Assembly (NCBI RefSeq): GCF_015670745.1
Contig: NZ_JADPCH010000008.1
Span: 1-64,000, forward strand
From: Collinsella aerofaciens
GTDB taxonomy: Bacteria > Actinomycetota > Coriobacteriia > Coriobacteriales > Coriobacteriaceae
Length of the DNA: 64,000 nucleotides
Direction of reading: 5' to 3'
Part shown: positions 1 to 64,000 of the stretch, piece by piece
Numbering within the stretch: the first letter of the stretch is position 1
How the letters are laid out: each line of letters begins with the position of its first letter
The notes under the pieces: model-generated
Databases searched by the model: none
Told to the model about the DNA's origin: nothing
The model's input: only the letters and a program-made list of their open reading frames with translations
Made by a program: the position numbers and the translations under genes

Positions 1-223
1 TCCGCATCTGATGGTGTCGACGTCAATGGTATACGGGTGCACCATCGACGTCTTCAATTCAGAAGATATCAGTGCGGGATGTTTTGGAAAATAACCCAAA
101 ACCGGCCATGTGGGGTCCTTTGGAGTCACCCTTTAGGCGGAACTCTCCTAATTATTTGGATGAGTCGTTTACTTACTTGTACTGTTACCGTCTTCCCGCT
201 CTTGTTGGGGTATGCTTTGTTCG

Positions 224-241
224 TATGTAAACGTATGACAT
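224..241. promoter_or_regulatory. Candidate LacI-type operator upstream of the regulator gene
   Basis: TGTAAACGTATGACAT lies 20 bp before the regulator start and resembles the TGAAAACGNTTGACA boxes in front of the GH32 gene at 1456. This suggests autoregulation. The match is imperfect and the site is inferred only from similarity. Confidence 0.45.
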
Positions 242-260
242 GTTGATGGGGGAGGGTGCT

Positions 261-1271
261 ATGGCTCGCGAGAGTGCTCGTTCTAAGGATACGGCTAAGC
301 CTGGCATCAAGGAAGTTGCGGCGGTGGCGGGGGTTTCGCCTACTACGGTATCTCGCGTGCTTAATAATCGCGGCTATATTAGCCAAGAGACCCGCGATAA
401 GGTCCATGCCGCGATGAAGCGCATCAACTATACGCCCAACGATATCGCCCGTGCCATGCTCAACGGTCGCCTGAATCTTATCGGTATGATCGTCCCCTAT
501 GTCAGCAGTCCGTTTCATGCCCAAGTGGTTCAAGTCATTGAGCATACCCTGGCCGAAAACGGTTTTAAGATGCTGCTGTGCAATAGCGCCAATCGACCCG
601 AGCTTGAGCGCTCTTATATCGACATGCTTCGACGCAATATGGTTGATGGCGTCATCGTCAACTCGCTTAATATCGGTGCCGAGGCGTATGCCGAGATGGG
701 CTTGAGTCTGGTTGGTATCGACTGCGACCTTGGCGAAGCCTCTGTTCAGATTGCGAGCGACAGCTATAGCATCGGCGAACTTGCCACGCGTCGCCTGATC
801 GATGACGGATGTTCACGCATCCTGTGCCTGCGCAGCAATAGCCGCATGCGCATGCCTGCCAATAAGCGTACCGATGCCTACCTCGATGTTGTTGAGCAGG
901 CCGGTTTGCCCGCGCTTGTCCGTGAGGTTGAGTTCGTTAAGCCCGACGACGAAAAGAGCGCGGTCGTTGCGAAGATCCTCGATGAGAACCCCGATATTGA
1001 CGGCATCTTTGCGGGAGACGACACGATGGCGGCTATCTGTCTTAACGTGATGAAGCAGCGCGGCTTGAGCGCTCCGGGCGATATTAAGGTCGTGGGCGCG
1101 GATGGTGCCCGCCGCACTATGACGTTTATGCCTGACTTAACAACCGTACGCCAAGATATCGATCGCATCGGAGAGCTCGCGGCGCAATCCATCATTGCTC
1201 TTATTAACGGCGAAAAGCCCGAATCGAATATCAAGCTCCCCGTTGAACTCATTGAGGGTAAAACCGCGTAG
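261..1271 (+). CDS. LacI-family transcriptional regulator of the sucrose/fructan locus
   Basis: The 336-residue protein has the usual LacI layout. An N-terminal helix-turn-helix spans about residues 14-45 (KEVAAVAGVSPTTVSRVLNN), followed by a hinge and a periplasmic-binding-protein-like sugar sensor domain. I start at 261, which sits 3 bases after a GGGGGAGGG ribosome site and its short spacer; an in-frame ATG at 240 has no such site. It reads toward a GH32 enzyme, a PTS sucrose-type permease and sucrose-6-phosphate hydrolase, so it is probably their repressor. Boxes of the LacI type occur before this gene and before the next one. The inducer is not visible from sequence; sucrose-6-phosphate or fructose would fit the neighbours. 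Confidence 0.9.
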   Translation: MARESARSKDTAKPGIKEVAAVAGVSPTTVSRVLNNRGYISQETRDKVHAAMKRINYTPNDIARAMLNGRLNLIGMIVPYVSSPFHAQVVQVIEHTLAENGFKMLLCNSANRPELERSYIDMLRRNMVDGVIVNSLNIGAEAYAEMGLSLVGIDCDLGEASVQIASDSYSIGELATRRLIDDGCSRILCLRSNSRMRMPANKRTDAYLDVVEQAGLPALVREVEFVKPDDEKSAVVAKILDENPDIDGIFAGDDTMAAICLNVMKQRGLSAPGDIKVVGADGARRTMTFMPDLTTVRQDIDRIGELAAQSIIALINGEKPESNIKLPVELIEGKTA

Positions 1272-1327
1272 TTCATCCCGTGCCAAAAGAATTCCTCAAA
1301 CACCTCTGATGACCGTTCGCCGGCATA

Positions 1328-1408
1328 TGTCAACCGTTTGCCGACGACTGGAACTGCGAAAAGACGTATTGGTGTGAAAACGTTTGACATATGAAAACGA
1401 TTGACATA
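1328..1408. promoter_or_regulatory. Cluster of LacI-type operator boxes before the GH32 gene
   Basis: TGAAAACGTTTGACA (1375-1389) and TGAAAACGATTGACA (1392-1406) are near-identical boxes repeated with a 17-bp period. A weaker reverse copy, TGTCAACCGTTTGCC, lies at 1328-1342. The spacing and adjacency to the LacI gene suggest repressor binding sites over the promoter of the 1456-5879 cluster. Confidence 0.65.
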
Positions 1409-1455
1409 TCTTGCAGTTGTACCGAGTTAGTATCTCGTGAGAAAGGAAGTCTCGG

Positions 1456-2838
1456 ATGCACAAGGTGTATTACCAGCCTGAGGGAATTTGGGTAGGCGAC
1501 ATCATGCCGTACGGCGAGGACGGCACGTTCTATCTCTATCATCAGCGTGACACGCGAAACCCCGGACCTTTCGGAGAGCCGTTTGGCTGGGCACTCGCGA
1601 CAACCAAGGACTTCGTCAATTACAAAGACTTTGGCGAGAGCCTTGAGCGTGGCGGCGACGAGGAAGTCGACCAGTATGTTTATGCCGGCACGGTGTTTAA
1701 GGTGGGCGACAAGTACCATGCGCTCTACACTGGTTGCAATCGCGATAAGGTCAAGGCACGCTTGATGAAGCAGGTTCTTCTTCACGCAACGAGTGACGAC
1801 GCCGTCAAGTGGGAGAAGAACATCGCCGAGACGCTGCTTCCGCCCCAGGAGGGTTACGATGACCGCAACTGGCGCGATCCCTTTGTGCTTTGGGATGAGG
1901 AGAACGAAGAGTACATGCTCATCCTCGGCACGCGTGTGGGCGAGGACAAGCGTCTGATGACCGGTCGTCTGGTCAAGTTCACCTCCAAGGACCTGGATAC
2001 CTGGGAGTTCCAGGGCGACTGGTGGAATCCGGGCCTGTACACCATGTTCGAGATGCCTGATCTCTTTAAGATGGGCGACTGGTGGTATCTGGTGTTCTCC
2101 GAGTACAGTGATGGCAACAAGACCCGTTACCGCATGTCTCGCTCTATCAACGGTCCTTGGATCACTCCTGCGGACGATTCCTTCGATGGCCGCGCGTACT
2201 ATGCCGCGCGTACCGCATTTGATGGTGAGCGCCGCGTTCTCTTTGGTTGGGTTCCTACGCGTGACGAGGGCGGTGACCCCAGCTCTTACCTGTGGGGTGG
2301 CACCTTTATGCCCCTCGAGATCGTTCAGCGTGCCGACGGAACGCTCGGCACCAAGCTCCCCGACAGCATGCTTGGCGCCTTTGGCGAGGGCAAGGCTGTC
2401 GAGACCTTTGAGCTTTCCTGCGAGTCGGGCAAGGTCGAGCAGGTGCTCGTCGCGGATGCCGGCTCCACCTACTTGCTCGATGCCGACATTGAGCTCGGCG
2501 GTAACGCTGCCGGCTTCTCGGTCAAGTTCGCCGAGGACGCCGAGACTGGTCTTGCCTATGAGTTCCGCGCCAACCTGCGCGAGGGCAAGCTCGAGTTCAC
2601 GCCGGCTCCCCAGTACCCGTGGTTCCAGGTCAACAACATGGGCCTCGAGCGTCCGTTGTTCTTTAAGGGCGAGGGCACTCACCATGTGCGTCTGGTCGTC
2701 GACGACGACATCGCGACCATCTTTGTCGATGATGTTGCGCTCAACGCTCGCTTCTGCAACAAGCAGGGCCAGGGTGTGGCGCTTACCGTCACCGACGGTG
2801 CGCTCAAGTGCGCAAACGCAACGATCGCGTCTCTGTAG
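1456..2838 (+). CDS. Divergent GH32-family glycoside hydrolase (fructan/sucrose type)
   Basis: The 460-residue protein has the five-bladed propeller motifs of clan GH-J in altered form. The usual NDPNG nucleophile motif is replaced by VGDIMPYGEDG (Asp15 retained). The transition-state motif WRDPF is at 139-143, and EMPD replaces ECPD with the acid/base Glu at 199. The C-terminal half (from about 330) looks like the GH32 beta-sandwich (RLVVDDDIATIFVDD). No signal peptide is seen, so it should act in the cytoplasm, perhaps on a phosphorylated or short fructoside delivered by the adjacent PTS permease. The start follows a GAAAGGAAG ribosome site. It is 45 bases upstream of the permease and probably co-transcribed. 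Exact substrate is unknown, since GH32, GH43 and GH68 relatives share this fold. Confidence 0.8.
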   Translation: MHKVYYQPEGIWVGDIMPYGEDGTFYLYHQRDTRNPGPFGEPFGWALATTKDFVNYKDFGESLERGGDEEVDQYVYAGTVFKVGDKYHALYTGCNRDKVKARLMKQVLLHATSDDAVKWEKNIAETLLPPQEGYDDRNWRDPFVLWDEENEEYMLILGTRVGEDKRLMTGRLVKFTSKDLDTWEFQGDWWNPGLYTMFEMPDLFKMGDWWYLVFSEYSDGNKTRYRMSRSINGPWITPADDSFDGRAYYAARTAFDGERRVLFGWVPTRDEGGDPSSYLWGGTFMPLEIVQRADGTLGTKLPDSMLGAFGEGKAVETFELSCESGKVEQVLVADAGSTYLLDADIELGGNAAGFSVKFAEDAETGLAYEFRANLREGKLEFTPAPQYPWFQVNNMGLERPLFFKGEGTHHVRLVVDDDIATIFVDDVALNARFCNKQGQGVALTVTDGALKCANATIASL

Positions 2839-2883
2839 CGGCAACGAACCGTTTTATGATTTAGAAAAGGAATGGAGAGGAAC

Positions 2884-4335
2884 ATGGACTACAAGGCAGT
2901 GTCCCAGCAAGTCGTCGACAACGTCGGCGGACTGGAGAACATCGAGGGCGCCACGCATTGCGTGACCCGTCTGCGTCTGGTGCTCAAGGATACGAGCAAA
3001 TACAACAAGGCCGAGCTCGAGAACATCGATGGCGTCAAGGGCGTGCTGTACAACAGCGGCCAGCTCATGATCATCTTCGGTACCGGTACCGTCAACAAGG
3101 TTTACGATGAGTTTATGGCTCTGACGGGCGTTAAGGAGATCAGTGCTTCCGAGGTCAAGGGCGCCGAGGCGGACAAGAAGGGCAAGTTCTTCTCGGTCCT
3201 CAAGGTATTCTCGGACATCTTTATCCCCATCATTCCCGCCTTCGTCGGCGCTGCAATCATCATCGGCCTTAAGTCGCTGATCGTTGCCAACGGCCTCTTT
3301 GGCATGGAGGGCAGCCTCGCCGATCACAGCGAGTTCCTCAAGAACCTCGCAAGCTTCTTTGCCATTATCGCCACCACGTTCGACTACCTGCCTGTCCTGG
3401 TTATGTACAGCGCGGTCAAGCGTTTTGGCGGTAACCCGATCCTGGGCATCCTCGTCGGTATCGTCATGGTTCACCCGAGCCTTATGAACCGCAACACGTT
3501 CGTTATGGACCCGACGGGTGCTGAGTACTGGAACTTCGGTCCGCTATCCATTCCCATGGTTGCTTTCCAGGGCGGTGTGTTCCCCGCAATCCTGACTGCC
3601 TGGTTTATGGCCAAGGTCGAGAAGATTGCCCAGAAGTACATCCCCGAGGTCGTTTCGTTCGTCTTTGTCCCGACCGTTACCCTGATTCTTGCTAACGTTG
3701 CCCTGTTCACCGTGTTCGGCCCGCTCGGCAACCTGATCGGTGACGTCCTCGCCGGCGTAATCGATATCCTGTACAACAGGATGGGCGTCTTTGGTGCCTT
3801 TGTCTTCGCCGCGTTCCTGCAGCCGCTCGTCGTTACCGGTACGCATCAGTTCATCCAGGGTATCGAGGCAAACCTTGTTGCCACGACTGGCTTCAACTAC
3901 ATCCAGGCCATCTGGTCGGTTTCCATCATCGCCCAGGGCGGCGGCGCCATCGGTATGTACCTCATTCACAAGAAGCACTCCAAAGAGCGCAACATCTGCA
4001 TGTCGTCCTTTATCCCGACGCTGGTCGGAATCTCCGAGCCCGCTATCTTTGCTGCAAACATGCGCTATTCGATCATTCCGTTCATCTGCGCATGCATCGG
4101 TGCAGGCTGCGGCGGTGCCTTCGTCAAGCTCTTTGAGGTGCGCGCTATCGGTCAGGGTCTGACCGGCGTGCTTGGCCTGCTCATCGTCACGCCCGAGACC
4201 CTCGTGTGGTATGTGGCTGGCAATCTCATCGCCTTTATCGTGCCGATCGTCTTGATCTTTGCCTACAACAAGGCAAAGGGCGTGCCGACCACCGATGAAG
4301 AGGGCGCTGGCGCTGGCTTCGACGTTAGCTTCTAG
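2884..4335 (+). CDS. PTS sugar transporter subunit IIBC, sucrose/beta-glucoside type
   Basis: The 483-residue protein couples an N-terminal EIIB domain (phosphocysteine Cys26 in the motif HCVTRLRLVL) to a multi-span EIIC domain from about residue 110 (KVFSDIFIPIIPAFVGAAII, later GTHQFIQGIE and SEPAIFAANMR). It would import and phosphorylate a sugar, most likely sucrose given the flanking GH32 enzymes. No EIIA domain is fused, so phosphate must come from a EIIA-Glc-like protein elsewhere. The start at 2884 was chosen because GGAGAGG ends 3 bases before it; the in-frame ATG at 2872 is part of that ribosome site. It lies inside the LacI-regulated cluster. Confidence 0.9.
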   Translation: MDYKAVSQQVVDNVGGLENIEGATHCVTRLRLVLKDTSKYNKAELENIDGVKGVLYNSGQLMIIFGTGTVNKVYDEFMALTGVKEISASEVKGAEADKKGKFFSVLKVFSDIFIPIIPAFVGAAIIIGLKSLIVANGLFGMEGSLADHSEFLKNLASFFAIIATTFDYLPVLVMYSAVKRFGGNPILGILVGIVMVHPSLMNRNTFVMDPTGAEYWNFGPLSIPMVAFQGGVFPAILTAWFMAKVEKIAQKYIPEVVSFVFVPTVTLILANVALFTVFGPLGNLIGDVLAGVIDILYNRMGVFGAFVFAAFLQPLVVTGTHQFIQGIEANLVATTGFNYIQAIWSVSIIAQGGGAIGMYLIHKKHSKERNICMSSFIPTLVGISEPAIFAANMRYSIIPFICACIGAGCGGAFVKLFEVRAIGQGLTGVLGLLIVTPETLVWYVAGNLIAFIVPIVLIFAYNKAKGVPTTDEEGAGAGFDVSF

Positions 4336-4374
4336 TTGAGCCGTTCAGTGTAATCTGAGGATAAGTCCATTTGA

Positions 4375-4412
4375 GGAAGGGCGTTCGACTCGTGTGAGTC
4401 GAGCGTCCTTCC
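4375..4412 (+). terminator. Strong intercistronic hairpin between PTS gene and scrB
   Basis: Two 17-base arms (4375-4391 and 4396-4412) pair with two G-U wobbles around a GTGT loop. No clear U tract follows. It may act as a partial terminator or as an mRNA-stabilising stem that raises expression of the upstream permease. Confidence 0.65.
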
Positions 4413-4436
4413 CCATAGACGAGAAAGTCAACGGCG

Positions 4437-5879
4437 ATGTTAAATAAAAAAAACAAAGTGACACGCGCGGACTATGAGCAGTGGCGTGTCGGACAGGATG
4501 AGACGGCGGCTCGCATCGCGTCCGACCCCGATAGGCTTCTGTTCCATGTGGAGCCTGAGCTTGGCTGGCTCAACGACCCCAACGGTTTGGTTCAGATTGG
4601 TGATACGTATCACATCTATCATCAATACGATCCGTTCGATGCTGCGCATGGCGGTCCAGTGCTTTGGAACCATCTGACGACAAAGGATTTTGTGACGTAC
4701 GAGAATCACGGCCCCGTGCTGTTCCCCGATTCCGATTTGGATTCGAGCGGAGCGTATTCTGGTTCTGCCTTTGTACGTGATGGCAAGATTCACTACTTCT
4801 ATACCGGCAACGTCAAGCATTTTGACCGCGATGATTACGACTACGTGTTGACGGGCCGTGAGCAAAACCAGATTCATATGGTTGCCGAGAATCCCGACGA
4901 ATTGGGCGAGAAGCGCATGGCTGTTGGACCAGTCGATTACCCCGACGATATCGGTACGCACGTGCGCGACCCCAAGATCCTTGAGCACGATGGTATCTAC
5001 TACATGGTTCTGGGCGCTCGTACGAAAGACGACCGTGGCTGCGTGCTTGTCTATACTTCGCGTGATTTAGGGGTCTGGAGCTATGCGACGCGCATTGAGC
5101 TGGGCGAGAAGTTTGGCTTTATGTGGGAGTGCCCTGATCTGTTTGAGCTTGATGGCGAGCTTATTCTCGTTTGCTGTCCGCAGGGTGTGCCTGCCGATGG
5201 TTGGCGTTACCGCAATCCGCATCAGTGCGTGTGGTTCCCCATCGAGGCCGATTGGGAGGCGCCGAGCTTTAAAATCGTCGGGAAGGGCATGCCCCCGATG
5301 GTCGATGCCGGTTTTGATTTCTATGCTCCGCAGTCCTTTGAGGATGCTGCAGGCCGGCGATTGATGATCGGATGGTCGGGTTGCCCCGATGCGACGGCGG
5401 AAAACCCGACGGTGGCGCGCGGGTGGCAGTGCGCGTTGACGGTGCCGCGAGAGCTGAGCATGCGCGATGGTAAGCTCTGCCAGCAGCCGGCGCACGAGAT
5501 TGAGAGGATGCGCGGCGACTGCGTTCGCACGACAGGCGGTGAAACCGTTGAGGAGCCGGGCCGCCTGTTTGATCTCGTGGTTTCCTGTGAGGGCGCCAAG
5601 ATGGTTGAGCTCGAGATTCGCAAGGGTGTCTTTGTGCGCTATGCGGACGGGATGCTTACCCTCGACATGGGTGACGAAGGCTATGGGCGCGACCAGAGGT
5701 CGATTGAGCTCGGCGAGCTTCGCGACCTGCGCGTGCTTTCGGACACTACGATGGTCGAGATTTTTGCCAACGGCGGTGAGGCGGCACTTACGAGCCGTAC
5801 CTATTCGTCGGCGGTTCCGGCGATGGCGCTGCACGCCGAGGGCGCGGCGTCGATGGATTTCTACCGCCTCGCTCATTAA
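4437..5879 (+). CDS. scrB: Sucrose-6-phosphate hydrolase (GH32)
   Basis: The 480-residue protein shows all three canonical GH32 motifs: WLNDPNG with nucleophile Asp47, RDP at 177-179, and WECPD with acid/base Glu231. A C-terminal beta-sandwich follows (VEIFANGGEAALTSRTY). It should split the sucrose-6-phosphate made by the upstream EIIBC permease into glucose-6-phosphate and fructose in the cytoplasm. Length matches the family. A GAGAAAG ribosome site precedes the ATG. The gene is the last of the LacI-controlled cluster and is followed by a hairpin at 6032. The sugar specificity is inferred from motif and context; an inulin or fructo-oligosaccharide phosphate is the main alternative. Confidence 0.9.
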   Translation: MLNKKNKVTRADYEQWRVGQDETAARIASDPDRLLFHVEPELGWLNDPNGLVQIGDTYHIYHQYDPFDAAHGGPVLWNHLTTKDFVTYENHGPVLFPDSDLDSSGAYSGSAFVRDGKIHYFYTGNVKHFDRDDYDYVLTGREQNQIHMVAENPDELGEKRMAVGPVDYPDDIGTHVRDPKILEHDGIYYMVLGARTKDDRGCVLVYTSRDLGVWSYATRIELGEKFGFMWECPDLFELDGELILVCCPQGVPADGWRYRNPHQCVWFPIEADWEAPSFKIVGKGMPPMVDAGFDFYAPQSFEDAAGRRLMIGWSGCPDATAENPTVARGWQCALTVPRELSMRDGKLCQQPAHEIERMRGDCVRTTGGETVEEPGRLFDLVVSCEGAKMVELEIRKGVFVRYADGMLTLDMGDEGYGRDQRSIELGELRDLRVLSDTTMVEIFANGGEAALTSRTYSSAVPAMALHAEGAASMDFYRLAH

Positions 5880-6031
5880 CCGTGCATGGAGCACGATTGG
5901 ACTTGTTGGGCGGAATGTGTCGCAGTTGCCGCGGCCAACTACCGTTTATCGCGTATAGCGACCGTTTGCGGAATAAGTAACACTCCTTAATAAACCGTGT
6001 AAAATCTCAGTTAAGCACGGAGTTTTCCAGG

Positions 6032-6073
6032 GAGACGCTGTCCTTTGTTATGTGCAAAGGGCGGCGTCTCTTT
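6032..6073 (+). terminator. Hairpin terminator candidate after scrB
   Basis: GAGACGCTGTCCTTTG pairs with CAAAGGGCGGCGTCTC (16 bp, two wobbles) around a 7-base loop. Only a short TTT follows, so termination strength is uncertain. It sits between scrB and the degV gene. Confidence 0.6.
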
Positions 6074-6154
6074 GGCGCTTAGATGCCGTTGTGCAACAGC
6101 GCGACGCGCGTGTCATGTATTGAAAAGCCAATGTCGAGATGGGTCGTGATAAGA

Positions 6155-7009
6155 ATGGGCAAGTATGTAATCGTGGTTGAGTCTGGGTCGGATGTAACGC
6201 CGGAGCTCTGCGAGCGCTACGGCATCGTGCGCGTGCCCATGCATGTCACGATTGGTGACGAGACCGTCGAGGACGGCTCGATCGATCCGCTCGAGATTTA
6301 TTCGCGCTGCAACGAGTTTGGTGTGATGCCCAAGACCAGTGGCTGTTCGCCAGCGGATTTTGCGCATGTGTACGACCGCATCCATGCCGAGCAACCCGAC
6401 GCGACTATTTTGCATCTTGCATATTCCGAGGCCACGACCTGTTCGCATCAGTCCTCTAAGATTGCGGCTCAGGGGCGCGACTACGTGTTCTCCATGGACA
6501 CGCGCTTTGTCTCGGTGGGCCAGTCGCTCGTTGTCGTCGAGACCGCCAAGTATATTGAGGCTCATCCCGATGCCACCGTTGACGAGATCTTTGCATTTAC
6601 GAACTCCGTCATGGACCGCGTGTTGCTGGGTTTTGTTCCTACGGACCTTGCCTTCCTTAAGGCGGGCGGTCGCTTGTCCAACGTCGCATTCCTTGGTGCC
6701 CATCTGCTCAAGATTAAGCCCTGCATTGAGGTGACGGGCGGTAAGTTCGTGGCGACCAAGAAGTTCCGCGGTTCTATGCTCAAGTGCGCCCGCGCCTTCA
6801 TTGACCACATGGTTGCGAAGGGCGAGATTGACTACTCGCACATTGGCCTGGCGTATTCGGTGGGCCTTTCCCAGGAGCTGCGCGATGACATGGAAGTCTA
6901 TGCGCATGACCTGGGCTTTAAGGACGTTACCTGGACTCAAGTCGGCGGCGTCATCTCGAGCCACTGTGGCCCGACCGCCTTCGGTGCGGTGCTCACGCTT
7001 AAGGCGTAA
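6155..7009 (+). CDS. DegV family fatty-acid-binding protein
   Basis: The 284-residue protein starts MGKYVIVVESGSDVTPE and carries the DegV pattern throughout: the early VPMHVTIGDE strand, the TSGCSP segment that contacts the bound lipid head group, and the later GFVPTDLAFLKAGGRLS and CGPTAFGAV motifs. Family members bind long-chain fatty acids and many serve as FakB subunits for fatty acid kinase. No FakA gene is next to it here, so the partner must lie elsewhere. I use 6155 because the conserved first strand begins there; upstream in-frame starts at 6083 and 6131 add unrelated residues. The ribosome site is weak. Confidence 0.85.
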   Translation: MGKYVIVVESGSDVTPELCERYGIVRVPMHVTIGDETVEDGSIDPLEIYSRCNEFGVMPKTSGCSPADFAHVYDRIHAEQPDATILHLAYSEATTCSHQSSKIAAQGRDYVFSMDTRFVSVGQSLVVVETAKYIEAHPDATVDEIFAFTNSVMDRVLLGFVPTDLAFLKAGGRLSNVAFLGAHLLKIKPCIEVTGGKFVATKKFRGSMLKCARAFIDHMVAKGEIDYSHIGLAYSVGLSQELRDDMEVYAHDLGFKDVTWTQVGGVISSHCGPTAFGAVLTLKA

Positions 7010-7077
7010 AGGCCGCAGGCGAGCGTTCTTCAGCCTGACATCTCGACGTAGACCCCAGCCATGGTGATGGGGGATAG

Positions 7078-7150
7078 ATTAAAACGTGCCATTCTAGCCC
7101 GAGACGTTTAAACGCAAGCGCATGGGCTAGAATGGCTCTGGCATTTTAAT
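7078..7150. repeat. Long inverted repeat between degV and pflA
   Basis: The left arm (7078-7100, containing GCCATTCTAGCCC) pairs with the right arm (7124-7150, containing GGGCTAGAATGGC) with a small bulge. The loop holds the palindrome CGTTTAAACG. It could terminate degV transcription or act as a regulatory structure in the pflA leader. Confidence 0.6.
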
Positions 7151-7183
7151 TGGTTGCATCCAAGGAGAGGCAAGGTAGCGGGA

Positions 7184-8002
7184 ATGGCTGAGATGACGCT
7201 TGAGGGTGTGGACGCTCGTCCTGAGGATTCCGCATTTGCCCTAGGCCGCGTGCATTCAATCGAGACGATGGGAACGGTCGACGGACCCGGCATCCGCTTT
7301 GTGGTGTTTGTTCAGGGCTGTCCCATGCGCTGTGCGTATTGTCACAATCCCGATACTTGGTCGGTTAGCGGCGGCACCATGGTGACCGTCGAGCACCTTA
7401 TGGACGAGTTCCAGAGTAACCATGAGTTTTACCGCAGCGGCGGAATTACGGTTTCGGGCGGCGAGCCACTTCTGCAGCCCGAGTTTTTGGCCGACCTGTT
7501 CCGTGCAATGCACAACAACCCCGATGGTCGTGTACATACCTGCATGGATAGCTGTGGCTACGCCTTCGACCCTCAGCATCCCGAGAAGTTCGATGCCGTT
7601 CTCAACGAGACCGACATGGTACTGCTCGATATTAAGCATGCCGATCCGGTCGAGCATAAAAAGCTGACCGGCTGCGATCCTGCACGTATCCTGGCGTTTG
7701 GCGATGAGCTTGCCCGTCGCAAGATCAAGGTCGTTATCCGCCACGTGGTTGTGCCGGGCATTACCGACACGGTGGAGGAGTGCGAGAAGCTCGGTTGCCT
7801 CATCGCTCCATGGCACAACGTGGTGGGCCTGGAAATGCTGCCGTATCACACGATGGGTGTCGTCAAGTACGAGCAACTGGGCATTCCCTATAAGCTTGAG
7901 GGCGTACCTCAGATGGATACCGCGCGCATGCCCGAGCTGCGCAATGCCGTCATGACGGGCATGAAAAAGCGCCGCGCGGAACTCAAAAACGCCATCGGCT
8001 AG
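7184..8002 (+). CDS. pflA: Pyruvate formate-lyase activating enzyme (radical SAM)
   Basis: The 272-residue protein has the radical SAM motif CPMRCAYC (Cys46, Cys50, Cys53) that binds the [4Fe-4S] cluster, and the PflA signature TVDGPGIRFVVFVQGC just before it. It should use S-adenosylmethionine to install the glycyl radical on pyruvate formate-lyase, a key step of anaerobic pyruvate metabolism in the cytoplasm. The substrate gene pflB is not adjacent in this window. I start at the ATG 7184, with AAGGAGAGG upstream at a somewhat long spacing; a TTG at 7154 precedes that site. An activase for a different glycyl radical enzyme is possible, but the length and lack of an extra ferredoxin domain favour PflA. 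Confidence 0.88.
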   Translation: MAEMTLEGVDARPEDSAFALGRVHSIETMGTVDGPGIRFVVFVQGCPMRCAYCHNPDTWSVSGGTMVTVEHLMDEFQSNHEFYRSGGITVSGGEPLLQPEFLADLFRAMHNNPDGRVHTCMDSCGYAFDPQHPEKFDAVLNETDMVLLDIKHADPVEHKKLTGCDPARILAFGDELARRKIKVVIRHVVVPGITDTVEECEKLGCLIAPWHNVVGLEMLPYHTMGVVKYEQLGIPYKLEGVPQMDTARMPELRNAVMTGMKKRRAELKNAIG

Positions 8003-8023
8003 CGAGCCATTTTCGCTCCCCAA

Positions 8024-8058
8024 GGGCACTCATTGGGGACAGACTTAAATGAGCGCCC
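8024..8058. repeat. GGGACAG-box hairpin, CTCATT arms
   Basis: GGGCACTCATT (8024-8034) pairs with AATGAGCGCCC (8048-8058), one mismatch. The loop contains GGGGACAGA, the same box seen in the CCTGCCAAAA and TGTGACAAAG hairpins elsewhere in the window. Confidence 0.6.
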
Positions 8059-8264
8059 CTGGGCACCAAGTTGATTGCCAAAGAGCCCCGTCCCAAAAAG
8101 ACTGGTCAAGGTTGCGGTGAGATGCGCAACAGAATCGTGCCATTTGGATAAATACGCTTGTGGTTTCTTTAAAGACACCTTAAACGCCGCTGAATATCTT
8201 TGGAAAGAAATGCCTGCTCGGTATCATGCTGCTCGTATATAAACGGTAGCAGTCAGGAGACCAC

Positions 8265-9383
8265 GTGCGAAACATCGCATCGCGGGACGAGTATGTGCCG
8301 CAGCATGGCAGCAGATATAAGACGAAGGACACGTCTTCGTGTGGCCTTGCCGACACTCGCATCCGCGTGAGGAAGATTGCCGCCATTGGGATGCTAACGT
8401 CGGCGGTTATTATCCTCGGAATTACCGCCAAAACCTACGCATCGGAGCGAATGGCACATTCAGATGCGTCAACGGTACAGACGCAAAACAAAAAGGTCTC
8501 TGAATCTAAAGTCACCGCAAGTCAAACCCTGTCGACAGCGAACCTCAAGACGGGGCTTTCGAAGGCTGACTTTAACGATATTCCCTCAGGCGATACCGTG
8601 CAGACCTTCTCACTGGTTGATGACCAGATCCTCGCCCTGGAGGATGAGAACCTCGCCGCACTCCAGAATGCGCTTGACCAGGCGCAGGAGCTGGGCGATG
8701 TGGGCGTGGTGTTTTACGACCTGTCGAGCGGTAAGGGCGTGACGTATAACGCTGATGTCGAGGTGTACGGTGCGAGTAGCTACAAGGCACTCTATGCGTT
8801 GTACATCTGCGAATCTCTGGTCGAGACGGGCCAGGTTTCACTCGATGACTTCCTTGGCACCTATGGTGGCTACAACATGGGTTGGCAGACGGTACGCGAC
8901 TTGATCGAGGCCGCGGTCGTTTATTCAGACAACGATTCGTTTATTGCGTTACGTGCGGCGTTTGACCGTGTCGGTTACGAGGATTGGATTGTCGGTCTTG
9001 GCATCGGTTACGATACGGCACTGGATCCGATGAGTGATTTTCCGATCTACTGCCCGCGCACTTCTGCGAGGTTATGGCGTGAGATGAGCGAGTATCTGAG
9101 CATGGATACCGAGACTTCACAGTGGTTGTCGGGCCTTCTGACATCAACATCGCGCTCGTTTATTCGCGATGGCATTGCGGACGAGCAGGTTTTGGTGCGC
9201 AACAAGGCAGGCTGGATTAGCGAGGATGGTTACTATTCGACATGCGATGCAGGCCTCATCGACATCGATGGCCGTACCTATGTCATGAGCGTCATGACAT
9301 CGATGCCATGGGGTGACCGTTCGAGCGAGGTTACGGCCGCGATTGCAAAGGCTCTGTTTGATACGCGAGCTGCACTGGCTTAG
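8265..9383 (+). CDS. Secreted or membrane-anchored serine hydrolase, class A beta-lactamase fold
   Basis: The 372-residue protein begins at a GTG preceded by CAGGAGACC. An N-terminal cytoplasmic stretch of about 38 residues leads to a hydrophobic segment (about 39-57, KIAAIGMLTSAVIILGI), then a low-complexity linker. The catalytic domain has the serine-hydrolase motifs in order: SSYK near residue 170 (Ser-x-x-Lys), SDN near 220 and KAG near 313 in place of KTG. This matches the beta-lactamase2 family of peptidases and transpeptidase-like proteins outside the membrane. It lacks clear evidence of drug resistance, and a cell-wall or peptide substrate is more likely. It stands alone between pflA and mtnN. 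Confidence 0.8.
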   Translation: MRNIASRDEYVPQHGSRYKTKDTSSCGLADTRIRVRKIAAIGMLTSAVIILGITAKTYASERMAHSDASTVQTQNKKVSESKVTASQTLSTANLKTGLSKADFNDIPSGDTVQTFSLVDDQILALEDENLAALQNALDQAQELGDVGVVFYDLSSGKGVTYNADVEVYGASSYKALYALYICESLVETGQVSLDDFLGTYGGYNMGWQTVRDLIEAAVVYSDNDSFIALRAAFDRVGYEDWIVGLGIGYDTALDPMSDFPIYCPRTSARLWREMSEYLSMDTETSQWLSGLLTSTSRSFIRDGIADEQVLVRNKAGWISEDGYYSTCDAGLIDIDGRTYVMSVMTSMPWGDRSSEVTAAIAKALFDTRAALA

Positions 9384-9461
9384 CGTGTTCGTTTGGCGAG
9401 GTCAAACAAAATGCTGGTACCATACCTTGGTTGAGAATTTCGTATAGGTTTGGGGAATGGT

Positions 9462-10202
9462 ATGGCTACCATCGCGATTATCGGTGCGCTCGAAAAAGAG
9501 ATCATGCAGATTAAGGAAGAGCTGAGCGACGTTTGCGAGGCACGGGAGGCGGGCTTGACCGTTGTGAGCGGTGAGCTCGACGGCCTGACAGTTGTCGCCA
9601 CAACGGCGGGCATGGGCACGGTGAACGCCGCCGCTGCAACACAGCACCTCATTAGCAAGTATGCTCCGCAGGCTGTTGTGTTTTCGGGCATTGCGGGCGG
9701 TTTGAACCCCAAGCTCCATATCGACGACGTGGTCATTGGCAAACGCCTACGCTATCTGGATACCGATACCGCGCTTATCGCCGAGTCCGCACCGGGGCTC
9801 GAGGAGTTTGGCTCGACGCCCGCGCTGGTCGATATTGCCGCCGACGTGCTTGCTGGACGTGGGTTTGTTGACGCTTCGAAAAATGCAGTCGCTTCGAACG
9901 AGGGCACCAAGCAGTTCCTGGTCGGCACGATTGCCACGGGTAACCGCTTTGTGACGGGCGCCACCATGCGCAACGACGCTATCGAGGCGACGCATGCCGA
10001 TTGTGTCGGCATGGAGGGCGCGGCAATTGCCCATGTCGCAACCAAAAATGGTGTCGATTGCCTGGTGTTGCGCGCTATCAGCGATAATTGTGACGAGGCG
10101 TACGATGCAATTTGCGAGCGAGAGTTCGATCTGTTCGAGTACGCGCGTGTCGCAAGTGACATTACGCTCGATATCGTCCGCCGCATTGCCGCTGCGCAAT
10201 AG
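9462..10202 (+). CDS. mtnN: 5'-methylthioadenosine/S-adenosylhomocysteine nucleosidase
   Basis: The 246-residue protein starts MATIAIIGALEKEI and has the purine nucleosidase pattern: TTAGMGTVNAA, VFSGIAGGLNP, and the C-terminal VGMEGAAIAHVA and LRAISDNCD motifs, which hold the base- and ribose-binding residues. It hydrolyses MTA and SAH to adenine and a thioribose or S-ribosylhomocysteine, clearing by-products of SAM use. GGGGAATGG precedes the ATG at 9462. It is followed closely by engB with 38 bases between them, so the two may be co-transcribed. Confidence 0.93.
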   Translation: MATIAIIGALEKEIMQIKEELSDVCEAREAGLTVVSGELDGLTVVATTAGMGTVNAAAATQHLISKYAPQAVVFSGIAGGLNPKLHIDDVVIGKRLRYLDTDTALIAESAPGLEEFGSTPALVDIAADVLAGRGFVDASKNAVASNEGTKQFLVGTIATGNRFVTGATMRNDAIEATHADCVGMEGAAIAHVATKNGVDCLVLRAISDNCDEAYDAICEREFDLFEYARVASDITLDIVRRIAAAQ

Positions 10203-10240
10203 CGCGTCTATTTGTAAGAACCTACGACCAAGGAGTGTCC

Positions 10241-10831
10241 ATGGCCGATTCCATTAACTACCAGCTTGCCAAGTTCGTCGCCAGCTATGGCAAGGTTTCG
10301 CAGATTCCCGAGTCCACCTGCCCCGAGGTGAGCTTTGTCGGCCGCTCCAACGTGGGCAAGTCGTCGATTATGAACAAGCTATTTGGCCGCAAGAACCTAG
10401 TCAAGGTTTCCAGTACGCCGGGCAAGACGAGCAACATCAACTTCTTTGAGGCCGATGACGTGCATTTCGTGGACCTGCCGGGTTACGGTTTCGCCCGTCG
10501 CTCCAAGGCCGAGCGCGACCGCTGGGCCGAGCTTATCGGCGACTTTTTCGACTCCGAGCGCAGCTTTAACTTGGTCGTCTCACTGGTGGACATTCGTCAC
10601 GACCCCAGTAAACTCGACCATGACATGATCGACTACCTGCAGGGCAACGAGTTCAACTTTATCGTCTGCCTCACCAAGGCCGACAAACTCAGCCGCACCC
10701 AGCAGGCCCGCCAAGCAGCAGCCATCAAAAAGCAGCTCAACGTCCCGGCCGAAAACGTAATCATCACAAGCTCCCAAACCGGCACCGGCATCGACGAACT
10801 AAAAAAGCGCATCGCCGAGGCCTGCCTCTAG
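10241..10831 (+). CDS. engB: Ribosome biogenesis GTP-binding protein EngB/YsxC
   Basis: The 196-residue protein is a compact TRAFAC GTPase. The P-loop GRSNVGKSS spans about 34-42, then the switch segment VSSTPGKTSNINFF, the G3 motif DLPGYG, the G4 motif TKAD and the G5 SSQTG. EngB helps mature the large ribosomal subunit. AAGGAG lies 5 bases before the ATG at 10241; the GTG at 10235 overlaps the ribosome site. The next gene downstream belongs to a different, AT-richer module. Confidence 0.95.
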   Translation: MADSINYQLAKFVASYGKVSQIPESTCPEVSFVGRSNVGKSSIMNKLFGRKNLVKVSSTPGKTSNINFFEADDVHFVDLPGYGFARRSKAERDRWAELIGDFFDSERSFNLVVSLVDIRHDPSKLDHDMIDYLQGNEFNFIVCLTKADKLSRTQQARQAAAIKKQLNVPAENVIITSSQTGTGIDELKKRIAEACL

Positions 10832-10862
10832 TCAGGCTGCAGCCCTTCAAAAGCTCCTATCT

Positions 10863-10909
10863 ATATCACCTCAGTGATAGTTATTGGTAAACTATCGCTG
10901 AGGTGATAT
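10863..10909. promoter_or_regulatory. Near-perfect palindrome before the DUF3990/HTH pair
   Basis: ATATCACCTCAGTGATAGTT (10863-10882) pairs with AACTATCGCTGAGGTGATAT (10890-10909), one mismatch, around a 7-base loop. It ends 16 bases before the DUF3990 start and overlaps where its promoter and leader must be. It could be the operator of the HTH partner. CTATATCACC is also shared with the TTGCGGTGATATAG hairpins, so a repeat origin is possible. Confidence 0.7.
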
Positions 10910-10925
10910 TTTTTAGGAGGTCGAT

Positions 10926-11609
10926 ATGGAGCTTTGGCACGGGTCGGAGGTTGTTGTCGAGCATCCATCGTTGGATAAATGCAGGCAATTCAATGACTAT
11001 GGGCGCGGGTTTTATTGCACACCGCATGAGGAAATGGCAATGGAGTGGGCATGTCGGACCGAGTCTGATGGCATTGCCAATCGATATGAGCTTGATTTAG
11101 ATGGCCTTGCGATTTTGGATTTGGAATCAGGTGAGTTCTCGATTCTCAACTGGCTTGCAATTCTGGCGAATAACAGAGAGTTCAATGTTTCAACGCCAGT
11201 AGCACGCGAGGGGCTTCGTTATCTGCTGGATAACTGCCTGATTGATATTTCTCCCTATGACGTTATTCGAGGCTATCGTGCAGACGATTCCTATTTCTCG
11301 TTTGCAAGACAGTTTGTCAACGGCATGATCTCGCTCAGGCAATTGCAGCGCATTATGTTTTTGGGGGATTTGGGCATTCAATATGCGCTTATGAGTGAGC
11401 GTGCGTTCTCGGCGATTAAGTTCCGCGATTGGAAGCAGGCTTCGGGAGCTGAGTTTTATCCCAAACGATTTGAGCGAGAACAGAACGCTCGACGAAAGTA
11501 CCTGGATACGGTAAACGGATTTGACTCTGATGGTGTCGACATTAGGGATTTGATGGCAGGGAGGGTTGATTTGAATGATCCAAGAGTTAACGGATCGTGG
11601 GCCGAGTAG
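10926..11609 (+). CDS. DUF3990 domain protein, putative toxin of a toxin-antitoxin pair
   Basis: The 227-residue protein opens with MELWHGSEVVVEHPSLDK and DYGRGFYCTPHEEMAMEWA, the DUF3990 signature. That family resembles ADP-ribosyltransferase-like folds (an early HGS motif and a conserved G-x-G-F-Y-x-T), but I cannot identify all catalytic residues. TTTAGGAGG lies 6 bases before the ATG. The next gene overlaps its end by 35 bases and encodes an HTH protein, the usual arrangement for a toxin and its antitoxin/repressor. Codon use is clearly AT-richer than in neighbouring genes, pointing to transfer. The C-terminal half (residues 110-227) has no motif I recognise. Confidence 0.7.
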   Translation: MELWHGSEVVVEHPSLDKCRQFNDYGRGFYCTPHEEMAMEWACRTESDGIANRYELDLDGLAILDLESGEFSILNWLAILANNREFNVSTPVAREGLRYLLDNCLIDISPYDVIRGYRADDSYFSFARQFVNGMISLRQLQRIMFLGDLGIQYALMSERAFSAIKFRDWKQASGAEFYPKRFEREQNARRKYLDTVNGFDSDGVDIRDLMAGRVDLNDPRVNGSWAE

Positions 11610-12273
11610 GACATACCCCGTCTACTACCTCGAGGACGCAATGAACAATCTCGGCGACTGCTTTGACTATGCCGTTAACGATTATGGAGCAGAAGGATCG
11701 GAAGTTGCTGAACTCTTTTGCTTGAGCGGCGTAGCTCGCGAGTTCGAATGCGGCAACGCATGGGTAGTGTCGGGAAAATCGGGCGTTGAGCTGTTCGCGC
11801 TTATCGCCGAAAGGTCGGGCTATCAATCAAGGCCGATGCCAAATCGAACCTACCGATTCGAAAAGACACCGGAATATTGGACAGGCTGGATATTGGCATA
11901 CCTTCAGTGGCGCCTAGGAGAGTCTTTCGAAGATTTGCTGCATGTCGTTCCATTCGATGTGCTACGCAGTCTGTACTACCCCTGGCACGAAGCCTCGGAG
12001 GAACGCGTGGCTCGCCTCGTCTGCGATATGGCGAAAAAAGCGTCCAGGCAAACCAAGCTTGCGTTAGCAAGAAAGAGGCTCAAGAAAACCCAACAAGATC
12101 TGGCATACGAATCGGATGTGTCACTCCGCTCAATCCAAATGTACGAGCAGCGCCAGAGAAACATCAATGAAGCTTCGGTAACAAGCGTAAGAGCCATAGC
12201 AAAAGCCCTCCACTGCAACATCGAAGACCTCCTAGAACCAGTCTTCGAATACAAAGAAACCAGCGCAGCGTAA
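11575..12273 (+). CDS. HTH (XRE) protein with N-terminal partner domain, putative antitoxin
   Basis: The 232-residue protein has an N-terminal region with YYLEDAMNNLGDCFDYAVND (about residues 17-36) and, at the C-terminus, an XRE helix-turn-helix (about 157-215, ARKRLKKTQQDLAYESDVSLRSIQMYEQ). I start at 11575, after a GCAGGGAGGG ribosome site inside the upstream gene, giving a 35-base overlap that implies translational coupling. The DNA-binding domain at the C-terminal end and the overlap with a DUF3990 gene suggest an antitoxin that also represses the operon, possibly through the palindrome at 10863. An alternative start at 11641 would remove 22 residues. Base composition is as AT-rich as its partner. 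Confidence 0.7.
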   Translation: MIQELTDRGPSRTYPVYYLEDAMNNLGDCFDYAVNDYGAEGSEVAELFCLSGVAREFECGNAWVVSGKSGVELFALIAERSGYQSRPMPNRTYRFEKTPEYWTGWILAYLQWRLGESFEDLLHVVPFDVLRSLYYPWHEASEERVARLVCDMAKKASRQTKLALARKRLKKTQQDLAYESDVSLRSIQMYEQRQRNINEASVTSVRAIAKALHCNIEDLLEPVFEYKETSAA

Positions 12274-12382
12274 ACCAAGCGCACAGGCGAAGCCTGTCAC
12301 TAGTAAGTGTCCCTACCTAGCAAGAGCCCCTACCAATAAAAAGCCAGATTATCAGCCCGGCGCCCCTTCAAAGCGTGGGTCC

Positions 12383-12567
12383 CTGTAGACATCCTCAGCA
12401 AGGTGCGCGCAGGGACGGTCGGGATGTTCCCTCAAAATCATTCCGCAGCGCGAAGGCCCCTTGTCCGTCGCTCCGCAGGAGCAGGACAAGGGGCCTTCAT
12501 GCGCGAGGACGATTTTGAGGGAACATCCCGACCGTCCCGGACAGGTATATGAGGAGGATGTCTACAG
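12383..12567. repeat. Nested long palindrome A (CCGCAG/CGAGGAC core), convergent intergenic
   Basis: Three nested arm pairs: 12383-12396 with 12554-12567, a perfect 28-bp pair 12412-12439 with 12511-12538, and a perfect 15-bp pair 12452-12466 with 12484-12498. The two internal bulges are both 12 nt: ATTCCGCAGCGC on the left and ATGCGCGAGGAC on the right. The outer right arm contains the thrB stop codon. It lies between convergent genes and could serve as a bidirectional terminator. The same core occurs at 17866 and 32087 with unrelated arms. Confidence 0.85.
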
Positions 12568-13443
12568 GTACTCGATTTGAGCGCCTTCCGTGTCGCACGT
12601 CAGAATATGCGTATCACACTTAGGGAACTGCTCGCGCAGCTTGACCTGCAGGAACTTTGCCACGATAGTGTCGTCAGTCACGGCCATGAGGGTCGAGCCC
12701 GAACCGCTGATCCAGATGGTCTTGGCGCCGCCGTTAAGGCAGGTGTCGCGCACGGCGTTGTAGTCGGGAATCAGACGGCGACGATAGGGTTCCTGGATGC
12801 GGTCGTCGTTGGCGGCGGCAATCAGGTCAAGGTCGCCGGTCTCCAGGCCGCGCGTCATGCCGGCGATGCGGCCCATTTGCCATACGGCGGTGGAGAGTGG
12901 AATCTCTTGCGGCACAACCTTGCGCGCCTCGCTCGTATGCACCTCGTAGGGCGGAATTACGGTAATAAAACGCAAGCGATCGCTCACCTCGTAGCGCAGG
13001 CACTGGGGGAGCGAATCGGTCGCCGCAAAGGAGCAGACGGCGCCGCCCAGGATAGCGGGGGCGACGTTATCGGGATGGCCCTCGACCTCGGTGGCAATGC
13101 GGACGAGCTCGGCACGGTCAACGGTGTGGCCTGTCAGCGCGGCGGCGGCCATAATGCCGGCGACGACACAGGTGGAGCTGGAGCCCAGGCCGCGGGCGAC
13201 GGGAACGTCAGTCTGAATGTCGATGGCGACGGGGAAGGCCGGCTCGCCCCATGCGGCCAGTGCATCGACAAAGCTAACGTAGACCAGGTTGTTCTCGTTT
13301 TGGAATTCCTCGGGGCAGCCCGTGATGGTGAGCTTGTCGGCGCGCTCGAAGGTGAAGTGCGAGTAGAGGCTGACGGCCATGCCGAGGGTGTCGTAGCCAA
13401 TGCCTAGGTTCGCGCTGGTGGCGGGGACGGTGATTTTGATCAT
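12562..13443 (-). CDS. thrB: Homoserine kinase
   Basis: The 293-residue GHMP-family kinase begins MIKITVPATSANLGIGYDTLG and has the ATP-binding motif ARGLGSSSTCVVAGI near residues 85-100 and a C-terminal GSGSTLMAV motif. It phosphorylates homoserine to O-phosphohomoserine, the substrate of threonine synthase. It lies downstream of thrC on the same strand, but a 200-base gap with a long palindrome separates them, so they may not form one transcript. GGAGATTCCC precedes the ATG. Confidence 0.93.
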   Translation of the reverse strand: MIKITVPATSANLGIGYDTLGMAVSLYSHFTFERADKLTITGCPEEFQNENNLVYVSFVDALAAWGEPAFPVAIDIQTDVPVARGLGSSSTCVVAGIMAAAALTGHTVDRAELVRIATEVEGHPDNVAPAILGGAVCSFAATDSLPQCLRYEVSDRLRFITVIPPYEVHTSEARKVVPQEIPLSTAVWQMGRIAGMTRGLETGDLDLIAAANDDRIQEPYRRRLIPDYNAVRDTCLNGGAKTIWISGSGSTLMAVTDDTIVAKFLQVKLREQFPKCDTHILTCDTEGAQIEYL

Positions 13444-13459
13444 GGGAATCTCCTGGGCG

Positions 13460-13563
13460 GTCTGCCTGTTTAGTTCGCTGCTCGGGCAGTCCTGGCTCGC
13501 TCGGAAAGCACATTAAGTGCTTTCCGGCTCGTGCGGAACTCGCGACGAACTAAACAGGCAGAC
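13460..13563. repeat. Nested palindrome B between thrC and thrB
   Basis: An 18-bp perfect outer pair (13460-13477 with 13546-13563, GTCTGCCTGTTTAGTTCG type) encloses an inner hairpin GGAAAGCAC-ATTAA-GTGCTTTCC (13503-13525). The right bulge read on the minus strand contains AGTTCCGCACGAG, a degraded form of the CCGCAG core of palindromes A, C and D. It sits inside the presumed thrC-thrB unit. Confidence 0.75.
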
Positions 13564-13600
13564 CCGCATGTCAGCTCGTCATTATCCCGGTGAGTATCTG

Positions 13601-13634
13601 ATAAAAGAAGGTGCGCCGGCTTTCGCCGGCGCCT
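13601..13634 (-). terminator. Intrinsic terminator of thrC
   Basis: On the minus strand a GCGCCGGC/GCCGGCGC stem is followed by CTTCTTTTAT. It starts 9 bases after the thrC stop. Confidence 0.8.
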
Positions 13635-13643
13635 AGTAAGGGT

Positions 13644-15161
13644 TTAGTTGGTAGCCATCTTTTTTGCAGCCTGCTCTACGTAGTTGGCCATGTCGGCTAC
13701 GTCGCAGACGTCTTCGAAGCGGACGGGCTTGGACTCGAGCTCGGCGAGCTGGACCGGGGCAACCGTGTTGGTTGCCTGCTCGAGCACGCGCATAGCCTCA
13801 AAGTCGTCCTCGGGAACGTCGAGCCCCAGGGCGTCGCAGCAGGCGCGCGGGAACTTGTAGGGGCTGGCGGTCGAAAGCAGCACGCGAGCCTTGGCGCCCT
13901 CGGTGGGAGCGACCTGCTCAAAGACGTGATAGCCGCAAGCGGTGTGCGGGTCGATCACGTAGCCGTTCGCGTCCCAGCAGCTCTTGATGGCAGTGCGTAC
14001 CTCGTCCTCGCTGGCCCAACCGCAGCCAAAGACGCTCTGAATCTTTGCCAGCAGGTCGGCGGGAACTTCGTAGCGACCAGTCCGCGCCAGCTGTTCCATA
14101 AGGCCGGCAACGAGCTCACAATCGCCATCGGACAGGAAGTAGAGCATGCGCTCCAGGTTAGAGCTGATGAGGATGTCCATCGACGGCGAGATGGTCGTGA
14201 AGAACGGACGGTTGCGGTCGTAGACGCCGGTGGTCAGGAAGTCAGCCAGCACGTTGTTCTTGTCGCTCGCGACGATGAGCTTGGCGACGGGCAGACCCAT
14301 GCGCTTGGCATAGTAGCCGGCCAGGATATCGCCAAAGTTGCCGGTCGGTACGCAGAACTCCACGGCGTCGCCGGCCTCGATGGCGCCGGCGCGCAGCAGC
14401 TGCGCATAGGCGGCAAAGTAGTAGACGACCTGCGGCACCAGACGGCCGACGTTGATGGAGTTGGCGCTCGAAAGCACCGTGCCGGCGGCATCCAGACGCT
14501 CGGCGAGCTCCTTATCGGCAAAGATGCGCTTGACGGCGCTCTGGGCGTCGTCGAAGTTGCCGCGGATGCCGCAGACGGCGACGTTGTCGCCCTCCTGTGT
14601 GGACATCTGCAGATTCTGCACACGGCTGACTTTGCCCTCGGGATAAAAGACGGTGATGCCCGTACCCGGGGCGTCGGCAAAGCCGGCGAGTGCTGCCTTG
14701 CCCGTGTCGCCCGACGTGGCGGTGACGATCATGATGCGCTCGGCGCCGCCGTCCTTGGCGGAAGTGCGGGCCATGAGGCGGGGGAGCATCTGCAGGGCGA
14801 CGTCCTTGAAGGCGCTCGTGGGGCCGCCAAAGAGCTCCATCACATAGGTCTGAGGGGCGACAGCGCCCGGCGCAGCGTCGAGTTTGACGAGCGGTGTAAC
14901 CTCTTCATTCGCAAACGTACCGCGGTAAGCCTCATTCACACAGGCTGAAATTTCTTCGTCCGTGTAATCGTTCAGTAACATTCCCAACACATTTTGAGCG
15001 ATTTCAAAGTACGATTTATCTGCAAGCGAGCTGATATCGACCTGCTGGGTGCCAAGCTCGTCCGAGACAAACAAACCCCCGTCGGGAGCTATGCCGGTGC
15101 GGATTGCCACCTTACTTGAGCATGATAAAGTGCGTCCTCGTGTACTATGATAAGTTCCCAT
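13644..15161 (-). CDS. thrC: Threonine synthase
   Basis: The 505-residue PLP enzyme starts MGTYHSTRGRTLSCSSKVAI, the typical threonine synthase N-terminus. The PLP-lysine motif SAFKDVALQMLP is near residue 113, the phosphate-binding ATSGDTGKAALAGF follows, and VPTGNFGDILAGYYAKRMGLP comes later. It converts O-phosphohomoserine to threonine. I use 15161 because GAGGAG lies about 9 bases upstream; an in-frame ATG at 15206 only adds non-conserved residues. The gene is divergent from lysC with about 100 bases between the starts, so one control region could serve both. Confidence 0.93.
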   Translation of the reverse strand: MGTYHSTRGRTLSCSSKVAIRTGIAPDGGLFVSDELGTQQVDISSLADKSYFEIAQNVLGMLLNDYTDEEISACVNEAYRGTFANEEVTPLVKLDAAPGAVAPQTYVMELFGGPTSAFKDVALQMLPRLMARTSAKDGGAERIMIVTATSGDTGKAALAGFADAPGTGITVFYPEGKVSRVQNLQMSTQEGDNVAVCGIRGNFDDAQSAVKRIFADKELAERLDAAGTVLSSANSINVGRLVPQVVYYFAAYAQLLRAGAIEAGDAVEFCVPTGNFGDILAGYYAKRMGLPVAKLIVASDKNNVLADFLTTGVYDRNRPFFTTISPSMDILISSNLERMLYFLSDGDCELVAGLMEQLARTGRYEVPADLLAKIQSVFGCGWASEDEVRTAIKSCWDANGYVIDPHTACGYHVFEQVAPTEGAKARVLLSTASPYKFPRACCDALGLDVPEDDFEAMRVLEQATNTVAPVQLAELESKPVRFEDVCDVADMANYVEQAAKKMATN

Positions 15162-15264
15162 ATAACAGTGCTCCTCGGATACCTTGGTCCCAATCGGTGA
15201 ACCCATGGTATCAGAGCACGCAAAACAGGTTTGCAGAGGCTTTTAGAAAGGTAACCTCCAGCCC

Positions 15265-16653
15265 ATGATTAAGATTGCCAAGTTTGGCGGCTCGTCGGTC
15301 GCCGACGCCGAACACTTTAAGAAGATCAAGGCCATCGTCGACGCCGACCCTGCTCGCCGTTTTGTGGTGGTTTCCGCCTGCGGTCGCCGCTTTAAGGGCG
15401 ACACCAAGGTGACCGACCTGCTCTACCTGGTTAACGCGCACGTTAAGTATCACGTGTCGTGCGAGGAGCTGCTCGAGGACATTGGCCAGCGCTATTTTGA
15501 TATCGCTGATGAGCTGGAGCTCACCTATCCCATCCGCGAGGAGTTCGCGGCCTTTGCCGAGCGCGCCCGCTCGGGCGGCTACTCCACCGAGGAGCTCGTG
15601 AGCCGTGGCGAGTACTTCACCGCTCGCCTGATGGCCGAGTACCTGGACCTGCCGTTCCTGGACGCCGCGACGGTTGTGGCGTTCCATCATGACGGTACGC
15701 TCAGCATGAACCGCACCTCCGAGCTGGTGCAGGAATACGGCCAGCAGGGCGGCTTTGTTATGCCCGGTTTCTACGGCGCGACGCGAGAGGGCCAGATCAA
15801 GCTGCTCGATCGTGGCGGCGGCGATATCTCGGGCTCGATCTTGGCCAAGTGCCTGGGCGCCGACCTGTACGAGAACTGGACCGATGTCTCTGGTTTCTAT
15901 TCTGCCGATCCGCGTATTGTTCCCGAGGCTCAGCCCATTGCGCGCGTTACCTACGAGGAGCTGCGCGAGCTTTCGTACATGGGCGCAAGCGTCCTGCACG
16001 AGGAGGCCGTGTTCCCCGTGCGCGAGGCAGGCATTCCGCTGGTCATCAAGAACACCAATGCGCCGCAGGACCCCGGCACCATCATTAGCGAGACGGCTGA
16101 CGAGGGCGAGGCGGAGCCCATCATTACCGGCGTGACCGGCAAACGCGGCTTTGTCGCCATCAATGTGGCCCGCGACCGCACCAAGCCCCGTGTCGGCTTT
16201 ATGCGCCGCGCGCTTTCGGTCTTCGAGCGCTATGACGTTTCCGTTGAGCACATGCCCACCGGTGTCGACCGCTTTGGCGCCGTGGTGCAGGAGCAGGACG
16301 TTCACGATTCGCTGTACTCGCTTGTGAGCGACATTCAGCAGGAGGTCGAGCCGCTCGAGATCGAGGTTGTCGAGGGCTTGGCGCTCATCGCTACCGTCGG
16401 TCGTAACCTGCGCGGCCGCGCGGGTATCTCGGGCCACCTGTTTGGCATGCTTGGCCAGGCCGGCGTGAGCGTGCGCATGATTTCGCAGAGCTGCGACGAG
16501 ATCAACATCATTATCGGTGTTGAGGAGAAAGACTTCGACCTGGCGATTCAGACCATTTACCGTGCCTTCTCCGACGAGAACGGCATTGTGAAGGTCTCCG
16601 ACTTGGAGGCTCCCACGCCGGTCGATCCCACCCTGGCTGCGCTCAAAAAGTAG
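15265..16653 (+). CDS. lysC: Aspartate kinase
   Basis: The 462-residue protein has the amino-acid kinase domain (KFGGSSVADAEHFKKIK at 6-22, SRGEYFTARLMAEYL in the middle, and RGGGDISGSILAKCLGADLYENWTD) and two C-terminal ACT domains (about 310-450, including VGRNLRGRAGISGHLFGMLG). It phosphorylates aspartate at the head of the threonine, methionine and lysine routes, and the ACT domains imply feedback inhibition. No homoserine dehydrogenase is fused. It is followed by asd, the next enzyme, after a hairpin at 16664. Ribosome site AGAAAGG. Confidence 0.93.
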   Translation: MIKIAKFGGSSVADAEHFKKIKAIVDADPARRFVVVSACGRRFKGDTKVTDLLYLVNAHVKYHVSCEELLEDIGQRYFDIADELELTYPIREEFAAFAERARSGGYSTEELVSRGEYFTARLMAEYLDLPFLDAATVVAFHHDGTLSMNRTSELVQEYGQQGGFVMPGFYGATREGQIKLLDRGGGDISGSILAKCLGADLYENWTDVSGFYSADPRIVPEAQPIARVTYEELRELSYMGASVLHEEAVFPVREAGIPLVIKNTNAPQDPGTIISETADEGEAEPIITGVTGKRGFVAINVARDRTKPRVGFMRRALSVFERYDVSVEHMPTGVDRFGAVVQEQDVHDSLYSLVSDIQQEVEPLEIEVVEGLALIATVGRNLRGRAGISGHLFGMLGQAGVSVRMISQSCDEINIIIGVEEKDFDLAIQTIYRAFSDENGIVKVSDLEAPTPVDPTLAALKK

Positions 16654-16663
16654 CGACTGCTCG

Positions 16664-16696
16664 GTAGATTTTTTGGGTCATGTCTCAAAAATCTAC
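16664..16696. repeat. Hairpin between lysC and asd
   Basis: GTAGATTTTTTGGG (16664-16677) pairs with TCTCAAAAATCTAC (16683-16696) with one mismatch. It may be a terminator, with the T-rich stem, or a leader structure for asd. Confidence 0.5.
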
Positions 16697-16827
16697 GGCG
16701 GGGCGTTTCGTTTCGGTTTCGTTTCGACGGGGCGGGTTTCGTGCCCGCCTCGTTCTTGTATACACTGGCAACAATAATCGGCCTGCTCGGCGTGCGGGCA
16801 AAAGCCATAACCTTTAAAGGGGGAAGC

Positions 16828-17853
16828 ATGAAACAGTACACGGTTGCTATTTTGGGCGCGACGGGAGCCGTGGGCACCCAGATGCTCGAGTGCCTCAACG
16901 AGCAGGAGTTCCCGGTTGGCAAGCTCAAGCTGCTGGCGAGTGCGCGTTCTGCGGGCAAGACCGTCGAGTTCCGCGGCGAGCAGATCGTGATCGAAGAGGC
17001 TTGCCCTGAGGCCTTTGAGGGCTGCGACATTGTGCTCGGAGCCGCTGGCGACGATATCGCGAAGGAACTGCTGCCCGAGGCCGTCAAGCGCGGCGCCGTC
17101 GTGGTCGACAACAGCCATGCCTTCCGTATGGATCCCGAGGTGCCGCTGGTCGTGCCCGAGATCAATGCCGACGATATCAAGTGGCATCACGGCCTTATCG
17201 CCAACCCCAACTGCGCGACCATTATCGGTCTGGTTCCCACGTGGCCGCTGCACCAGCTCGCCGGCGTGAAGCGCATGATCGTCTCGACGTATCAGGCGGC
17301 TTCGGGTGCCGGCGCTCCCGGTATGGCCGAGCTCGAGGCCCAACTGGCCGCCCTGGGCCGCGGCGAGGAGATTCCCGAGCCGCACGCATTTGCCGCCCAG
17401 CTCGCGAGCAACCTGATTCCGCAAATTGGCGGCGTCAAGGAAGAGGGCTTTACCTCCGAGGAGATGAAGCTGCAAAACGAGGGCCGTAAGATTATGCACC
17501 TGCCCGAGCTGCGCGTGAACTGCACCTGCGTGCGCGTGCCCGTGCTGCGTTCGCACTCCGAGAGCATTACGCTCGAGTTTGAGCGCGATATTACGGTGGA
17601 AGAGGCCCGTGCTGAGCTGGCTGCTGCTCCTGGCGTCAAGCTGGTTGACGATATGGCTGCCGAGGATGCGCACGACCGCTTCCCCATGCCGATGGATACG
17701 TCCGACCAGGATTTGATTTGGGTCGGTCGCGTGCGCCGCGACATCTCGAACCCCGAGGCCGCGCGTGGCATCACCTTCTGGTGCTGCGGCGACCAAATCC
17801 GTAAGGGCGCGGCAACCAACGCCGTCCAGATCGCTAAGCTGCTCTGCGAGTAG
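16828..17853 (+). CDS. asd: Aspartate-semialdehyde dehydrogenase
   Basis: The 341-residue protein starts MKQYTVAILGATGAVGTQML with the NADP-binding glycine motif. The catalytic Cys129 lies in NPNCATIIGL, and SSTYQAASGAG-like and RVPVLRSHSES motifs follow. It reduces aspartyl phosphate to the semialdehyde, linking the upstream kinase to threonine, methionine and lysine synthesis. I start at 16828, four bases after AAGGGGGAAG; upstream in-frame codons lack conservation. The gene ends just before palindrome C. Confidence 0.94.
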   Translation: MKQYTVAILGATGAVGTQMLECLNEQEFPVGKLKLLASARSAGKTVEFRGEQIVIEEACPEAFEGCDIVLGAAGDDIAKELLPEAVKRGAVVVDNSHAFRMDPEVPLVVPEINADDIKWHHGLIANPNCATIIGLVPTWPLHQLAGVKRMIVSTYQAASGAGAPGMAELEAQLAALGRGEEIPEPHAFAAQLASNLIPQIGGVKEEGFTSEEMKLQNEGRKIMHLPELRVNCTCVRVPVLRSHSESITLEFERDITVEEARAELAAAPGVKLVDDMAAEDAHDRFPMPMDTSDQDLIWVGRVRRDISNPEAARGITFWCCGDQIRKGAATNAVQIAKLLCE

Positions 17854-17865
17854 CGTGACCTGTCC

Positions 17866-17995
17866 GGCGGGGGCCGGGCTTAGTTTTCAGAACGTCCTCG
17901 ACCATGTGTGGCGCCTTGTCCTGCTCCTTCGGAGCCGCGGACAAGGCGCCACACTGGTCTGCGGAGTGTTCTGAAAACTAAGCCCAGCCCCCGCC
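17866..17995. repeat. Nested long palindrome C (core inverted), after asd
   Basis: A 28-bp outer pair (17866-17893 with 17968-17995, one mismatch) encloses a perfect 15-bp inner pair (17907-17921 with 17939-17953). Beside the outer arms are GTCCTCG on the left and CTGCGGAGT on the right. These are the reverse complements of the CGAGGAC and TCCGCAG boxes in palindromes A and D, so this copy is in the opposite orientation. The outer arm sequence is unrelated to those of A or D. Confidence 0.85.
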
Positions 17996-18258
17996 TGCGG
18001 CGACGCTGCTGCAAGCGATCTGCGATGGGGTCGTTGTCGGTTGGGGCCGCTGGGCTGATGTGGGGGCACGTGGCTGTTGCGGGCCCTAGTCCCGGCGGCG
18101 ACCCCGGCGCTTCGCGCCTGCCGCCTTTTGGGACTGTGGAGCGCCGCCGGCAGCTGCGGCGCTGTTGCGCCTGCTGCCTGCGGGAACTTTGGGGTTGAGG
18201 CGGTAACTTTGGCGCGCCTGTGTTTGTTGCTTGTGAGGGCTTAGGGGTTGATGCGAAT
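17996..18258. other. Gene-free GC-rich stretch with a compact hairpin
   Basis: I see no credible gene here. At 18088-18135 AGTCCCGGCGGC pairs with GCCGCC-TTTT-GGGACT, and an inner GGCGC-TTC-GCGCC stem-loop lies inside. Otherwise the stretch is unremarkable GC-rich sequence. Confidence 0.5.
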
Positions 18259-18440
18259 CGAAGGTGAATGGTTTTCCGGGAAGTGAACGACCTATTTTGG
18301 ACCCTTGAAGCATCGGCATATTTTGGCCGCCATTTCCTGCGGTTTTATCGCATGAATCCTGCTGTTTTGCAATTAAAAAATGCGGATGCTTCGGGGCCCT
18401 AGTTTTACTCGTCCACTTCTCGGAAAACCATTCACCTTCG
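18259..18440. repeat. 182-nt imperfect hairpin upstream of ogt
   Basis: A 27-bp outer pair (18259-18285 with 18414-18440, one mismatch, AAGGTGAATGGTTTTCC type) continues inward with GAAGCATC/GGATGCTTC and GGACCC/GGGCCC segments. The apical part, read on the minus strand, holds ATAAAACCGCAGG. That 13-mer also occurs in the middle of the 140-nt hairpin at 30526. Confidence 0.8.
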
Positions 18441-18599
18441 TTTTTGCCGGACATCGTTTTGGGCGTTGCGACTCGGTATCGGCCGATATTGAGAGGGAAA
18501 ACGCCCTCTCTTGGACAATCGAGTCTGTCCGGACGCATCTGCGGGAGTTGTCTGCACAATTCGCGGTATTATGGAGCGGAGTTTTGAAAGGAGCCGCTG

Positions 18600-19178
18600 G
18601 TGGTCACGACGACGTTTGCTTCGCCTTTGGGCGAAATCTTGCTTGCCGCTGATGGCCGCGGTCTGACGGGGCTTTGGTTTGAGGGGCAGGAGCACTTTGG
18701 CTCCACGCTTCTCAAAGAAGATGCGGAGTACGTTGAAGGTGCCGATGCGGTTTCTGGTGCTGGCGGCATGTCGTCGGTGAGTCCCGCAAATGGTGTAGCC
18801 TCTTCGGTGCTTGAACGTTCCTGGGCTTGGCTGAATGCTTATTTTGCAGGGCAGGAACCTCGGTTTACGCCGCCGTTACATATGATCGGCACGGCGTTTC
18901 AGCGCGAGGTTTGGTTTGAGCTGCTTTCCATTCCGCGTGGCGAGGTTGCCACGTATGGCGAGATCGCCCGGCGTGTTGCGGCTCGACATCGTGTACCGGG
19001 AAACGAGGCGCCCGTTGTGTCTCCTCGTGCGGTGGGGGCTGCGGTCGCACGTAATCCCATTTCGATTATCGTGCCGTGCCATCGCGTGGTGGCGGCCGAC
19101 GGATCGCTCAACGGATATGCCGGCGGCCTTGACCGCAAGGAGTGGCTGCTTCGGCTTGAGGGCGCGTACGAGGAATAA
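18600..19178 (+). CDS. ogt: Methylated-DNA--protein-cysteine methyltransferase
   Basis: The 192-residue protein has the suicide-repair motif VPCHRVV with the methyl-acceptor Cys160, preceded by the winged-helix DNA-binding region (FQREVWFELLSIPRGEVATYGEIA in two parts). It transfers methyl groups from O6-methylguanine to itself. It starts at a GTG, with GAAAGGAG eight bases upstream. Residues 40-70 form a low-complexity insert between the two domains that looks longer than usual. A good terminator follows at 19201. Confidence 0.9.
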   Translation: MVTTTFASPLGEILLAADGRGLTGLWFEGQEHFGSTLLKEDAEYVEGADAVSGAGGMSSVSPANGVASSVLERSWAWLNAYFAGQEPRFTPPLHMIGTAFQREVWFELLSIPRGEVATYGEIARRVAARHRVPGNEAPVVSPRAVGAAVARNPISIIVPCHRVVAADGSLNGYAGGLDRKEWLLRLEGAYEE

Positions 19179-19200
19179 CGCCAGGGCACTTTGCATGACG

Positions 19201-19250
19201 AAGGTGCCGCGAAGGGACGAGTCGCTGTCCTTTCGCGGCGCCTTTTGTTT
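19201..19250 (+). terminator. Intrinsic terminator of ogt
   Basis: An 18-bp stem (19201-19218 with 19227-19244, GCCGCGAA/TTCGCGGC core) is followed by TTTTGTTT. The glycosyltransferase operon ends on the opposite strand 15 bases later. Confidence 0.85.
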
Positions 19251-19265
19251 AGCGGCGGGAAACCC

Positions 19266-21344
19266 CTATTGCTCTTGCAGGTCGTAGACGGTTGTGTTGC
19301 CGATGGTCTGGGCCGTGTAGTTTTGAGCGACCCATTCGGCGATCTCGCTTGCAGCGCTCGAGCCGCCCATCTGCGTGCCGCCCATACCGCCACCCATGCC
19401 GCCGCTTGCGATGTAGTAGCGGATGAGGCCTTGGGCAACGTAGACCTTGAACTCATCGAGCGTGGGCGCGGGATCCGATCCGTTAAAGCCACCGATGGCC
19501 ATGACGGGAAGCTCGCTTGCCAGCTGGTAGCTCGCGGCGTTTTGCGATCCCGTGGTCGCTGCTGCCCAGCGGTAACCGCTGGCATTTTGTGTGAGCAGCT
19601 CGACCAGGCTATCGTTGGCGGACGTGCCGCCGAGCAGGCTGGATCCGCCGTCAGGCGTAGCTCCGTTGCCACCGGGGCCGCCACCGCTCATGCTGTCACC
19701 GGGTCCTGCCGTGACAATCGAGCCAGTGTGCCCGGTCGAAATCGTGCAGGTGGTCCAAACAATCGGCCCAGCTAAGAGGGCAACGATGCCGATCGTCGCA
19801 ACGCCGCGGGCGCCGTGTTTCAGAGTCAAAGGCCATGTCGTAGGCAGGCAATCCTGCATCCAAAAGCCGATGATGCAGAGTGCAAGTCCTGCCACCACGC
19901 CAATCACGCCGATGCAGACGCCCAGCCAGACAAAGCTGCCGGAGCGTAATATCAGCGCCATATCCCAGGCGCTCGTTATGGCAATCAGAAGCCCCGTGAT
20001 GTTCGGCATCCAGGAACGATTACGAAGCTCAAGCAGGCTGGCGCCGCATATGGCGACCAGTACCGCGATGGCGGGGGAGAGCGCCGCGGTGTAGTAGGCG
20101 TGGAAGATGCCGGCCATAAAACTAAAGACGAGCCATGTCACGACAAGCCAGGCGCCAAAGATGACAACCTGAGCGCGGCGGATGTGTGCAACGGTGTCCA
20201 GACCGGCCTCACCCCCACGTTTGTCCAGATAAAACCTGCCAAAATAAACCTGTCCCCTTTTGGCGGGCGTGGCGGCGATAAGGCCGAGAATAATGGCAGC
20301 GAAGGCGATGGGGGCGAGCCAGGTGATCTGGTCGCCAAAGTCGCTCGTCCATAGACGGAACAGGCCAGTTTCGCCCCACATGCCGCCCTGGCAGGCGCCG
20401 TTGAGCGCCTCGGACGCTCCGGGGATGACCGAGCCGGTTTCGTTGCCGGTCAGGCGCCCCAGGCCGTTGTAGCTAAAGGTAAGTTCGATAAACGAGTCGG
20501 TTTGTGAGCCGCCAAAGTAGGGGCGCGAGCCGCTCGGCACTAGCACGGTGAGCGCTACCCACCAGCCGGCGCCGACAACCATGGCACCGAGTGCCACGAC
20601 AGCGTCGAGCAGGCGGCGCGGCCAAGTCGTGGGCGAAAGCAACAACATGGCCAAGCCAAAACCGGGGAGTACCAAAAGCACCTGGAACTGCTTAGTCAAA
20701 AAGCCCAGGCCGATTAGCAGGCCGGCCACGGCATACCAGCGGGTGCGCATGCGATTGCCGTGACGGTCCGCTGGCAGCTCGAGTCCGCGCAGTACGCAGG
20801 CGGCGGCGCTCAGCATAAGCAAGATGAGCAGGGCATCGGGGTTGTTAAAGCGAAACATGAGGGCCGCGACGGGCGCGGTGATAAACACGATGCCCGCCAC
20901 GATGCCGCCGGCGTTGCCCCAAACGCGGCGCACGGTGGCGTACAGCAAATACGTGCACGTAACGCCCATGAGCGCCTGCGGCAGCAGAATCGCAAACGAG
21001 CTCAAGCCCAGCAGGCGCACCGAAAGCGCCATGAGCCAGATGGATGCGGGTGGTTTATCGACGGTGATGGCGTTGCCGGCATCCAAGCTGCCCCACAGGA
21101 AAGCCTCCCAGTTCTTGGAGCCCGCCTGCGCCGCGGCGCTGTAAAACTCGTTGGCGTAGCCCGAGGCGGTCAGGTTCCAAAAGAAGACGAATGTGGCTGC
21201 AAGCATGAGCAGTGCAACGGCGATCCAGTCGATTGGGCCGCGGGCGGGGGCGAGCGATGGAGCCGAGGACGCGCGCAGCTCGCGGCGAAGAGAGCGCGCC
21301 CCCTGCGAGACATGTGCTGATTGGCGAAGGGTGTCAAAGCTCAT
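19266..21344 (-). CDS. GT39/ArnT-like integral membrane glycosyltransferase (YkcB type)
   Basis: The 692-residue protein has many membrane segments. The first is WIAVALLMLAATFVFFWNL, followed by the EFYSAAAQAGSKNWEAFLWGS and DKPPASIWLMALSVRLLG motifs of lipid-linked sugar transferases. The C-terminal extracellular domain is of the YkcB type (PVMAIGGFNGSDPAPTLDEF) and contains Gly/Met-rich runs. It should move a sugar from a polyprenyl-phosphate donor to a wall or membrane acceptor. The start at 21344 overlaps the upstream GT2 stop (TGATG), so it is translationally coupled to the probable donor synthase. Oddity: residues of about 359-376 are encoded by an in-frame copy of the CCTGCCAAAA repeat. 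Confidence 0.85.
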   Translation of the reverse strand: MSFDTLRQSAHVSQGARSLRRELRASSAPSLAPARGPIDWIAVALLMLAATFVFFWNLTASGYANEFYSAAAQAGSKNWEAFLWGSLDAGNAITVDKPPASIWLMALSVRLLGLSSFAILLPQALMGVTCTYLLYATVRRVWGNAGGIVAGIVFITAPVAALMFRFNNPDALLILLMLSAAACVLRGLELPADRHGNRMRTRWYAVAGLLIGLGFLTKQFQVLLVLPGFGLAMLLLSPTTWPRRLLDAVVALGAMVVGAGWWVALTVLVPSGSRPYFGGSQTDSFIELTFSYNGLGRLTGNETGSVIPGASEALNGACQGGMWGETGLFRLWTSDFGDQITWLAPIAFAAIILGLIAATPAKRGQVYFGRFYLDKRGGEAGLDTVAHIRRAQVVIFGAWLVVTWLVFSFMAGIFHAYYTAALSPAIAVLVAICGASLLELRNRSWMPNITGLLIAITSAWDMALILRSGSFVWLGVCIGVIGVVAGLALCIIGFWMQDCLPTTWPLTLKHGARGVATIGIVALLAGPIVWTTCTISTGHTGSIVTAGPGDSMSGGGPGGNGATPDGGSSLLGGTSANDSLVELLTQNASGYRWAAATTGSQNAASYQLASELPVMAIGGFNGSDPAPTLDEFKVYVAQGLIRYYIASGGMGGGMGGTQMGGSSAASEIAEWVAQNYTAQTIGNTTVYDLQEQ
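20219..20268. repeat. CCTGCCAAAA repeat copy inside the GT39 coding sequence
   Basis: CCTGCCAAAA (20236-20245) and TTTTGGCGGG (20259-20268) are the arms, with AAACCTGTCCC between and GTCCAGATAAAA as the outer flank. On the minus strand it is read in frame as PAKRGQVYFGRFYLDKR. Other copies lie between genes. Confidence 0.85.
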
Positions 21345-22288
21345 CAGGCATCCGCCGCCTGCTTGAGGGGATAACGATACGCGCTTGTCGGCGTAGCACC
21401 TGTCTGTCCCTCGCTCGCCTTGAGCCGCTTCATGCCGGCAAGGTCCTTGCGCACCGTGTCGACGATATGCACGGTCGTGCCAGGGTCCTCCTTCCAGCGC
21501 ACGGCAAACTCGCAGGATGCGATGCCCATGCGTTCGGCCAGGACCAAAAGCTCGGTATCGAAGAACCATTCGTTGTCCTGGATGAGCGGCAGCAGTGTGT
21601 CTGCGGCCTCGGCAGATATTGCCTTAAATCCGCACTGTGCATCGTGAAAATGCACGCTCAGATAGCTCTGCAGCATGCGGTTATACGAGCGTGAGATAAA
21701 CTCGCGTTTGACGCAGCGTTCCACACGCGACGCTGGCAGCAGACGTGAGCCAAAGCAAACGTCGGCGCGTCCGTCCAGAATGGGGCCGACAAGCTCGGGA
21801 ATCTGCCGAATATCGGTGGAGAGATCGACATCCATATAGGCGCGCACGCGGGCCTTGGACGTGCTCCATGCGATTTTGAGCGCACGACCGCGACCCTTTT
21901 GGGGAATGCGGATGGCACGGAGTGTAAAGGGAAACTTGCAGCCGAGGATGCGGGCGAGTTCCCAAGTCTTGTCGCTGCTGGCGTTGTCGGCAATCACGAT
22001 TTGCCAGGTAAACGACTTGGCATGAAGCGAAATCTGGCGTAGCTGATCCATCAGCAGCATGATTGAGGAGCCGAGTTCGGCCTGCTCGTTAAAGACGGGG
22101 ATGACAAAGTCGCAGTCGACTTCGCGCGGCTCGCCGCAGTTGAGGATGGAAGAAGGGGAGGGCGTGCTTTGAGCTGCTTGCTCCGTCGCTGCCTTGGTTT
22201 GTGGTTGAGCGGTTGCGGGCGCGGGGCGGTTTTGCGTGGTCGCAGGTACGGCGCGGGCGTCCTGCGCGATGATGTCGGGCTTAGTCAT
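21344..22288 (-). CDS. GT2-family glycosyltransferase (polyprenyl-phosphate sugar synthase type)
   Basis: The 314-residue protein has a low-complexity Ala/Thr/Gln-rich N-terminus of about 50 residues. A GT-A domain follows: DFVIPVFNEQAELGSSI, IVIADNASSDKTWELA, and the metal-binding DVDLSTDIRQIPELV (DxDxST). It resembles dolichol- and undecaprenyl-phosphate mannose or glucose synthases (YkcC type) and lacks obvious C-terminal membrane spans. It probably makes the lipid-linked sugar used by the GT39 enzyme that overlaps its stop codon. It lies 24 bases downstream of a small membrane protein gene. Confidence 0.87.
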   Translation of the reverse strand: MTKPDIIAQDARAVPATTQNRPAPATAQPQTKAATEQAAQSTPSPSSILNCGEPREVDCDFVIPVFNEQAELGSSIMLLMDQLRQISLHAKSFTWQIVIADNASSDKTWELARILGCKFPFTLRAIRIPQKGRGRALKIAWSTSKARVRAYMDVDLSTDIRQIPELVGPILDGRADVCFGSRLLPASRVERCVKREFISRSYNRMLQSYLSVHFHDAQCGFKAISAEAADTLLPLIQDNEWFFDTELLVLAERMGIASCEFAVRWKEDPGTTVHIVDTVRKDLAGMKRLKASEGQTGATPTSAYRYPLKQAADA

Positions 22289-22312
22289 GATCGTGCCTTT
22301 CTGTTCAGGCGG

Positions 22313-22930
22313 CTAGGCGGAAAGGGAAGTCTGCGAGGTGTCGGCGTCGGCACTCGTGTCCGCAGGCGCATCGCCCGGGGCGTCGGTTGAGCTGCCATCG
22401 GTCGAGCCATCGACAGAACCGCTCGCGTCGGGTGCGCCCGTGGGCGCCTGCCCACTCGGAGCGCTACTATCCGAGGCACCGTTGCCGTTGCCGGTGGCGC
22501 CATCCGGGCTCGGTGCCCCGCCGCCCTGCATGCCGCCCTGGCCGGCGCCCATGCCACCCTGCACGGCCTGGGCCGATCCGCCGGTCGCGGCGCTCATGAT
22601 GGCACCACCTGCAAGCCCGCCAGCGAGCCCACAAACGGCGGCAAGCGTTGCGACTAGGAGCAGGTTGGCGGCGCAACTGGGCTGTTTGTCGTCGTGCTCT
22701 TTGGTGGAGACCGTCTGCTGCGGAGCGGGTTCGGCGACATATGCGCGGGTATCGGGAGCGGGCGCCGACGTGCCGGCGGGCATGGCGTGCTCTCCAGCAG
22801 ACTCTCCCGCATAGAGTGGATTGACGACCGTGGCGGGCACATCGCTCGCTGCGTGTTGGGATGCCGTATTGGGCTCGGCGCTCTCGCTGCCGGTGACACC
22901 GTCGGTATTGCGGTTGAACAAGCTGCCCAT
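22313..22930 (-). CDS. Single-span membrane protein with low-complexity tails, function unknown
   Basis: The 205-residue protein has a cytoplasmic-looking N-terminus rich in Ala, Ser and Glu. One hydrophobic segment follows (about 99-119, LLLVATLAAVCGLAGGLAGG), then a Gly/Gln/Met-rich stretch (QGGMGAGQGGMQGGGA) and a Ser/Asp/Ala-rich tail. I do not recognise a domain. The Gly/Met runs echo those in the C-terminal domain of the co-transcribed GT39 enzyme. The tail could be the glycosylation acceptor or an assembly factor for the transferase; both are inference. The start at 22930 follows GGAGAAC. Confidence 0.65.
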   Translation of the reverse strand: MGSLFNRNTDGVTGSESAEPNTASQHAASDVPATVVNPLYAGESAGEHAMPAGTSAPAPDTRAYVAEPAPQQTVSTKEHDDKQPSCAANLLLVATLAAVCGLAGGLAGGAIMSAATGGSAQAVQGGMGAGQGGMQGGGAPSPDGATGNGNGASDSSAPSGQAPTGAPDASGSVDGSTDGSSTDAPGDAPADTSADADTSQTSLSA

Positions 22931-23145
22931 AGTGTTCTCCAATCGGATAGGCGCGGAGCAGCCCGCGTTGGCGGCTCCCGCATCAAAGGGGATGGCATGG
23001 TCTCAACATGCCGTCGCGAGGTGGTATGGCTGTCCTCGTGACAAAGCTGTTCTACCGCGGCTGACGCGCAGACATGCGCTCGGCATCTGCGCCTTAAGTT
23101 TGGCTAAGCCCTATCCAGCGTTTTTAGAAACGTGCAGGTTGAGCT

Positions 23146-23164
23146 GCTAAGGCTGCGCTAAGGC
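23146..23164. promoter_or_regulatory. Direct repeats, candidate response regulator site
   Basis: GCTAAGGC occurs twice with an 11-bp period (23146-23153, 23157-23164) in the gap between the two-component system and the divergent glycosylation operon. OmpR-type regulators usually bind tandem direct repeats with 10- to 11-bp spacing. Confidence 0.5.
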
Positions 23165-23228
23165 AGCTTTCGGTGCGCTATTATCGGCAGTATCGAAATC
23201 TGTATCTCCGTGCGCCAAAGGAGCAACT

Positions 23229-23918
23229 ATGAAGCTGATGCTTGCCGAGGACGAACCCGGTCTCTCCCGCGCCCTTACCGCGATTCTGCAACATAGCGAC
23301 TACGAGGTCGACACCGCGCTCGACGGTCTGACGGCACTCGAATATCTACTTGCCAATGACTATGACGCCGCAATCCTGGACATCATGATGCCCGGTATGG
23401 ACGGCATCGAGGTACTCAAGCGCACGCGTGAGGCCGGCAAACGCCTGCCCATCATCATGCTTACGGCCAAAAGCGAGGTGTCCGATAAGGTCGAGGGTCT
23501 GGATGCCGGTGCCAACGATTACCTGACCAAGCCGTTTGCCGCCAAGGAGCTGCTTGCGCGTATTCGTGCCATGACGCGCGCTGCGACGGCAATTGACGCC
23601 ACGACGCTCAGCGTGGGCAACGTGCGCCTCGACACGGCATCGTGCACACTCGTTGGGCCTTTGGGCGAGGAACATCTGGCCAATCGTGAGTTTCAGCTTA
23701 TGGAGCTCTTTATGCGCAACCCCGGCACGCGCATGCCTACCGAGCGTCTGATGCTCGAGGTCTGGGGCGAGGATGCACCCGAGGGTGCCAACGTGGTGTG
23801 GGTCTATATCTCCTACCTGCGCAAAAAGCTGACGGCGCTGGGTGCCAACGTGGCCATCCGCGCGTCGCGCAATCAGGGATATTCGCTTGAGGTTGTCGAA
23901 GGGGACGAGCAGGCGTGA
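23229..23918 (+). CDS. OmpR-family response regulator
   Basis: The 229-residue protein has a receiver domain (MKLMLAEDEPGLSRAL, phospho-acceptor Asp in DAAILDIMMPGMDG near residue 51, Lys in LTKPFAAKELL) and a C-terminal winged-helix domain (about 125-225, ending VYISYLRKKLTALG). It pairs with the sensor kinase whose GTG start overlaps its stop by four bases. Divergent transcription from the GT39/GT2 operon, with direct repeats in the shared gap, suggests it controls that operon. AAAGGAGCAACT precedes the ATG. Confidence 0.92.
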   Translation: MKLMLAEDEPGLSRALTAILQHSDYEVDTALDGLTALEYLLANDYDAAILDIMMPGMDGIEVLKRTREAGKRLPIIMLTAKSEVSDKVEGLDAGANDYLTKPFAAKELLARIRAMTRAATAIDATTLSVGNVRLDTASCTLVGPLGEEHLANREFQLMELFMRNPGTRMPTERLMLEVWGEDAPEGANVVWVYISYLRKKLTALGANVAIRASRNQGYSLEVVEGDEQA

Positions 23919-25294
23919 GCGCACGCGCATGGTGGAAGCGCATGGCGGCAAAGCTCGGCATGGGCGCGGACTCGGGTAATCCGGGGCGCGCCGATGCTGC
24001 CAGTGCAATGGGACGTCGCCTGCGTCGCAAGTTTATCTTGGTTGCCATGGGTGCCGTGACCGTCGTGCTTACGCTCATTATTGCCGGCATCAACGTCGTC
24101 AACTACTCGCATGTCTGTAAAATGGCCGATGCTCGCCTGGACTATATCTTGGCAGGCAAGGATGGCATTGATGGGGAGGACGAGCCTAAGACCGGTCCCG
24201 GTCAGGATGCGGTTGCCGGCAAGGTTGCTACCGGTAACCGGGCGGCCATTCGCGATGGGCATTTTGAAGGCATGACGGCGGAATCTCCCTTCGACACGCG
24301 CTACTTTACGGTGACACTTGCCGGTGGGCAGGTGACCGATGTCAACACGGCCCGCATTGCCGCGGTGGGCGCCAAGCGTGCTGCACGCATCGCGGCAGGA
24401 CTGTATTCCAAGGGCTGGACCTCGGGCTTTTCTGGTAACTACCGCTATACAGTTACGGTTCAGGGCGACGAGACAACCTATGTGTTCGTCGACTGCTCGC
24501 GCGAGCTTGCAAGCTTTCATTCGTTTTTGAGCGCGAGCGTGGCAATCAGTTGCATTGGCTGGCTGGCGGTGCTGGCAATCGTGGCGGGCGCCTCGGGTGC
24601 GGTGATTCGGCCGATGGTCGAGAGCTACAGCAAGCAAAAGCGCTTTATTACCGATGCAAGCCACGAGATCAAGACGCCGCTGGCCGTGATTGATGCCGCT
24701 AACGAGGTGCAGGAAATCGAGAGCGGCGAGAGCGAATGGACGCAGAGCATTCACGAGCAGGTTGCACGGTTGACGGCGCTCACGGAGCGTCTGGTATTTT
24801 TGGCTCGCATGGACGAGGGCTCGGCGGGCTTTACTATGACATCGATCGATCTTTCGGAGACTGTGGACAAGGCGGCGGCGCCGTTTGAATCGGTGGCGGT
24901 TTCGCGCGGAAAGCGGCTGTCGACGTCGATCGCGAGCGGTGTGCGGGCCCATGCCGATGCCGCGGCAGTGGCGCAGGTTGTTGAGCTGCTGCTGGACAAC
25001 GCCACACGCTACGCAAGCGAGGGCAGCGTGATTGAGTTGAGTTTGCGTGCCGTCTCGCGCGGTGCGGGCAAAGGCTTGGCCGAGCTTGTCGTATCGAATG
25101 CTGTTGATGAGCTGCCCGAGGGTGACCTGGACCGATTGTTCGACCGCTTCTATCGTGCGGACGTGTCGCGCAGCTCCAAGACAGGCGGCTCGGGTGTGGG
25201 CCTGTCCGTGGTGCGAGCCATCGCCGAGGCCCATGGCGGGAGCGCTTCTGTCTGCGGCCGCGGCAACCAGATCACCTTCACCGTCCGCTTCTAA
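23915..25294 (+). CDS. Sensor histidine kinase
   Basis: The 459-residue protein has two membrane spans (about 35-60 and 205-230) flanking an extracellular domain of about 145 residues with no motif I recognise. The kinase core follows: the phospho-accepting His250 in DASHEIKTPLAVIDAAN, an N box LLLDNATRYA, and a GSGVGLSVV G box. It begins at a GTG overlapping the response regulator stop (GTGA), so the pair is coupled. The signal is unknown, and envelope stress or wall sugar status would fit the divergent glycosyltransferases. Its stop codon TAA is the first part of a CCTGCCAAAA repeat. Confidence 0.9.
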   Translation: MSARAWWKRMAAKLGMGADSGNPGRADAASAMGRRLRRKFILVAMGAVTVVLTLIIAGINVVNYSHVCKMADARLDYILAGKDGIDGEDEPKTGPGQDAVAGKVATGNRAAIRDGHFEGMTAESPFDTRYFTVTLAGGQVTDVNTARIAAVGAKRAARIAAGLYSKGWTSGFSGNYRYTVTVQGDETTYVFVDCSRELASFHSFLSASVAISCIGWLAVLAIVAGASGAVIRPMVESYSKQKRFITDASHEIKTPLAVIDAANEVQEIESGESEWTQSIHEQVARLTALTERLVFLARMDEGSAGFTMTSIDLSETVDKAAAPFESVAVSRGKRLSTSIASGVRAHADAAAVAQVVELLLDNATRYASEGSVIELSLRAVSRGAGKGLAELVVSNAVDELPEGDLDRLFDRFYRADVSRSSKTGGSGVGLSVVRAIAEAHGGSASVCGRGNQITFTVRF

Positions 25295-25348
25295 AACCTG
25301 CCAAAAAGGGACAAGTTTATTTTGGCAGGCTCTATCTGGGGAAACGCC
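25294..25348. repeat. CCTGCCAAAA repeat fused to the kinase stop codon
   Basis: Arms CCTGCCAAAA (25297-25306) and TTTTGGCAGG (25320-25329) with AGGGACAAGTTTA between, then CTCTATCTGGGGAAACGCCG. The TAA of the stop codon merges with the left flank TAAAACCTGCC. Confidence 0.85.
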
Positions 25349-25367
25349 GACGGGGAAGGCTGTGGGC

Positions 25368-25475
25368 GGAGGGTACGTCCCGGCGTGACGCTGCGGAGTG
25401 GGACGTACTTTCCTCTTGGGGCGTCTAGCGGAAACTGTATCCCAGTTTGAGGCTTCAGAACGGGACGCAATTTCC
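25368..25475. repeat. Two tandem 46-nt hairpins with GGGACG arms
   Basis: Hairpin 1 pairs GGAGGGTACGTCCC (25368-25381) with GGGACGTACTTTCC (25400-25413). Hairpin 2 pairs GGAAACTGTATCCC (25430-25443) with GGGACGCAATTTCC (25462-25475). Each has 14-nt arms and an 18-nt loop, with 16 nt between. The first loop ends CTGCGGAGT, the box of palindrome C. The rest of 25476-25578 shows nothing recognisable. Confidence 0.65.
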
Positions 25476-25578
25476 CCTAGGGGATATAAGATGCGACGGG
25501 CCACGTCAGGATAATTACCGGACGGCCTGGGAGACGGCTGGTTGGCTTAAAACCTAGCGCGTGAAATGACGCTCCACA

Positions 25579-26217
25579 CTATTCAGCGCGCTTGATAGGA
25601 TGACGAACCACAGTCTTAAGTTTCTCCGGTGCACATTTGCGCGGATCGGAGAGATAGATTTCGTGATGTAAGCGGGTGTCTGAGAAGTCGGGGACATAGC
25701 CCTGCTCGGTCGCGTATTCATACATAGCGTCTACGGTTGCCGGCTCGCTGTCATAGGGTCCGGTATGCATGCATTGAACGCAGAGACCTTCATCAACTTT
25801 AAGCAGCTCGACGGCGGAAAAGTCCAGTTTCTTTTTGGTCGTGGCTTCCGCGACTGCCCAGTCAAAGTCATCTCGGGTGACGAAATCGGGCAGGCGAATG
25901 CACGAGATAAAGTTGAAATCGTCCTTGCGTACATAATCGATGTCGCCGCTCGGGGAGTCTTGCCACCAGAAACCCTCGAGCGGCGGTACCACAAAGTCGA
26001 AATAGCCCTCGATACTCCTTGAGCCTTTCTTCGACATCTTGACGGTATAGGCGATGCCGTAAAGCAGCGGCAGGGCGTTTTGATACTCGCCACCTTCGGT
26101 ATTTGGGTCGCCCTTTCCGCGAACTGCAACGTAGCTCATAGGCGGGACAGTTACGATACTCGGCTTGCTTGCAGGTTTGTAGAGCTCCTTGCATTCCTTC
26201 TTAAAGTCGAACGCCAT
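25579..26217 (-). CDS. GyrI-like small-molecule-binding domain protein
   Basis: The 212-residue protein (MAFDFKKECKELYKPASKPSI) has the GyrI/SbmC/Rob effector-binding pattern: VPPMSYVAVRGKGDP, then IEGYFDFVVPPLEGFWW, and a C-terminal VQCMHTGPYDSEPATVDAMYEYA and HHEIYLSDPRK. Relatives bind hydrophobic small molecules and some hydrolyse or sequester xenobiotics. It has no DNA-binding domain. It stands alone between repeat copies that face each other at 25294 and 26391. Function beyond ligand binding is unknown. Confidence 0.85.
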   Translation of the reverse strand: MAFDFKKECKELYKPASKPSIVTVPPMSYVAVRGKGDPNTEGGEYQNALPLLYGIAYTVKMSKKGSRSIEGYFDFVVPPLEGFWWQDSPSGDIDYVRKDDFNFISCIRLPDFVTRDDFDWAVAEATTKKKLDFSAVELLKVDEGLCVQCMHTGPYDSEPATVDAMYEYATEQGYVPDFSDTRLHHEIYLSDPRKCAPEKLKTVVRHPIKRAE

Positions 26218-26390
26218 GTTGGCCGTCTTTCTGCGTATCGGCCTGCTTAGATAGCGGAATCATATTATAGAAACGAACAGCTGCTCGAATGATTTGGCTG
26301 ACAGATTGAGATGCGTGCGTTGTGTTTGGCGGTCGGCCTGACCCCGCCGATGATGTCTCTGCCTCCCCGGCGCCTCATCTATAGCTGCCG

Positions 26391-26440
26391 TTTCCCCATA
26401 TAAAACCTGCCAAAATAAACCTGTCCCTTTTTGGTCGGTG
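26391..26440. repeat. CCTGCCAAAA repeat copy, reverse orientation
   Basis: ATAAAACCTGCCAAAATAAA with CCTGTCCCTTTTTGGTCGG follows the reverse form of the repeat. It lies between the divergent GyrI-like gene and the ABC transporter, about 50 bases before the ATPase start, where the promoter should be. Confidence 0.8.
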
Positions 26441-26488
26441 CGAAATGGGTAATACTAAAGAGTTATCCGACCAGATGGGAGCCGATTG

Positions 26489-27190
26489 ATGGCCTATATC
26501 GAATTCAAAGACGTCGTCAAAGCATACGGCGAGGGCGATGCCCGCATTCATGCGCTCGACGGCGCGAGCTTTACGGTCGAGCGCGGCGAGCTCGCCATCA
26601 TTCTGGGTGCTTCGGGTGCCGGCAAGACCACGGCGCTCAACATTCTGGGCGGCATGGATACGGCGACCTCCGGCACCGTGACGGTGGACGGGCGCGACGT
26701 GAGCTCTGCCAACGAGGCGCAGCTCGTGGAATACCGCCGCGCCGACGTCGGCTTTGTCTTCCAGTTCTACAATTTGGTCCCCAACTTGACGGCGCTCGAA
26801 AACGTCGAGCTCGCGGCGCAAATCTGCCCCGATTCGCTCGATGCCGAGCAAACGCTTTGCCAGGTTGGCCTGGGCGAGCGCCTCGCCAACTTCCCCGCGC
26901 AGCTTTCGGGCGGCGAGCAGCAGCGCGTGTCCATCGCCCGCGCGCTGGCCAAGAACCCCAAGCTGCTTTTGTGCGACGAGCCCACGGGTGCACTCGACTA
27001 CAAAACCGGCAAGCAGATCTTGCAGTTGCTACAGGACACCTGCCGCAAGCAGGACATCACGGTCATTATCATCACCCACAACTCCGCGCTGGCGCCCATG
27101 GCCGATCGCCTGATCCGCTTTAAGAGCGGCCGCGTGGAGAGCGAGACGGTCCAACAAAATCCCGTGCCTATCGAGACGATCGAGTGGTAG
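26489..27190 (+). CDS. ABC transporter ATP-binding protein (MacB/LolD type)
   Basis: The 233-residue ATPase has Walker [13 protein letters not shown] near residue 39, the Q-loop region [18 protein letters not shown], the signature [15 protein letters not shown], Walker [13 protein letters not shown] and the switch His in [10 protein letters not shown]. It should energise the large FtsX-like permease that starts 5 bases after its stop. Such systems act as mechanotransmission machines or export peptides and lipids. GGGAG lies about 8 bases before the ATG at 26489; a TTG one codon earlier is less likely. Confidence 0.92.
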
Positions 27191-27195
27191 CGCCC

Positions 27196-29961
27196 ATGGA
27201 CCAAGATTGCCAAAACAGCCAAAACCACGATACGGAGCACGCGGGCCGCGACCGGGAGTTCGCGACCTACCGTACCGCTCAAAGCTCAAACGATATGGTG
27301 CCGACGGTTTTTCGCCGTGGCATCTACCGCACGATTCGGGGCAGTCTTAAGCGCTTCCTATCTATCGTGGTCATCACTGCGCTTGGCGTGAGCGTGATGT
27401 GCGGCCTTAAGGCGGGCTGCGAGGATTTGTGCGATTCGGTCGACGCCTATTTTGACCAGCAGAATGTCTATGACATTAACGTGCAGTCGACCTATGGCCT
27501 TACGCGCGACGATCTCGCGGCTATCCAAGAGGTCGACGGCGTCGAGACGGTCGAGGGCATCTACACCGAGACCGCCTACACCGCCGTGGGCACAACGCGC
27601 GAGCGCGTGGTCGTGCAAAGTCTCTCCAAGGAGAACATCGATCAGCCGGCGCTGGTGAGCGGCGATTTGCCCGAGAGCGCCGATGAAGTCGCGGTGACTT
27701 CGAAGTTCCTGAAGGCTTCGGGCAAAAAGCTCGGCGATACGGTGAGTTTTGCCGCCAATGACGCGAGCTCGTCCAACCAAAGTGCCAAGGATCAGTTTGC
27801 CGCGGGCGATTACACCATTACGGCCGAGGTCCTCGATCCTACCGACGTGAGCTCCGACTCGACAGTCAACGCCTTTCGCGCTGCTTCGGCTGCGGACTAT
27901 AAGTTCTATGTGAGCGAGGATGCCGCGACATCTTCTTCCTACTCCGCAGTCCACGTGATCGTCGAGGGAGCCAAGAGTCTTAACTCCTATTCAGATGCCT
28001 ACACGACAAAGATCAACGAGGTCAAAGGCAATATCGAGAAGATCCGCGAGGAGCGTGAGAAGGCGCGCGTCCAGGAGTTGACGGTTGACACGCCGTCAAG
28101 CTTGGATACGGCCGAGCGTCAGGCCGCCATGCTCTTTGGGATCGAGCAGGATAACATCAACCGTATGGCCGAGGGCAGCGAGGAGCGCGTCCAGGCTCAG
28201 GCCGAGTTGGACCAGCGCCGCGCCGCCGCCGACCAGCATTTTGCCGATGCCCGCGCCGAGCTTTCCGATCTGGGCGAATGCACCTGGTACATTCAGGACC
28301 GCGGTAACATCGCAAGCTACTCGAGCGTCGAGAGCGACAGTTCTTCGATCGAGGCCATCGCCACGGTTTTCCCATTTATCTTCTTTGTCGTCGCTGTGCT
28401 CATCAGTCTTACCACCGCCACGCGCATGGTCGAGGAGGAGCGCACGCTTATTGGCCTGTACAAGGCGCTTGGCTATTCACGCGAGCGCATCCTGTCCAAA
28501 TACGTGGACTATGCGCTGTGGGCATGTCTGATCGGCGGCGTGCTCGGCAACATCATCGGATTTGTGGGCCTGCCGCTGTTCCTGTTTACGGTGTTCGACG
28601 ACATGTACTCGCTGCCCCAGATGCTGCTCTCGTACGACATCGTGTCCTCAATCGTCTCGGTGGCGCTGTTTGCCGTGGGCGTGGTGGGCGCTACGATTAT
28701 CGCCTGCCGCCACGAGATGGCCGAGACCCCGGCCTCGCTCATGCGTCCCAAGGCCCCACGCGCCGGCTCTCGCATCTTGCTTGAGCGCATCGGCTTTATC
28801 TGGCGCCGCATGGGCTTTTTGAACAAGGTGGCAGCACGTAACCTGTTCCGCTACAAAAAGCGCGCTTTTATGACCATCTTCGGTATCGCCGGCTGCACGG
28901 CGCTCGTGATCTGCGGTATGGGCATTCGCGACACGTCGGTGGCGCTTTCGCCCAAACAGTACGGGCATATCACGCGCTACGACCTGCTGGCGGTCGCCAA
29001 TCCCGACGATTTTTCGCAGACGTGCGCGGCATTGGATGAGCGCAGCGCGGCCAATGATTTCAACGTGACCGTGACCTCGACCCTGCCGATTATGACCGAC
29101 AACGTCACCTTTACGTTTGGCGGCAAGAGCGAGACCGTGCAGCTGATCGTGGTGCCCGATGACCGCACGGGTGACTTGGGCGATTACGTGCGTCTGGAGG
29201 ATGAGTCCAATGAACCGCTGCCTTTGCGTGACGGAGACGTGTATCTGAGCAAGAGTTCACAGCTGGTGCTGGGGATTCAGCCGGGCGATACGGCTCACGT
29301 CCAGGATTCGTCGCTCAATGTTGCCAAGGTCAAAGTCAGCGACATTTCGCTTAACTATCTGGGCAACACGCTTTACATGACGCAGGGCACCTATGAGCGT
29401 GCGTTCGGTCGAAGCGCACGTCTTAACGGCGTCTTTGTGCTGCTTAAGGGCTCGTCGGCCGACCAGATTGCGTTTAGCAAGAATCTTAAGAGTGACGGTT
29501 GGCTTACGATTTCGAGTACGGCCGAGCATTGGGAAAACTATGAGGCGAACTTTACGATCATCAATTCGGTTGTGGTGCTCGTGACCTTCATGGCAGCGTG
29601 CCTGTCGTTTGTGGTGGTGTTTACGCTGTCCAACACGAATATCTCCGAGCGCGAGCGCGAGCTGGCGACCATTAAGGTGTTGGGCTTCCGCCGCGGTGAG
29701 GTGCACCATTACGTCAACAAGGAGACGTTGATCCTCACGGCGATTGGCGCTGCGCTGGGCGTGCCGCTGGGCGGCTTGCTGGCCGAGAGTTTTACGTACA
29801 TTTTGCAGATGCCGTCGCTGTACTTTGATGTCGAGGTCGAGCCGCTAAGCTACGTGCTCGCCGTGGTGCTTTCCTTTGGCTTTACGTTTATCGTCAACCT
29901 CGCCACCAATCGTACCCTCAACAAGATCGACATGGTCGGCGCCCTCAAGAGTGCCGAGTAA
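27196..29961 (+). CDS. Large FtsX-like ABC permease with extracellular coiled-coil region
   Basis: The 921-residue protein has an N-terminal membrane span (SIVVITALGVSVMCGLKAGC, about 60-80) and a long extracellular domain to about residue 390. Two FtsX domains follow, near 395-515 and 790-915 (ERTLIGLYKALGYSRERILSKYV and ERELATIKVLGFRRGEVHHYV). Residues of about 275-365 are Glu/Lys/Ala-rich and likely coiled coil. It pairs with the upstream ATPase. No substrate can be read from sequence; cell-envelope stress or peptide export is typical. The start at 27196 is the first ATG after the ATPase stop. The stop TAA merges with a repeat copy. Confidence 0.88.
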   Translation: MDQDCQNSQNHDTEHAGRDREFATYRTAQSSNDMVPTVFRRGIYRTIRGSLKRFLSIVVITALGVSVMCGLKAGCEDLCDSVDAYFDQQNVYDINVQSTYGLTRDDLAAIQEVDGVETVEGIYTETAYTAVGTTRERVVVQSLSKENIDQPALVSGDLPESADEVAVTSKFLKASGKKLGDTVSFAANDASSSNQSAKDQFAAGDYTITAEVLDPTDVSSDSTVNAFRAASAADYKFYVSEDAATSSSYSAVHVIVEGAKSLNSYSDAYTTKINEVKGNIEKIREEREKARVQELTVDTPSSLDTAERQAAMLFGIEQDNINRMAEGSEERVQAQAELDQRRAAADQHFADARAELSDLGECTWYIQDRGNIASYSSVESDSSSIEAIATVFPFIFFVVAVLISLTTATRMVEEERTLIGLYKALGYSRERILSKYVDYALWACLIGGVLGNIIGFVGLPLFLFTVFDDMYSLPQMLLSYDIVSSIVSVALFAVGVVGATIIACRHEMAETPASLMRPKAPRAGSRILLERIGFIWRRMGFLNKVAARNLFRYKKRAFMTIFGIAGCTALVICGMGIRDTSVALSPKQYGHITRYDLLAVANPDDFSQTCAALDERSAANDFNVTVTSTLPIMTDNVTFTFGGKSETVQLIVVPDDRTGDLGDYVRLEDESNEPLPLRDGDVYLSKSSQLVLGIQPGDTAHVQDSSLNVAKVKVSDISLNYLGNTLYMTQGTYERAFGRSARLNGVFVLLKGSSADQIAFSKNLKSDGWLTISSTAEHWENYEANFTIINSVVVLVTFMAACLSFVVVFTLSNTNISERERELATIKVLGFRRGEVHHYVNKETLILTAIGAALGVPLGGLLAESFTYILQMPSLYFDVEVEPLSYVLAVVLSFGFTFIVNLATNRTLNKIDMVGALKSAE

Positions 29962-30015
29962 CCTGCCAAAAAGGGACAGGTTTATTTTGGCAGGTTTTAT
30001 CTGGGCAAACGCCGG
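29959..30015. repeat. CCTGCCAAAA repeat fused to the permease stop codon
   Basis: TAACCTGCCAAAAAGGGACA begins at the stop codon and TTTTGGCAGGTTTTATCTGG follows after the GGGACAG box. Its outer end CAAACGCCGG forms the left arm of the terminator at 30003. Confidence 0.85.
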
Positions 30016-30047
30016 ACACCTACGGGCGATCCGGCGTTTGCCCCGTT
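30003..30047 (+). terminator. Terminator of the ABC operon
   Basis: GGGCAAACGCCGG (30003-30015) pairs perfectly with CCGGCGTTTGCCC (30031-30043), followed by CGTTTTG. The left arm belongs to the repeat element. Confidence 0.75.
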
Positions 30048-30076
30048 TTGCTGGGGATGTCTGTCGTTCAGTGCTC

Positions 30077-30397
30077 TTACTGGCCAATCCAGTGTTGCGC
30101 ATAGCTCTTAATGTCCTCGGTAAAACCGTCAAGGTCGTCAAGGGTGATCACGCTGTCGATAAGCAAATTGGCTATCTCGCGGTGCATTGTGCTGCGGCGA
30201 ATGTCGTTTGCAATTACGCCTGAGGACAGCTTGTCTCTATTGAGGTGCTCTTCTAGTGCCCAAAATCTACTGGACGCTTCGCTGTCGCCGTTCAGCATCT
30301 CAACGTACTGGCTGATGAGCTTTTCCATATAACGTTCTTGCCATTGAGGAAGCATTTTCTTAAACAGCTTCCAGTCGCTTTCGGCTACGTCGCGCAT
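30077..30397 (-). CDS. Conserved small hypothetical protein
   Basis: The 106-residue protein (MRDVAESDWKLFKKMLPQWQ) is highly charged and helical. It has no membrane span or cysteine motif. The LPQWQERYMEKLISQYVEML and FWALEEHLNRDK segments resemble a small family common in gut Firmicutes and Actinobacteria, without known function and sometimes misnamed as a transporter. I start at 30397, after CGGAGGACAT; an upstream ATG at 30439 lacks such a site. It stands alone. Confidence 0.7.
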   Translation of the reverse strand: MRDVAESDWKLFKKMLPQWQERYMEKLISQYVEMLNGDSEASSRFWALEEHLNRDKLSSGVIANDIRRSTMHREIANLLIDSVITLDDLDGFTEDIKSYAQHWIGQ

Positions 30398-30525
30398 ATG
30401 TCCTCCGCTCGTCAAACGGGCTTTCCATTTGCCTTTCATTCTATTTGGTTTTCGCTCGCAGGCGTGGATGAGAGGCTCTCTTTAGCCTTCGAGATTGGGC
30501 TTGAATGGGTCGTATGCCACAAAAC

Positions 30526-30665
30526 GGGCCTATCTACTACGTTTAATTGGATACTCTCAATCATGCCGGGGAAACGAAAAATAAAACCGCAGGTAGAAGG
30601 CCTGTCGATTTTCAAAAAAGGCAGGTATGGTCGGCTCTCTCGAGTTAAACGTAGTAAATAGGCCC
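30526..30665. repeat. 140-nt imperfect hairpin with ATAAAACCGCAGG core
   Basis: A 21-bp outer pair (30526-30546 with 30645-30665, one mismatch, CTACTACGTTTAA type) encloses a partly paired middle. Near the apex lies ATAAAACCGCAGG, shared with the otherwise unrelated 182-nt hairpin at 18259. It fills most of the 450-base gap before the XRE gene terminus. Confidence 0.75.
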
Positions 30666-30727
30666 TTTTCTTGGCGCGTGGTCAGCTCAATGCTAATCTC
30701 CGTGCCGGAACTGGCCCAGTTGTTTGT

Positions 30728-30796
30728 AAGTTGCGGTGATATAGGGACTGTTTGGCGCTTTGGAGCCTCAAAACAGTCCCTATATCACCGCAACTT
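30728..30796. repeat. TTGCGGTGATATAG hairpin, copy 1
   Basis: AGTTGCGGTGATATAGGGAC pairs with GTCCCTATATCACCGCAACT; inner arms GACTGTTT/AAACAGTC extend it to a stem of about 25 bp with a short loop. Compare 31952 and 39160. Confidence 0.85.
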
Positions 30797-30845
30797 GGAA
30801 GGGGCGGGCGGTGTCGGATGAGTGGCGCTGGCTGGTTGGGGCGGT

Positions 30846-31766
30846 TTAGGCCTGTTTGCGGCACTTCCATTGTTTGCGACACCAGCGCATGAGCGCCTTT
30901 ACGATGGGAATCGTGATGAGGATGATCCATGCAGGATGGGGCTGTCCCAAACAGAGCCACATGTAGAGGAACCAAGCGATGGCGGCTGCTGGATAGACGC
31001 ATTCAGTGAGCTTTGACAAATGGCGTCGATCGATAAAGTCACCAATCGCGTAGTAGACGGGAACCAAAAAGACGAGGAAAAGCCCCATGCCCCATGTGCC
31101 GTAGACAATGCCGAGCACCAGATAGGCGAGAGTGACAAGTGCGGGGAAGGGGAATTTGTTCCATGCACGTCCGACCTTGGTGTGGAAATGCTTGCCATGA
31201 TGGTCGAGCTTGTCGTGTGCTTCCTTCCAGCTGGAAAACGTCTCGCCGTCGATGGTGACGGTGCCGTCGTCATTGGTACGCACGCTATGTCCATCGTCCT
31301 CAAGCGTATCGATATGCACGCCGCCCGGCCCCACATGCACCTCTTCGCCCTTGCGCTCGTTGGTCACATGGATGCCGCTCCAACCAACATGGACTTCCTC
31401 GCCTTTATTGGGATCAATGACGTGGATACCGCGCGCGAGGGAAATATCGACAAGTGGTTTGTCACCGCAATCGGCGTGCTCGGCAGAATCCTCAGCCTCG
31501 TCAGCCACATCCGCCGTCTCGGTGTCGGCGCTACCGTCCTCCGGGCCGTCGGCATCGTTGGCCGCCTCCCCATATAGCAGCTTGTCCAACGACACGCCAT
31601 ACAGCGCGGCGAGCGCAATGAGGTTATCGGTATCGGGTGAGGACTCGCTGCGCTCCCATTTACTAACAGCCTGGCGGCTTACGCCCAGCTGGGCAGCAAG
31701 CGCCTCCTGAGAAAGCCCGGCAGCTTTACGGCGATCGACGAGGCGCTGTGCCATCGCAAGATCCAT
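30846..31766 (-). CDS. XRE-family regulator with repeat domain and membrane C-terminus
   Basis: The 306-residue protein combines three parts. An N-terminal XRE helix-turn-helix lies at about 5-60 (RKAAGLSQEALAAQLGVSRQ), followed by an acidic linker. Three 18-residue repeats span about 113-166 (GIHVIDPNKGEEVHVGWS, GIHVTNERKGEEVHVGPG, then a degraded copy). Three or so C-terminal membrane spans lie at about 208-293. DNA-binding proteins anchored to the membrane this way often sense envelope or ionic conditions, but the signal here is unknown. AAAGGAACCACC precedes the ATG at 31766. No co-transcribed gene is evident. Confidence 0.8.
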   Translation of the reverse strand: MDLAMAQRLVDRRKAAGLSQEALAAQLGVSRQAVSKWERSESSPDTDNLIALAALYGVSLDKLLYGEAANDADGPEDGSADTETADVADEAEDSAEHADCGDKPLVDISLARGIHVIDPNKGEEVHVGWSGIHVTNERKGEEVHVGPGGVHIDTLEDDGHSVRTNDDGTVTIDGETFSSWKEAHDKLDHHGKHFHTKVGRAWNKFPFPALVTLAYLVLGIVYGTWGMGLFLVFLVPVYYAIGDFIDRRHLSKLTECVYPAAAIAWFLYMWLCLGQPHPAWIILITIPIVKALMRWCRKQWKCRKQA

Positions 31767-31951
31767 GGTGGTTCCTTTCGTTTGATGGTCGAATCGAATG
31801 AGCCGAGTATGCCGAGAACAACCGGTAGCGACCACCATTTCTAGTTAGAATCTGCTCAAACCCTACCGCAACTACCGGTAGCAACCCCTAACGACCAGCC
31901 ATTTTAGGACAAATGTCAATGCAAGTAGCAGCCAAGAGCTCCCACTCAGTA

Positions 31952-32018
31952 AATTGCGGTGGAGTAGTTCCTAAATTCAGCCATTTGCGGACTAAGCAGG
32001 AACTATTTCACCGCAACT
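31952..32018. repeat. TTGCGGTGATATAG hairpin, divergent copy 2
   Basis: AATTGCGGTGGAGTAGTTCC pairs with AGGAACTATTTCACCGCAAC around a loop containing CCATTTGCGGACTAAG. It lies upstream of the XRE gene. Between 31767 and 31951 I see only short imperfect direct repeats (ACCGGTAGC). Confidence 0.75.
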
Positions 32019-32086
32019 GAATTTCAGGTCAGGCACCCGCAGCAAGAAGGCGAATAGCCTCGGCCTCTCCAGTTACCGCAGGAGGC

Positions 32087-32195
32087 CCCAGGGCTTACCT
32101 CCCAAATCTTTCCGCAGGACGGAAGGACCCCGCCGCGCGAAGCGCACGGCGGGGTCCTGACATGTCCGAGGACGATTTGGGAGGTAAGCCCTGGG
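32087..32195. repeat. Nested long palindrome D (CCGCAG/CGAGGAC core)
   Basis: A perfect 22-bp outer pair (32087-32108 with 32174-32195) encloses a perfect 12-bp inner pair AGGACCCCGCCG/CGGCGGGGTCCT (32124-32135, 32147-32158). Both internal bulges are 15 nt: TTTCCGCAGGACGGA on the left and GACATGTCCGAGGAC on the right. It lies 29 bases downstream of the pfkA stop. Confidence 0.85.
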
Positions 32196-32224
32196 AGCTC
32201 CGATGGGGGCGGTTCCAGCCGAGG

Positions 32225-33304
32225 CTATTCGTCGCCGAAGCTGATGCCCAGCGCCTTGGCCTCGCGCACCAGATCACTCTGGGGGTCGACAAACTTGAGC
32301 TTGCCGGCGACATCCTCGAGCGGCATGTGGCACATTTTGCCGTCGCGCAGGGCAATCATGTAGCCAAACTCGCCGCGCAGGCAGCCGAGCGCTGCCTCGA
32401 CGCCGCACTGAGTCGCAAAGATGCGGTCCTGGGCGTCGGGCTGACCGCCGCGCTGCGTGTGGCCGGGGATGGCGACGCGGGTCTCGCGACCGGTCTTGGC
32501 CTCGATCTCCTTGGCGATGTCGTACACGATTGACGGGCTCGTGCGCTCGGCGAGCTTCTTCTTGTACTCCTTCTTGGGCAGCGCCGCGTCCTCCTTGGAG
32601 ATAGCGCCCTCGGCGACGGCCACGATAGTAAAGCGGCTGCCGGTCTCCATGCGATGCTCGATGGTCTTGATGACGTTATCCATGTCGTAGGGAATCTCGG
32701 GAATCAAGATGACATCTGCGCCGCCCGCGACGCCGGCATACAGCGGGATCCAGCCAACCTTGTGGCCCATGATCTCGATAACGAACACGCGCCCGTGACT
32801 CGACGCGGTGGTGTGGATGTCGTCGATGCACTTGGTAGCGACGTCGATGGCGCTCGTAAAGCCAAACGTCAACTCGGTGCCCCAGGTGTCGTTATCGATG
32901 GTCTTGGGCAGCGCGATAACGTTGAGGCCCTCTTCGCGCAGGCGGTTGGCGGTCTTGGTGGATCCGTTGCCACCCAGCATAAACAGGCAGTCGAGCTGCA
33001 GCTTATGATAGGTGTGGACCATTGCGGGCACCTTCTCGACGCCGTCGGCCTCGGGAGTGTCCAGGCGCTTGAACGGCGTACGGCTCGTGCCCAGGATGGT
33101 GCCGCCGCGGGTGAGGATGCCGCTAAAATCGGCGGGAGTCATGACACGGAATCTGCTGTAGATAAGGCCCTGGTAGCCGTCCTCAAAACCATAGATTTCG
33201 ATAGGCTCTTCGCTGTTGGTCATAAGTGTTTTGACAATGCCGCGCATGGTGGCGTTGAGTGCCTGGCAGTCGCCGCCACTGGTAAGAAGACCGATCCTAA
33301 GCAT
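32225..33304 (-). CDS. pfkA: 6-phosphofructokinase
   Basis: The 359-residue protein starts MLRIGLLTSGGDCQALNATM. It has GGNGSTKTANRL at the phosphoryl-donor site, PKTIDNDTWGTELTFGF with the catalytic Asp, VIEIMGHKVGWIPL, and the substrate Arg in GHTQRGGQPDAQDR. It phosphorylates fructose-6-phosphate in glycolysis. The two donor-determining positions are mixed: Gly in GGNGS as in ATP enzymes, but Lys in PKTIDND as in many pyrophosphate-type enzymes. ATP use is likely but not certain. It appears monocistronic. Confidence 0.92.
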   Translation of the reverse strand: MLRIGLLTSGGDCQALNATMRGIVKTLMTNSEEPIEIYGFEDGYQGLIYSRFRVMTPADFSGILTRGGTILGTSRTPFKRLDTPEADGVEKVPAMVHTYHKLQLDCLFMLGGNGSTKTANRLREEGLNVIALPKTIDNDTWGTELTFGFTSAIDVATKCIDDIHTTASSHGRVFVIEIMGHKVGWIPLYAGVAGGADVILIPEIPYDMDNVIKTIEHRMETGSRFTIVAVAEGAISKEDAALPKKEYKKKLAERTSPSIVYDIAKEIEAKTGRETRVAIPGHTQRGGQPDAQDRIFATQCGVEAALGCLRGEFGYMIALRDGKMCHMPLEDVAGKLKFVDPQSDLVREAKALGISFGDE

Positions 33305-33343
33305 GATGAATCCTTCCGGGCAAGTTATAACATGCGCATAAGT

Positions 33344-33374
33344 TTACCCCCGCACACTGTTGACGCGGGGGTAA
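33344..33374. terminator. Hairpin between pfkA and the Ntn hydrolase gene
   Basis: TTACCCCCGC (33344-33353) pairs with GCGGGGGTAA (33365-33374) around an 11-base loop. No strong T tract follows on either strand. It may end the upstream minus-strand gene. Confidence 0.5.
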
Positions 33375-33444
33375 AACGTGTTAGCTCAAGCGTATGGAAA
33401 TGTAAACAACGTCAGGCGAGCGTAAGGCCGACAGGCCTGGCTCC

Positions 33445-34530
33445 TTACAGTGCGAAGGCGTCGACGTCGCCCCAGTGGCGGCGCAGCGTAATAGCGGCGG
33501 CGGGTTCGGTATTGTCAAAGACGACCGACCATTGCGTATTGCTGGTGATGTCTTCCGGATTGGGTTCTTGCGCTGCGGCGCGCAGGGCTTCCCAGACAAT
33601 CGTTTCGTCCTGGGCACCGACATGGGCGTCAAGGACATCGGCGATTGCGACGGCGCGCTCTTTGCCATGGCCCAGCTCGCCATTCTTTTGGTTGGGCAGC
33701 ACTTCGTCGCCATAGCAGGCGTAGAAGTTCGTAACCTGGCGTACGGGAGTCGCTTTGAAAGCGCGGTCCGGATCGCGCGGGTCCCATTCTACTACGCGCG
33801 CGTCACCGGCGGCGTCGTTGATAAAGAAGTGGTAATCGCGTCCTGCCATGGCGTGCATGTCGTAGGCGAAAAGCAGGTCGACAGCTTCTTGCGTGGTGGC
33901 GGCACGGTCGAGCACCAGACGGATGGCGAGCGAGGTGTTGATGACGGGACGTTGCGTGTCCTGGTCACAGGGCTTGGAATCCAGGGTGAGTACGGCAATG
34001 GACACGCCGCATTCGTTAACACCATCGAGCTGGGCAAACGGGCCCATCAACGCCGCGGCGCGTCCGGCGACGGAGTCAAGCGGAGTGTTATCGCCCAGGT
34101 TGTTAAGGGCGACAAGCCCGATGGAAGCATAGCCGCCGCGTGGGTGATTGCGCACCAGCAGCGCCGAGGTGTCGTCCTTAAAGTCGTAATTGCGACCGGT
34201 GCGCACGCGACCTTCGGCATCTACGGCGACAAAAGCGCTGCAGGCAAACTGGGGCGCCTGGACATGTGCCGGCACACCGGGCAGCACCTGCGCCACCACG
34301 GCATCGATGTAGGTCTGGTCGTCGCGCACGCCAGCGGCGATGATGCGATCGAGATCGTAGCCGTAGGCGATGTCGATTGCGTACAGGTCATAGCCATCCG
34401 CGTAGCCGGTCAAGCGTTTGAGCGACGCGGCGGACTTGATTTGCTTGTGATAAACGATACCGGTGGCAGCGGCAAGGCCGACGGCGACTCCCGCGACACC
34501 GCAGGTGATGGCAATGTTACGTGGCTTCAT
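33445..34530 (-). CDS. C45/choloylglycine-type Ntn hydrolase with N-terminal membrane anchor
   Basis: The 361-residue protein begins with a signal-like span (about 5-26, IAITCGVAGVAVGLAAATG). The Ntn nucleophile is probably Cys97 in QFACSAFVAVDAEG, followed by the family motif GRNYDF. Later landmarks are DGVNECGVSIAVLTLD and NTSLAIRLVLDRAATTQEAV. In this superfamily (penicillin V acylase, bile salt hydrolase, acid ceramidase-like) the cysteine becomes N-terminal after self-cleavage, which would fit the 96-residue prosegment here. It would cleave a linear amide outside the cytoplasm. Classical bile salt hydrolases start at Met-Cys, so bile salts are not the safe guess. Confidence 0.75.
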   Translation of the reverse strand: MKPRNIAITCGVAGVAVGLAAATGIVYHKQIKSAASLKRLTGYADGYDLYAIDIAYGYDLDRIIAAGVRDDQTYIDAVVAQVLPGVPAHVQAPQFACSAFVAVDAEGRVRTGRNYDFKDDTSALLVRNHPRGGYASIGLVALNNLGDNTPLDSVAGRAAALMGPFAQLDGVNECGVSIAVLTLDSKPCDQDTQRPVINTSLAIRLVLDRAATTQEAVDLLFAYDMHAMAGRDYHFFINDAAGDARVVEWDPRDPDRAFKATPVRQVTNFYACYGDEVLPNQKNGELGHGKERAVAIADVLDAHVGAQDETIVWEALRAAAQEPNPEDITSNTQWSVVFDNTEPAAAITLRRHWGDVDAFAL

Positions 34531-34691
34531 GACGGCTCCTCTCGTCCTGTTAGCGCAATTGTCGCAAAAGGAGCGCGGGCATGATGGCTCAACTTGGTGA
34601 GTGGCGCGGAATTAAGCACGGAATGAAGAGTGCGGCGCTGGCGTGGCGGGGTATGCTGGAGGGGACCATCAACCCAGCGAAAGGGGAGAGC

Positions 34692-36077
34692 ATGACGGAT
34701 CAGGAAACGCCCGAGCGCGCGCATGTGACGGCCGATGATATCGAGGCCGCCAACGACCTTATCGACTTTATCGAGGCATGCCCCAGTATGTTCCATACGG
34801 CGGCGACCATTATGGCCGAGCTCGACGAGGCGGGCTTTACCTACCTGCCCGAGAATGCGGCGTGGGACATCGAACCGGGCGGGCGTTATTACACGCAGCG
34901 CAACACCTCGAGCGTTGTTGCCTTTAAGGTGGGCGAGGACCTGGCCGCGACGTGGGGCGAGGACGGCGTCGCCGGTGACTATCATTTTCAGCTCACGGCG
35001 TCGCACAGCGATTCGCCGACGTTTAAGGTCAAGGCCGTGCCCGAGCTCGATGGCGCAGGCGAGACGCTGCGCCTGAACACCGAGGCCTACGGCGGCATGA
35101 TCGACTACACCTGGTTCGACCGCCCGCTGGCGCTGGCCGGACGTGTGCTGGTGCGCGAGGGCGACCGTATCGAGAGCCGCCTGCTTGCCACCGAGCGCGA
35201 GGTCGCTATTATCCCGAGCCTTGCCATCCACATGAACCGCGGCGTTAACGAGGGCTTTGCTCCCAACCGAGCCGTCGACCTGTGCCCGCTCATCAGCGCC
35301 GGCGAGCTTAAACAGGGAGATTTTGACGTACTGATCGCTGACGAACTGGACGTTGAACCCAAGCAGATCCTAGGTCGCGATCTGTTCCTGGTCAATCGTC
35401 AGGATGCGCGCATTTGGGGCTGGGCCGACGAGTTTATCTCGACGCCCAAGCTCGACGACCTGGCCTGCGCTTACACCTCGCTGCAGGCATTTTTGGGTGC
35501 CGAGAATGCGCATGACATCTCGGTCTTTTGCTGCTTTGATAACGAGGAGGTTGGCTCCGAGACCAAGCAGGGCGCCATGTCGACGTTCTTGGCCGACGCG
35601 CTGCGCCGCATCAACGGATCGCTGGGCTTTGACGACGAGTCGTACCATCGCGCACTTGCCGCCTCGATGCTTGTGAGCTGCGACAATGCGCATGCCGTGC
35701 ACCCCAACCACGCCGAGAAGTGCGATGCTCGCAATCAGGTTGTGCTCAACGGCGGCATTGTCATTAAGGAAGCCGCCAACCAGCACTACTGCACCGATGC
35801 CTTTAGCCGCGCGGTGTTCCAGGCCATCTGTGATGACGCCGACGTACCCACACAGGCCTTCGCCAACAAGAGCGATATGGCCGGAGGCTCCACACTCGGC
35901 AACCTGTCCAATATGCAGGCGAGCATGCATGCCGTGGACGTGGGCCTGCCGCAGCTGGCCATGCACTCAAGCTACGAGACCGGCGGCGTACGCGACGTGA
36001 TGTACGCCATCCGCGCCCTCACCGCCTTCTACGAGCGCAACCTAACCATCAACGGCGCCGAAAGCGTGGAGCTCTAA
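34692..36077 (+). CDS. apeB: M18 family aspartyl aminopeptidase
   Basis: The 461-residue protein has the M18 zinc-site motifs in order: ASHSDSPTFKVK (first His and Asp region), DNEEVGSETKQGA (catalytic Glu pair), SCDNAHAVHPNH, HYCTDAFSRAVF and the terminal HSSYETGGVRDV. It removes N-terminal residues, classically Asp or Glu, from peptides in the cytoplasm. I start at 34692, after AAGGGGAGAG; the ATG at 34581 adds unconserved residues. The TAA stop overlaps a CCTGCCAAAA repeat, and a strong terminator lies at 36164. Confidence 0.92.
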   Translation: MTDQETPERAHVTADDIEAANDLIDFIEACPSMFHTAATIMAELDEAGFTYLPENAAWDIEPGGRYYTQRNTSSVVAFKVGEDLAATWGEDGVAGDYHFQLTASHSDSPTFKVKAVPELDGAGETLRLNTEAYGGMIDYTWFDRPLALAGRVLVREGDRIESRLLATEREVAIIPSLAIHMNRGVNEGFAPNRAVDLCPLISAGELKQGDFDVLIADELDVEPKQILGRDLFLVNRQDARIWGWADEFISTPKLDDLACAYTSLQAFLGAENAHDISVFCCFDNEEVGSETKQGAMSTFLADALRRINGSLGFDDESYHRALAASMLVSCDNAHAVHPNHAEKCDARNQVVLNGGIVIKEAANQHYCTDAFSRAVFQAICDDADVPTQAFANKSDMAGGSTLGNLSNMQASMHAVDVGLPQLAMHSSYETGGVRDVMYAIRALTAFYERNLTINGAESVEL

Positions 36078-36127
36078 AACCTACCAAAAAGGGACAGGTT
36101 CATTTTGGCAGGTTTTATCTGGACGAA
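36075..36127. repeat. CCTGCCAAAA repeat fused to the apeB stop codon
   Basis: TAAAACCTACCAAAAAGGGA starts at the stop codon, and TTTTGGCAGGTTTTATCTGG follows the GGGACAG box. The left arm has one change (CCTACC). Confidence 0.85.
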
Positions 36128-36163
36128 TGCAAAGGGTGAAACCGAACTAGATCGGTGATACGT

Positions 36164-36200
36164 AGCCGCCGAGGTGCAGTGTGCCTCGGCGGCTTTTTGT
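36164..36200 (+). terminator. Intrinsic terminator
   Basis: AGCCGCCGAGG (36164-36174) pairs perfectly with CCTCGGCGGCT (36184-36194) and is followed by TTTTTGT. It separates apeB from the toxin-antitoxin pair. Confidence 0.9.
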
Positions 36201-36239
36201 GTACAGAGTACGGCTAATGCTTATAAATGCTATACATGC

Positions 36240-36268
36240 TTTACGTATCTACCATAGAGTTTTATGAT
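36240..36268 (+). promoter_or_regulatory. Candidate promoter of the RHH/PIN operon
   Basis: TTTACG and TATGAT are separated by exactly 17 bases, 25 bases before the first start codon. The surrounding sequence is AT-rich with repeated ATGCT/TATAA words that could hold the antitoxin operator. Confidence 0.55.
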
Positions 36269-36293
36269 GATTATAAAGTATTAAGGAGAGGTC

Positions 36294-36674
36294 ATGACCA
36301 CAACAGCCGCTCAGATCAACGTACGTCTCGATGCCGATCTTAAAAGGAGTGGGGACGCCGCTCTCTCCAGGGCCGGTATGACGCCGAGCCAGGCGGTGCG
36401 AGCGCTCTGGCGGCTTGCAGCGTCGCTGGCTGATCGGCCCGGCGCGCTCCAGGACATCCTTTCGCCCGGTCGTGCCCGGGCGGAACAGCGCGAGCGCGAA
36501 AAGGCCGCTAAACGTAAGCTCGAGCTCATGGATCAGGGGTCGAAGCTGTTCGCTGCCGCTTGCCGTGAGTCGGGAATCGATATGGTCAAGGCTCAGCCCT
36601 CGGGCGATGAAGAACTCAAACGGAACGCCTACGCGGATCGCTACGGCGAGGAGATGAGCTGGCTCTATGAGTGA
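36294..36674 (+). CDS. RelB/DinJ-like ribbon-helix-helix antitoxin
   Basis: The 126-residue protein begins MTTTAAQINVRLDADLKRSG and continues ALSRAGMTPSQAVRALWRLAA, the RHH pattern of RelB/DinJ antitoxins. Its C-terminal part (about 60-126) is charged and helical and probably wraps the toxin. Length exceeds the usual 80-100 residues. AAGGAGAGG lies 4 bases before the ATG. It overlaps the PIN-domain toxin gene by 8 bases, so the two are coupled and the dimer should repress their promoter. Confidence 0.85.
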   Translation: MTTTAAQINVRLDADLKRSGDAALSRAGMTPSQAVRALWRLAASLADRPGALQDILSPGRARAEQREREKAAKRKLELMDQGSKLFAAACRESGIDMVKAQPSGDEELKRNAYADRYGEEMSWLYE

Positions 36675-37158
36675 GACTCCAAGGCGCATCTTGGTTGACA
36701 CCAACGTGTGGCTCGATTACTTCATTCCCTCACGACGTGGTCGTTCGGTGGCGATTGAGTTTTTACGCGATGCATGCACGGCGCAGGTGGATTTGCTGTA
36801 TGCGGCGACATCGTCCAAAGATCTGTTCTATTTGATTTCGAGCGAACATAAGGCGTGGTATCGGCGCGAGCATGGCTCGCTATCCCAAGATGCCGCCGTG
36901 GCGGCGACATCACTTGCATGGGATTGCCTCGACGTGTTGTCGCAACTTGCCACGCCGGTACCCTGCGACCTGAGTGACATATGGATGGCGAGCAAGCAGC
37001 GTAAGCTCCATAGCGATTACGAAGACGATTTAATCATTGCGGCAGCAATGCGCGCAAAGGCAGACCTTCTGGTCACCAACGATGCCAAACTCTGTTCACA
37101 CGCACCCGTCGCAGCAATGAGTGTAGTAGACGCAAGAAACTACCTGACGTCCTTCTAG
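36667..37158 (+). CDS. PIN-domain ribonuclease toxin (VapC-like)
   Basis: The 163-residue protein has the PIN acid residues: Asp11 in ILVDTNVWLDYF, an acidic DYEDDLIIAAAMRAKADLLVTND stretch in two parts near 117-140, and the final Asp in VTNDAKL. PIN toxins cleave RNA, often tRNA. It overlaps its antitoxin gene by 8 bases. RelB-type RHH antitoxins usually accompany RelE/YafQ toxins, so the pairing with PIN is a mixed module. Its stop codon overlaps that of the convergent dehydrogenase gene. Confidence 0.85.
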   Translation: MSETPRRILVDTNVWLDYFIPSRRGRSVAIEFLRDACTAQVDLLYAATSSKDLFYLISSEHKAWYRREHGSLSQDAAVAATSLAWDCLDVLSQLATPVPCDLSDIWMASKQRKLHSDYEDDLIIAAAMRAKADLLVTNDAKLCSHAPVAAMSVVDARNYLTSF

Positions 37159-38090
37159 TGTTCGATCCAACAACGTAAAGTTTCGCCGGCTTGCAGGTGA
37201 CGCAGATTCTCTGCGGCAATGTCGACCACATTGTTGAGCGTAGCCTCCAAGTGGAACCAGCCCGAGATATGCGGCGTGATGAGCATGTTGGGCGCATCCC
37301 ACAGCGGGCTTGTCGCGGGCAGCGGCTCGGGGTCGGTGACGTCGACCGCGGCGCCGGCGAGATGTCCCGACTCCAGGGCGGCAACCAAATCGTCGGCAAC
37401 TACAAGATCGCCGCGGCCGCCGTTGGCAAAGAAGGCGCCCGACTTCATCGCGGCGAAGAATTCGGCGTTCGCCAGGCCGCGGGTCTCGGGTGTGCTCGGC
37501 ATAAAGGATGCGACGATGTCGGCCTCCGCCAAGCGCTCAGGTAGGGCGTCCATGCCGTCCATGTCCTCAAACACAATGTGGTAGACGAGTGGATGGCGCT
37601 TGATGCCGCGGACGTGCGCGCCCATGCTGCGGCAGAGCGTGGCAAAGTGGCCGCCAATGTCGCCCGCGCCCAGCACCAGCACATTGGCGTTTTTGAGCGA
37701 GGTGACCGGCCCCAAATCCTCCCAGCGATGCTCGCGCTGCAGGTCCTGGTAGCCGGGCAGGCGCTTCATCATGGAAAGGACCATGGCAAACATGTGCTCG
37801 CTCACAGCCTGGCCGTAGGCGCCCACCGAGCAAGACAGTTTGGCGTCGGCCGGCACGGTGCCGGCGGCTAAGTAATCGTCATAGCCGGCGGTCTGCAATT
37901 GCAACAGCTGGAGATGGTCGCATGCCGTGAGCATGCCAGGGTCGATGTTGCCCAGAATTACGTCGGCGTTGGCGACCTGTTCACGCGTGATGGCGTCGGA
38001 GCTCGTGTAGATAAAGTCCTCGCCCGGAGCGCTCGACTCAAGAATCGCGCGGTGACGATCATTGACGGGCAGCAAAACCAGGATGTTCAC
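37155..38090 (-). CDS. D-isomer-specific 2-hydroxyacid dehydrogenase
   Basis: The 311-residue protein has an NAD-binding Rossmann core (VLVLGAGDIGGHFATLCRSM, about 140-159) and the family catalytic residues in order: Arg in NGGRGDLV, Glu in DPEPLP and His in ITPHISGWFH. It should oxidise or reduce a D-2-hydroxyacid (lactate- or phosphoglycerate-like) with NAD(P)H. Substrate is unknown. I start at a GTG (38090), 6 bases after GGAAAGGA; the upstream in-frame region is encoded by a CCTGCCAAAA repeat and is not expected to be translated. It converges on the PIN gene with a 4-base overlap. Confidence 0.88.
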   Translation of the reverse strand: MNILVLLPVNDRHRAILESSAPGEDFIYTSSDAITREQVANADVILGNIDPGMLTACDHLQLLQLQTAGYDDYLAAGTVPADAKLSCSVGAYGQAVSEHMFAMVLSMMKRLPGYQDLQREHRWEDLGPVTSLKNANVLVLGAGDIGGHFATLCRSMGAHVRGIKRHPLVYHIVFEDMDGMDALPERLAEADIVASFMPSTPETRGLANAEFFAAMKSGAFFANGGRGDLVVADDLVAALESGHLAGAAVDVTDPEPLPATSPLWDAPNMLITPHISGWFHLEATLNNVVDIAAENLRHLQAGETLRCWIEH

Positions 38091-38108
38091 AAGCAGTCCT
38101 TTCCGCTC

Positions 38109-38155
38109 GACCTGCCAAAAAGGGACAGGTTTATTTTGGCAGGTTGTATCAGGCA
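38109..38155. repeat. CCTGCCAAAA repeat upstream of the dehydrogenase gene
   Basis: CCTGCCAAAAAGGGACAGGT, then TTTATTTTGGCAGGTTGTAT. Same orientation as the copy at 36075; the two bracket the RHH/PIN pair and the dehydrogenase. Confidence 0.85.
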
Positions 38156-38160
38156 AAACG

Positions 38161-38214
38161 TTCAAATAAAACGCCGGATGCAAGACGAGGGTGCCCGTCA
38201 GCATCCGGCGCATC
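38161..38214 (-). terminator. Intrinsic terminator of map
   Basis: On the minus strand CGCCGGATGC pairs with GCATCCGGCG (38201-38210 with 38172-38181) and is followed by TTTTATTTGAA. Confidence 0.85.
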
Positions 38215-38219
38215 TACGG

Positions 38220-39107
38220 CTACCAGCTCAGCAGCTCGTAGCCGTCCTCGGTCACCACGAGCTGTACCTCGCACTGGGCCGAATCGCTACCGTCCTTGGT
38301 GCGTACGCACCAGCCGTCGCCCTTGCTAATCTTAATGTCGGGCGCTCCGGCATTGACCATGGGCTCGATGGTAAAGACCATGCCCGGAGCCATGATGGTG
38401 TCCACATCGGGCGCCTCGGTGGTAAAGCCCACAAACGGGTCCTCGTGGAACTCCTTGCCAATGCCGTGCCCGCCGTACTCGCGCACAACGCTAAAGCCAG
38501 CGTCCTCGACCGTCTTTTGCACGGCCTCGGCCATAACGGACAGCGGCAGCCACGGCTTGACGGCGGCCAGACCCGCCTCCACGCTGGCACGGGTGACCTC
38601 GACCAGGTGCTGGCGCTCGGCAGAGACCTCGCCGATGCAGAACATGCGGCTCGAATCACTAAAGTAGCCGTCCAAGATCGTGGAACAGTCGACGTTGATG
38701 ATGTCGCCCTCGTGCAGCACGTCCGTATCGCAGGGGATACCGTGGCAGACCACATCGTTGATCGAGGTGCACACACTCTTGGGATAGCCCTCGTAGTTGA
38801 GGTCGGCCGGCGTGCCACCGTGCTCGACGGTGTAGTCGTAGATCATCTGGTCGATCTGGTTGGTGGTCATGCCCGCGGAGATATGCTCGCCCACATAATC
38901 GAGCACGCCCACGTTGATGGCTGCCGAGCGCTTGATGCCCTCGATATCGGCGGGCGTCTTGTAGAGCGTGCGGGGCAGAACCTCCCAGCCCTCTTCCCAC
39001 AAGCGCTCGAGGCGCTCATCAAAGGCGCTATGGCATTTCTTGTATTTCTTACCGCTGCCGCACCAGCAGGCGTCGTTGCGGCCGGGTACGGGTCCGTTGT
39101 CAAACAT
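38220..39107 (-). CDS. map: Type I methionine aminopeptidase with N-terminal SEC-C motif
   Basis: The 295-residue protein has an N-terminal SEC-C zinc motif (CWCGSGKKYKKCH, about 14-26) that may bind the ribosome. The pita-bread catalytic domain follows: MTTNQIDQMIYDYTVEHG, NDVVCHGIPCD, metal ligands in NVDCSTILDGYFSDSSRMF, His in GGHGIGKEFHEDP and Glu in FTIEPMV. It removes initiator methionine from nascent proteins. Its own terminator is at 38161. Confidence 0.93.
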   Translation of the reverse strand: MFDNGPVPGRNDACWCGSGKKYKKCHSAFDERLERLWEEGWEVLPRTLYKTPADIEGIKRSAAINVGVLDYVGEHISAGMTTNQIDQMIYDYTVEHGGTPADLNYEGYPKSVCTSINDVVCHGIPCDTDVLHEGDIINVDCSTILDGYFSDSSRMFCIGEVSAERQHLVEVTRASVEAGLAAVKPWLPLSVMAEAVQKTVEDAGFSVVREYGGHGIGKEFHEDPFVGFTTEAPDVDTIMAPGMVFTIEPMVNAGAPDIKISKGDGWCVRTKDGSDSAQCEVQLVVTEDGYELLSW

Positions 39108-39159
39108 GGCTAACTTCCTTTCATCCGCAGCTAGTATAGCCCACCCACGCGTCCATAAA

Positions 39160-39226
39160 AGTTGCGGTGATATAGTTCCGATTTAAGCGGTTTAACAGCA
39201 TAAATAGGAACTATATCACCGCAACT
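39160..39226. repeat. TTGCGGTGATATAG hairpin, copy 3
   Basis: AGTTGCGGTGATATAGTTCC pairs with GGAACTATATCACCGCAACT, with TTTA/TAAA continuing the stem. The outer ends equal those of the copy at 30728, but the inner arm differs on both strands so that pairing is kept. Confidence 0.85.
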
Positions 39227-39267
39227 GATGGAGCGGGATGGCTGACACTAGCTGCTGCGTGGTTTTG

Positions 39268-40044
39268 CTAGTAGCTCACTTGGCAGGGAATGCCGAGGGC
39301 GCGCACGCGTGCGGCAATCTTGTCGAGCACCTCGGGCACCGCTTTGGCAAGGCCGGCGATTGGTGTCTCGCGCGCCACCGTGTAGATGGTCGCCTCCTGC
39401 GGACGAATGCGCTCGAGCGCCGCGAGCCAGGGGGCAACGTACTCCTCGCCGGTGTTGTCAATGGGCTTGCCTTGATACTCGCCGGTCAAAAAGATCGTCT
39501 GGATAATAACGTGACCGTCAAAGCTTGCGAACGTCTCGATCTGGTGCTCGACGTCGTAGGGGCCAACGGGCTGGTCGAGCAGCTGGATAAATGCCGGGTC
39601 GACGGTATCGAGCTTAAGAATGTTGTCATCGACCATCATGAGCGCGTCGTGCACCTCGGGGCGGTCGGCGCGCGTGCCGTTGGAGAGCACGGCGATCTTG
39701 GAGTTTGGGGCAAGCTCGTCGCGCAGCGCGACGGCGCCGGCGATGGCCTGCGGAAACTCCGGTGCGGCGGTGGGCTCGCCGTTTCCTGCGAAGGTGATCA
39801 CATCGGGGAGCTCGCCCTCGGCTGCCATCTCGCGCAGCTTTGCCTCGAGCGCGTCGAGTACCACGGCAGCTGTGTTGTACGGCTCATGGCAGGGGCGCTC
39901 GGCGTTGAGGCCGTTTTCGCAGTAAATGCAGTCGAACGTGCAGATTTTGCCGCTGGCCGGCATCATGTTGACGCCGAGCGAGAGACCAAGGCGACGGCTG
40001 CGAACGGGCCCAAAGATGGGGCTGGCATTCAAAAACGTAGACAT
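39268..40044 (-). CDS. Radical SAM protein (COG0731-like Fe-S oxidoreductase)
   Basis: The 258-residue protein starts MSTFLNASPIFGPVRSRRLG and has the radical SAM cluster motif CTFDCIYC (Cys35, Cys39, Cys42), then a TFAGNGEPTAAPEFP motif and LSNGTRA. It resembles the wyosine-synthase-like COG0731 group, whose small bacterial members have no assigned reaction. I use the ATG at 40044, which has GAGGAG at a 9-base spacing; the ATG at 40050 is only 3 bases from that site. No partner gene is next to it. Confidence 0.85.
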   Translation of the reverse strand: MSTFLNASPIFGPVRSRRLGLSLGVNMMPASGKICTFDCIYCENGLNAERPCHEPYNTAAVVLDALEAKLREMAAEGELPDVITFAGNGEPTAAPEFPQAIAGAVALRDELAPNSKIAVLSNGTRADRPEVHDALMMVDDNILKLDTVDPAFIQLLDQPVGPYDVEHQIETFASFDGHVIIQTIFLTGEYQGKPIDNTGEEYVAPWLAALERIRPQEATIYTVARETPIAGLAKAVPEVLDKIAARVRALGIPCQVSY

Positions 40045-40269
40045 AGGCATATGCTCCTCAAGACAATTGTGCCTAAGCATAGCATCGGCTCCAAAGCAAG
40101 GTGCGGGCTCTTGCTTTACAAGTTTCGTTTTTTCACGTCGCCCATTATGCCGCGCCATGAAAAGCCTCGGGTCGGGTAAAGTTAATCTGTTAACAAGGTG
40201 TAAGGCAATGTGGGTCCATCCAACCGCGCTGACGTGCAACTGGATGAGCATTGATGATGGGGGCACAAC

Positions 40270-41067
40270 ATGAATTTTACGGTCGAGAATGCGGGCACCA
40301 CGATTGCCTGTCGCGAATATGCCGGCCCAGATGTGTCGCCTGATGCTCCTGCCTTGGTGTGCGTGCACGGCGCTTGTGTCGACGGCACATTTTTCGACGG
40401 TATCGCTTGTGAGCTCAGCCGCAACTACCGCGTAATTGCCTACGACCGCCGCGGCTGCGGTGGCAGCAGCGATGCGGCAGACGGCAGCTATGATCTTGCC
40501 GCTCAGGCCGCCGACCTGCAAGCCGTGATCGAACACGTTGGCGCTCCGACAAATATGCTTGCGCATAGCGCCGGTACGTTGGTGGCGCTGGAGCTTCTTC
40601 GCGCCGAACCCCATCTCGTCGCCCGTGCGATTCTGCATGAGCCGGCTGTGTCGGCCGAAGGCGTCGGCATGGGCGCAGCTCCGGTTTTGCTCGATATGAT
40701 TGCGGCGGGAAAGGTTTCAAGGGCGCTCCGGCTTTTCTTGGGAGCCCTCGGCGACTTGGACCCCGAGGCTCCTGGGACGACCGAAGCGGAAGTCAAACAT
40801 GCCCTGCGCAATGGTCGTTGCTTTATGGCCAATGAATACGGAACAAATATGACATATGCTCCCGACTGGGAGCGCGCCCGCGCGTCAAAGGCGGTGTCGG
40901 CCGTGTTCTTGGGCGAGCTCTCGGTTGGCACGCCCCGCGAGGCTGGCACGCGAGCGGCTGCCGAATATCTCGATTGCCCTCTTGTGACGATCCCGGGCGC
41001 GCATAACGGTCTGCGCGATCGCCCCGTTACGGCGGCAAACGCCGTTCGCGATGTCTTGGAGCGTTAG
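40270..41067 (+). CDS. Alpha/beta-fold hydrolase
   Basis: The 265-residue protein has an oxyanion region VCVHGACVDGTFFDG and the nucleophile elbow LAHSAGTLVAL with Ser100, preceded by YDRRGCGGSSDA. A C-terminal His is probably the one in PGAHNGLRDRP. No signal peptide is visible, so it is likely cytoplasmic. The substrate (ester, lactone or amide) cannot be told. GATGGGGG precedes the ATG. Confidence 0.85.
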   Translation: MNFTVENAGTTIACREYAGPDVSPDAPALVCVHGACVDGTFFDGIACELSRNYRVIAYDRRGCGGSSDAADGSYDLAAQAADLQAVIEHVGAPTNMLAHSAGTLVALELLRAEPHLVARAILHEPAVSAEGVGMGAAPVLLDMIAAGKVSRALRLFLGALGDLDPEAPGTTEAEVKHALRNGRCFMANEYGTNMTYAPDWERARASKAVSAVFLGELSVGTPREAGTRAAAEYLDCPLVTIPGAHNGLRDRPVTAANAVRDVLER

Positions 41068-41278
41068 CACGCTCGATGACCTGCGGGGAGAGGGGCTGTT
41101 AGCGTTTCGTCATTGTTAACGAATGCGCCCATAAGCGCGCGCCCGCGGCTCCATTATTGCCGCTTGCCAGGTCATAAAAATGTAACGATAATCGCGCGTT
41201 TGCCTTCAGCTGTTAGATGTTACCCTTGTACCAATTGATATGCACTGTTGCCGTGCGTAACGATAGAAAGGGCCCCAT

Positions 41279-43159
41279 ATGCTCAATAATCACGAGGTCA
41301 ATCTAACCGACGAGGAGGCTGCCGCCGAGGTCGCCCGCGTCGCGAAGACCTACCCCGTGGTGCGTTTGCTGTCGGCCGATCAGATTAAGAGCGAGCCTAA
41401 CTGCCTGCTCGCCGGCAATCGGTGCCCTTGTTTGCGTCAGTCGAGTCTTGAGGCCTTGGCAGATTCCGATGAAGTGTCGGAGCAACTGCTCAACGATGGT
41501 GTTGAGTACCGCGCCCGCCTGCGCCCTCTGAAGGTCGAGGGCGAGCCTCATGTCTTACTGATGGTGCGTCCGATCGATGAGCAAGAGGCTGCAGAAGAGG
41601 ACCTTGTCTACACCGACGTGCTGACGAGCGTGCGCAATCGCCGATATTACGAGGAAAAGCTCCGTAGCGCCCGCATGAATGCCGGCGTTGCGGTGATCGA
41701 CCTTGATGATTTTAGGGTCTTCAACGATACGTGTGGCCGTCATGCCGGCGACCTTGCGCTCGGTGCTGTGGCGACGGCCATACGCAGCGGAATTCGTTCG
41801 ACTGACGAGCTCGTACGCTATGGCTGCGACAAGTTTGTGGTCGTCATGCCCAATATTCCCTCCGATGACTTCACCCGTCGCCTGCATCAGGTGTCCGATG
41901 CCGTTCGTTCCACGATTGTTCCGGGCCATGAGTACGTGAGCTTGACGGCATGTGTTGGTGGCCTTCGCATTCATGGCGAGACGGTCGATGAGGGCGTTGG
42001 CCGCGCTGTCCAGTTATTGAGCCGCGCTAAGGCAAAAGCCGGTACGGTCGTGACCGATGCCGATTCCATCGAGGCCTTCCAAAGCGAAAAGCCTTTGGTG
42101 CTTATTGTTGATGACTCCGAGATGAACCGAGCCATTCTCAACGAGATGCTCAAGGACGAGTATTGCATCCTGGAGGCCGACAACGGTCGTACGGCGCTCG
42201 ACATGGTCGACCGCTATGGCGATGAGTTGTCGCTCGTGCTGCTGGATATTGTCATGCCGGGCATAAGCGGCTTTGAGGTGCTGGCCGATCTGTCGCGCCG
42301 ATCGGGTATCGACAATCTGCCTTTTATCATGATTTCGAGCGAAGATTCCGATGATATGGTTCTGCGCGCGTACGAGCTGGGCGCCTCGGACTATATCAAC
42401 CGCCCGTTTGACTCCCGTGTCGTGCGCCGCCGTGTAAGCAACACCATCCGCCTATACGCCAAACAGCGCCGCCTGACGAGCCTGCTGTCCCAGCAGTACA
42501 ACGAGCGCGTCAAGAACAGTCGCATGCTCATCGACATCATGGCCGGCGTCATGGAGCTTCGCAACGGCGAGAGCGGCAGACACGTTACGAACATCGAGAA
42601 GCTGACCGAGCTGCTGCTTGGCTGTCTGGTCCAGCGTAGCGACACCATCTCCCTCGACAATGAGGAACGCTCTACGATTGCCCTGGCTTCGGCGCTGCAC
42701 GATATCGGCAAGATGTCGATTGACGATGCGATTCTCAACAAACCCGGGCGCCTTACGCCCGAGGAGTTCGAGATTATGAAGACGCATACCACGATGGGCG
42801 CCGACATGTTGCTTGAGCTGGGCCGCCATCACGTCGGCAATGCGCTTATGGAATATGCGTACCAGATTGCGCGTTGGCATCACGAGCGCTGGGACGGCAA
42901 GGGTTATCCCGATGGCCTTAAGGGCGACGAGATTCCCATTGCCGCGCAGGTGGTCTCGGTGGCCGACGTGTATGATGCGCTGACGAGCGTGCGCGTGTAC
43001 AAGGACGCTATCCCGCACAAGGAGGCGATCCAGATGATCCTGGACGGTAAGTGCGGCACCTTTAACCCGCTGTTGCTCGAATGCCTGCTCGAGGTGCAAG
43101 ACCGTATTGCCGAGACGTTGGCACGCCCCGCCGACGTCGTTGCGTTTCCCACGATTTAG
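41279..43159 (+). CDS. Degenerate GGDEF - receiver - HD-GYP hybrid signalling protein
   Basis: The 626-residue protein has three recognisable domains. A GGDEF-like domain (about 100-250) reads GCDKF at 182-186 instead of GGDEF, so it is probably inactive or a sensor. A receiver domain (about 272-390) has phospho-acceptor Asp323 in LLDIVMPGISG. A C-terminal HD-GYP domain (about 415-600) has HD at 474-475, the HHERWDGKGYPDG motif and ADVYDALTS, and should hydrolyse cyclic di-GMP. The first 95 residues are unassigned. It is followed 23 bases later by an Hpt protein, implying a phosphorelay onto Asp323. AAAGGG precedes the ATG. Confidence 0.88.
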   Translation: MLNNHEVNLTDEEAAAEVARVAKTYPVVRLLSADQIKSEPNCLLAGNRCPCLRQSSLEALADSDEVSEQLLNDGVEYRARLRPLKVEGEPHVLLMVRPIDEQEAAEEDLVYTDVLTSVRNRRYYEEKLRSARMNAGVAVIDLDDFRVFNDTCGRHAGDLALGAVATAIRSGIRSTDELVRYGCDKFVVVMPNIPSDDFTRRLHQVSDAVRSTIVPGHEYVSLTACVGGLRIHGETVDEGVGRAVQLLSRAKAKAGTVVTDADSIEAFQSEKPLVLIVDDSEMNRAILNEMLKDEYCILEADNGRTALDMVDRYGDELSLVLLDIVMPGISGFEVLADLSRRSGIDNLPFIMISSEDSDDMVLRAYELGASDYINRPFDSRVVRRRVSNTIRLYAKQRRLTSLLSQQYNERVKNSRMLIDIMAGVMELRNGESGRHVTNIEKLTELLLGCLVQRSDTISLDNEERSTIALASALHDIGKMSIDDAILNKPGRLTPEEFEIMKTHTTMGADMLLELGRHHVGNALMEYAYQIARWHHERWDGKGYPDGLKGDEIPIAAQVVSVADVYDALTSVRVYKDAIPHKEAIQMILDGKCGTFNPLLLECLLEVQDRIAETLARPADVVAFPTI

Positions 43160-43182
43160 TTTGACCAAAGGAGTTTTAATCC

Positions 43183-43539
43183 ATGATTTCCATGCGTGAG
43201 GCGTATGAGAAGATCGGCGCTAATTATGATGACGCGTGCGCTCGGCTGATGGGCGGGGAAATGCTTGCCCGCTTTGCCCTCAAGTTTTTGGATGACGAGA
43301 GTATGGACAAGCTGGAGGCCGCCATGGCGGCGGGAGACGCCGAAGGTGCGTTTATGGCAGCGCACACGCTCAAGGGCGTGAGCCAGAACCTGGGATTCGA
43401 TAATCTGTACGAGCCGGCGGTCGTGGTGACCGAGGCGCTGCGCGGCGCCGATACCGTTGACGGCGCCCGCGAGGGGATGCATGCGCTGCAGCAGCAATAT
43501 GCGGCAACGATGTCAGCCCTGCGCGAGGCGGCCGAATAA
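43183..43539 (+). CDS. Hpt phosphotransfer protein
   Basis: The 118-residue helical protein has the Hpt motif AAHTLKGVSQNLGF with the phospho-accepting His61. It should shuttle phosphate between a hybrid kinase and a receiver, most likely the receiver of the upstream HD-GYP protein in the same operon. AAGGAG lies 9 bases before the ATG. No histidine kinase gene is adjacent. Confidence 0.9.
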   Translation: MISMREAYEKIGANYDDACARLMGGEMLARFALKFLDDESMDKLEAAMAAGDAEGAFMAAHTLKGVSQNLGFDNLYEPAVVVTEALRGADTVDGAREGMHALQQQYAATMSALREAAE

Positions 43540-43563
43540 GAGCTTGCGGGCCTTGATGACTAT

Positions 43564-43656
43564 GAGAGTGGATAATCTCCCGTTTTAGGCCCGGTGGCGG
43601 CCTCAAAGTGGGAGATTATCCACTCTCGTTCGATACGTGTCCAATAATCCACTCTC
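43564..43656. repeat. GAGAGTGGATAATCTCCC hairpin with an extra half-copy
   Basis: GAGAGTGGATAATCTCCC (43564-43581) pairs perfectly with GGGAGATTATCCACTCTC (43610-43627). A third, partial copy AATAATCCACTCTC follows at 43643-43656. It lies after the Hpt gene and may end that transcript. Confidence 0.8.
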
Positions 43657-43715
43657 ACCCTTTCTGATTAGTGAATGGCCTATGCGCACTGGCGGGGCTT
43701 TCCGCATGCAATCCA

Positions 43716-43749
43716 TATCGTTGTTCGATAAACTGTTCGAATAACGATA
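43716..43749. promoter_or_regulatory. Candidate operator 1 of the DUF2975/XRE regulator
   Basis: A 34-bp segment bounded by TATCG and CGATA lies 20 bases before the DUF2975 start. A second 34-bp segment with the same ends and a similar interior is at 44761, before the ABC exporter. Confidence 0.55.
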
Positions 43750-43769
43750 GAGTCGATGAGGGTGAGTGT

Positions 43770-44330
43770 ATGTCCAACAGCGTTCAGCGTATGGCCAAGG
43801 CGGGCGAAAATATCAGGAAGCTTGGTTTTTGCATGGCAGCCGTTTTTGCAGGGATGCTCGTCGCTTTTACCGCGTTGGTTGTTTACGTGATCTGGTATGC
43901 GATTGCAAACGTTGCTTCTGTCGATTCTTTCGGCGTCGTGACGCTTCTCGATGGCGGGTGCATCGTTATCCCAAGCGGACTGTGCCTGGCACTCGTCGCG
44001 GGTATTTCGCTTGTCGTTCTGTGTGGGATCAGCCGTAACATCTCGCGAGGCGTCTCGCCCTTTACCAAGACGCATGTGCGGCTTATCCGTGTTCTTGCGC
44101 TTGCCTTTGCTGTTAACGCCGCGGTTTCGCTTATTGGTGCCTACGGATCGGTCAATCTTACCATTGGTGGGCTGGAGCTTTACGTCGTGCCTCATTCCTT
44201 CGTTATTGAGATTTGCCAAGGCGTTGCCTTTGATGCGGGGTCGCTTATCGGCGCGGCTGTCTGTCTGTGTATCTCGGTGATCTGGAGTTATGCCTCGCTG
44301 CTCCAAGAGCAGTCTGACGAGCTTGTGTAG
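43770..44330 (+). CDS. DUF2975 membrane protein
   Basis: The 186-residue protein has four predicted membrane spans (about 20-45, 65-90, 108-130, 145-175). Its architecture and its pairing with a small XRE gene 8 bases downstream match the DUF2975/YozG-type module. There the membrane protein is thought to modulate the regulator. I start at 43770, after GAGGGTGAG; the ATG at 43671 adds residues with no conservation. Function is not established. Confidence 0.8.
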   Translation: MSNSVQRMAKAGENIRKLGFCMAAVFAGMLVAFTALVVYVIWYAIANVASVDSFGVVTLLDGGCIVIPSGLCLALVAGISLVVLCGISRNISRGVSPFTKTHVRLIRVLALAFAVNAAVSLIGAYGSVNLTIGGLELYVVPHSFVIEICQGVAFDAGSLIGAAVCLCISVIWSYASLLQEQSDELV

Positions 44331-44338
44331 GAGGAAGC

Positions 44339-44668
44339 ATGAGCTATCTCATCATCGAGCTTGAGACGCAACTACTTAAGACCGGAAAGACCAGCGCTGA
44401 TCTGATTCGGGCCACGGGGCATACCCCGGCTAATATTTCAAAGCTAAGAAACGGAAAAATAAAAGCTATTCGCCTTAAGACGCTTCTTGATATCTGCGAT
44501 GAACTTGATTGTCAACCGGGAGATATTATTCGGCGGGTGAGTGAGAAAGAGCTTGAGGAGCTTATTGTTGAGCGCGCAAAAAATGTCGTGAGACAGATGC
44601 GGGACGGCGGAGGCAATGAGGCGTTGCTTCCGACATCAGTCTTTGCTGTAGATTTGAGCGATGAGTAG
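44339..44668 (+). CDS. Small XRE (Cro/CI, YozG-like) regulator
   Basis: The 109-residue protein has a YozG-like helix-turn-helix (about 10-70: TSADLIRATGHTPANISKLR and IRLKTLLDICDELDCQPGDI) and a short helical tail. It starts 8 bases after the DUF2975 gene with GTAGGAGGAAGC before the ATG. It probably controls its own operon and the ABC exporter downstream, because matching 34-bp TATCG...CGATA segments precede both. Confidence 0.85.
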   Translation: MSYLIIELETQLLKTGKTSADLIRATGHTPANISKLRNGKIKAIRLKTLLDICDELDCQPGDIIRRVSEKELEELIVERAKNVVRQMRDGGGNEALLPTSVFAVDLSDE

Positions 44669-44707
44669 CATAAAGCGAACAACTATAACGAAATATCAGC
44701 GTAAAGG

Positions 44708-44738
44708 GGCCCGTGTCTAACACGGGTTCTTTCTTTTA
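44708..44738 (+). terminator. Terminator of the DUF2975/XRE operon
   Basis: GGCCCGTGT pairs with ACACGGGTT around a CTA loop, followed by CTTTCTTTTA. Confidence 0.8.
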
Positions 44739-44745
44739 GATTATC

Positions 44746-44794
44746 TTGACAAATATGAGTTATCGAAAAACAATAAAAACTATGAAAAACGATA
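44746..44794 (+). promoter_or_regulatory. Promoter of the ABC exporter with overlapping candidate operator 2
   Basis: TTGACA (44746-44751) is followed after 17 bases by AACAAT (44769-44774). The 34-bp TATCG...CGATA segment (44761-44794) covers the -10 region, so bound regulator would block transcription. Confidence 0.6.
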
Positions 44795-44812
44795 AAGTAA
44801 AGAAGGAACGAT

Positions 44813-45574
44813 ATGAGCGGTTTTGCTATCAGGCAGAACGGGAGGCCAATGAGTGCATCAGCGATAAAGCTATCAAAGGTGTCAAAGCGCTACGGGAAAC
44901 GGCGCGTTTTGCATGACGTTTCCTTCGAGGTGCATCAGTCTGAGCTCTGTGCCCTTGTCGGTGCAAACGGTGCGGGCAAAAGCACGCTTATTAAAATCGT
45001 CTTGGGCCTCTGCGAGCCATCGTCGGGGAGCGTGGAGCTCTTTGGAGGCAAATCAAAGAGAGAGCTTAGCCTGATGCGGACGCGTGTCGGCTATGTGCCA
45101 GATTCCAGCGGAGCATACCAGTCCCTCAGTGCGGTTGAGAATCTTCGGATCCGATGTGCGGAATGGGGGCTTGATGAGAAACGTGAGGTTCCTCGCGTTT
45201 TGAGTCTAGTTGGACTGGACGTCGAAGAGAAAAAGAGCGTAAGCAGTTTTTCTCTGGGAATGAAACGGCGGCTGGATATAGCTACGGCTTTGTTGGGTGA
45301 CACTGACCTGCTTATTTTTGATGAGCCAGCAAACGGTTTGGACCCGCTGGGCATCGAGAGTATATGGGCCCTTATCGGTCGATTGAATCGAGAACAGGGT
45401 AAGACCATGCTCATCTCTAGCCATGATTTGGATGAGTTGGCATCAGTTGCAACAAGTTGCGTGTTTATTCATGACGGCGAACTGCTGAAAAAGGAATCGA
45501 TGGACGTCATAAGGGATGAGGCGTCGTCCCTAAAAGAGTATTACAGGTGCTTGATGAAGGCGGTCTCGCTATGA
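44813..45574 (+). CDS. ABC exporter ATP-binding protein
   Basis: The 253-residue ATPase has Walker A GANGAGKSTLIK, signature SFSLGMKRRLDIATALL, Walker B LLIFDEPANGLDPLG and switch ISSHDLDELA. It is of the DRA/CcmA-like type that drives two-permease drug or lantibiotic-immunity exporters. GAAGGAACG precedes the ATG. Its stop overlaps the next gene by 4 bases (ATGA). The cluster is more AT-rich than most of the window, and its promoter carries a probable XRE operator. Confidence 0.9.
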   Translation: MSGFAIRQNGRPMSASAIKLSKVSKRYGKRRVLHDVSFEVHQSELCALVGANGAGKSTLIKIVLGLCEPSSGSVELFGGKSKRELSLMRTRVGYVPDSSGAYQSLSAVENLRIRCAEWGLDEKREVPRVLSLVGLDVEEKKSVSSFSLGMKRRLDIATALLGDTDLLIFDEPANGLDPLGIESIWALIGRLNREQGKTMLISSHDLDELASVATSCVFIHDGELLKKESMDVIRDEASSLKEYYRCLMKAVSL

Positions 45575-46392
45575 AGCGGGCGATCCATCCCATAAAGGCA
45601 GATATGATGCGTTTGCACAGGATGTTTCCGGCGAAGTTTGGTCTTGCGCTTATTCTGGCGTTCGGCCTTCTCTTCGGTGTCTTTCTAAAAAACGGAACAA
45701 CGTTGCTCGCCTTTGGCAATAGCGTTTTTGGGGAGGATATTGGTTTCTGGAATGTAATCGATCCTTCTGCACCCGATGAGTCCCTTGTGCGCAGTGCTTT
45801 TGCCGGCACGTCTCTGTTCGTTCCGCTCATCGTTTGCCTGGCGATTTTACAGGAGCGTGGCTATGAAGAGGGACACCGAATTTCTTCAGCAAGAGGTCTT
45901 ACCCGCTTTAATGGGGTCCTAGCACATGTGCTTTCGTCTGCTTTAATAATTGGCGCAGCATATAGTGCGCTTTGCCTTCTTCTTTTTGCAATAGCGATAA
46001 CACGTGGAGGGCAAAACTATGCGCATAGCATGCTGGCTGCATTTTTGCCCGCAATGATAATCAACGCCGTATTGGTGATATCGGTTGCGTTGGAGACGGT
46101 AACCATCTATCGGATTACAAGCAGCGCTGTATTTAGCGGGGCTGTGATAATAATCGGATTTGTCATGAGCTTGACGCTCTACGGAACTTACCTTCAGGCG
46201 CCCATACCGTCCTTGCGATGGATTTTCCTTCTTCCGGGGCCGTATCTTGGAGTCGGAAGTGCTCTTGGGTATAGCGATATGGGGCAGCTGACGCTTCTGG
46301 GATATGGCGTGGCAGCCAGCTGTCTATCGGTATTGATTTACGCTCTCGTGAGCTTTCGCGCTGGGGGTGTGTTCAATGGCTCGTCAGATTAA
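45571..46392 (+). CDS. ABC exporter permease subunit 1
   Basis: The 273-residue protein has about six membrane spans (first AKFGLALILAFGLLFGVFL, about 22-40). The pattern is typical of ABC-2-type permeases: a long loop after span 1, then a conserved run before span 2. It overlaps the ATPase gene by 4 bases and the second permease gene by 17, so all three are one unit. Substrate unknown. Confidence 0.82.
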   Translation: MKRAIHPIKADMMRLHRMFPAKFGLALILAFGLLFGVFLKNGTTLLAFGNSVFGEDIGFWNVIDPSAPDESLVRSAFAGTSLFVPLIVCLAILQERGYEEGHRISSARGLTRFNGVLAHVLSSALIIGAAYSALCLLLFAIAITRGGQNYAHSMLAAFLPAMIINAVLVISVALETVTIYRITSSAVFSGAVIIIGFVMSLTLYGTYLQAPIPSLRWIFLLPGPYLGVGSALGYSDMGQLTLLGYGVAASCLSVLIYALVSFRAGGVFNGSSD

Positions 46393-47194
46393 AAGACTTC
46401 TCCAGTCAGAATGGAAGCATGCGAGCAAATGGGCGTACGCCTTAATCCTGGTAATTTATGCGTGCATGGTGGTATTGCAGCTTAATTCTTTCCCGATGTG
46501 GTTCTGTAGCCTCCGTGAGAACAGTTTCTTGGGCTTTTTCCCAGACCCGACGCTTCGGCTATCGGCAGAGGATGTCCTTCTATTTGGTAATTCAGAGGTT
46601 TTTCGCGGTCTGCTGTTCAACGTAGCCCCGTTGGCTCATGCATTGTTCTTTCCGTTCATCGCGGCTTGCATTGTGCCGCGCTTTGTCAGTTCGGGCTTTA
46701 TTGAGGAACCGTGGGGGTTGTCGGAGGCTCGGGGAGGGAAGCGTGTGTGCGCTATCGTTGCGCGAGTGGTGCTGTCTTCTTTTGCCCTTTTGGGCGCGTT
46801 TATCCTGTCGAGTGTCGTTTTGTACTGTCTTAACTGCGTAATCGTTTTGGATGCTCAGCAGTATTTCAACCTGAATATTTTTTGCTATCGACTTCTTCTG
46901 GCGAGTGTCGTCTGCCTTGCATACGTGGTCTCTTGCGTGGTTGCTGTTTCCTATTTTGGATCCGGCTTCGGTCCGATTGGCATACTGCTGCTTGTCAACG
47001 TTGTAGCGATCTACATACAGCTCGGGGCCAACTCCATGCTTCCGCTTCCAGCCTCGATGCTCATGTGGATTTGTGGCGTGACCCCGTTGGGGAATAGTCA
47101 ATGCGCCTCGATTCTAATTGACTGCCTAATCAATGTAGCAAGCGTTTTCACCATTTGCTTTACCGTAGACCGATTGCGGTCGAGATTTCTTTGA
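46376..47194 (+). CDS. ABC exporter permease subunit 2
   Basis: The 272-residue protein has about six membrane spans (YALILVIYACMVVLQLN near 20-36, then several between 85 and 265) and the same layout as the preceding permease, without close sequence similarity. The start at 46376 follows GGGGGTGTG and overlaps the upstream gene. The two permeases and the ATPase would form a heterodimeric exporter, plausibly for an antimicrobial peptide or small molecule. Confidence 0.8.
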   Translation: MARQIKRLLQSEWKHASKWAYALILVIYACMVVLQLNSFPMWFCSLRENSFLGFFPDPTLRLSAEDVLLFGNSEVFRGLLFNVAPLAHALFFPFIAACIVPRFVSSGFIEEPWGLSEARGGKRVCAIVARVVLSSFALLGAFILSSVVLYCLNCVIVLDAQQYFNLNIFCYRLLLASVVCLAYVVSCVVAVSYFGSGFGPIGILLLVNVVAIYIQLGANSMLPLPASMLMWICGVTPLGNSQCASILIDCLINVASVFTICFTVDRLRSRFL

Positions 47195-47232
47195 TTGTTT
47201 GTGAGGGATAATCATACCGAGCATACCAAATA

Positions 47233-47268
47233 CAGGGGGCGGGTACCGTGGCTGGTGTCCGCCCCCTG
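47233..47268. terminator. Bidirectional terminator between convergent operons
   Basis: CAGGGGGCGG (47233-47242) pairs perfectly with CCGCCCCCTG (47259-47268). It lies between the ends of the exporter and the glutamyl hydrolase genes. Confidence 0.7.
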
Positions 47269-47301
47269 GCATGGAAGGTTTAAGCCTGTGTGATTCGTGA
47301 A

Positions 47302-48111
47302 CTAGCGGGCCTGCTTAACCTTTGCCGCTGCCTCGACAAACGACTTCCACAGGTTAAAGTCGGTCTCGAGCGTCTTCCACGTGTACTCGGGATGCCATTG
47401 CACGCCCAGGCAGAACGGCTGGCCTTCGACTTCGATGCACTCGGGAACGCCGTCGGTTGCCTTGGCGACCAAGCGCGTGCTTTTACCCAGACGATCGACG
47501 CAGCAGTGGTGTGCGGAGTTGGTCTGGATCAGCCTGTGCCCGCCAACCGCGCGTTCGAGCAGCGAGCCCTGCACAACCTCGACGGGATGCACGGGGTCGT
47601 TGAGTACGTGGGTATGGCGCCACTGCGTGCGGCCCTCGCGAGCGCCCAGGCTCGGCACATCCATGCACAGGGTGCCGTCGGTAGCGACGTTGAGCAGCTG
47701 TGTGCCGCGGCACGTGGTAAAGAGCGGCTTTTTGGCGCGAAGCACCTCGCCGACCAGCTTAAACTCAAAGCTATCGCGGATCTCGCAGCAGAGGGTGGGG
47801 TCGTAGGGTCGATCATCGCCCCAGCGTTTGGGATTGACATCGGGGCCGCCGGGAATGGCGATGCCGTCGGCGATATCGACGTAATGACGGATGACCTCAA
47901 TGTCCTCGGTGATGGACATCTGCAGCGGCAGGCCGCCAGCGGCAAGGATGGCATCGACAAAGACACTTGCGATTTCCTCGTTGGGGGAGAGCATCTCGGT
48001 TAAAAACGGCTCTGCCTCTTCCCAGCGCGGTGCGACGAGGATGAGTGGGCGGTCGGCGGGGGCGACGTCGACGTGCGGGGTGTAGGACGATGAAGTACGG
48101 GTTCCGATCAT
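47302..48111 (-). CDS. Class I glutamine amidotransferase-like gamma-glutamyl hydrolase (PuuD-like)
   Basis: The 269-residue protein has the nucleophile Cys134 in FTTCRGTQLLNV, an oxyanion region AIPGGPDVNPKRWGD and the catalytic His in GVQWHPEY. It belongs to the peptidase C26 group (gamma-glutamyl-GABA or folate-type hydrolases). It lies downstream of a polar amino acid ABC importer on the same strand, so it may release glutamate from imported gamma-glutamyl compounds. That link is inference from position. A CGTGGGA/TCCCACG hairpin lies in the 87-base gap between them. Confidence 0.85.
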   Translation of the reverse strand: MIGTRTSSSYTPHVDVAPADRPLILVAPRWEEAEPFLTEMLSPNEEIASVFVDAILAAGGLPLQMSITEDIEVIRHYVDIADGIAIPGGPDVNPKRWGDDRPYDPTLCCEIRDSFEFKLVGEVLRAKKPLFTTCRGTQLLNVATDGTLCMDVPSLGAREGRTQWRHTHVLNDPVHPVEVVQGSLLERAVGGHRLIQTNSAHHCCVDRLGKSTRLVAKATDGVPECIEVEGQPFCLGVQWHPEYTWKTLETDFNLWKSFVEAAAKVKQAR

Positions 48112-48198
48112 AGGTGCGGCTTTCGAATCTGAAGGTGACAGGGCGCATGAGAGACGTGGGACGACGCTTTCAATGGATTTATCCCACGGGGTGGCTGG

Positions 48199-48963
<765 letters not shown>

Positions 48964-48999
48964 GGTACTCGGCTCCTTATGACTTGAAATGGTAAATCG

Positions 49000-49833
49000 T
49001 TAGCGGATGATGGTCGCGCCGGTCTTGTGCGAAACATAGACAGCGGCCTTGTTGATCGCGACGTTGATGAGGATGTAGATGACCGCGATTACCAGGTAGA
49101 CCGACACGAGGGCGTCGTAGTTGGTAATGAGCACGCGGGCATTTTGCATGAGGTCGGGGTAGCTCACCACGTAGGAGACGGTGGTGTCTTTGACTACGAC
49201 CACAAGCTGCGAAATCAACGACGGAATGATAAACCGAATCGCCTGCGGTAACACGATTTTAAAGGTGATTTTAGCCTTGGAGAGACCGAGCGCCTGGGCC
49301 GCCTCGACCTGCCCGCGCGGCACGGCGTTGACACCGGCGCGGAAAATCTCGGCCAGTACGCCGGCTGCGGCGAGCGCGACGGGGAGCGTGAGCATCCAAA
49401 ACGACGGTAGCGCGATCTTGTACTGGGGTAGCACCAAAAAGAAGAAATAGATGAACAGAAGGCTCGGCACGCCGCGGAAGAAATCGGTGAGCACACGGCA
49501 GACCAAATACAGCGGCTTAATGTCGCTCGTGCGGCCGAGCATAAGGGCTAAGCCCAGCACCAGCGCGATGGCGCCAGCGGTGAGTGCGACTTTAACGGTG
49601 CCCTCAAAGCCGGCAAGCAGGAACTTCCAAGTGGTGAGGTGCGTAAAGAAATACCAATAGTGGACCGAAAGCTGACCGGTCACATAAAAGCGCTGCAGTA
49701 CCAGGGCGACGAGCACGGCGACGGCAACAAGCGAGATGGCGGTGCCGATGCGAATCTTGGCGCGCATCTTGGGGCCGGGGGCCTCGTAGAGCGCATCGCG
49801 CATGGTAAGCGCAGGGGAGGAATGCTTGCTCAT
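49000..49833 (-). CDS. Polar amino acid ABC transporter permease 2
   Basis: The 277-residue protein has an N-terminal extension of about 30 residues and then five or so spans. The EAA-loop region reads VEAAQALGLSKAKITFKIVLPQAI, typical of His/Glu/Gln permeases. It overlaps the other permease gene by 4 bases. Confidence 0.9.
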   Translation of the reverse strand: MSKHSSPALTMRDALYEAPGPKMRAKIRIGTAISLVAVAVLVALVLQRFYVTGQLSVHYWYFFTHLTTWKFLLAGFEGTVKVALTAGAIALVLGLALMLGRTSDIKPLYLVCRVLTDFFRGVPSLLFIYFFFLVLPQYKIALPSFWMLTLPVALAAAGVLAEIFRAGVNAVPRGQVEAAQALGLSKAKITFKIVLPQAIRFIIPSLISQLVVVVKDTTVSYVVSYPDLMQNARVLITNYDALVSVYLVIAVIYILINVAINKAAVYVSHKTGATIIR

Positions 49834-50489
49834 CGGAGGATCCTCACCTTCTTATCGATGTAGTTGCCAATGTGGCTCACCACAAAGGCCGTGCCCAGGT
49901 AGCCGAGCGCCGAGATAAAGAACGCGGCGACGCCGCCGAGCGAGCGCGTGTTGATGTAACTCACCACGCCGGTGAGCTCCTGCGGTTTAAGCGGTACCTG
50001 ACTGCCGAGCGCGGTGGTGAGCATGACGGCGATAAAGAGGTTGGTCATGGGCAGCACGCTCGAGCGCAGCGCCTGCGGAATCACGATCTTGGCGAGGATG
50101 CGGTTAAAGCTCATGCCGAGCGAGCGGGCGGCTTCCACCTGGCCGACACCGACGGTGTTGATGCCGCTCATAAAGTTCTCGGAACCAAAGGCAGAACCCA
50201 AGAGCACCGTAGCGACGATAACGCAGGTGCGGTAGGGCAGAACAACCTTGAGCGGCGGCAGCGCGTAGACGACGATGATAAGCAGCGCGATGCCGGGGAT
50301 GTTACGGAAGACCTGGACATACAGGTCGCCAAAGACGCGCAGCGGCTTGAGCGGCGACACGCGCATCACGGTGACGGCGACGGCCAGTACCATGGCGATG
50401 GCAAACGACTCAAGCGTCATGCCCCAGGTTGCTAGCAGCGCGTCGATATAGTTCTGGCCATAGAGTGACCAGAGCCCGGAGAGACTCAT
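49830..50489 (-). CDS. Polar amino acid ABC transporter permease 1
   Basis: The 219-residue protein has five or so spans and the EAA motif VEAARSLGMSFNRILAKIVIPQAL. It pairs with the overlapping permease 2 as a heterodimer. A hairpin at 50514 lies between it and the binding-protein gene and probably keeps permease levels below those of the lipoprotein. Confidence 0.9.
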   Translation of the reverse strand: MSLSGLWSLYGQNYIDALLATWGMTLESFAIAMVLAVAVTVMRVSPLKPLRVFGDLYVQVFRNIPGIALLIIVVYALPPLKVVLPYRTCVIVATVLLGSAFGSENFMSGINTVGVGQVEAARSLGMSFNRILAKIVIPQALRSSVLPMTNLFIAVMLTTALGSQVPLKPQELTGVVSYINTRSLGGVAAFFISALGYLGTAFVVSHIGNYIDKKVRILR

Positions 50490-50513
50490 GCGGACCTCCC
50501 GCCGATAAGGAAA

Positions 50514-50539
50514 GGGGCTCCCGTGTGTACGGAAGCCCC
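50514..50539 (-). terminator. Intercistronic attenuator hairpin
   Basis: On the minus strand GGGGCTTCCGT pairs with ACGGGAGCCCC around a short loop and is followed by TTTCCTT. It sits between the binding-protein and permease genes, where partial termination is common. Confidence 0.65.
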
Positions 50540-50627
50540 GACAACTCAGTGAGGAAACAGTTTACCGCAATAAAGCGCATCATGCGTTTCCATATGGTTT
50601 CGTTGCGGCCGTTACCAGGCTCGCTGC

Positions 50628-51623
50628 CTAGGCGCCGATCTCGGGAAGCTCGGGAACATTGGTGTCGCCCGTACGGTCGCCGATGCAGATTTGCCACAGC
50701 TCGGTCCAGGTGCCATCGTCCTCGATCTTCTTAAGGAAGTCGTTGACAAAGGCGACGCCGTCGGAATCGAGCGGCAGGCCGATGCCATAGGGCTCCTTGC
50801 TGCCGAAGGGCTTGCCGGCAATCTTGTACTTACCGGGCTCGCGGACCAGGGCGCTCTGCTGCATGTTGTTATCGATGACGTAGGCATCGACGCGGCCCTG
50901 CTGGAGTGCCTGGCGGGCCTCCTCGTCGGTCTTGAACTCCTGCTGGCTGGCCTTGGGGGCGAACTCCTCCAGGATGGCGGGGCCGTTGGAGCCGGACTGG
51001 ACGGCGACGTTCTTGTCGGCCAGGTCGTCGACGCTCTTGATGTCGTCGTTATCGGCGAGCACCAGGATAGCCTGCTGGGTGTAGTAGTAGGGACCGGCAA
51101 AGGAGACGAGTTTCTTGCGCTCGTCAGTGATGGTGTAGGTGGCAAAGACGGCGTCGACCTGGCCGTTTTGCAGGACGGACTCGCGCGTGTCCGAGGTCAC
51201 CTGGGTGATCTCGACTTTGTTCTCGCCCAGAATGTAGTTGGACAGGAGCTGTGCGATACCGGCGTCGAAGCCGCGGGTCTGGCCGTCTTTCTCGTTGAGG
51301 AGGGAGAAAAGCGTAGAGGTCTGAACGCCACCGATCTTAAAGACGCCGGCGTCCTTAACGGCCGTGGCCCAGGTGCTGGCGGCGATGGCATCGTCATCGG
51401 CCTTGGGGCCATTGTCGACGAGCTTATCGAATGCCTTAGCGTCGAGCGTGGTGGAAGCCTCGGTATCATTGGAGCTCTTGGAAGAGCCGGCGGCGGAACC
51501 CTTGTCGGCCTCGGCGCTGGTGTCGGAGCAGCCGGCAAGACCAAGGCCGGCGACGGTTGCGAAGGTGGCGGCGACAAAGCCGCGGCGGTCGAGAACGACC
51601 TGCTGGGAGAGGTTCTTGCTCAT
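50628..51623 (-). CDS. Amino acid ABC transporter substrate-binding lipoprotein (probable Tat substrate)
   Basis: The 331-residue protein has a signal with twin arginines (DRRGFVAATFATVAGLGLAGC), where Cys32 is the lipidation site. A Ser/Ala/Asp-rich spacer of about 40 residues follows, then a periplasmic-binding-protein fold of the glutamate/glutamine type (TLFSLLNEKDGQTRGFDAGI, PYYYTQQAILVLADND). It should capture an amino acid outside the cell for the permeases and ATPase encoded downstream. The RR pair suggests Tat rather than Sec export. GAGAAAGGTG precedes the ATG. Confidence 0.9.
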   Translation of the reverse strand: MSKNLSQQVVLDRRGFVAATFATVAGLGLAGCSDTSAEADKGSAAGSSKSSNDTEASTTLDAKAFDKLVDNGPKADDDAIAASTWATAVKDAGVFKIGGVQTSTLFSLLNEKDGQTRGFDAGIAQLLSNYILGENKVEITQVTSDTRESVLQNGQVDAVFATYTITDERKKLVSFAGPYYYTQQAILVLADNDDIKSVDDLADKNVAVQSGSNGPAILEEFAPKASQQEFKTDEEARQALQQGRVDAYVIDNNMQQSALVREPGKYKIAGKPFGSKEPYGIGLPLDSDGVAFVNDFLKKIEDDGTWTELWQICIGDRTGDTNVPELPEIGA

Positions 51624-51736
51624 GGTAGAACACCTTTCTCAATAAAATCCCTAGCGGTTGAGTAGAGTTATACCCCATCGCGCTCAAATGGGTCAACACG
51701 AAATAACTCAGAAACATACTTACCTTATGGGTAATT

Positions 51737-51775
51737 CTACCTACCAAAAAGGGACAGGCACCTTTGTGGTGGTCC
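51737..51775. repeat. Degenerate CCTGCCAAAA/GGGACAG repeat
   Basis: CCTACCAAAAAGGGACAGGC is followed by ACCTTTGTGGTGG, a partial right arm. It lies upstream of the binding-protein gene, close to its promoter region. Confidence 0.65.
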
Positions 51776-51807
51776 TGGCCGATGCGGTGGCATGCCTTGC
51801 TGCTTTG

Positions 51808-52023
51808 TCTCAATCTGTAACATCTGCAGCCGTTTTTGCCGAGTAACTGTTACAGATTGAGATTTTCTCTTCAGGGGGATTCGAATGTCTCGATCTGTAA
51901 CATCTGGACGGACAAAAGGTCTCTATCTGTTACAGATCGAGACAAACGTCGGGGACTAAGATGTCTTGTCTCGATCTGTAACAGTTAGACGGGAATTCGG
52001 GCCCTAGGTGTTACAGATTGAGA
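51808..52023. repeat. Array of six alternating 15-nt half-repeats with 25-nt spacers
   Basis: TCTC(A/G)ATCTGTAACA and its reverse complement alternate at 51808, 51848, 51888, 51928, 51969 and 52009. The intervals are 25, 25, 25, 26 and 25 nt, giving a 40-nt period and three tandem 55-nt hairpins. Pairs 1/2 and 3/4 are perfect; 5/6 has one wobble. Loop starts are alike (TCTGCAGCC, TCTGGACGG, GTTAGACGG) but the rest of each spacer differs. It fills most of the 457-base gap between the lipoprotein and dxs genes. Confidence 0.9.
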
Positions 52024-52040
52024 TAATCGCGCCGCGAAAA

Positions 52041-52080
52041 TAAAAACCTCCGCGGGGGTGCTTCCCTTGCGGAGGTTTTC
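52041..52080 (-). terminator. Intrinsic terminator of the DXS-like gene
   Basis: On the minus strand AACCTCCGC pairs with GCGGAGGTT around a 15-base loop and is followed by TTTATTTTCG. It begins directly after the stop codon. Confidence 0.85.
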
Positions 52081-53862
52081 TTACTCGTTCAGTAGCCTTG
52101 CGGCTTCGGCGGCCATGTTCTCGACCGTCATGCCGTTCTGTGCGAGCAGTTCGTTGGGGTCGTAGCGGTCGGGGAAGCCCTTGGCGATGCCGAAGGTGCG
52201 CGTGCGCAACGGCGTGCATGCCAGATAACATGCCACGCGCTCGCCCCAGCCGCCGTCCAAGATGCCGTCCTCGAGGGTGACGACAACACGATGCTCGGCG
52301 GCAAGGCTATCGAGGAACTCACGGTCGAGCTCGGTCGCAAAGCGCGGGTTGACGAGTGTGGCCTCGATGCCGTACTCGGCGGCCAAGCGGTTTGCCACGC
52401 GCTCGCCCAGCTCAAAGAAATCGCCAAGCGCGAGCACGGCAACGTCGCGACCTTGGCGCACCACGTTGTAGCGCGCGATGCCGTAATCGGTGTCCTCGGC
52501 AGGTGCCAAATCGGGGCGGCTTACCAGGCCAATACCAGGCACACGAATCGCCACGGGATGCTCGCGGTGGTCGAGCGACCAGCTCAGCATGGACAGGTAT
52601 TCCTCCATGCAGGTCGGCGCTAGGTAGTGCATGTTGGGAAGAGCGTCCAGCATGGAAATATCAAAGAACGAAAGGTGCGTCTCGGACGTGGTGCCAAAGA
52701 TCGACGCACCAAACACCAAAATGGTTGCCGGGGCGTCGTTGAGGCACAGGTCGTGCCACAGCTCGTCGTAGGCGCGCTGCAAAAACGTGCCGTACACACC
52801 AAAGACTGGCTTGGCGCCCGAGCGCGCAAGCGCGGTGGCAAAGGTCACGGCGTGCTCCTCGGCAATGCCCACATCGACGAACTGTTTGCCGGCGGCAGCG
52901 CGAAGCTCGGGTGTAAAGCCCATGATGTAGGGTGTGGCGGCCGTGATGCCCACGACCTGCGGATCGCGCTCGATGGCGGCGCTGAGCGCCTCGCCCGTAA
53001 TGTCGGCGTAGGTGCGCGGCGCAGGCTCGCTCGGATGGCCCGGGCAGAGCTTGCGGCCGGTCGCCATGTCAAAGGGGCCTACGTGATGCCAGCGCTCGGG
53101 GTCGTTTTGGGCCGGCTCAAAACCCTTGCCCTTGGCGGTGGAGACGTGCAGCACGATGGGATGATCGATATTGCGCAGTTCCTGCAGCGCATCGACGAGG
53201 GCCAACACGTCGTTACCGGCGTCCAGATAGCGGTAGTCGAGCCCCATCGCGCGGAAAACGTTGCGCTCACAGGTGCCGTTGCTGGCGCGCAGCTCGGCCA
53301 GATTGCGATAGAGGCCGCCATGGTTCTCGGCAATGGACTGGTCGTTATCGTTGACGATGATGATCAGGTTGCTATCGAGTTCGGCGGCATTGTTAAAGCC
53401 CTCAAACGCCAAGCCGCCCGAAAGCGAGCCGTCGCCAATGATGGTGATGACGTTGTACGCATCGCCCGCCAGGTCGCGAGCGTGCGCTAGGCCGCAGCCC
53501 AGGCTCACCGAGGTCGAGGTGTGACCCATGGCGAACAGGTCATGCTCGGACTCGTCGGGATTGGCAAAGCCAGAGGCCTCGCCAAAGCGCTCCGGATCGA
53601 TATAAGTGTACGCGCGCCCAGTCAGCGCCTTGTGGGCGTAGGTCTGGTGCGAAACGTCAAAGACAATCTTGTCGATAGGGGAGTTAAACACGCGATGGAG
53701 CGCGACCGTAAGCTCAACGACGCCCAGGTTGGGGGCAACGTGCCCGCCGACGGCGGCGGAGCTTTCGAGGATGGCGTGGCGAATCTCGTCGCAGAGCTGT
53801 GGGAGCTCGGCACGATTAAGAGCCTTGACGTCCTCGGGCGTTGTCGTTTGCGTAAGCAGCAT
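52081..53862 (-). CDS. dxs: Divergent 1-deoxy-D-xylulose-5-phosphate synthase-like protein
   Basis: The 593-residue protein has the thiamine diphosphate fold of DXS. HQTYAHKALTGR stands where HQAYPHKxLTGR is usual, and GDGSLSGGLAFEGFNNA is the TPP site. DVGIAEEHAVTFATALA and YGTFLQRAYDELWHD occur in the second domain. The conserved D-G-x-T-H-x-G motif is replaced by TTSETHLSF, keeping only the His, and the protein is shorter than the common 620-640 residues. It may be a true but divergent DXS or a paralogue acting on another acceptor. It would make DXP from pyruvate and glyceraldehyde-3-phosphate for isoprenoids or cofactors. Confidence 0.75.
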   Translation of the reverse strand: MLLTQTTTPEDVKALNRAELPQLCDEIRHAILESSAAVGGHVAPNLGVVELTVALHRVFNSPIDKIVFDVSHQTYAHKALTGRAYTYIDPERFGEASGFANPDESEHDLFAMGHTSTSVSLGCGLAHARDLAGDAYNVITIIGDGSLSGGLAFEGFNNAAELDSNLIIIVNDNDQSIAENHGGLYRNLAELRASNGTCERNVFRAMGLDYRYLDAGNDVLALVDALQELRNIDHPIVLHVSTAKGKGFEPAQNDPERWHHVGPFDMATGRKLCPGHPSEPAPRTYADITGEALSAAIERDPQVVGITAATPYIMGFTPELRAAAGKQFVDVGIAEEHAVTFATALARSGAKPVFGVYGTFLQRAYDELWHDLCLNDAPATILVFGASIFGTTSETHLSFFDISMLDALPNMHYLAPTCMEEYLSMLSWSLDHREHPVAIRVPGIGLVSRPDLAPAEDTDYGIARYNVVRQGRDVAVLALGDFFELGERVANRLAAEYGIEATLVNPRFATELDREFLDSLAAEHRVVVTLEDGILDGGWGERVACYLACTPLRTRTFGIAKGFPDRYDPNELLAQNGMTVENMAAEAARLLNE

Positions 53863-54090
53863 CGTTGTGGGTTACTCCATGCGAATCGAGCGCCGGCGCT
53901 CCCTCGGCCGACACAATTGCACAAGACAGTCTCGCACATTTTGGCGTTTGATATGTGACGGCGGCGCGGTAATTCGCCAACTGGCGGGGCAAAACGTTTT
54001 GTCCGATGCCATACTGATGTGTTCCATGATGTTTTTATCGATTGTGCACAAGCCGTGGCTTGCCGCTGTGAGCCGCTGGAAGGAGGCAGC

Positions 54091-54627
54091 ATGTCCGATG
54101 TCGTTCGTGCCGAGAACATCGCGTGCGAAGTAGACCATGCTGCCCGTCAACTGGCACAGGCGGGCCGTCTGGACCTGACGCGCGAGTTTATCCAACATGG
54201 CGACGTGACGGTCTATGCACATGTGACTTCGGTAGCGCGGGCGAGCCTGTCCTTTGCCGAGCGCTTGGGCCGTGCTGGCATTTCGGTCGACCGTGCTTCG
54301 TTGCTGCGCGGAGCCCTGCTGCACGATTACTTTCTCTATGACTGGCACGATCCCGATCCAAGCCATCGGCTGCATGGCTTTCGCCACCCGTTTTTTGCCC
54401 TGGCGCGTGCCGAGGAAGATTTTGAACTGACGCCGCGCGAGCGGAATATTATCGTGCGGCATATGTTTCCGCTGGTGCCGGTGCCGCCGACGTGTCGCGA
54501 GGCGTGGATTGTGTGCCTGGCGGATAAATGGTGTGCTCTGCGTGAGACGGTCGCCGGCCGCCTGCCGCGCAAGGATGAGACGGACGATAGCGTGAGCAAA
54601 GCATCGAGTGAAAAGAGGAGAGGGTAG
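54091..54627 (+). CDS. HD-domain phosphohydrolase-like protein
   Basis: The 178-residue protein has HD-type ligands (YAHVTSVARASLSFAERLG, ALLHDYFLYDWHD, HGFRHPFFALARAEE and a late CLADKWCALRE). This pattern matches small HD hydrolases near CmpB-type membrane proteins. AAGGAGG lies 4 bases before the ATG. The following CmpB-like gene starts 3 bases after its stop, so they form an operon. Substrate unknown, nucleotide or phosphoester likely. Confidence 0.82.
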   Translation: MSDVVRAENIACEVDHAARQLAQAGRLDLTREFIQHGDVTVYAHVTSVARASLSFAERLGRAGISVDRASLLRGALLHDYFLYDWHDPDPSHRLHGFRHPFFALARAEEDFELTPRERNIIVRHMFPLVPVPPTCREAWIVCLADKWCALRETVAGRLPRKDETDDSVSKASSEKRRG

Positions 54628-54630
54628 ACG

Positions 54631-55650
54631 GTGGAAACCGCGATTGATATGGCGTTTGACGGCGCGACGCTTGCCGCCTGCCCACTCTCGGCACTGGTGC
54701 TCTCGTTTGCCTTTTACGGGTTTTGCGGTTGGGTATGGGAATCGACAGTATGCGCCATGCTCAATCACGGACGATTTGCCAACAGTGGCTTTTTGCTGGG
54801 GCCGTGTTGTCCTATCTATGGTGTGGGCGGCATTGCCTGCTGGCTGCTGTTGCGCGGGATTCCGGATGCCTCGAGCCAGTTTGTCGCTGCAGCGCTCGTT
54901 TGCAGCGTGATTGAGTACAGCGTAGGCGTGCTGTTGGAAAAAACAACGGGCGCTCGCTTTTGGGACTATTCGCACCTGCCGTTTAACCTGCACGGACGTA
55001 TCTGCCTGTACTGGGCATGCGCGTTTGGCCTGGGTGCGCTGTGCATTTGCCGTTTAGTGGAGCCGGCATTGCTGGGGCTGCTTGGTCATCTGCCGGTGCT
55101 GATTGTGCGGCTGTCCTCCTTTATCGTCGCGGTCGCGATGATGGTCGACGCGGTGTGCTCGTTGGCGAGCTGGCGGCGTCTGTCCGATCAGTTGGAGCGT
55201 GTGCGCGCCGACCTTGCCGACCGCATCAACGAGTCGCTTGCCGATGCGTCCGACTCCATGCTCGAACGTATTCCCGATTCGGCGATCGACTCGGTGGCAC
55301 AGACGCATATCCGCAGCCGTGCCGTTAACGCGTGGCTGGCGGAGTTGGGCGACGCGACGCTCGATGCCCTGCGCGAGAAGGCTTCGATGCCGACGTTTAT
55401 CGCGGATGGTGCTCGCGGCCTGGCGCTTGCCGCCCGCCGTGTGGCCGATGCCGCGCCGAACATGCCGCGTCCGTCGCTCAGTCGTCGCCTTGCCGGCAAG
55501 CGCATGAGCCGTCCGGTGCCAAGCGTGTCGCTCAGCCGACGCGACCTGCGCTTCTTCAATGCCTTCCCGCGCTTGCGCATCAACCGCTACGAGGGCGTCA
55601 TCCGAGCTACCGACCTCCGCGACCGAGCCCGCGAGCTGTTCCGCCGCTAG
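54631..55650 (+). CDS. CmpB-like putative membrane transporter (DUF1113 type)
   Basis: The 339-residue protein opens with a hydrophobic segment and the family motif FYGFCGWVWESTVCAMLNHGRFANSGFLLGPCCPIYGVGG (in pieces, about 23-65), then EKTTGARFWDYSHLPFNLHGRICL. About five spans occur in the first 180 residues; the rest is a soluble, Ala/Arg/Asp-rich helical tail. The family is annotated as a putative ABC transporter permease but lacks an ATPase partner here. It starts at a GTG after GAGGAGAGG. Function is not established. Confidence 0.82.
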   Translation: METAIDMAFDGATLAACPLSALVLSFAFYGFCGWVWESTVCAMLNHGRFANSGFLLGPCCPIYGVGGIACWLLLRGIPDASSQFVAAALVCSVIEYSVGVLLEKTTGARFWDYSHLPFNLHGRICLYWACAFGLGALCICRLVEPALLGLLGHLPVLIVRLSSFIVAVAMMVDAVCSLASWRRLSDQLERVRADLADRINESLADASDSMLERIPDSAIDSVAQTHIRSRAVNAWLAELGDATLDALREKASMPTFIADGARGLALAARRVADAAPNMPRPSLSRRLAGKRMSRPVPSVSLSRRDLRFFNAFPRLRINRYEGVIRATDLRDRARELFRR

Positions 55651-55848
55651 CCGGGACGGGCGCGCTCACGGCTTCCTTGCTCGCGTATTTCCCGTTCGTT
55701 TCGCGTCCGTTGCCGCGCCGTTTCCAAAATTGCGGCACCGTTTCCATTCGACAACGCCGCGTTTAACAACGCCGTATCTGGTCTACACCAGTTGCCCCTC
55801 GGCCGCATTATGGGCGCCGACAACGTTCATGCGACCAAGGGAGAGCGA

Positions 55849-57126
55849 ATGTACGATACGGGATCGACAACGTTTATGCTCGTCTGCACCATGCTCGTGT
55901 TTTTAATGACACCGGGCTTGGCGTTTTTCTATGGCGGCCTGTCCAGGCGCAAAAATGTCATCAACACCATGCTTATGTGCTTTGGCGCCATTGGCCTGGT
56001 TGGTGTGCTGTGGATTGTTGCCGGCTGGTCTCTGGCCTATGGCGGCGACGGTTCCAGCCCGTTTATTGGAGGCCTTGACCAGCTGCTGTGCCTGCCGGTA
56101 CTCAACCAGGTGCTGCAGGCGGCCGAGGGCAATGCCGCGGACGGTGCCGCCTACCCTCAGATCATCAACATTGCCTTCCAGATGGCGTTTGCCATGATCA
56201 CTGCCGCTATCGTCACGGGCAGCCTGGCCGGCCGCGTTAAGTTTGGTGCCATGACGGCCTTCCTGGGCATTTGGCTGCTCGTGGTCTATGCGCCGCTCGC
56301 CCACATGGTCTGGGGCGGCGATGGCTCCTTTATCGGCGACATCATCGGCGCACTCGTCTTTGCCGGCGGCGACGTGGTGCACATTTCGTCCGGTCTTACC
56401 GGCCTGATCCTCTGCTTAATGCTTGGCCGTCGTCGTGGCTTTGGCATGGTGAGCTACCGTCCACATAACGTGCCGTTTGTGGCGTTGGGCGCCGGCCTGC
56501 TTTGGTTTGGCTGGTTTGGCTTTAATGGCGGCAGCGAGTTTAAGGCCGACGCTGTGGCGGCGCTCGCCATCCTCAACACCGTGACGGCTAGCGCGGCGGG
56601 CATGGTCTCGTGGCTTGCCGTCGAGTGCGTGCACACCGGTCGCCCCACGCTGGTGGGCGCCAGCACCGGTCTGGTTGCGGGCCTTGTGGTGGTCACGCCC
56701 GGCGCGGGCTTTGTCGAGCCGTGGGCAGCGCTGGTCATGGGCCTGATCGTCTCTCCCATCTGCTACCTGGCCATCAGCCATCTTAAGACCAAATTTGGCT
56801 ACGACGATGCGCTCGACGCGTTTGGCTGCCACGGCATCGGCGGCATCCTGGGCGGCGTGCTCACGGGGCTGTTCTGCGTGCCGGAGCTCTCGTGGACCGG
56901 TAAGGGCGGCCTGTTCTACACGGGCGATGTCTCGCTGCTCATCTCGCAGATTTTGGGCATTGTGGTGACGGTCGCTATTGTACTGGTGCTCGACTTGGTG
57001 ATCGCCGCGGTGGTCAAGGCACTGTTCCACGGCAGCCTGCGCGTGGACGAGGCCGACGAGGCGCTGGGCTTGGATGCGAGTCAACACGGCGAGAGCGCAT
57101 ATCCCTCCTTCTCGGGACTTGACTAG
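55849..57126 (+). CDS. amt: Ammonium transporter
   Basis: The 425-residue Amt protein has eleven predicted spans. It has the landmarks PGLAFFYGGLSRRKNV, the twin pore histidines in DVVHISSGLTGL and CHGIGGILGGVLTG, and a cytoplasmic tail. It carries ammonium or ammonia across the membrane. AGGGAGAG lies just before the ATG at 55849; the ATG at 55792 adds unrelated residues. The PII gene follows, separated by the palindrome at 57131, which is the usual amt-glnK pairing. Confidence 0.94.
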   Translation: MYDTGSTTFMLVCTMLVFLMTPGLAFFYGGLSRRKNVINTMLMCFGAIGLVGVLWIVAGWSLAYGGDGSSPFIGGLDQLLCLPVLNQVLQAAEGNAADGAAYPQIINIAFQMAFAMITAAIVTGSLAGRVKFGAMTAFLGIWLLVVYAPLAHMVWGGDGSFIGDIIGALVFAGGDVVHISSGLTGLILCLMLGRRRGFGMVSYRPHNVPFVALGAGLLWFGWFGFNGGSEFKADAVAALAILNTVTASAAGMVSWLAVECVHTGRPTLVGASTGLVAGLVVVTPGAGFVEPWAALVMGLIVSPICYLAISHLKTKFGYDDALDAFGCHGIGGILGGVLTGLFCVPELSWTGKGGLFYTGDVSLLISQILGIVVTVAIVLVLDLVIAAVVKALFHGSLRVDEADEALGLDASQHGESAYPSFSGLD

Positions 57127-57130
57127 CGGC

Positions 57131-57223
57131 TTCCCCAGGCACCGCACCTTGGGTTTCAAACCGTCGCTTGCGTACAAAAGTACGCGGCGCTCCTCTTTCA
57201 ACCCAATCTGCGGCACCTGGGAA
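57131..57223. repeat. Long palindrome E between amt and the PII gene
   Basis: A 30-nt left arm (57131-57160, CCAGGcaCCGCAccTTGGG) pairs imperfectly with the right arm (57196-57223, CCCAAtcTGCGGcaCCTGG). The apex is GCGTAC-AAAA-GTACGC. It may attenuate transcription from amt into the PII gene. Confidence 0.7.
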
Positions 57224-57272
57224 ACCCGCGTCTCATGTAAAGGGATACGTTGATTATTGAGAGGAATTCATT

Positions 57273-57611
57273 ATGAAAAAGATCACGGCTATCGTGCGCC
57301 AGGAAAAGCTTGAGGTTCTTAAAGATGCGCTGTTTGCTGCCGATGTTCGTGGCATGACTATCAACCAGGTGCAGGGTTGCGGCGCACAGCATGGCTGGAA
57401 GGAATACGTGCGCGGCAACGAGTTGCTTGTCAACACGATCCCTAAGGTGCAGTTCACCCTCATCTGCGCCGATGAACATGTCGACGGAATTGTCGACATC
57501 ATCTGCAACGCCGCCCGCACCGGTGCCGTCGGAGACGGCAAGATCTGGGTCGAGCCGGTCGAGGAAGTTATCCGCATCCGCCCCGGCGAACACGGCCCCG
57601 CCGCGGTGTAG
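57273..57611 (+). CDS. glnK: PII nitrogen regulatory protein
   Basis: The 112-residue protein starts MKKITAIVRQEKLEVLKDAL. It has a T-loop of unusual sequence (QGCGAQHGWKEYVRGNEL) and a C-terminal GAVGDGKIWVEPVEEVIRIR. It should sense 2-oxoglutarate and ATP and plug the Amt pore when nitrogen is sufficient. The T-loop tyrosine that GlnB uridylyltransferase targets is present in EYVRG, although no GlnD is visible here. GAGAGGAA precedes the ATG. Confidence 0.93.
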   Translation: MKKITAIVRQEKLEVLKDALFAADVRGMTINQVQGCGAQHGWKEYVRGNELLVNTIPKVQFTLICADEHVDGIVDIICNAARTGAVGDGKIWVEPVEEVIRIRPGEHGPAAV

Positions 57612-57685
57612 AATCGACCGTCTACCATCCGCAACGTTAAAATGCTGCAATGAGACACAAGGCTTGCGTTGCGGATGGACGGATT

Positions 57686-58348
57686 ATGGGTCGTAATAAA
57701 TATCCCGAGGAGACGGTCGCGAAGATCCTCGACGCGGCGCTGGAGCTATTCTGCGCGCAGGGTTATGAGGGGACGAGCATTCAAGACATCGTCGACCGCC
57801 TCGATGGCATGACCAAGGGTGCTGTCTATCATCACTTTAAGAGCAAAGAGGAGATTTTCAACGCCGCATTTGATCGGGCAACGGCTCCGATTGCTGAGCA
57901 CCGTCGCGCGACACTCGGTGCTGGCAATATGACGGGAGCTCAAAAGCTCAAACGACTTTATGCGCCCGAGTCCGTCGTTCCGCAAATCGAGCTATGGGCT
58001 CGCATGCATCCTGCGGCAGATCCGGTAAAAAGCTCGCGGCTGCTGGCGATGCAGTATCAAGGTTCGTTTGACGAGTCGGCCGATGGCAATCTCTTGCCAG
58101 TAATCGAGGAGGGCATCGCCGACGGCTCCATTGCGTGCGAATGCCCGCGCGAAGCAGCGGAGGCCGTATCGTTGTTAGCGAATCTTTGGCTGCTGCCATT
58201 GTTCCGTCCGCTCGAGCCCAAGGAGCGAATGCTTGCTCGCGCACAATGTTTGGCGCAGATGGCGGCCGCGGTGGGGCTTGATTTGGGTAATGAAGTGCTC
58301 CAGACAACGGTCCAGATTTGGGACGTATGGAACCGTGCCGGGTGGTAA
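57686..58348 (+). CDS. TetR-family repressor of the adjacent MFS gene
   Basis: The 220-residue protein starts MGRNKYPEETVAKILDAALE with a TetR helix-turn-helix (GTSIQDIVDRLDGMTKGAVYHHF, in pieces, about 28-50), then a ligand-binding helical domain. Two ATAC(C/T)NNN(A/G)GTAT palindromes lie between its stop and the following MFS gene, one within 15 bases of the MFS start. It should repress the transporter. I start at 57686; an earlier ATG at 57650 adds residues outside the conserved domain. Confidence 0.85.
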   Translation: MGRNKYPEETVAKILDAALELFCAQGYEGTSIQDIVDRLDGMTKGAVYHHFKSKEEIFNAAFDRATAPIAEHRRATLGAGNMTGAQKLKRLYAPESVVPQIELWARMHPAADPVKSSRLLAMQYQGSFDESADGNLLPVIEEGIADGSIACECPREAAEAVSLLANLWLLPLFRPLEPKERMLARAQCLAQMAAAVGLDLGNEVLQTTVQIWDVWNRAGW

Positions 58349-58353
58349 TATAG

Positions 58354-58366
58354 ATACCAACGGTAT
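58354..58366. promoter_or_regulatory. TetR operator-like palindrome 1
   Basis: ATACCAACGGTAT (ATACC-AAC-GGTAT) lies just after the TetR stop and shares its half-site with the longer palindrome at 58413. Confidence 0.5.
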
Positions 58367-58380
58367 GTAATTGATTTGTG

Positions 58381-58403
58381 AGGGTAGCCACGGCTGCCCT
58401 TTT
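58381..58403 (+). terminator. Terminator of the TetR gene
   Basis: AGGGTAGCC pairs with GGCTGCCCT around AC, followed by TTTT. Confidence 0.7.
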
Positions 58404-58412
58404 CAAGTCATT

Positions 58413-58437
58413 AAATACATACTAGCAGTATGTATTT
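58413..58437. promoter_or_regulatory. TetR operator-like palindrome 2
   Basis: AAATACATACT and AGTATGTATTT are perfect 11-bp half-sites around AGC. The palindrome ends 12 bases before the MFS start and should overlap its promoter. Confidence 0.75.
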
Positions 58438-58449
58438 GGGGGCAGGCTT

Positions 58450-59712
58450 ATGGCTGGGATGCGAAGAATTAGCGTTTCGTTGGCGCCAAAAACAGTGCGA
58501 TCTATCAGACTATTTGGCCTTCTTGTTGCACAGCTGTGTGCGTATTCAATGTTGTCAGCACTGTGCTTTGCGTGTCCGCTCTACTTGTTCGATTGCAGCG
58601 GCTCGTCAACGTTATATGGCGCCGTCGCGGCGATAGCGTTCATACCAGGCGTGCTCGCGACTCCGGTTGGCGGGATCTTGGCGGATCGGGGAAGACATCG
58701 CGGGGTTCTTGTGGTACTCGGCATTGTTCTGATGGCTACATCACTGCTGTTTATCCCCGTGAAGCGTTCGCTGCCTCTTGCGGTTGTCGTGGCAGCAATG
58801 CTTTGCGTCCAATATGGCATCCAATCGCTGTTGAAACCGATGCTTCAAATTGAGACGGTGCGCATGACGGGCCAAGAAAAGGTTGAGCGTGCCACTGCGT
58901 TGGTCTCGCAGATAACCATGATGAGTAATATCTTGGGGCCTGTAGTCGGGACGGCAGTCTATGGGTGCTTCGGTATCGATGCTCTATGCGAAACTGCGGC
59001 GTTGACGTTTGCGATGTCAGCCCTGCTGTTTGGGGGCGCACTCAAGCAAAATGCCTCATCTGGAATGACGGGGGACAGTACGACTTGCTCGACATGCCGA
59101 AACGATTTTCGGGAGTCGATTCGGTATCTGTTGCAAAATTCATCATTGGTCGCCGTGATTTTGCTTGCGGCTATTTTGGACCTTGCGTTGGTTGGGCTAA
59201 CGATTGGCGCTCCCGTTATTGTTGCAAAGCATCTCGGAATGCAGTCATCCTTTGTTGGGATTATTGAGGTGGCTATGGGCTTAGGTGGTCTTGTCGGCAG
59301 TGGTTTGGTCGGTATTTGGCCGCATCGTTTTTCCTTCAAGGGCATATGTCGATATGTTGCGATGATCTGTTTTGGAGTCGTACCGATTATTGTCACGCTA
59401 CTGAGCGGTCCTGATGAATTAGCGTTTGCCGCGCTTGCGGCCGGCTCGGCATGGGTCATGGCGTGGGCAAGCATTACATCGGTCGAAATCGTTTCATTTG
59501 TTCAGCTGTCAGCGCCAAAGGAACTCTGCGGAAAAGTGCTGGCACTCGTTTATATGACGCTTTCCTGTGCAACGCCTATTGGCCAATTGGTTTACGGACT
59601 CGCATATGATCGATGGACACCGGCGATTGTATTCGCAGGCATGCTGGCGGTGCTGACGTTGACGACGGCGTTGTTTTATCGGCTGAAAAGTCGCTTATGG
59701 CGAATGTCTTAA
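58450..59712 (+). CDS. MFS transporter, probable efflux
   Basis: The 420-residue protein has twelve predicted spans and MFS motifs: GGILADRGRHRGVLV after span 2 (motif A) and a repeated layout in the second half. The adjacent TetR and its operators point to an inducible drug or metabolite exporter. GGGGGCAGG precedes the ATG. The gene is more AT-rich than most of the window, which may mean acquisition. Confidence 0.85.
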   Translation: MAGMRRISVSLAPKTVRSIRLFGLLVAQLCAYSMLSALCFACPLYLFDCSGSSTLYGAVAAIAFIPGVLATPVGGILADRGRHRGVLVVLGIVLMATSLLFIPVKRSLPLAVVVAAMLCVQYGIQSLLKPMLQIETVRMTGQEKVERATALVSQITMMSNILGPVVGTAVYGCFGIDALCETAALTFAMSALLFGGALKQNASSGMTGDSTTCSTCRNDFRESIRYLLQNSSLVAVILLAAILDLALVGLTIGAPVIVAKHLGMQSSFVGIIEVAMGLGGLVGSGLVGIWPHRFSFKGICRYVAMICFGVVPIIVTLLSGPDELAFAALAAGSAWVMAWASITSVEIVSFVQLSAPKELCGKVLALVYMTLSCATPIGQLVYGLAYDRWTPAIVFAGMLAVLTLTTALFYRLKSRLWRMS

Positions 59713-59826
59713 GGCACTGGGGCACCGTGAATTTGTGGAGGCAGTGGCACGTCGCGCCGGGACGCCATTGTTTGGACGCGCCCGTTCTCGTCTACAATAT
59801 CGTGCAGACGAAGGAGAGGCGTGCCC

Positions 59827-60684
59827 ATGATCAAGATGTTTGCGAGTGACTTAGACGGAACGCTGCTGAACGCCCTGCATGAGGCAGATGGGACCATCCG
59901 TCGTGCCATTCGCGAGCTGACCGAGGCTGGCTTGCATGTGGTTCCCGCGACCGGGCGCTCGACGCTGCCGGTCGGCGAGCATGGCTTTACGGGTCTGGCG
60001 CTCGATGCCTGCTGCTCTAACGGCTCCATCGTGCGCGACAGTCATGGCGAGGTGCTCAAGACCTGGACCATCGACCCGCAGGTTACCGAGGAACTGCTCA
60101 AGGCGTTCCCGGACATTTGCTTCGATTGCTCCACGCCCGATGGCATGTTTTCGAGCGGTTCGTTCGAGATGCACCAAGCGGGCTTTAAAAAGGACAGCCC
60201 TATCAAGCGTATCGTGATGCGTGGCATGCGTGCACGTGGCGGGTATCACGAGGAACAATATTTCGACCAGTCGATCGGTGACATCCTGCGCCACGATGTG
60301 TGCAAGATCAACTGCCGCGTGACCTCGCCCGAGCTGGAGCGCGACCTTAAGGCGTATTTGGTCGAGCGCTCGGACCGCGTGGTCAACGCGCCGTTCGATC
60401 CGGTGATGTTCGAGATCACGGACGTGGCGTGCAACAAGGGCGAGAGCGTGGCCTGGCTGGCGGGTTACTACGGTATTGCCGAGGACGAGGTCGCGGTCTA
60501 CGGCGACGGCGGCAACGACATTGCCATGCTCAAGCGTTTCCGCCACAGCTACGCGACCAAAAACGCAAGCGATGCCGCCAAGGCCGCCGCGAGCGCGACC
60601 ATCGGCAGCTGCATGGTCCACGCCGTCCCCAAACACATGCTCGCCACCATGCACAAGCAAAACTCCCGCACCGTCATCGAATAA
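59827..60684 (+). CDS. Cof-type HAD phosphatase
   Basis: The 285-residue protein has the HAD nucleophile DLDGTLLNALHE near residue 8, an ATGRS motif II, Lys and the GDGGNDIAMLKRF motif IV near 220, and the C2 cap between. Such enzymes dephosphorylate sugar phosphates or cofactor precursors; the substrate is unknown. AAGGAGAGG lies 7 bases before the ATG. Confidence 0.9.
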   Translation: MIKMFASDLDGTLLNALHEADGTIRRAIRELTEAGLHVVPATGRSTLPVGEHGFTGLALDACCSNGSIVRDSHGEVLKTWTIDPQVTEELLKAFPDICFDCSTPDGMFSSGSFEMHQAGFKKDSPIKRIVMRGMRARGGYHEEQYFDQSIGDILRHDVCKINCRVTSPELERDLKAYLVERSDRVVNAPFDPVMFEITDVACNKGESVAWLAGYYGIAEDEVAVYGDGGNDIAMLKRFRHSYATKNASDAAKAAASATIGSCMVHAVPKHMLATMHKQNSRTVIE

Positions 60685-60713
60685 TGTGACAAAGGGACAG
60701 TCACTTTGTCACA
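60685..60713. repeat. TGTGACAAAG hairpin 1 (GGGACAG box)
   Basis: TGTGACAAAG (60685-60694) pairs perfectly with CTTTGTCACA (60704-60713) around GGACAGTCA. A second copy at 61119 lies on the other side of the small ORF at 60841. Confidence 0.85.
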
Positions 60714-60840
60714 GGTGATGCTGGTCTCTTGAAATGCGAACAAACATTCGCATATCTAACTGCGCTTTGATAGAATCGGTATCGTTGACGGCAGTTCCAT
60801 GTGCCGGGCAGCGCCCTCCATCCGATGGGAGGTGATGCCC

Positions 60841-60966
60841 ATGACCGATTTGATTGATTTCGTGAGACTTCTGACCGCTTTGGTTTCGTTCTTCACGGCG
60901 CTTGTCGGCCTTTCCGAGGCACTCAAGCAGCGTTCGAAGCGCAACAGAAGGGGTCGCCGCCGCTAA
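60841..60966 (+). CDS. 41-residue holin-like small membrane peptide
   Basis: The peptide MTDLIDFVRLLTALVSFFTA continues LVGLSEALKQRSKRNRRGRRR, a single hydrophobic helix (about 7-26) followed by a highly basic tail. GGGAGGTGATG, a near-ideal ribosome site, lies just before the ATG. Small peptides of this build are annotated as holin-like or type I toxin peptides in gut bacteria. No companion gene is visible; an antisense RNA could act as antitoxin, but I have no direct sign of one. It lies between two TGTGACAAAG hairpins. Confidence 0.6.
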   Translation: MTDLIDFVRLLTALVSFFTALVGLSEALKQRSKRNRRGRRR

Positions 60967-61118
60967 GGCGTTGACCCCCTAATGCAAACAACGGCGCTGC
61001 CCAGCTTTCCAGAACTTGGGCTGCCGTCGACACTATTCTACCCACGAATGACATTTTGAACAATTGGCAATGCCGCTTCAAAAGCCAGGCACAACTGGCA
61101 CAACCTAGGCGGTCGCTG

Positions 61119-61151
61119 AATGTGACAAAGGGACTGTCCCTTTGTCACATT
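61119..61151. repeat. TGTGACAAAG hairpin 2
   Basis: AATGTGACAAAGGGAC (61119-61134) pairs with GTCCCTTTGTCACATT (61136-61151), a perfect 16-bp stem around a single T. A strict palindrome is unlikely to be extruded easily, so an RNA or repeat role is as likely as a terminator. Confidence 0.85.
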
Positions 61152-61202
61152 CTAAATATTGCCTTTACGTGTTGATACACACGGTGTGCAATAATACTCG
61201 CA

Positions 61203-61220
61203 CTGTGCAATAGCGCACAG
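61203..61220. promoter_or_regulatory. Palindrome before the TetR gene, candidate operator
   Basis: CTGTGC-AATAGC-GCACAG lies 21 bases before the TTG start. TGTGCAATA also occurs 19 bp upstream, giving a direct repeat. It may be an autoregulatory site. Confidence 0.5.
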
Positions 61221-61241
61221 GCTGAGTAACAAGGAGGACGT

Positions 61242-61952
61242 TTGTCCCAGCTCGAGAAATGCGATCGCCGGTCCCTTCGCTCGCAGCGCGCCCTTCGCCA
61301 GGCGCTTGCCAGCGAGCTTGCCGAAAGCGGCGACCTTTCGCGCATTAATGTCGCGTCGCTCACCGAGCGCGCTGGCCTTACGCGCCGCACGTTCTATTCG
61401 CACTACCGCGATATCCCCGACTTTATCAATCAAATCGAGGACGGCTTGCTGGCCGAGATCCGTGAGCGCATTGAGCTCATCACCGCAGCTCAGCTGCCTG
61501 ATCTCTATCACAACATCGATGAGCTCGAGCCGGCGCCTGGTTCGGTTGAGTTGCTGCGCTACCTTGCGGCCAACCGCGACTTAATCGGTGCGCTGCTGGG
61601 TCCGGGCGGCGACCAGGCCTTCATTAAGCGAATCATCGATACCGCACGCGAGGCCGTGGTGCCGCGTGCACAGACGGGCATTTTGGGCTTGGCGCTGGGC
61701 ACCTTCTTTGACTACTACGTCACCTACGTCGTGAGTGCCGAGGTCGGCATGATTCAGCGCTGGTTTGAGCGTGGGCTTACCGAATCGCCCGAGGCCATGG
61801 CGCGCATTATGACGGTGCTCGCTTTTGTGCGCCCTGGTGACCTGTATGGCCAACCCATTGATATCAACGTGCCGGAATACGGCATGAAGCTATTGAACCT
61901 ACAGCTCGAGGACGCGGCCGACACCGCCGCAGCTGTCGAGTCAAACAACTAA
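61242..61952 (+). CDS. TetR-family regulator with large C-terminal domain
   Basis: The 236-residue protein has an N-terminal TetR helix-turn-helix (about 12-55, [22 protein letters not shown]) and a TetR_C-like helical domain. It begins at a TTG with AAGGAGGACGT upstream; no ATG fits. The stop is 11 bases before the CoA-enzyme activator gene, so the two are probably one transcript, and the regulator may sense an acyl-CoA or acid related to the activator's pathway. That role is inference. Confidence 0.85.
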
Positions 61953-61963
61953 GAGGAGAGACA

Positions 61964-64000
61964 ATGAGCAAACTCGTCGAGGGCATCAAGGACCGTATGG
62001 TCGCTGCCGCGCGTGAGGCTGCACCCGCCGTGGTGGATGCCGCGCAGAAGGCCGCGACCGCGGCTGCCGAAAAAGTTGCCGAGGCAGTTGCCGATGCCAA
62101 GAACGCGGCAGGGGAGACGTCCGCCGCCAGCGAGCCCGCCGCCGCCCCCGTAGCCGTCACCGCCGCCCACGCCCCCGAAGGCGCGATCTTCAACCCCGAG
62201 AACGCCCGTGGCAACCTGCACCTGGGCATCGACGTGGGCTCTACCACCGTTAAGCTCGCTGTGCTCAACGACGACAACCAGATTGTCTACGCCAAGTACC
62301 AGCGCCATCACACCGATGTCCGCGCCTGTGCCCGCGACTTGTTCGAAGGCGCCGCGACCGTGTTGCCGACGGCCCAAATGACCTGCGCCATTACCGGCTC
62401 GGGTGGCCTGCTGCTGTCCCAGTGGCTCGACCTGGAGTTTGTCCAGGAGGTCATCGCCAGCAAGCGCGCCGTCGAGACCCTCATCCCGGCCACCGATGTC
62501 GCCATCGAGTTGGGCGGCGAGGACGCCAAGATCATCTACTTCGACAACGGCATCGAGCAGCGCATGAACGGCACCTGCGCCGGCGGCACGGGCGCCTTCA
62601 TCGACCAGATGGCCACTCTGCTGCACACCGACGCCAGCGGCCTTAACGAACTCGCGGCCAACGCCACCACCATCTATCCCATCGCCAGCCGCTGCGGCGT
62701 TTTTGCCAAGACCGACGTGCAGCCGCTGCTCAACGAAGGCGCCCGTCCCGAGGACGTCGCCGCTTCCATCTTCCAGGCCGTCGTGACCCAGACCATCTCG
62801 GGCCTGGCGTGCGGCCGTCCCATCCGCGGTAACGTCGCCTTCTTGGGCGGCCCGCTGCAGTATCTCTCCGAGCTGCGCCATCGCTTCTACCTCACGCTCA
62901 ACCTGGACGAGGAGCACCGCATTGTGCCCCAAAACGCCCACCTGTTTGTGGCGAGCGGCGCCGCCATGGCGCATGAGTCCAACAAGCTCAGCACGTTCCC
63001 GCAGCTCATCGAGGCTATCGATGCCCTGGGTGACACACAGGGTGCCGAGGTCGAGCGTCTGGACCCGCTCTTTGCCACCGACGAGGACTTTGCCGAGTTC
63101 AAGACCCGCCACGACCAGGAAGTCGTTCCCAAGGGCAAGCTCGACGGCTACACCGGCCGCGTGTTCATTGGCATCGACGCCGGTTCCACCACCATGAAGG
63201 CCGCGCTCGTGGGCGAGGACGGCCAGCTGCTGCACACCTGGTACGGTAACAACAACGGCGACATCCTTGGCACGGCCAAGGTCATCATGGCCGATTTCTA
63301 CAACCACATCCCCGCCGGCTGCACCATCGGCCACGTGACCACCACGGGCTACGGCGAGGCGCTGCTCATCGAGGCCCTCAAGGCCGACTCCGGCGAGATT
63401 GAGACCGTCGCGCACCTGCGCGGCGCCAAGGCATTCCTGCCCGGCGTCGAGTTCATCCTGGACATCGGCGGTCAGGACATGAAGTGCCTGCGCGTCAAGG
63501 ACGGTGTTATCGAGCACATCATGCTCAACGAGGCCTGCTCGTCGGGCTGCGGCAGCTTTATCGAGAGTTTTGCCGTCTCTATGAACATGGACGTGCGCGC
63601 GTTCGCCGATGCCGCTATCCATGCCAAGGCCCCCGTCGACCTGGGTAGCCGCTGCACGGTCTTTATGAACTCGCGCGTCAAGCAGGCGCAAAAGGAAGGC
63701 GCCACGGTGGGCGACATCGCGGCCGGCCTGTCCTATTCCGTCATCAAGAATGCCCTGTTCAAGGTCATTAAGCTGCGCGACCCCAAGGAGATCGGCAGCC
63801 AGGTGATCGTCCAGGGCGGCACCTTTATGTCCGACGCCACGCTTCGCGCATTTGAGCAGCTCACCGGCGTTCATGCCGTGCGTCCCGACATCGCCGGCTG
63901 CATGGGAGCCTATGGTGCGGCCCTGCTCGCTCGCGATCGCGCCGGCGCCGATGGCACCTCGACCATCCTTTCAGCCGAGGACATCGCGCACCTCACCGTG
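61964..64000 (+). CDS. 2-hydroxyacyl-CoA dehydratase activator, large form (partial, runs off the right edge)
   Basis: The first 679 residues are visible. An Ala/Glu-rich N-terminal stretch of about 80 residues precedes two ASKHA-type ATPase modules. Module 1 has [26 protein letters not shown] and [16 protein letters not shown] with [11 protein letters not shown]. Module 2 has [40 protein letters not shown] and [10 protein letters not shown]. The cysteines match the [4Fe-4S] site of such activators, which use ATP to inject an electron into 2-hydroxyacyl-CoA dehydratases or benzoyl-CoA reductase relatives. Full-length members of this two-module class often continue with a dehydratase-like region of about 700 residues, beyond the window. 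AGAGGAGAG precedes the ATG. Confidence 0.9.

Follow-up and report, generated by a model that had tools for sequence, protein, structure and literature searches.

Dispersed bacterial repeats are usually taken for selfish hairpins or for RNA elements. A trait of BIME and REP sequences is that gyrase, IHF or Pol I binds them, and rigidly spaced arrays of half-sites are known from clustered operators and centromere-like sites, where they serve cooperative protein binding. In the BIMEs of E. coli, REPs are regularly spaced and alternate in orientation, and these elements are bound by gyrase and by other proteins (PMC2817692). REPINs consist of two inverted, nearly invariant 15-16-mers on either side of a spacer that is fixed in length and less conserved; the spacers of REPIN hairpins pair, and compensatory changes are common (PMC3116915).

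The array described here lies in a 64,000-nt stretch of DNA (the window) and belongs to a set of Collinsella arrays which, like BIME-2 of E. coli, are tandem, intergenic, multi-copy, regularly spaced and alternating in orientation. Unlike the REP of a BIME, which is a palindrome in its own right and carries a GTAG or GTGG head, the Collinsella half-site TCTCRATCTGTAACA has neither a head nor a stem of its own; in further contrast to BIMEs, the arrays show no association with RAYT genes and the pairing of their arms is not selected. The unit resembles a REPIN in being an inverted conserved pair around a spacer of set length, but its loops avoid pairing, compensatory changes are absent and there is no tie to a RAYT. 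Repeats that are conserved, spacers that vary but keep a constant length, and losses of whole units recall CRISPR arrays, from which the Collinsella arrays differ in their alternating orientation, in patterned spacers that span species, and in ten flanking proteins that include no cas product. Compared with clustered operators and centromere-like sites, they are found at about 15-20 loci beside unrelated genes. Membership in REP/BIME or among the REPINs fails on traits that were tested, although the arrangement works like that of a BIME. The first-pass annotation of this DNA had set the array apart from ordinary REPs on the ground that these are not periodic, which is wrong in general, given the regular spacing of REPs in E. 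coli BIMEs (PMC2817692).

Architecture of the array and its repeat unit

The half-site of the window array, TCTC(A/G)ATCTGTAACA (15 nt), occurs six times, exact except at the A/G position, in alternating orientation and with successive gaps of 25, 25, 25, 26 and 25 nt (Table 1), which confirms the pattern reported in the first pass. With up to 3 mismatches allowed, 10 matches occur in the window against 1.3 expected, a number reached by none of 100 shuffles. The loops of the three units are almost wholly different from one another, so that the array is not the product of a recent triplication.

Table 1. Repeat units, linkers and neighbouring features of the array in the window.
Feature	Position	Strand	Description
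Dyad unit 1	51804..51866	.	half-sites 51808-51822(+) / 51848-51862(-), 25-nt loop 51823-51847
Linker, units 1/2	51863..51887	.	25 nt; few changes in orthologous loci
Dyad unit 2	51884..51946	.	half-sites 51888-51902(+) / 51928-51942(-), loop 51903-51927
Linker, units 2/3	51943..51968	.	26 nt; kept in orthologous loci
Dyad unit 3	51965..52027	.	half-sites 51969-51983(+) / 52009-52023(-), loop 51984-52008
Intrinsic-terminator-like hairpin of dxs-like gene	52043..52079	-	20 nt from array; separate ordinary feature
1-deoxy-D-xylulose-5-phosphate synthase-like (dxs-like) gene	52081..53862	-	Pfam DXP_synthase_N 7.7e-79; 3' end adjoins array
ABC transporter solute-binding protein family 3 gene	50628..51623	-	Pfam SBP_bac_3 2.1e-21; start 185 nt from array

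The repeated unit spans about 63 bp and can be written as WWYR-TCTCRATCTGTAACA-NNTAG-N6-WWW-N6-CTANN-TGTTACAGATYGAGA-YRWW, with a loop consensus of NNTAG-N6-WWW-N6-CTANN and an A/T-rich centre, and it recurs 1-8 times at 80-81 bp. A profile of 306 array ends places the edge of the unit about 4 bp outside each half-site, array ends included, and 163 of the 169 arrays from the window's own genome (G000) and other genomes have a forward half-site at their start and a reverse one at their end. The loop inside a pair is exactly 25 nt long in 433 of 438 cases, while the linker between pairs measures 25 (156 cases), 26 (108), 24 (10) or 23 nt (1), making loop length the stricter of the two (Fisher p about 1e-50). 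Since loops are fixed at 25 nt and linkers are looser, the inverted pair is the unit. The earlier view that loops and spacers share one length therefore holds for the loops and has to be relaxed for the linkers. The further suggestion that a 40-nt period, close to four helical turns, places all half-sites on one face of the DNA is only approximate: 40 bp correspond to 3.8 turns of B-DNA, and a scan for A/T periodicity, run once, showed no clear 10-bp peak and lent no support to DNA wrapping. As the 25-nt loop recurs in other Collinsella genomes and the differing loops rule out identical recent copies, the spacing signal first seen in the window stands.

Distribution and inheritance

When up to 2 mismatches are allowed, genome G000 (2.11 Mb) contains 102 half-sites, compared with none for a reversed control, and all but a few of these lie in about 20 arrays, each made of 1 to 8 inverted pairs, the longest with 16 half-sites across 617 bp. 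Array half-sites of the window's own genome carry 0, 1, 2 or 3 mismatches in 65, 28, 4 and 1 cases, respectively, with no decayed tail. Family matches were found in 23 of 43 Collinsella genomes, in one of these as a single copy, and in 24 of 247 Coriobacteriales genomes, all 24 of them Collinsella; among the 247, the family is restricted to the C. aerofaciens clade save for two probably transferred copies. The latter are single units in the distant Collinsella genomes G036 and G037 (L204, L205), set in DNA that is 95% and 92% identical to G000, respectively. The dxs region, by comparison, is 67% identical to G000 in G037 and has no match in G036, and because the flanks of the two units are so much closer to G000 than this region is, horizontal transfer together with the flanks is likely. 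Named records with the family are from Collinsella, many of them C. aerofaciens, with the exception of one Coriobacteriaceae record, and unrelated organisms contribute a few chance-level matches among such records. A literature search of incomplete coverage returned no relevant paper on the half-site itself or on Collinsella repeats, and half-site 10-mers matched unrelated papers only.

At the window's site, the array is kept in most array-bearing genomes, and its loops and linkers are usually the same; two genomes are one unit short, several have another first loop, the array is absent in L161, and the contig of L170 ends before it. Arrays at the L025 site hold from 1 to 6 units in a largely common order, and units are gained or lost inside arrays in steps of 80-81 bp. 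Near-identical partners in other genomes (0-5 differences) exist for 46 of 48 loops of the window's own genome, whose loops differ by 5-11 from nearly all other loops of the same genome. Orthologous sites, common loops and the gain and loss of units together indicate that the arrays are of long standing, have descended for the most part vertically and have been reshaped unit by unit, whole units being lost, gained and occasionally replaced. No target duplication is readable at L161, where a longer stretch is replaced instead of a clean empty site being left, and at a second candidate empty site (L022) many genomes carry rearrangements. In the L161 stretch (about 1395-1470), TATAAT and AAGGAG stand with a short ORF (MNGYSFFAPRK) before the dxs terminator, and in relatives of L161 this stretch is exchanged for a repeat and the array. 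In 3 of 18 genomes, unrelated DNA lies past the far end of one array (L215, L221 and L223 versus L208), so that the array edge coincides there with gene turnover.

Tests of constraint on sequence, spacing and base pairing

Between unrelated units, the half-site core, taken without positions 4 and 5, differs by 4%, the TAG by 35% and the N6 segments by 68%. Diversity within clusters of likely orthologues is about 0.02 for the core, 0.034 for the centre, 0.11 for TAG, 0.13 for N6 and 0.23 for the edges, the loop values being too low since these clusters were built on loop similarity. Two half-site positions are free, position 4 within C/A/T and position 5 within A/G, and in 361 distinct dyads they pair about as often as independence predicts (position 5, 52.4% versus 49.5% expected; position 4, 67.9% versus 68.1%). 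Position 5 in 75 non-redundant units gives 19 AU, 19 GC, 16 GU and 21 non-pairing combinations, and every measure of stem covariation in this set falls within shuffles; the outcome on pairing was checked by script and by tool, on redundant as well as non-redundant sets. The two halves of the loop form 3.94 of 12 possible pairs, compared with 4.98 (sd 0.14) for re-dealt halves, and are thus anti-complementary.

RNA of the window array folds far better than shuffles on both strands, with z about -13 for a stretch that takes in the dxs terminator, to which part of this value is due. The stability of the fold follows from the identity of the arm sequences and is not itself selected at the positions where this can be tested. 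Free positions without covariation, a constant core and a fixed loop length point, in these sequence comparisons, to selection on the half-site sequence, the A/T-rich centre and the 25-bp spacing, and not on hairpin pairing. Gene conversion between arrays could contribute part of the half-site conservation.

Position relative to genes

The arrays are intergenic and lie mostly beside 3' ends, at a median distance of 70 nt, and they are depleted between divergent genes: 15 of 120 gaps with arrays are divergent, compared with 87 of 259 others (p = 1e-5, an optimistic value because gene calls were crude and orthologues were counted separately). An intrinsic terminator between the stop codon and the array was seen on 49 of 129 gene sides and none on the remaining 80. 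The neighbours are ordinary genes and include dxs, ABC transporters, a heavy-metal ATPase, Nramp, glycogen phosphorylase, ClpB, LacI and DeoR regulators and PTS genes. With dnaA taken as the origin, the terminus-proximal 38% of the chromosome contains 2 of 17 arrays in G002 and 2 of 19 in G023. This avoidance of the terminus is suggestive and not significant (KS p = 0.12 and 0.09), in a comparison picked after the data had been seen and tried once.

Putative protein-binding sites and alternative readings

The reading that we favour, at somewhat better than even chances, is that the window array belongs to a family of tandem putative protein-binding sites that have dyad symmetry, resemble BIMEs and are specific to the clade. 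The conservation of sequence and spacing without covariation makes a tandem DNA-binding platform the best supported of the three roles proposed in the first pass, whose interpretation as a whole is partly supported. A protein dedicated to these sites, probably dimeric or in a higher oligomeric state, would read each half-site as double-stranded DNA and bridge the 25-bp loop, and tandem units would load several copies of it side by side. The bound array may then act as an orientation-independent boundary, either a transcription roadblock or insulator or an anchor for the nucleoid or a topoisomerase, a role suggested by the intergenic position of the arrays, near 3' ends and rarely between divergent genes. 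Such binding would parallel that of gyrase and other proteins to E. coli BIMEs. It speaks against sites of this kind that 15 nearly fixed bases exceed the specificity needed in a 2 Mb genome and that no clear 10-bp A/T period lends support to wrapping; a protein that reads RNA sequence rather than RNA pairing may be an alternative to one that reads DNA. TGTTACA resembles a parS half, but the parS palindrome is absent and the comparison was given up.

More tentatively, and with the balance of probability against it, the family might constitute a clade-specific nucleoid or transcription-boundary system unrelated to REP/BIME, in which a putative Collinsella oligomer on tandem 63-bp dyads, 80 bp apart, at about 15-20 loci that are sparse near the terminus, would organise the chromosome or insulate transcription units. 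If true, bacteria would have in it a counterpart to insulator arrays. The several hundred natural variants of the unit separate constraint on sequence and spacing from constraint on pairing, and on this pattern of constraint a specific DNA-binding protein is to be expected, one that should be findable in a bacterium common in the human gut, with the 216-bp array as a ready-made bait. Such a binder, if found, would show the role of such phased arrays, which is still an open question for BIMEs.

A selfish element of the REPIN or MITE type, in which the inverted pair is mobilised in trans by a transposase, becomes tandem by slippage and owes its conservation to transposase recognition, would account for a multi-copy unit scattered through intergenic DNA, its ends inverted and its middle variable but constant in length, for the gain and loss of whole units and the replacement of loops, and for the two units that the window array has in common with the array of L027, in reverse order. 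We nevertheless regard it as unlikely. RAYT-type genes are present in the genus, but they occur in array-free genomes as well and none is flanked by half-sites in G000, where three Y1_Tnp matches (C25, C33) include none adjoining a half-site. The compensatory changes that are common in REPINs (PMC3116915) are lacking, different species have inherited array positions and loops in common, single or decayed copies hardly exist, and the two copies in distant species travelled with flanking DNA. Of the mobile element with a fixed step envisaged in the first pass, the step itself survives in the 80-81 bp gain and loss of units, whereas the inheritance of orthologous positions and loops and the failure to find a mobilising gene weigh against mobility. 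Improbable, in our estimate, is an RNA element carried on 3'-UTR or read-through transcripts, whose tandem hairpins would shield the 3' ends of mRNAs or halt RNA polymerase. The stable predicted fold on either strand (terminator included), the median of 70 nt from 3' ends and the 80 of 129 gene sides without an intrinsic terminator before the array are in its favour. The RNA reading is weakened by the absence of covariation at the variable stem positions, where A-C mismatches are as frequent as either Watson-Crick pair (a result that weakens the earlier proposal of a three-hairpin RNA as well), by a constant loop length without evident RNA reason, by CAAA instead of a U run often following the half-sites, and by the separate terminator that already precedes the window array. 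Rfam searches at gathering and permissive thresholds yielded chance-level matches at most and no described family.

Two further readings fare worse. Inversion or recombination sites of the shufflon type, flipping loops or linkers, would be in keeping with the perfect inverted pairs and with one array site at which 3 of 18 genomes have a different gene downstream, but the relative orientation of the loops is constant in orthologous arrays read by eye and the ten array-flanking proteins include no recombinase, which leaves this very unlikely. A guide-RNA or CRISPR/TIGR-like array with the loops as spacers shares the conserved repeats, the variable spacers of constant length and the unit gain and loss; against it, repeat orientation strictly alternates, and the spacers are patterned (NNTAG, central WWW) and common to species at orthologous loci. 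The whole window array had no match in 50,697 phage records, nor was there a match in viral contigs, and a Pfam search of the ten flanking proteins revealed no cas-like gene. We consider the guide-RNA reading extremely improbable, and a CRISPR array proper was rejected on the argument, correctly made in the first pass, that CRISPR repeats are direct and not alternating.

Other intergenic repeats

Immediately to the left of the array, at 51751-51767 of the window, lies a second intergenic repeat, GGGACAGGCACCTTTGT(GGTGG), and similar sequence is present in other Collinsella intergenic regions (flanks in L159, L242, L244 and L246). In L243 and L248, an intergenic GAGCGTGGATAATCTCCC upstream of the query gene is common to genomes and has an inverted copy nearby.
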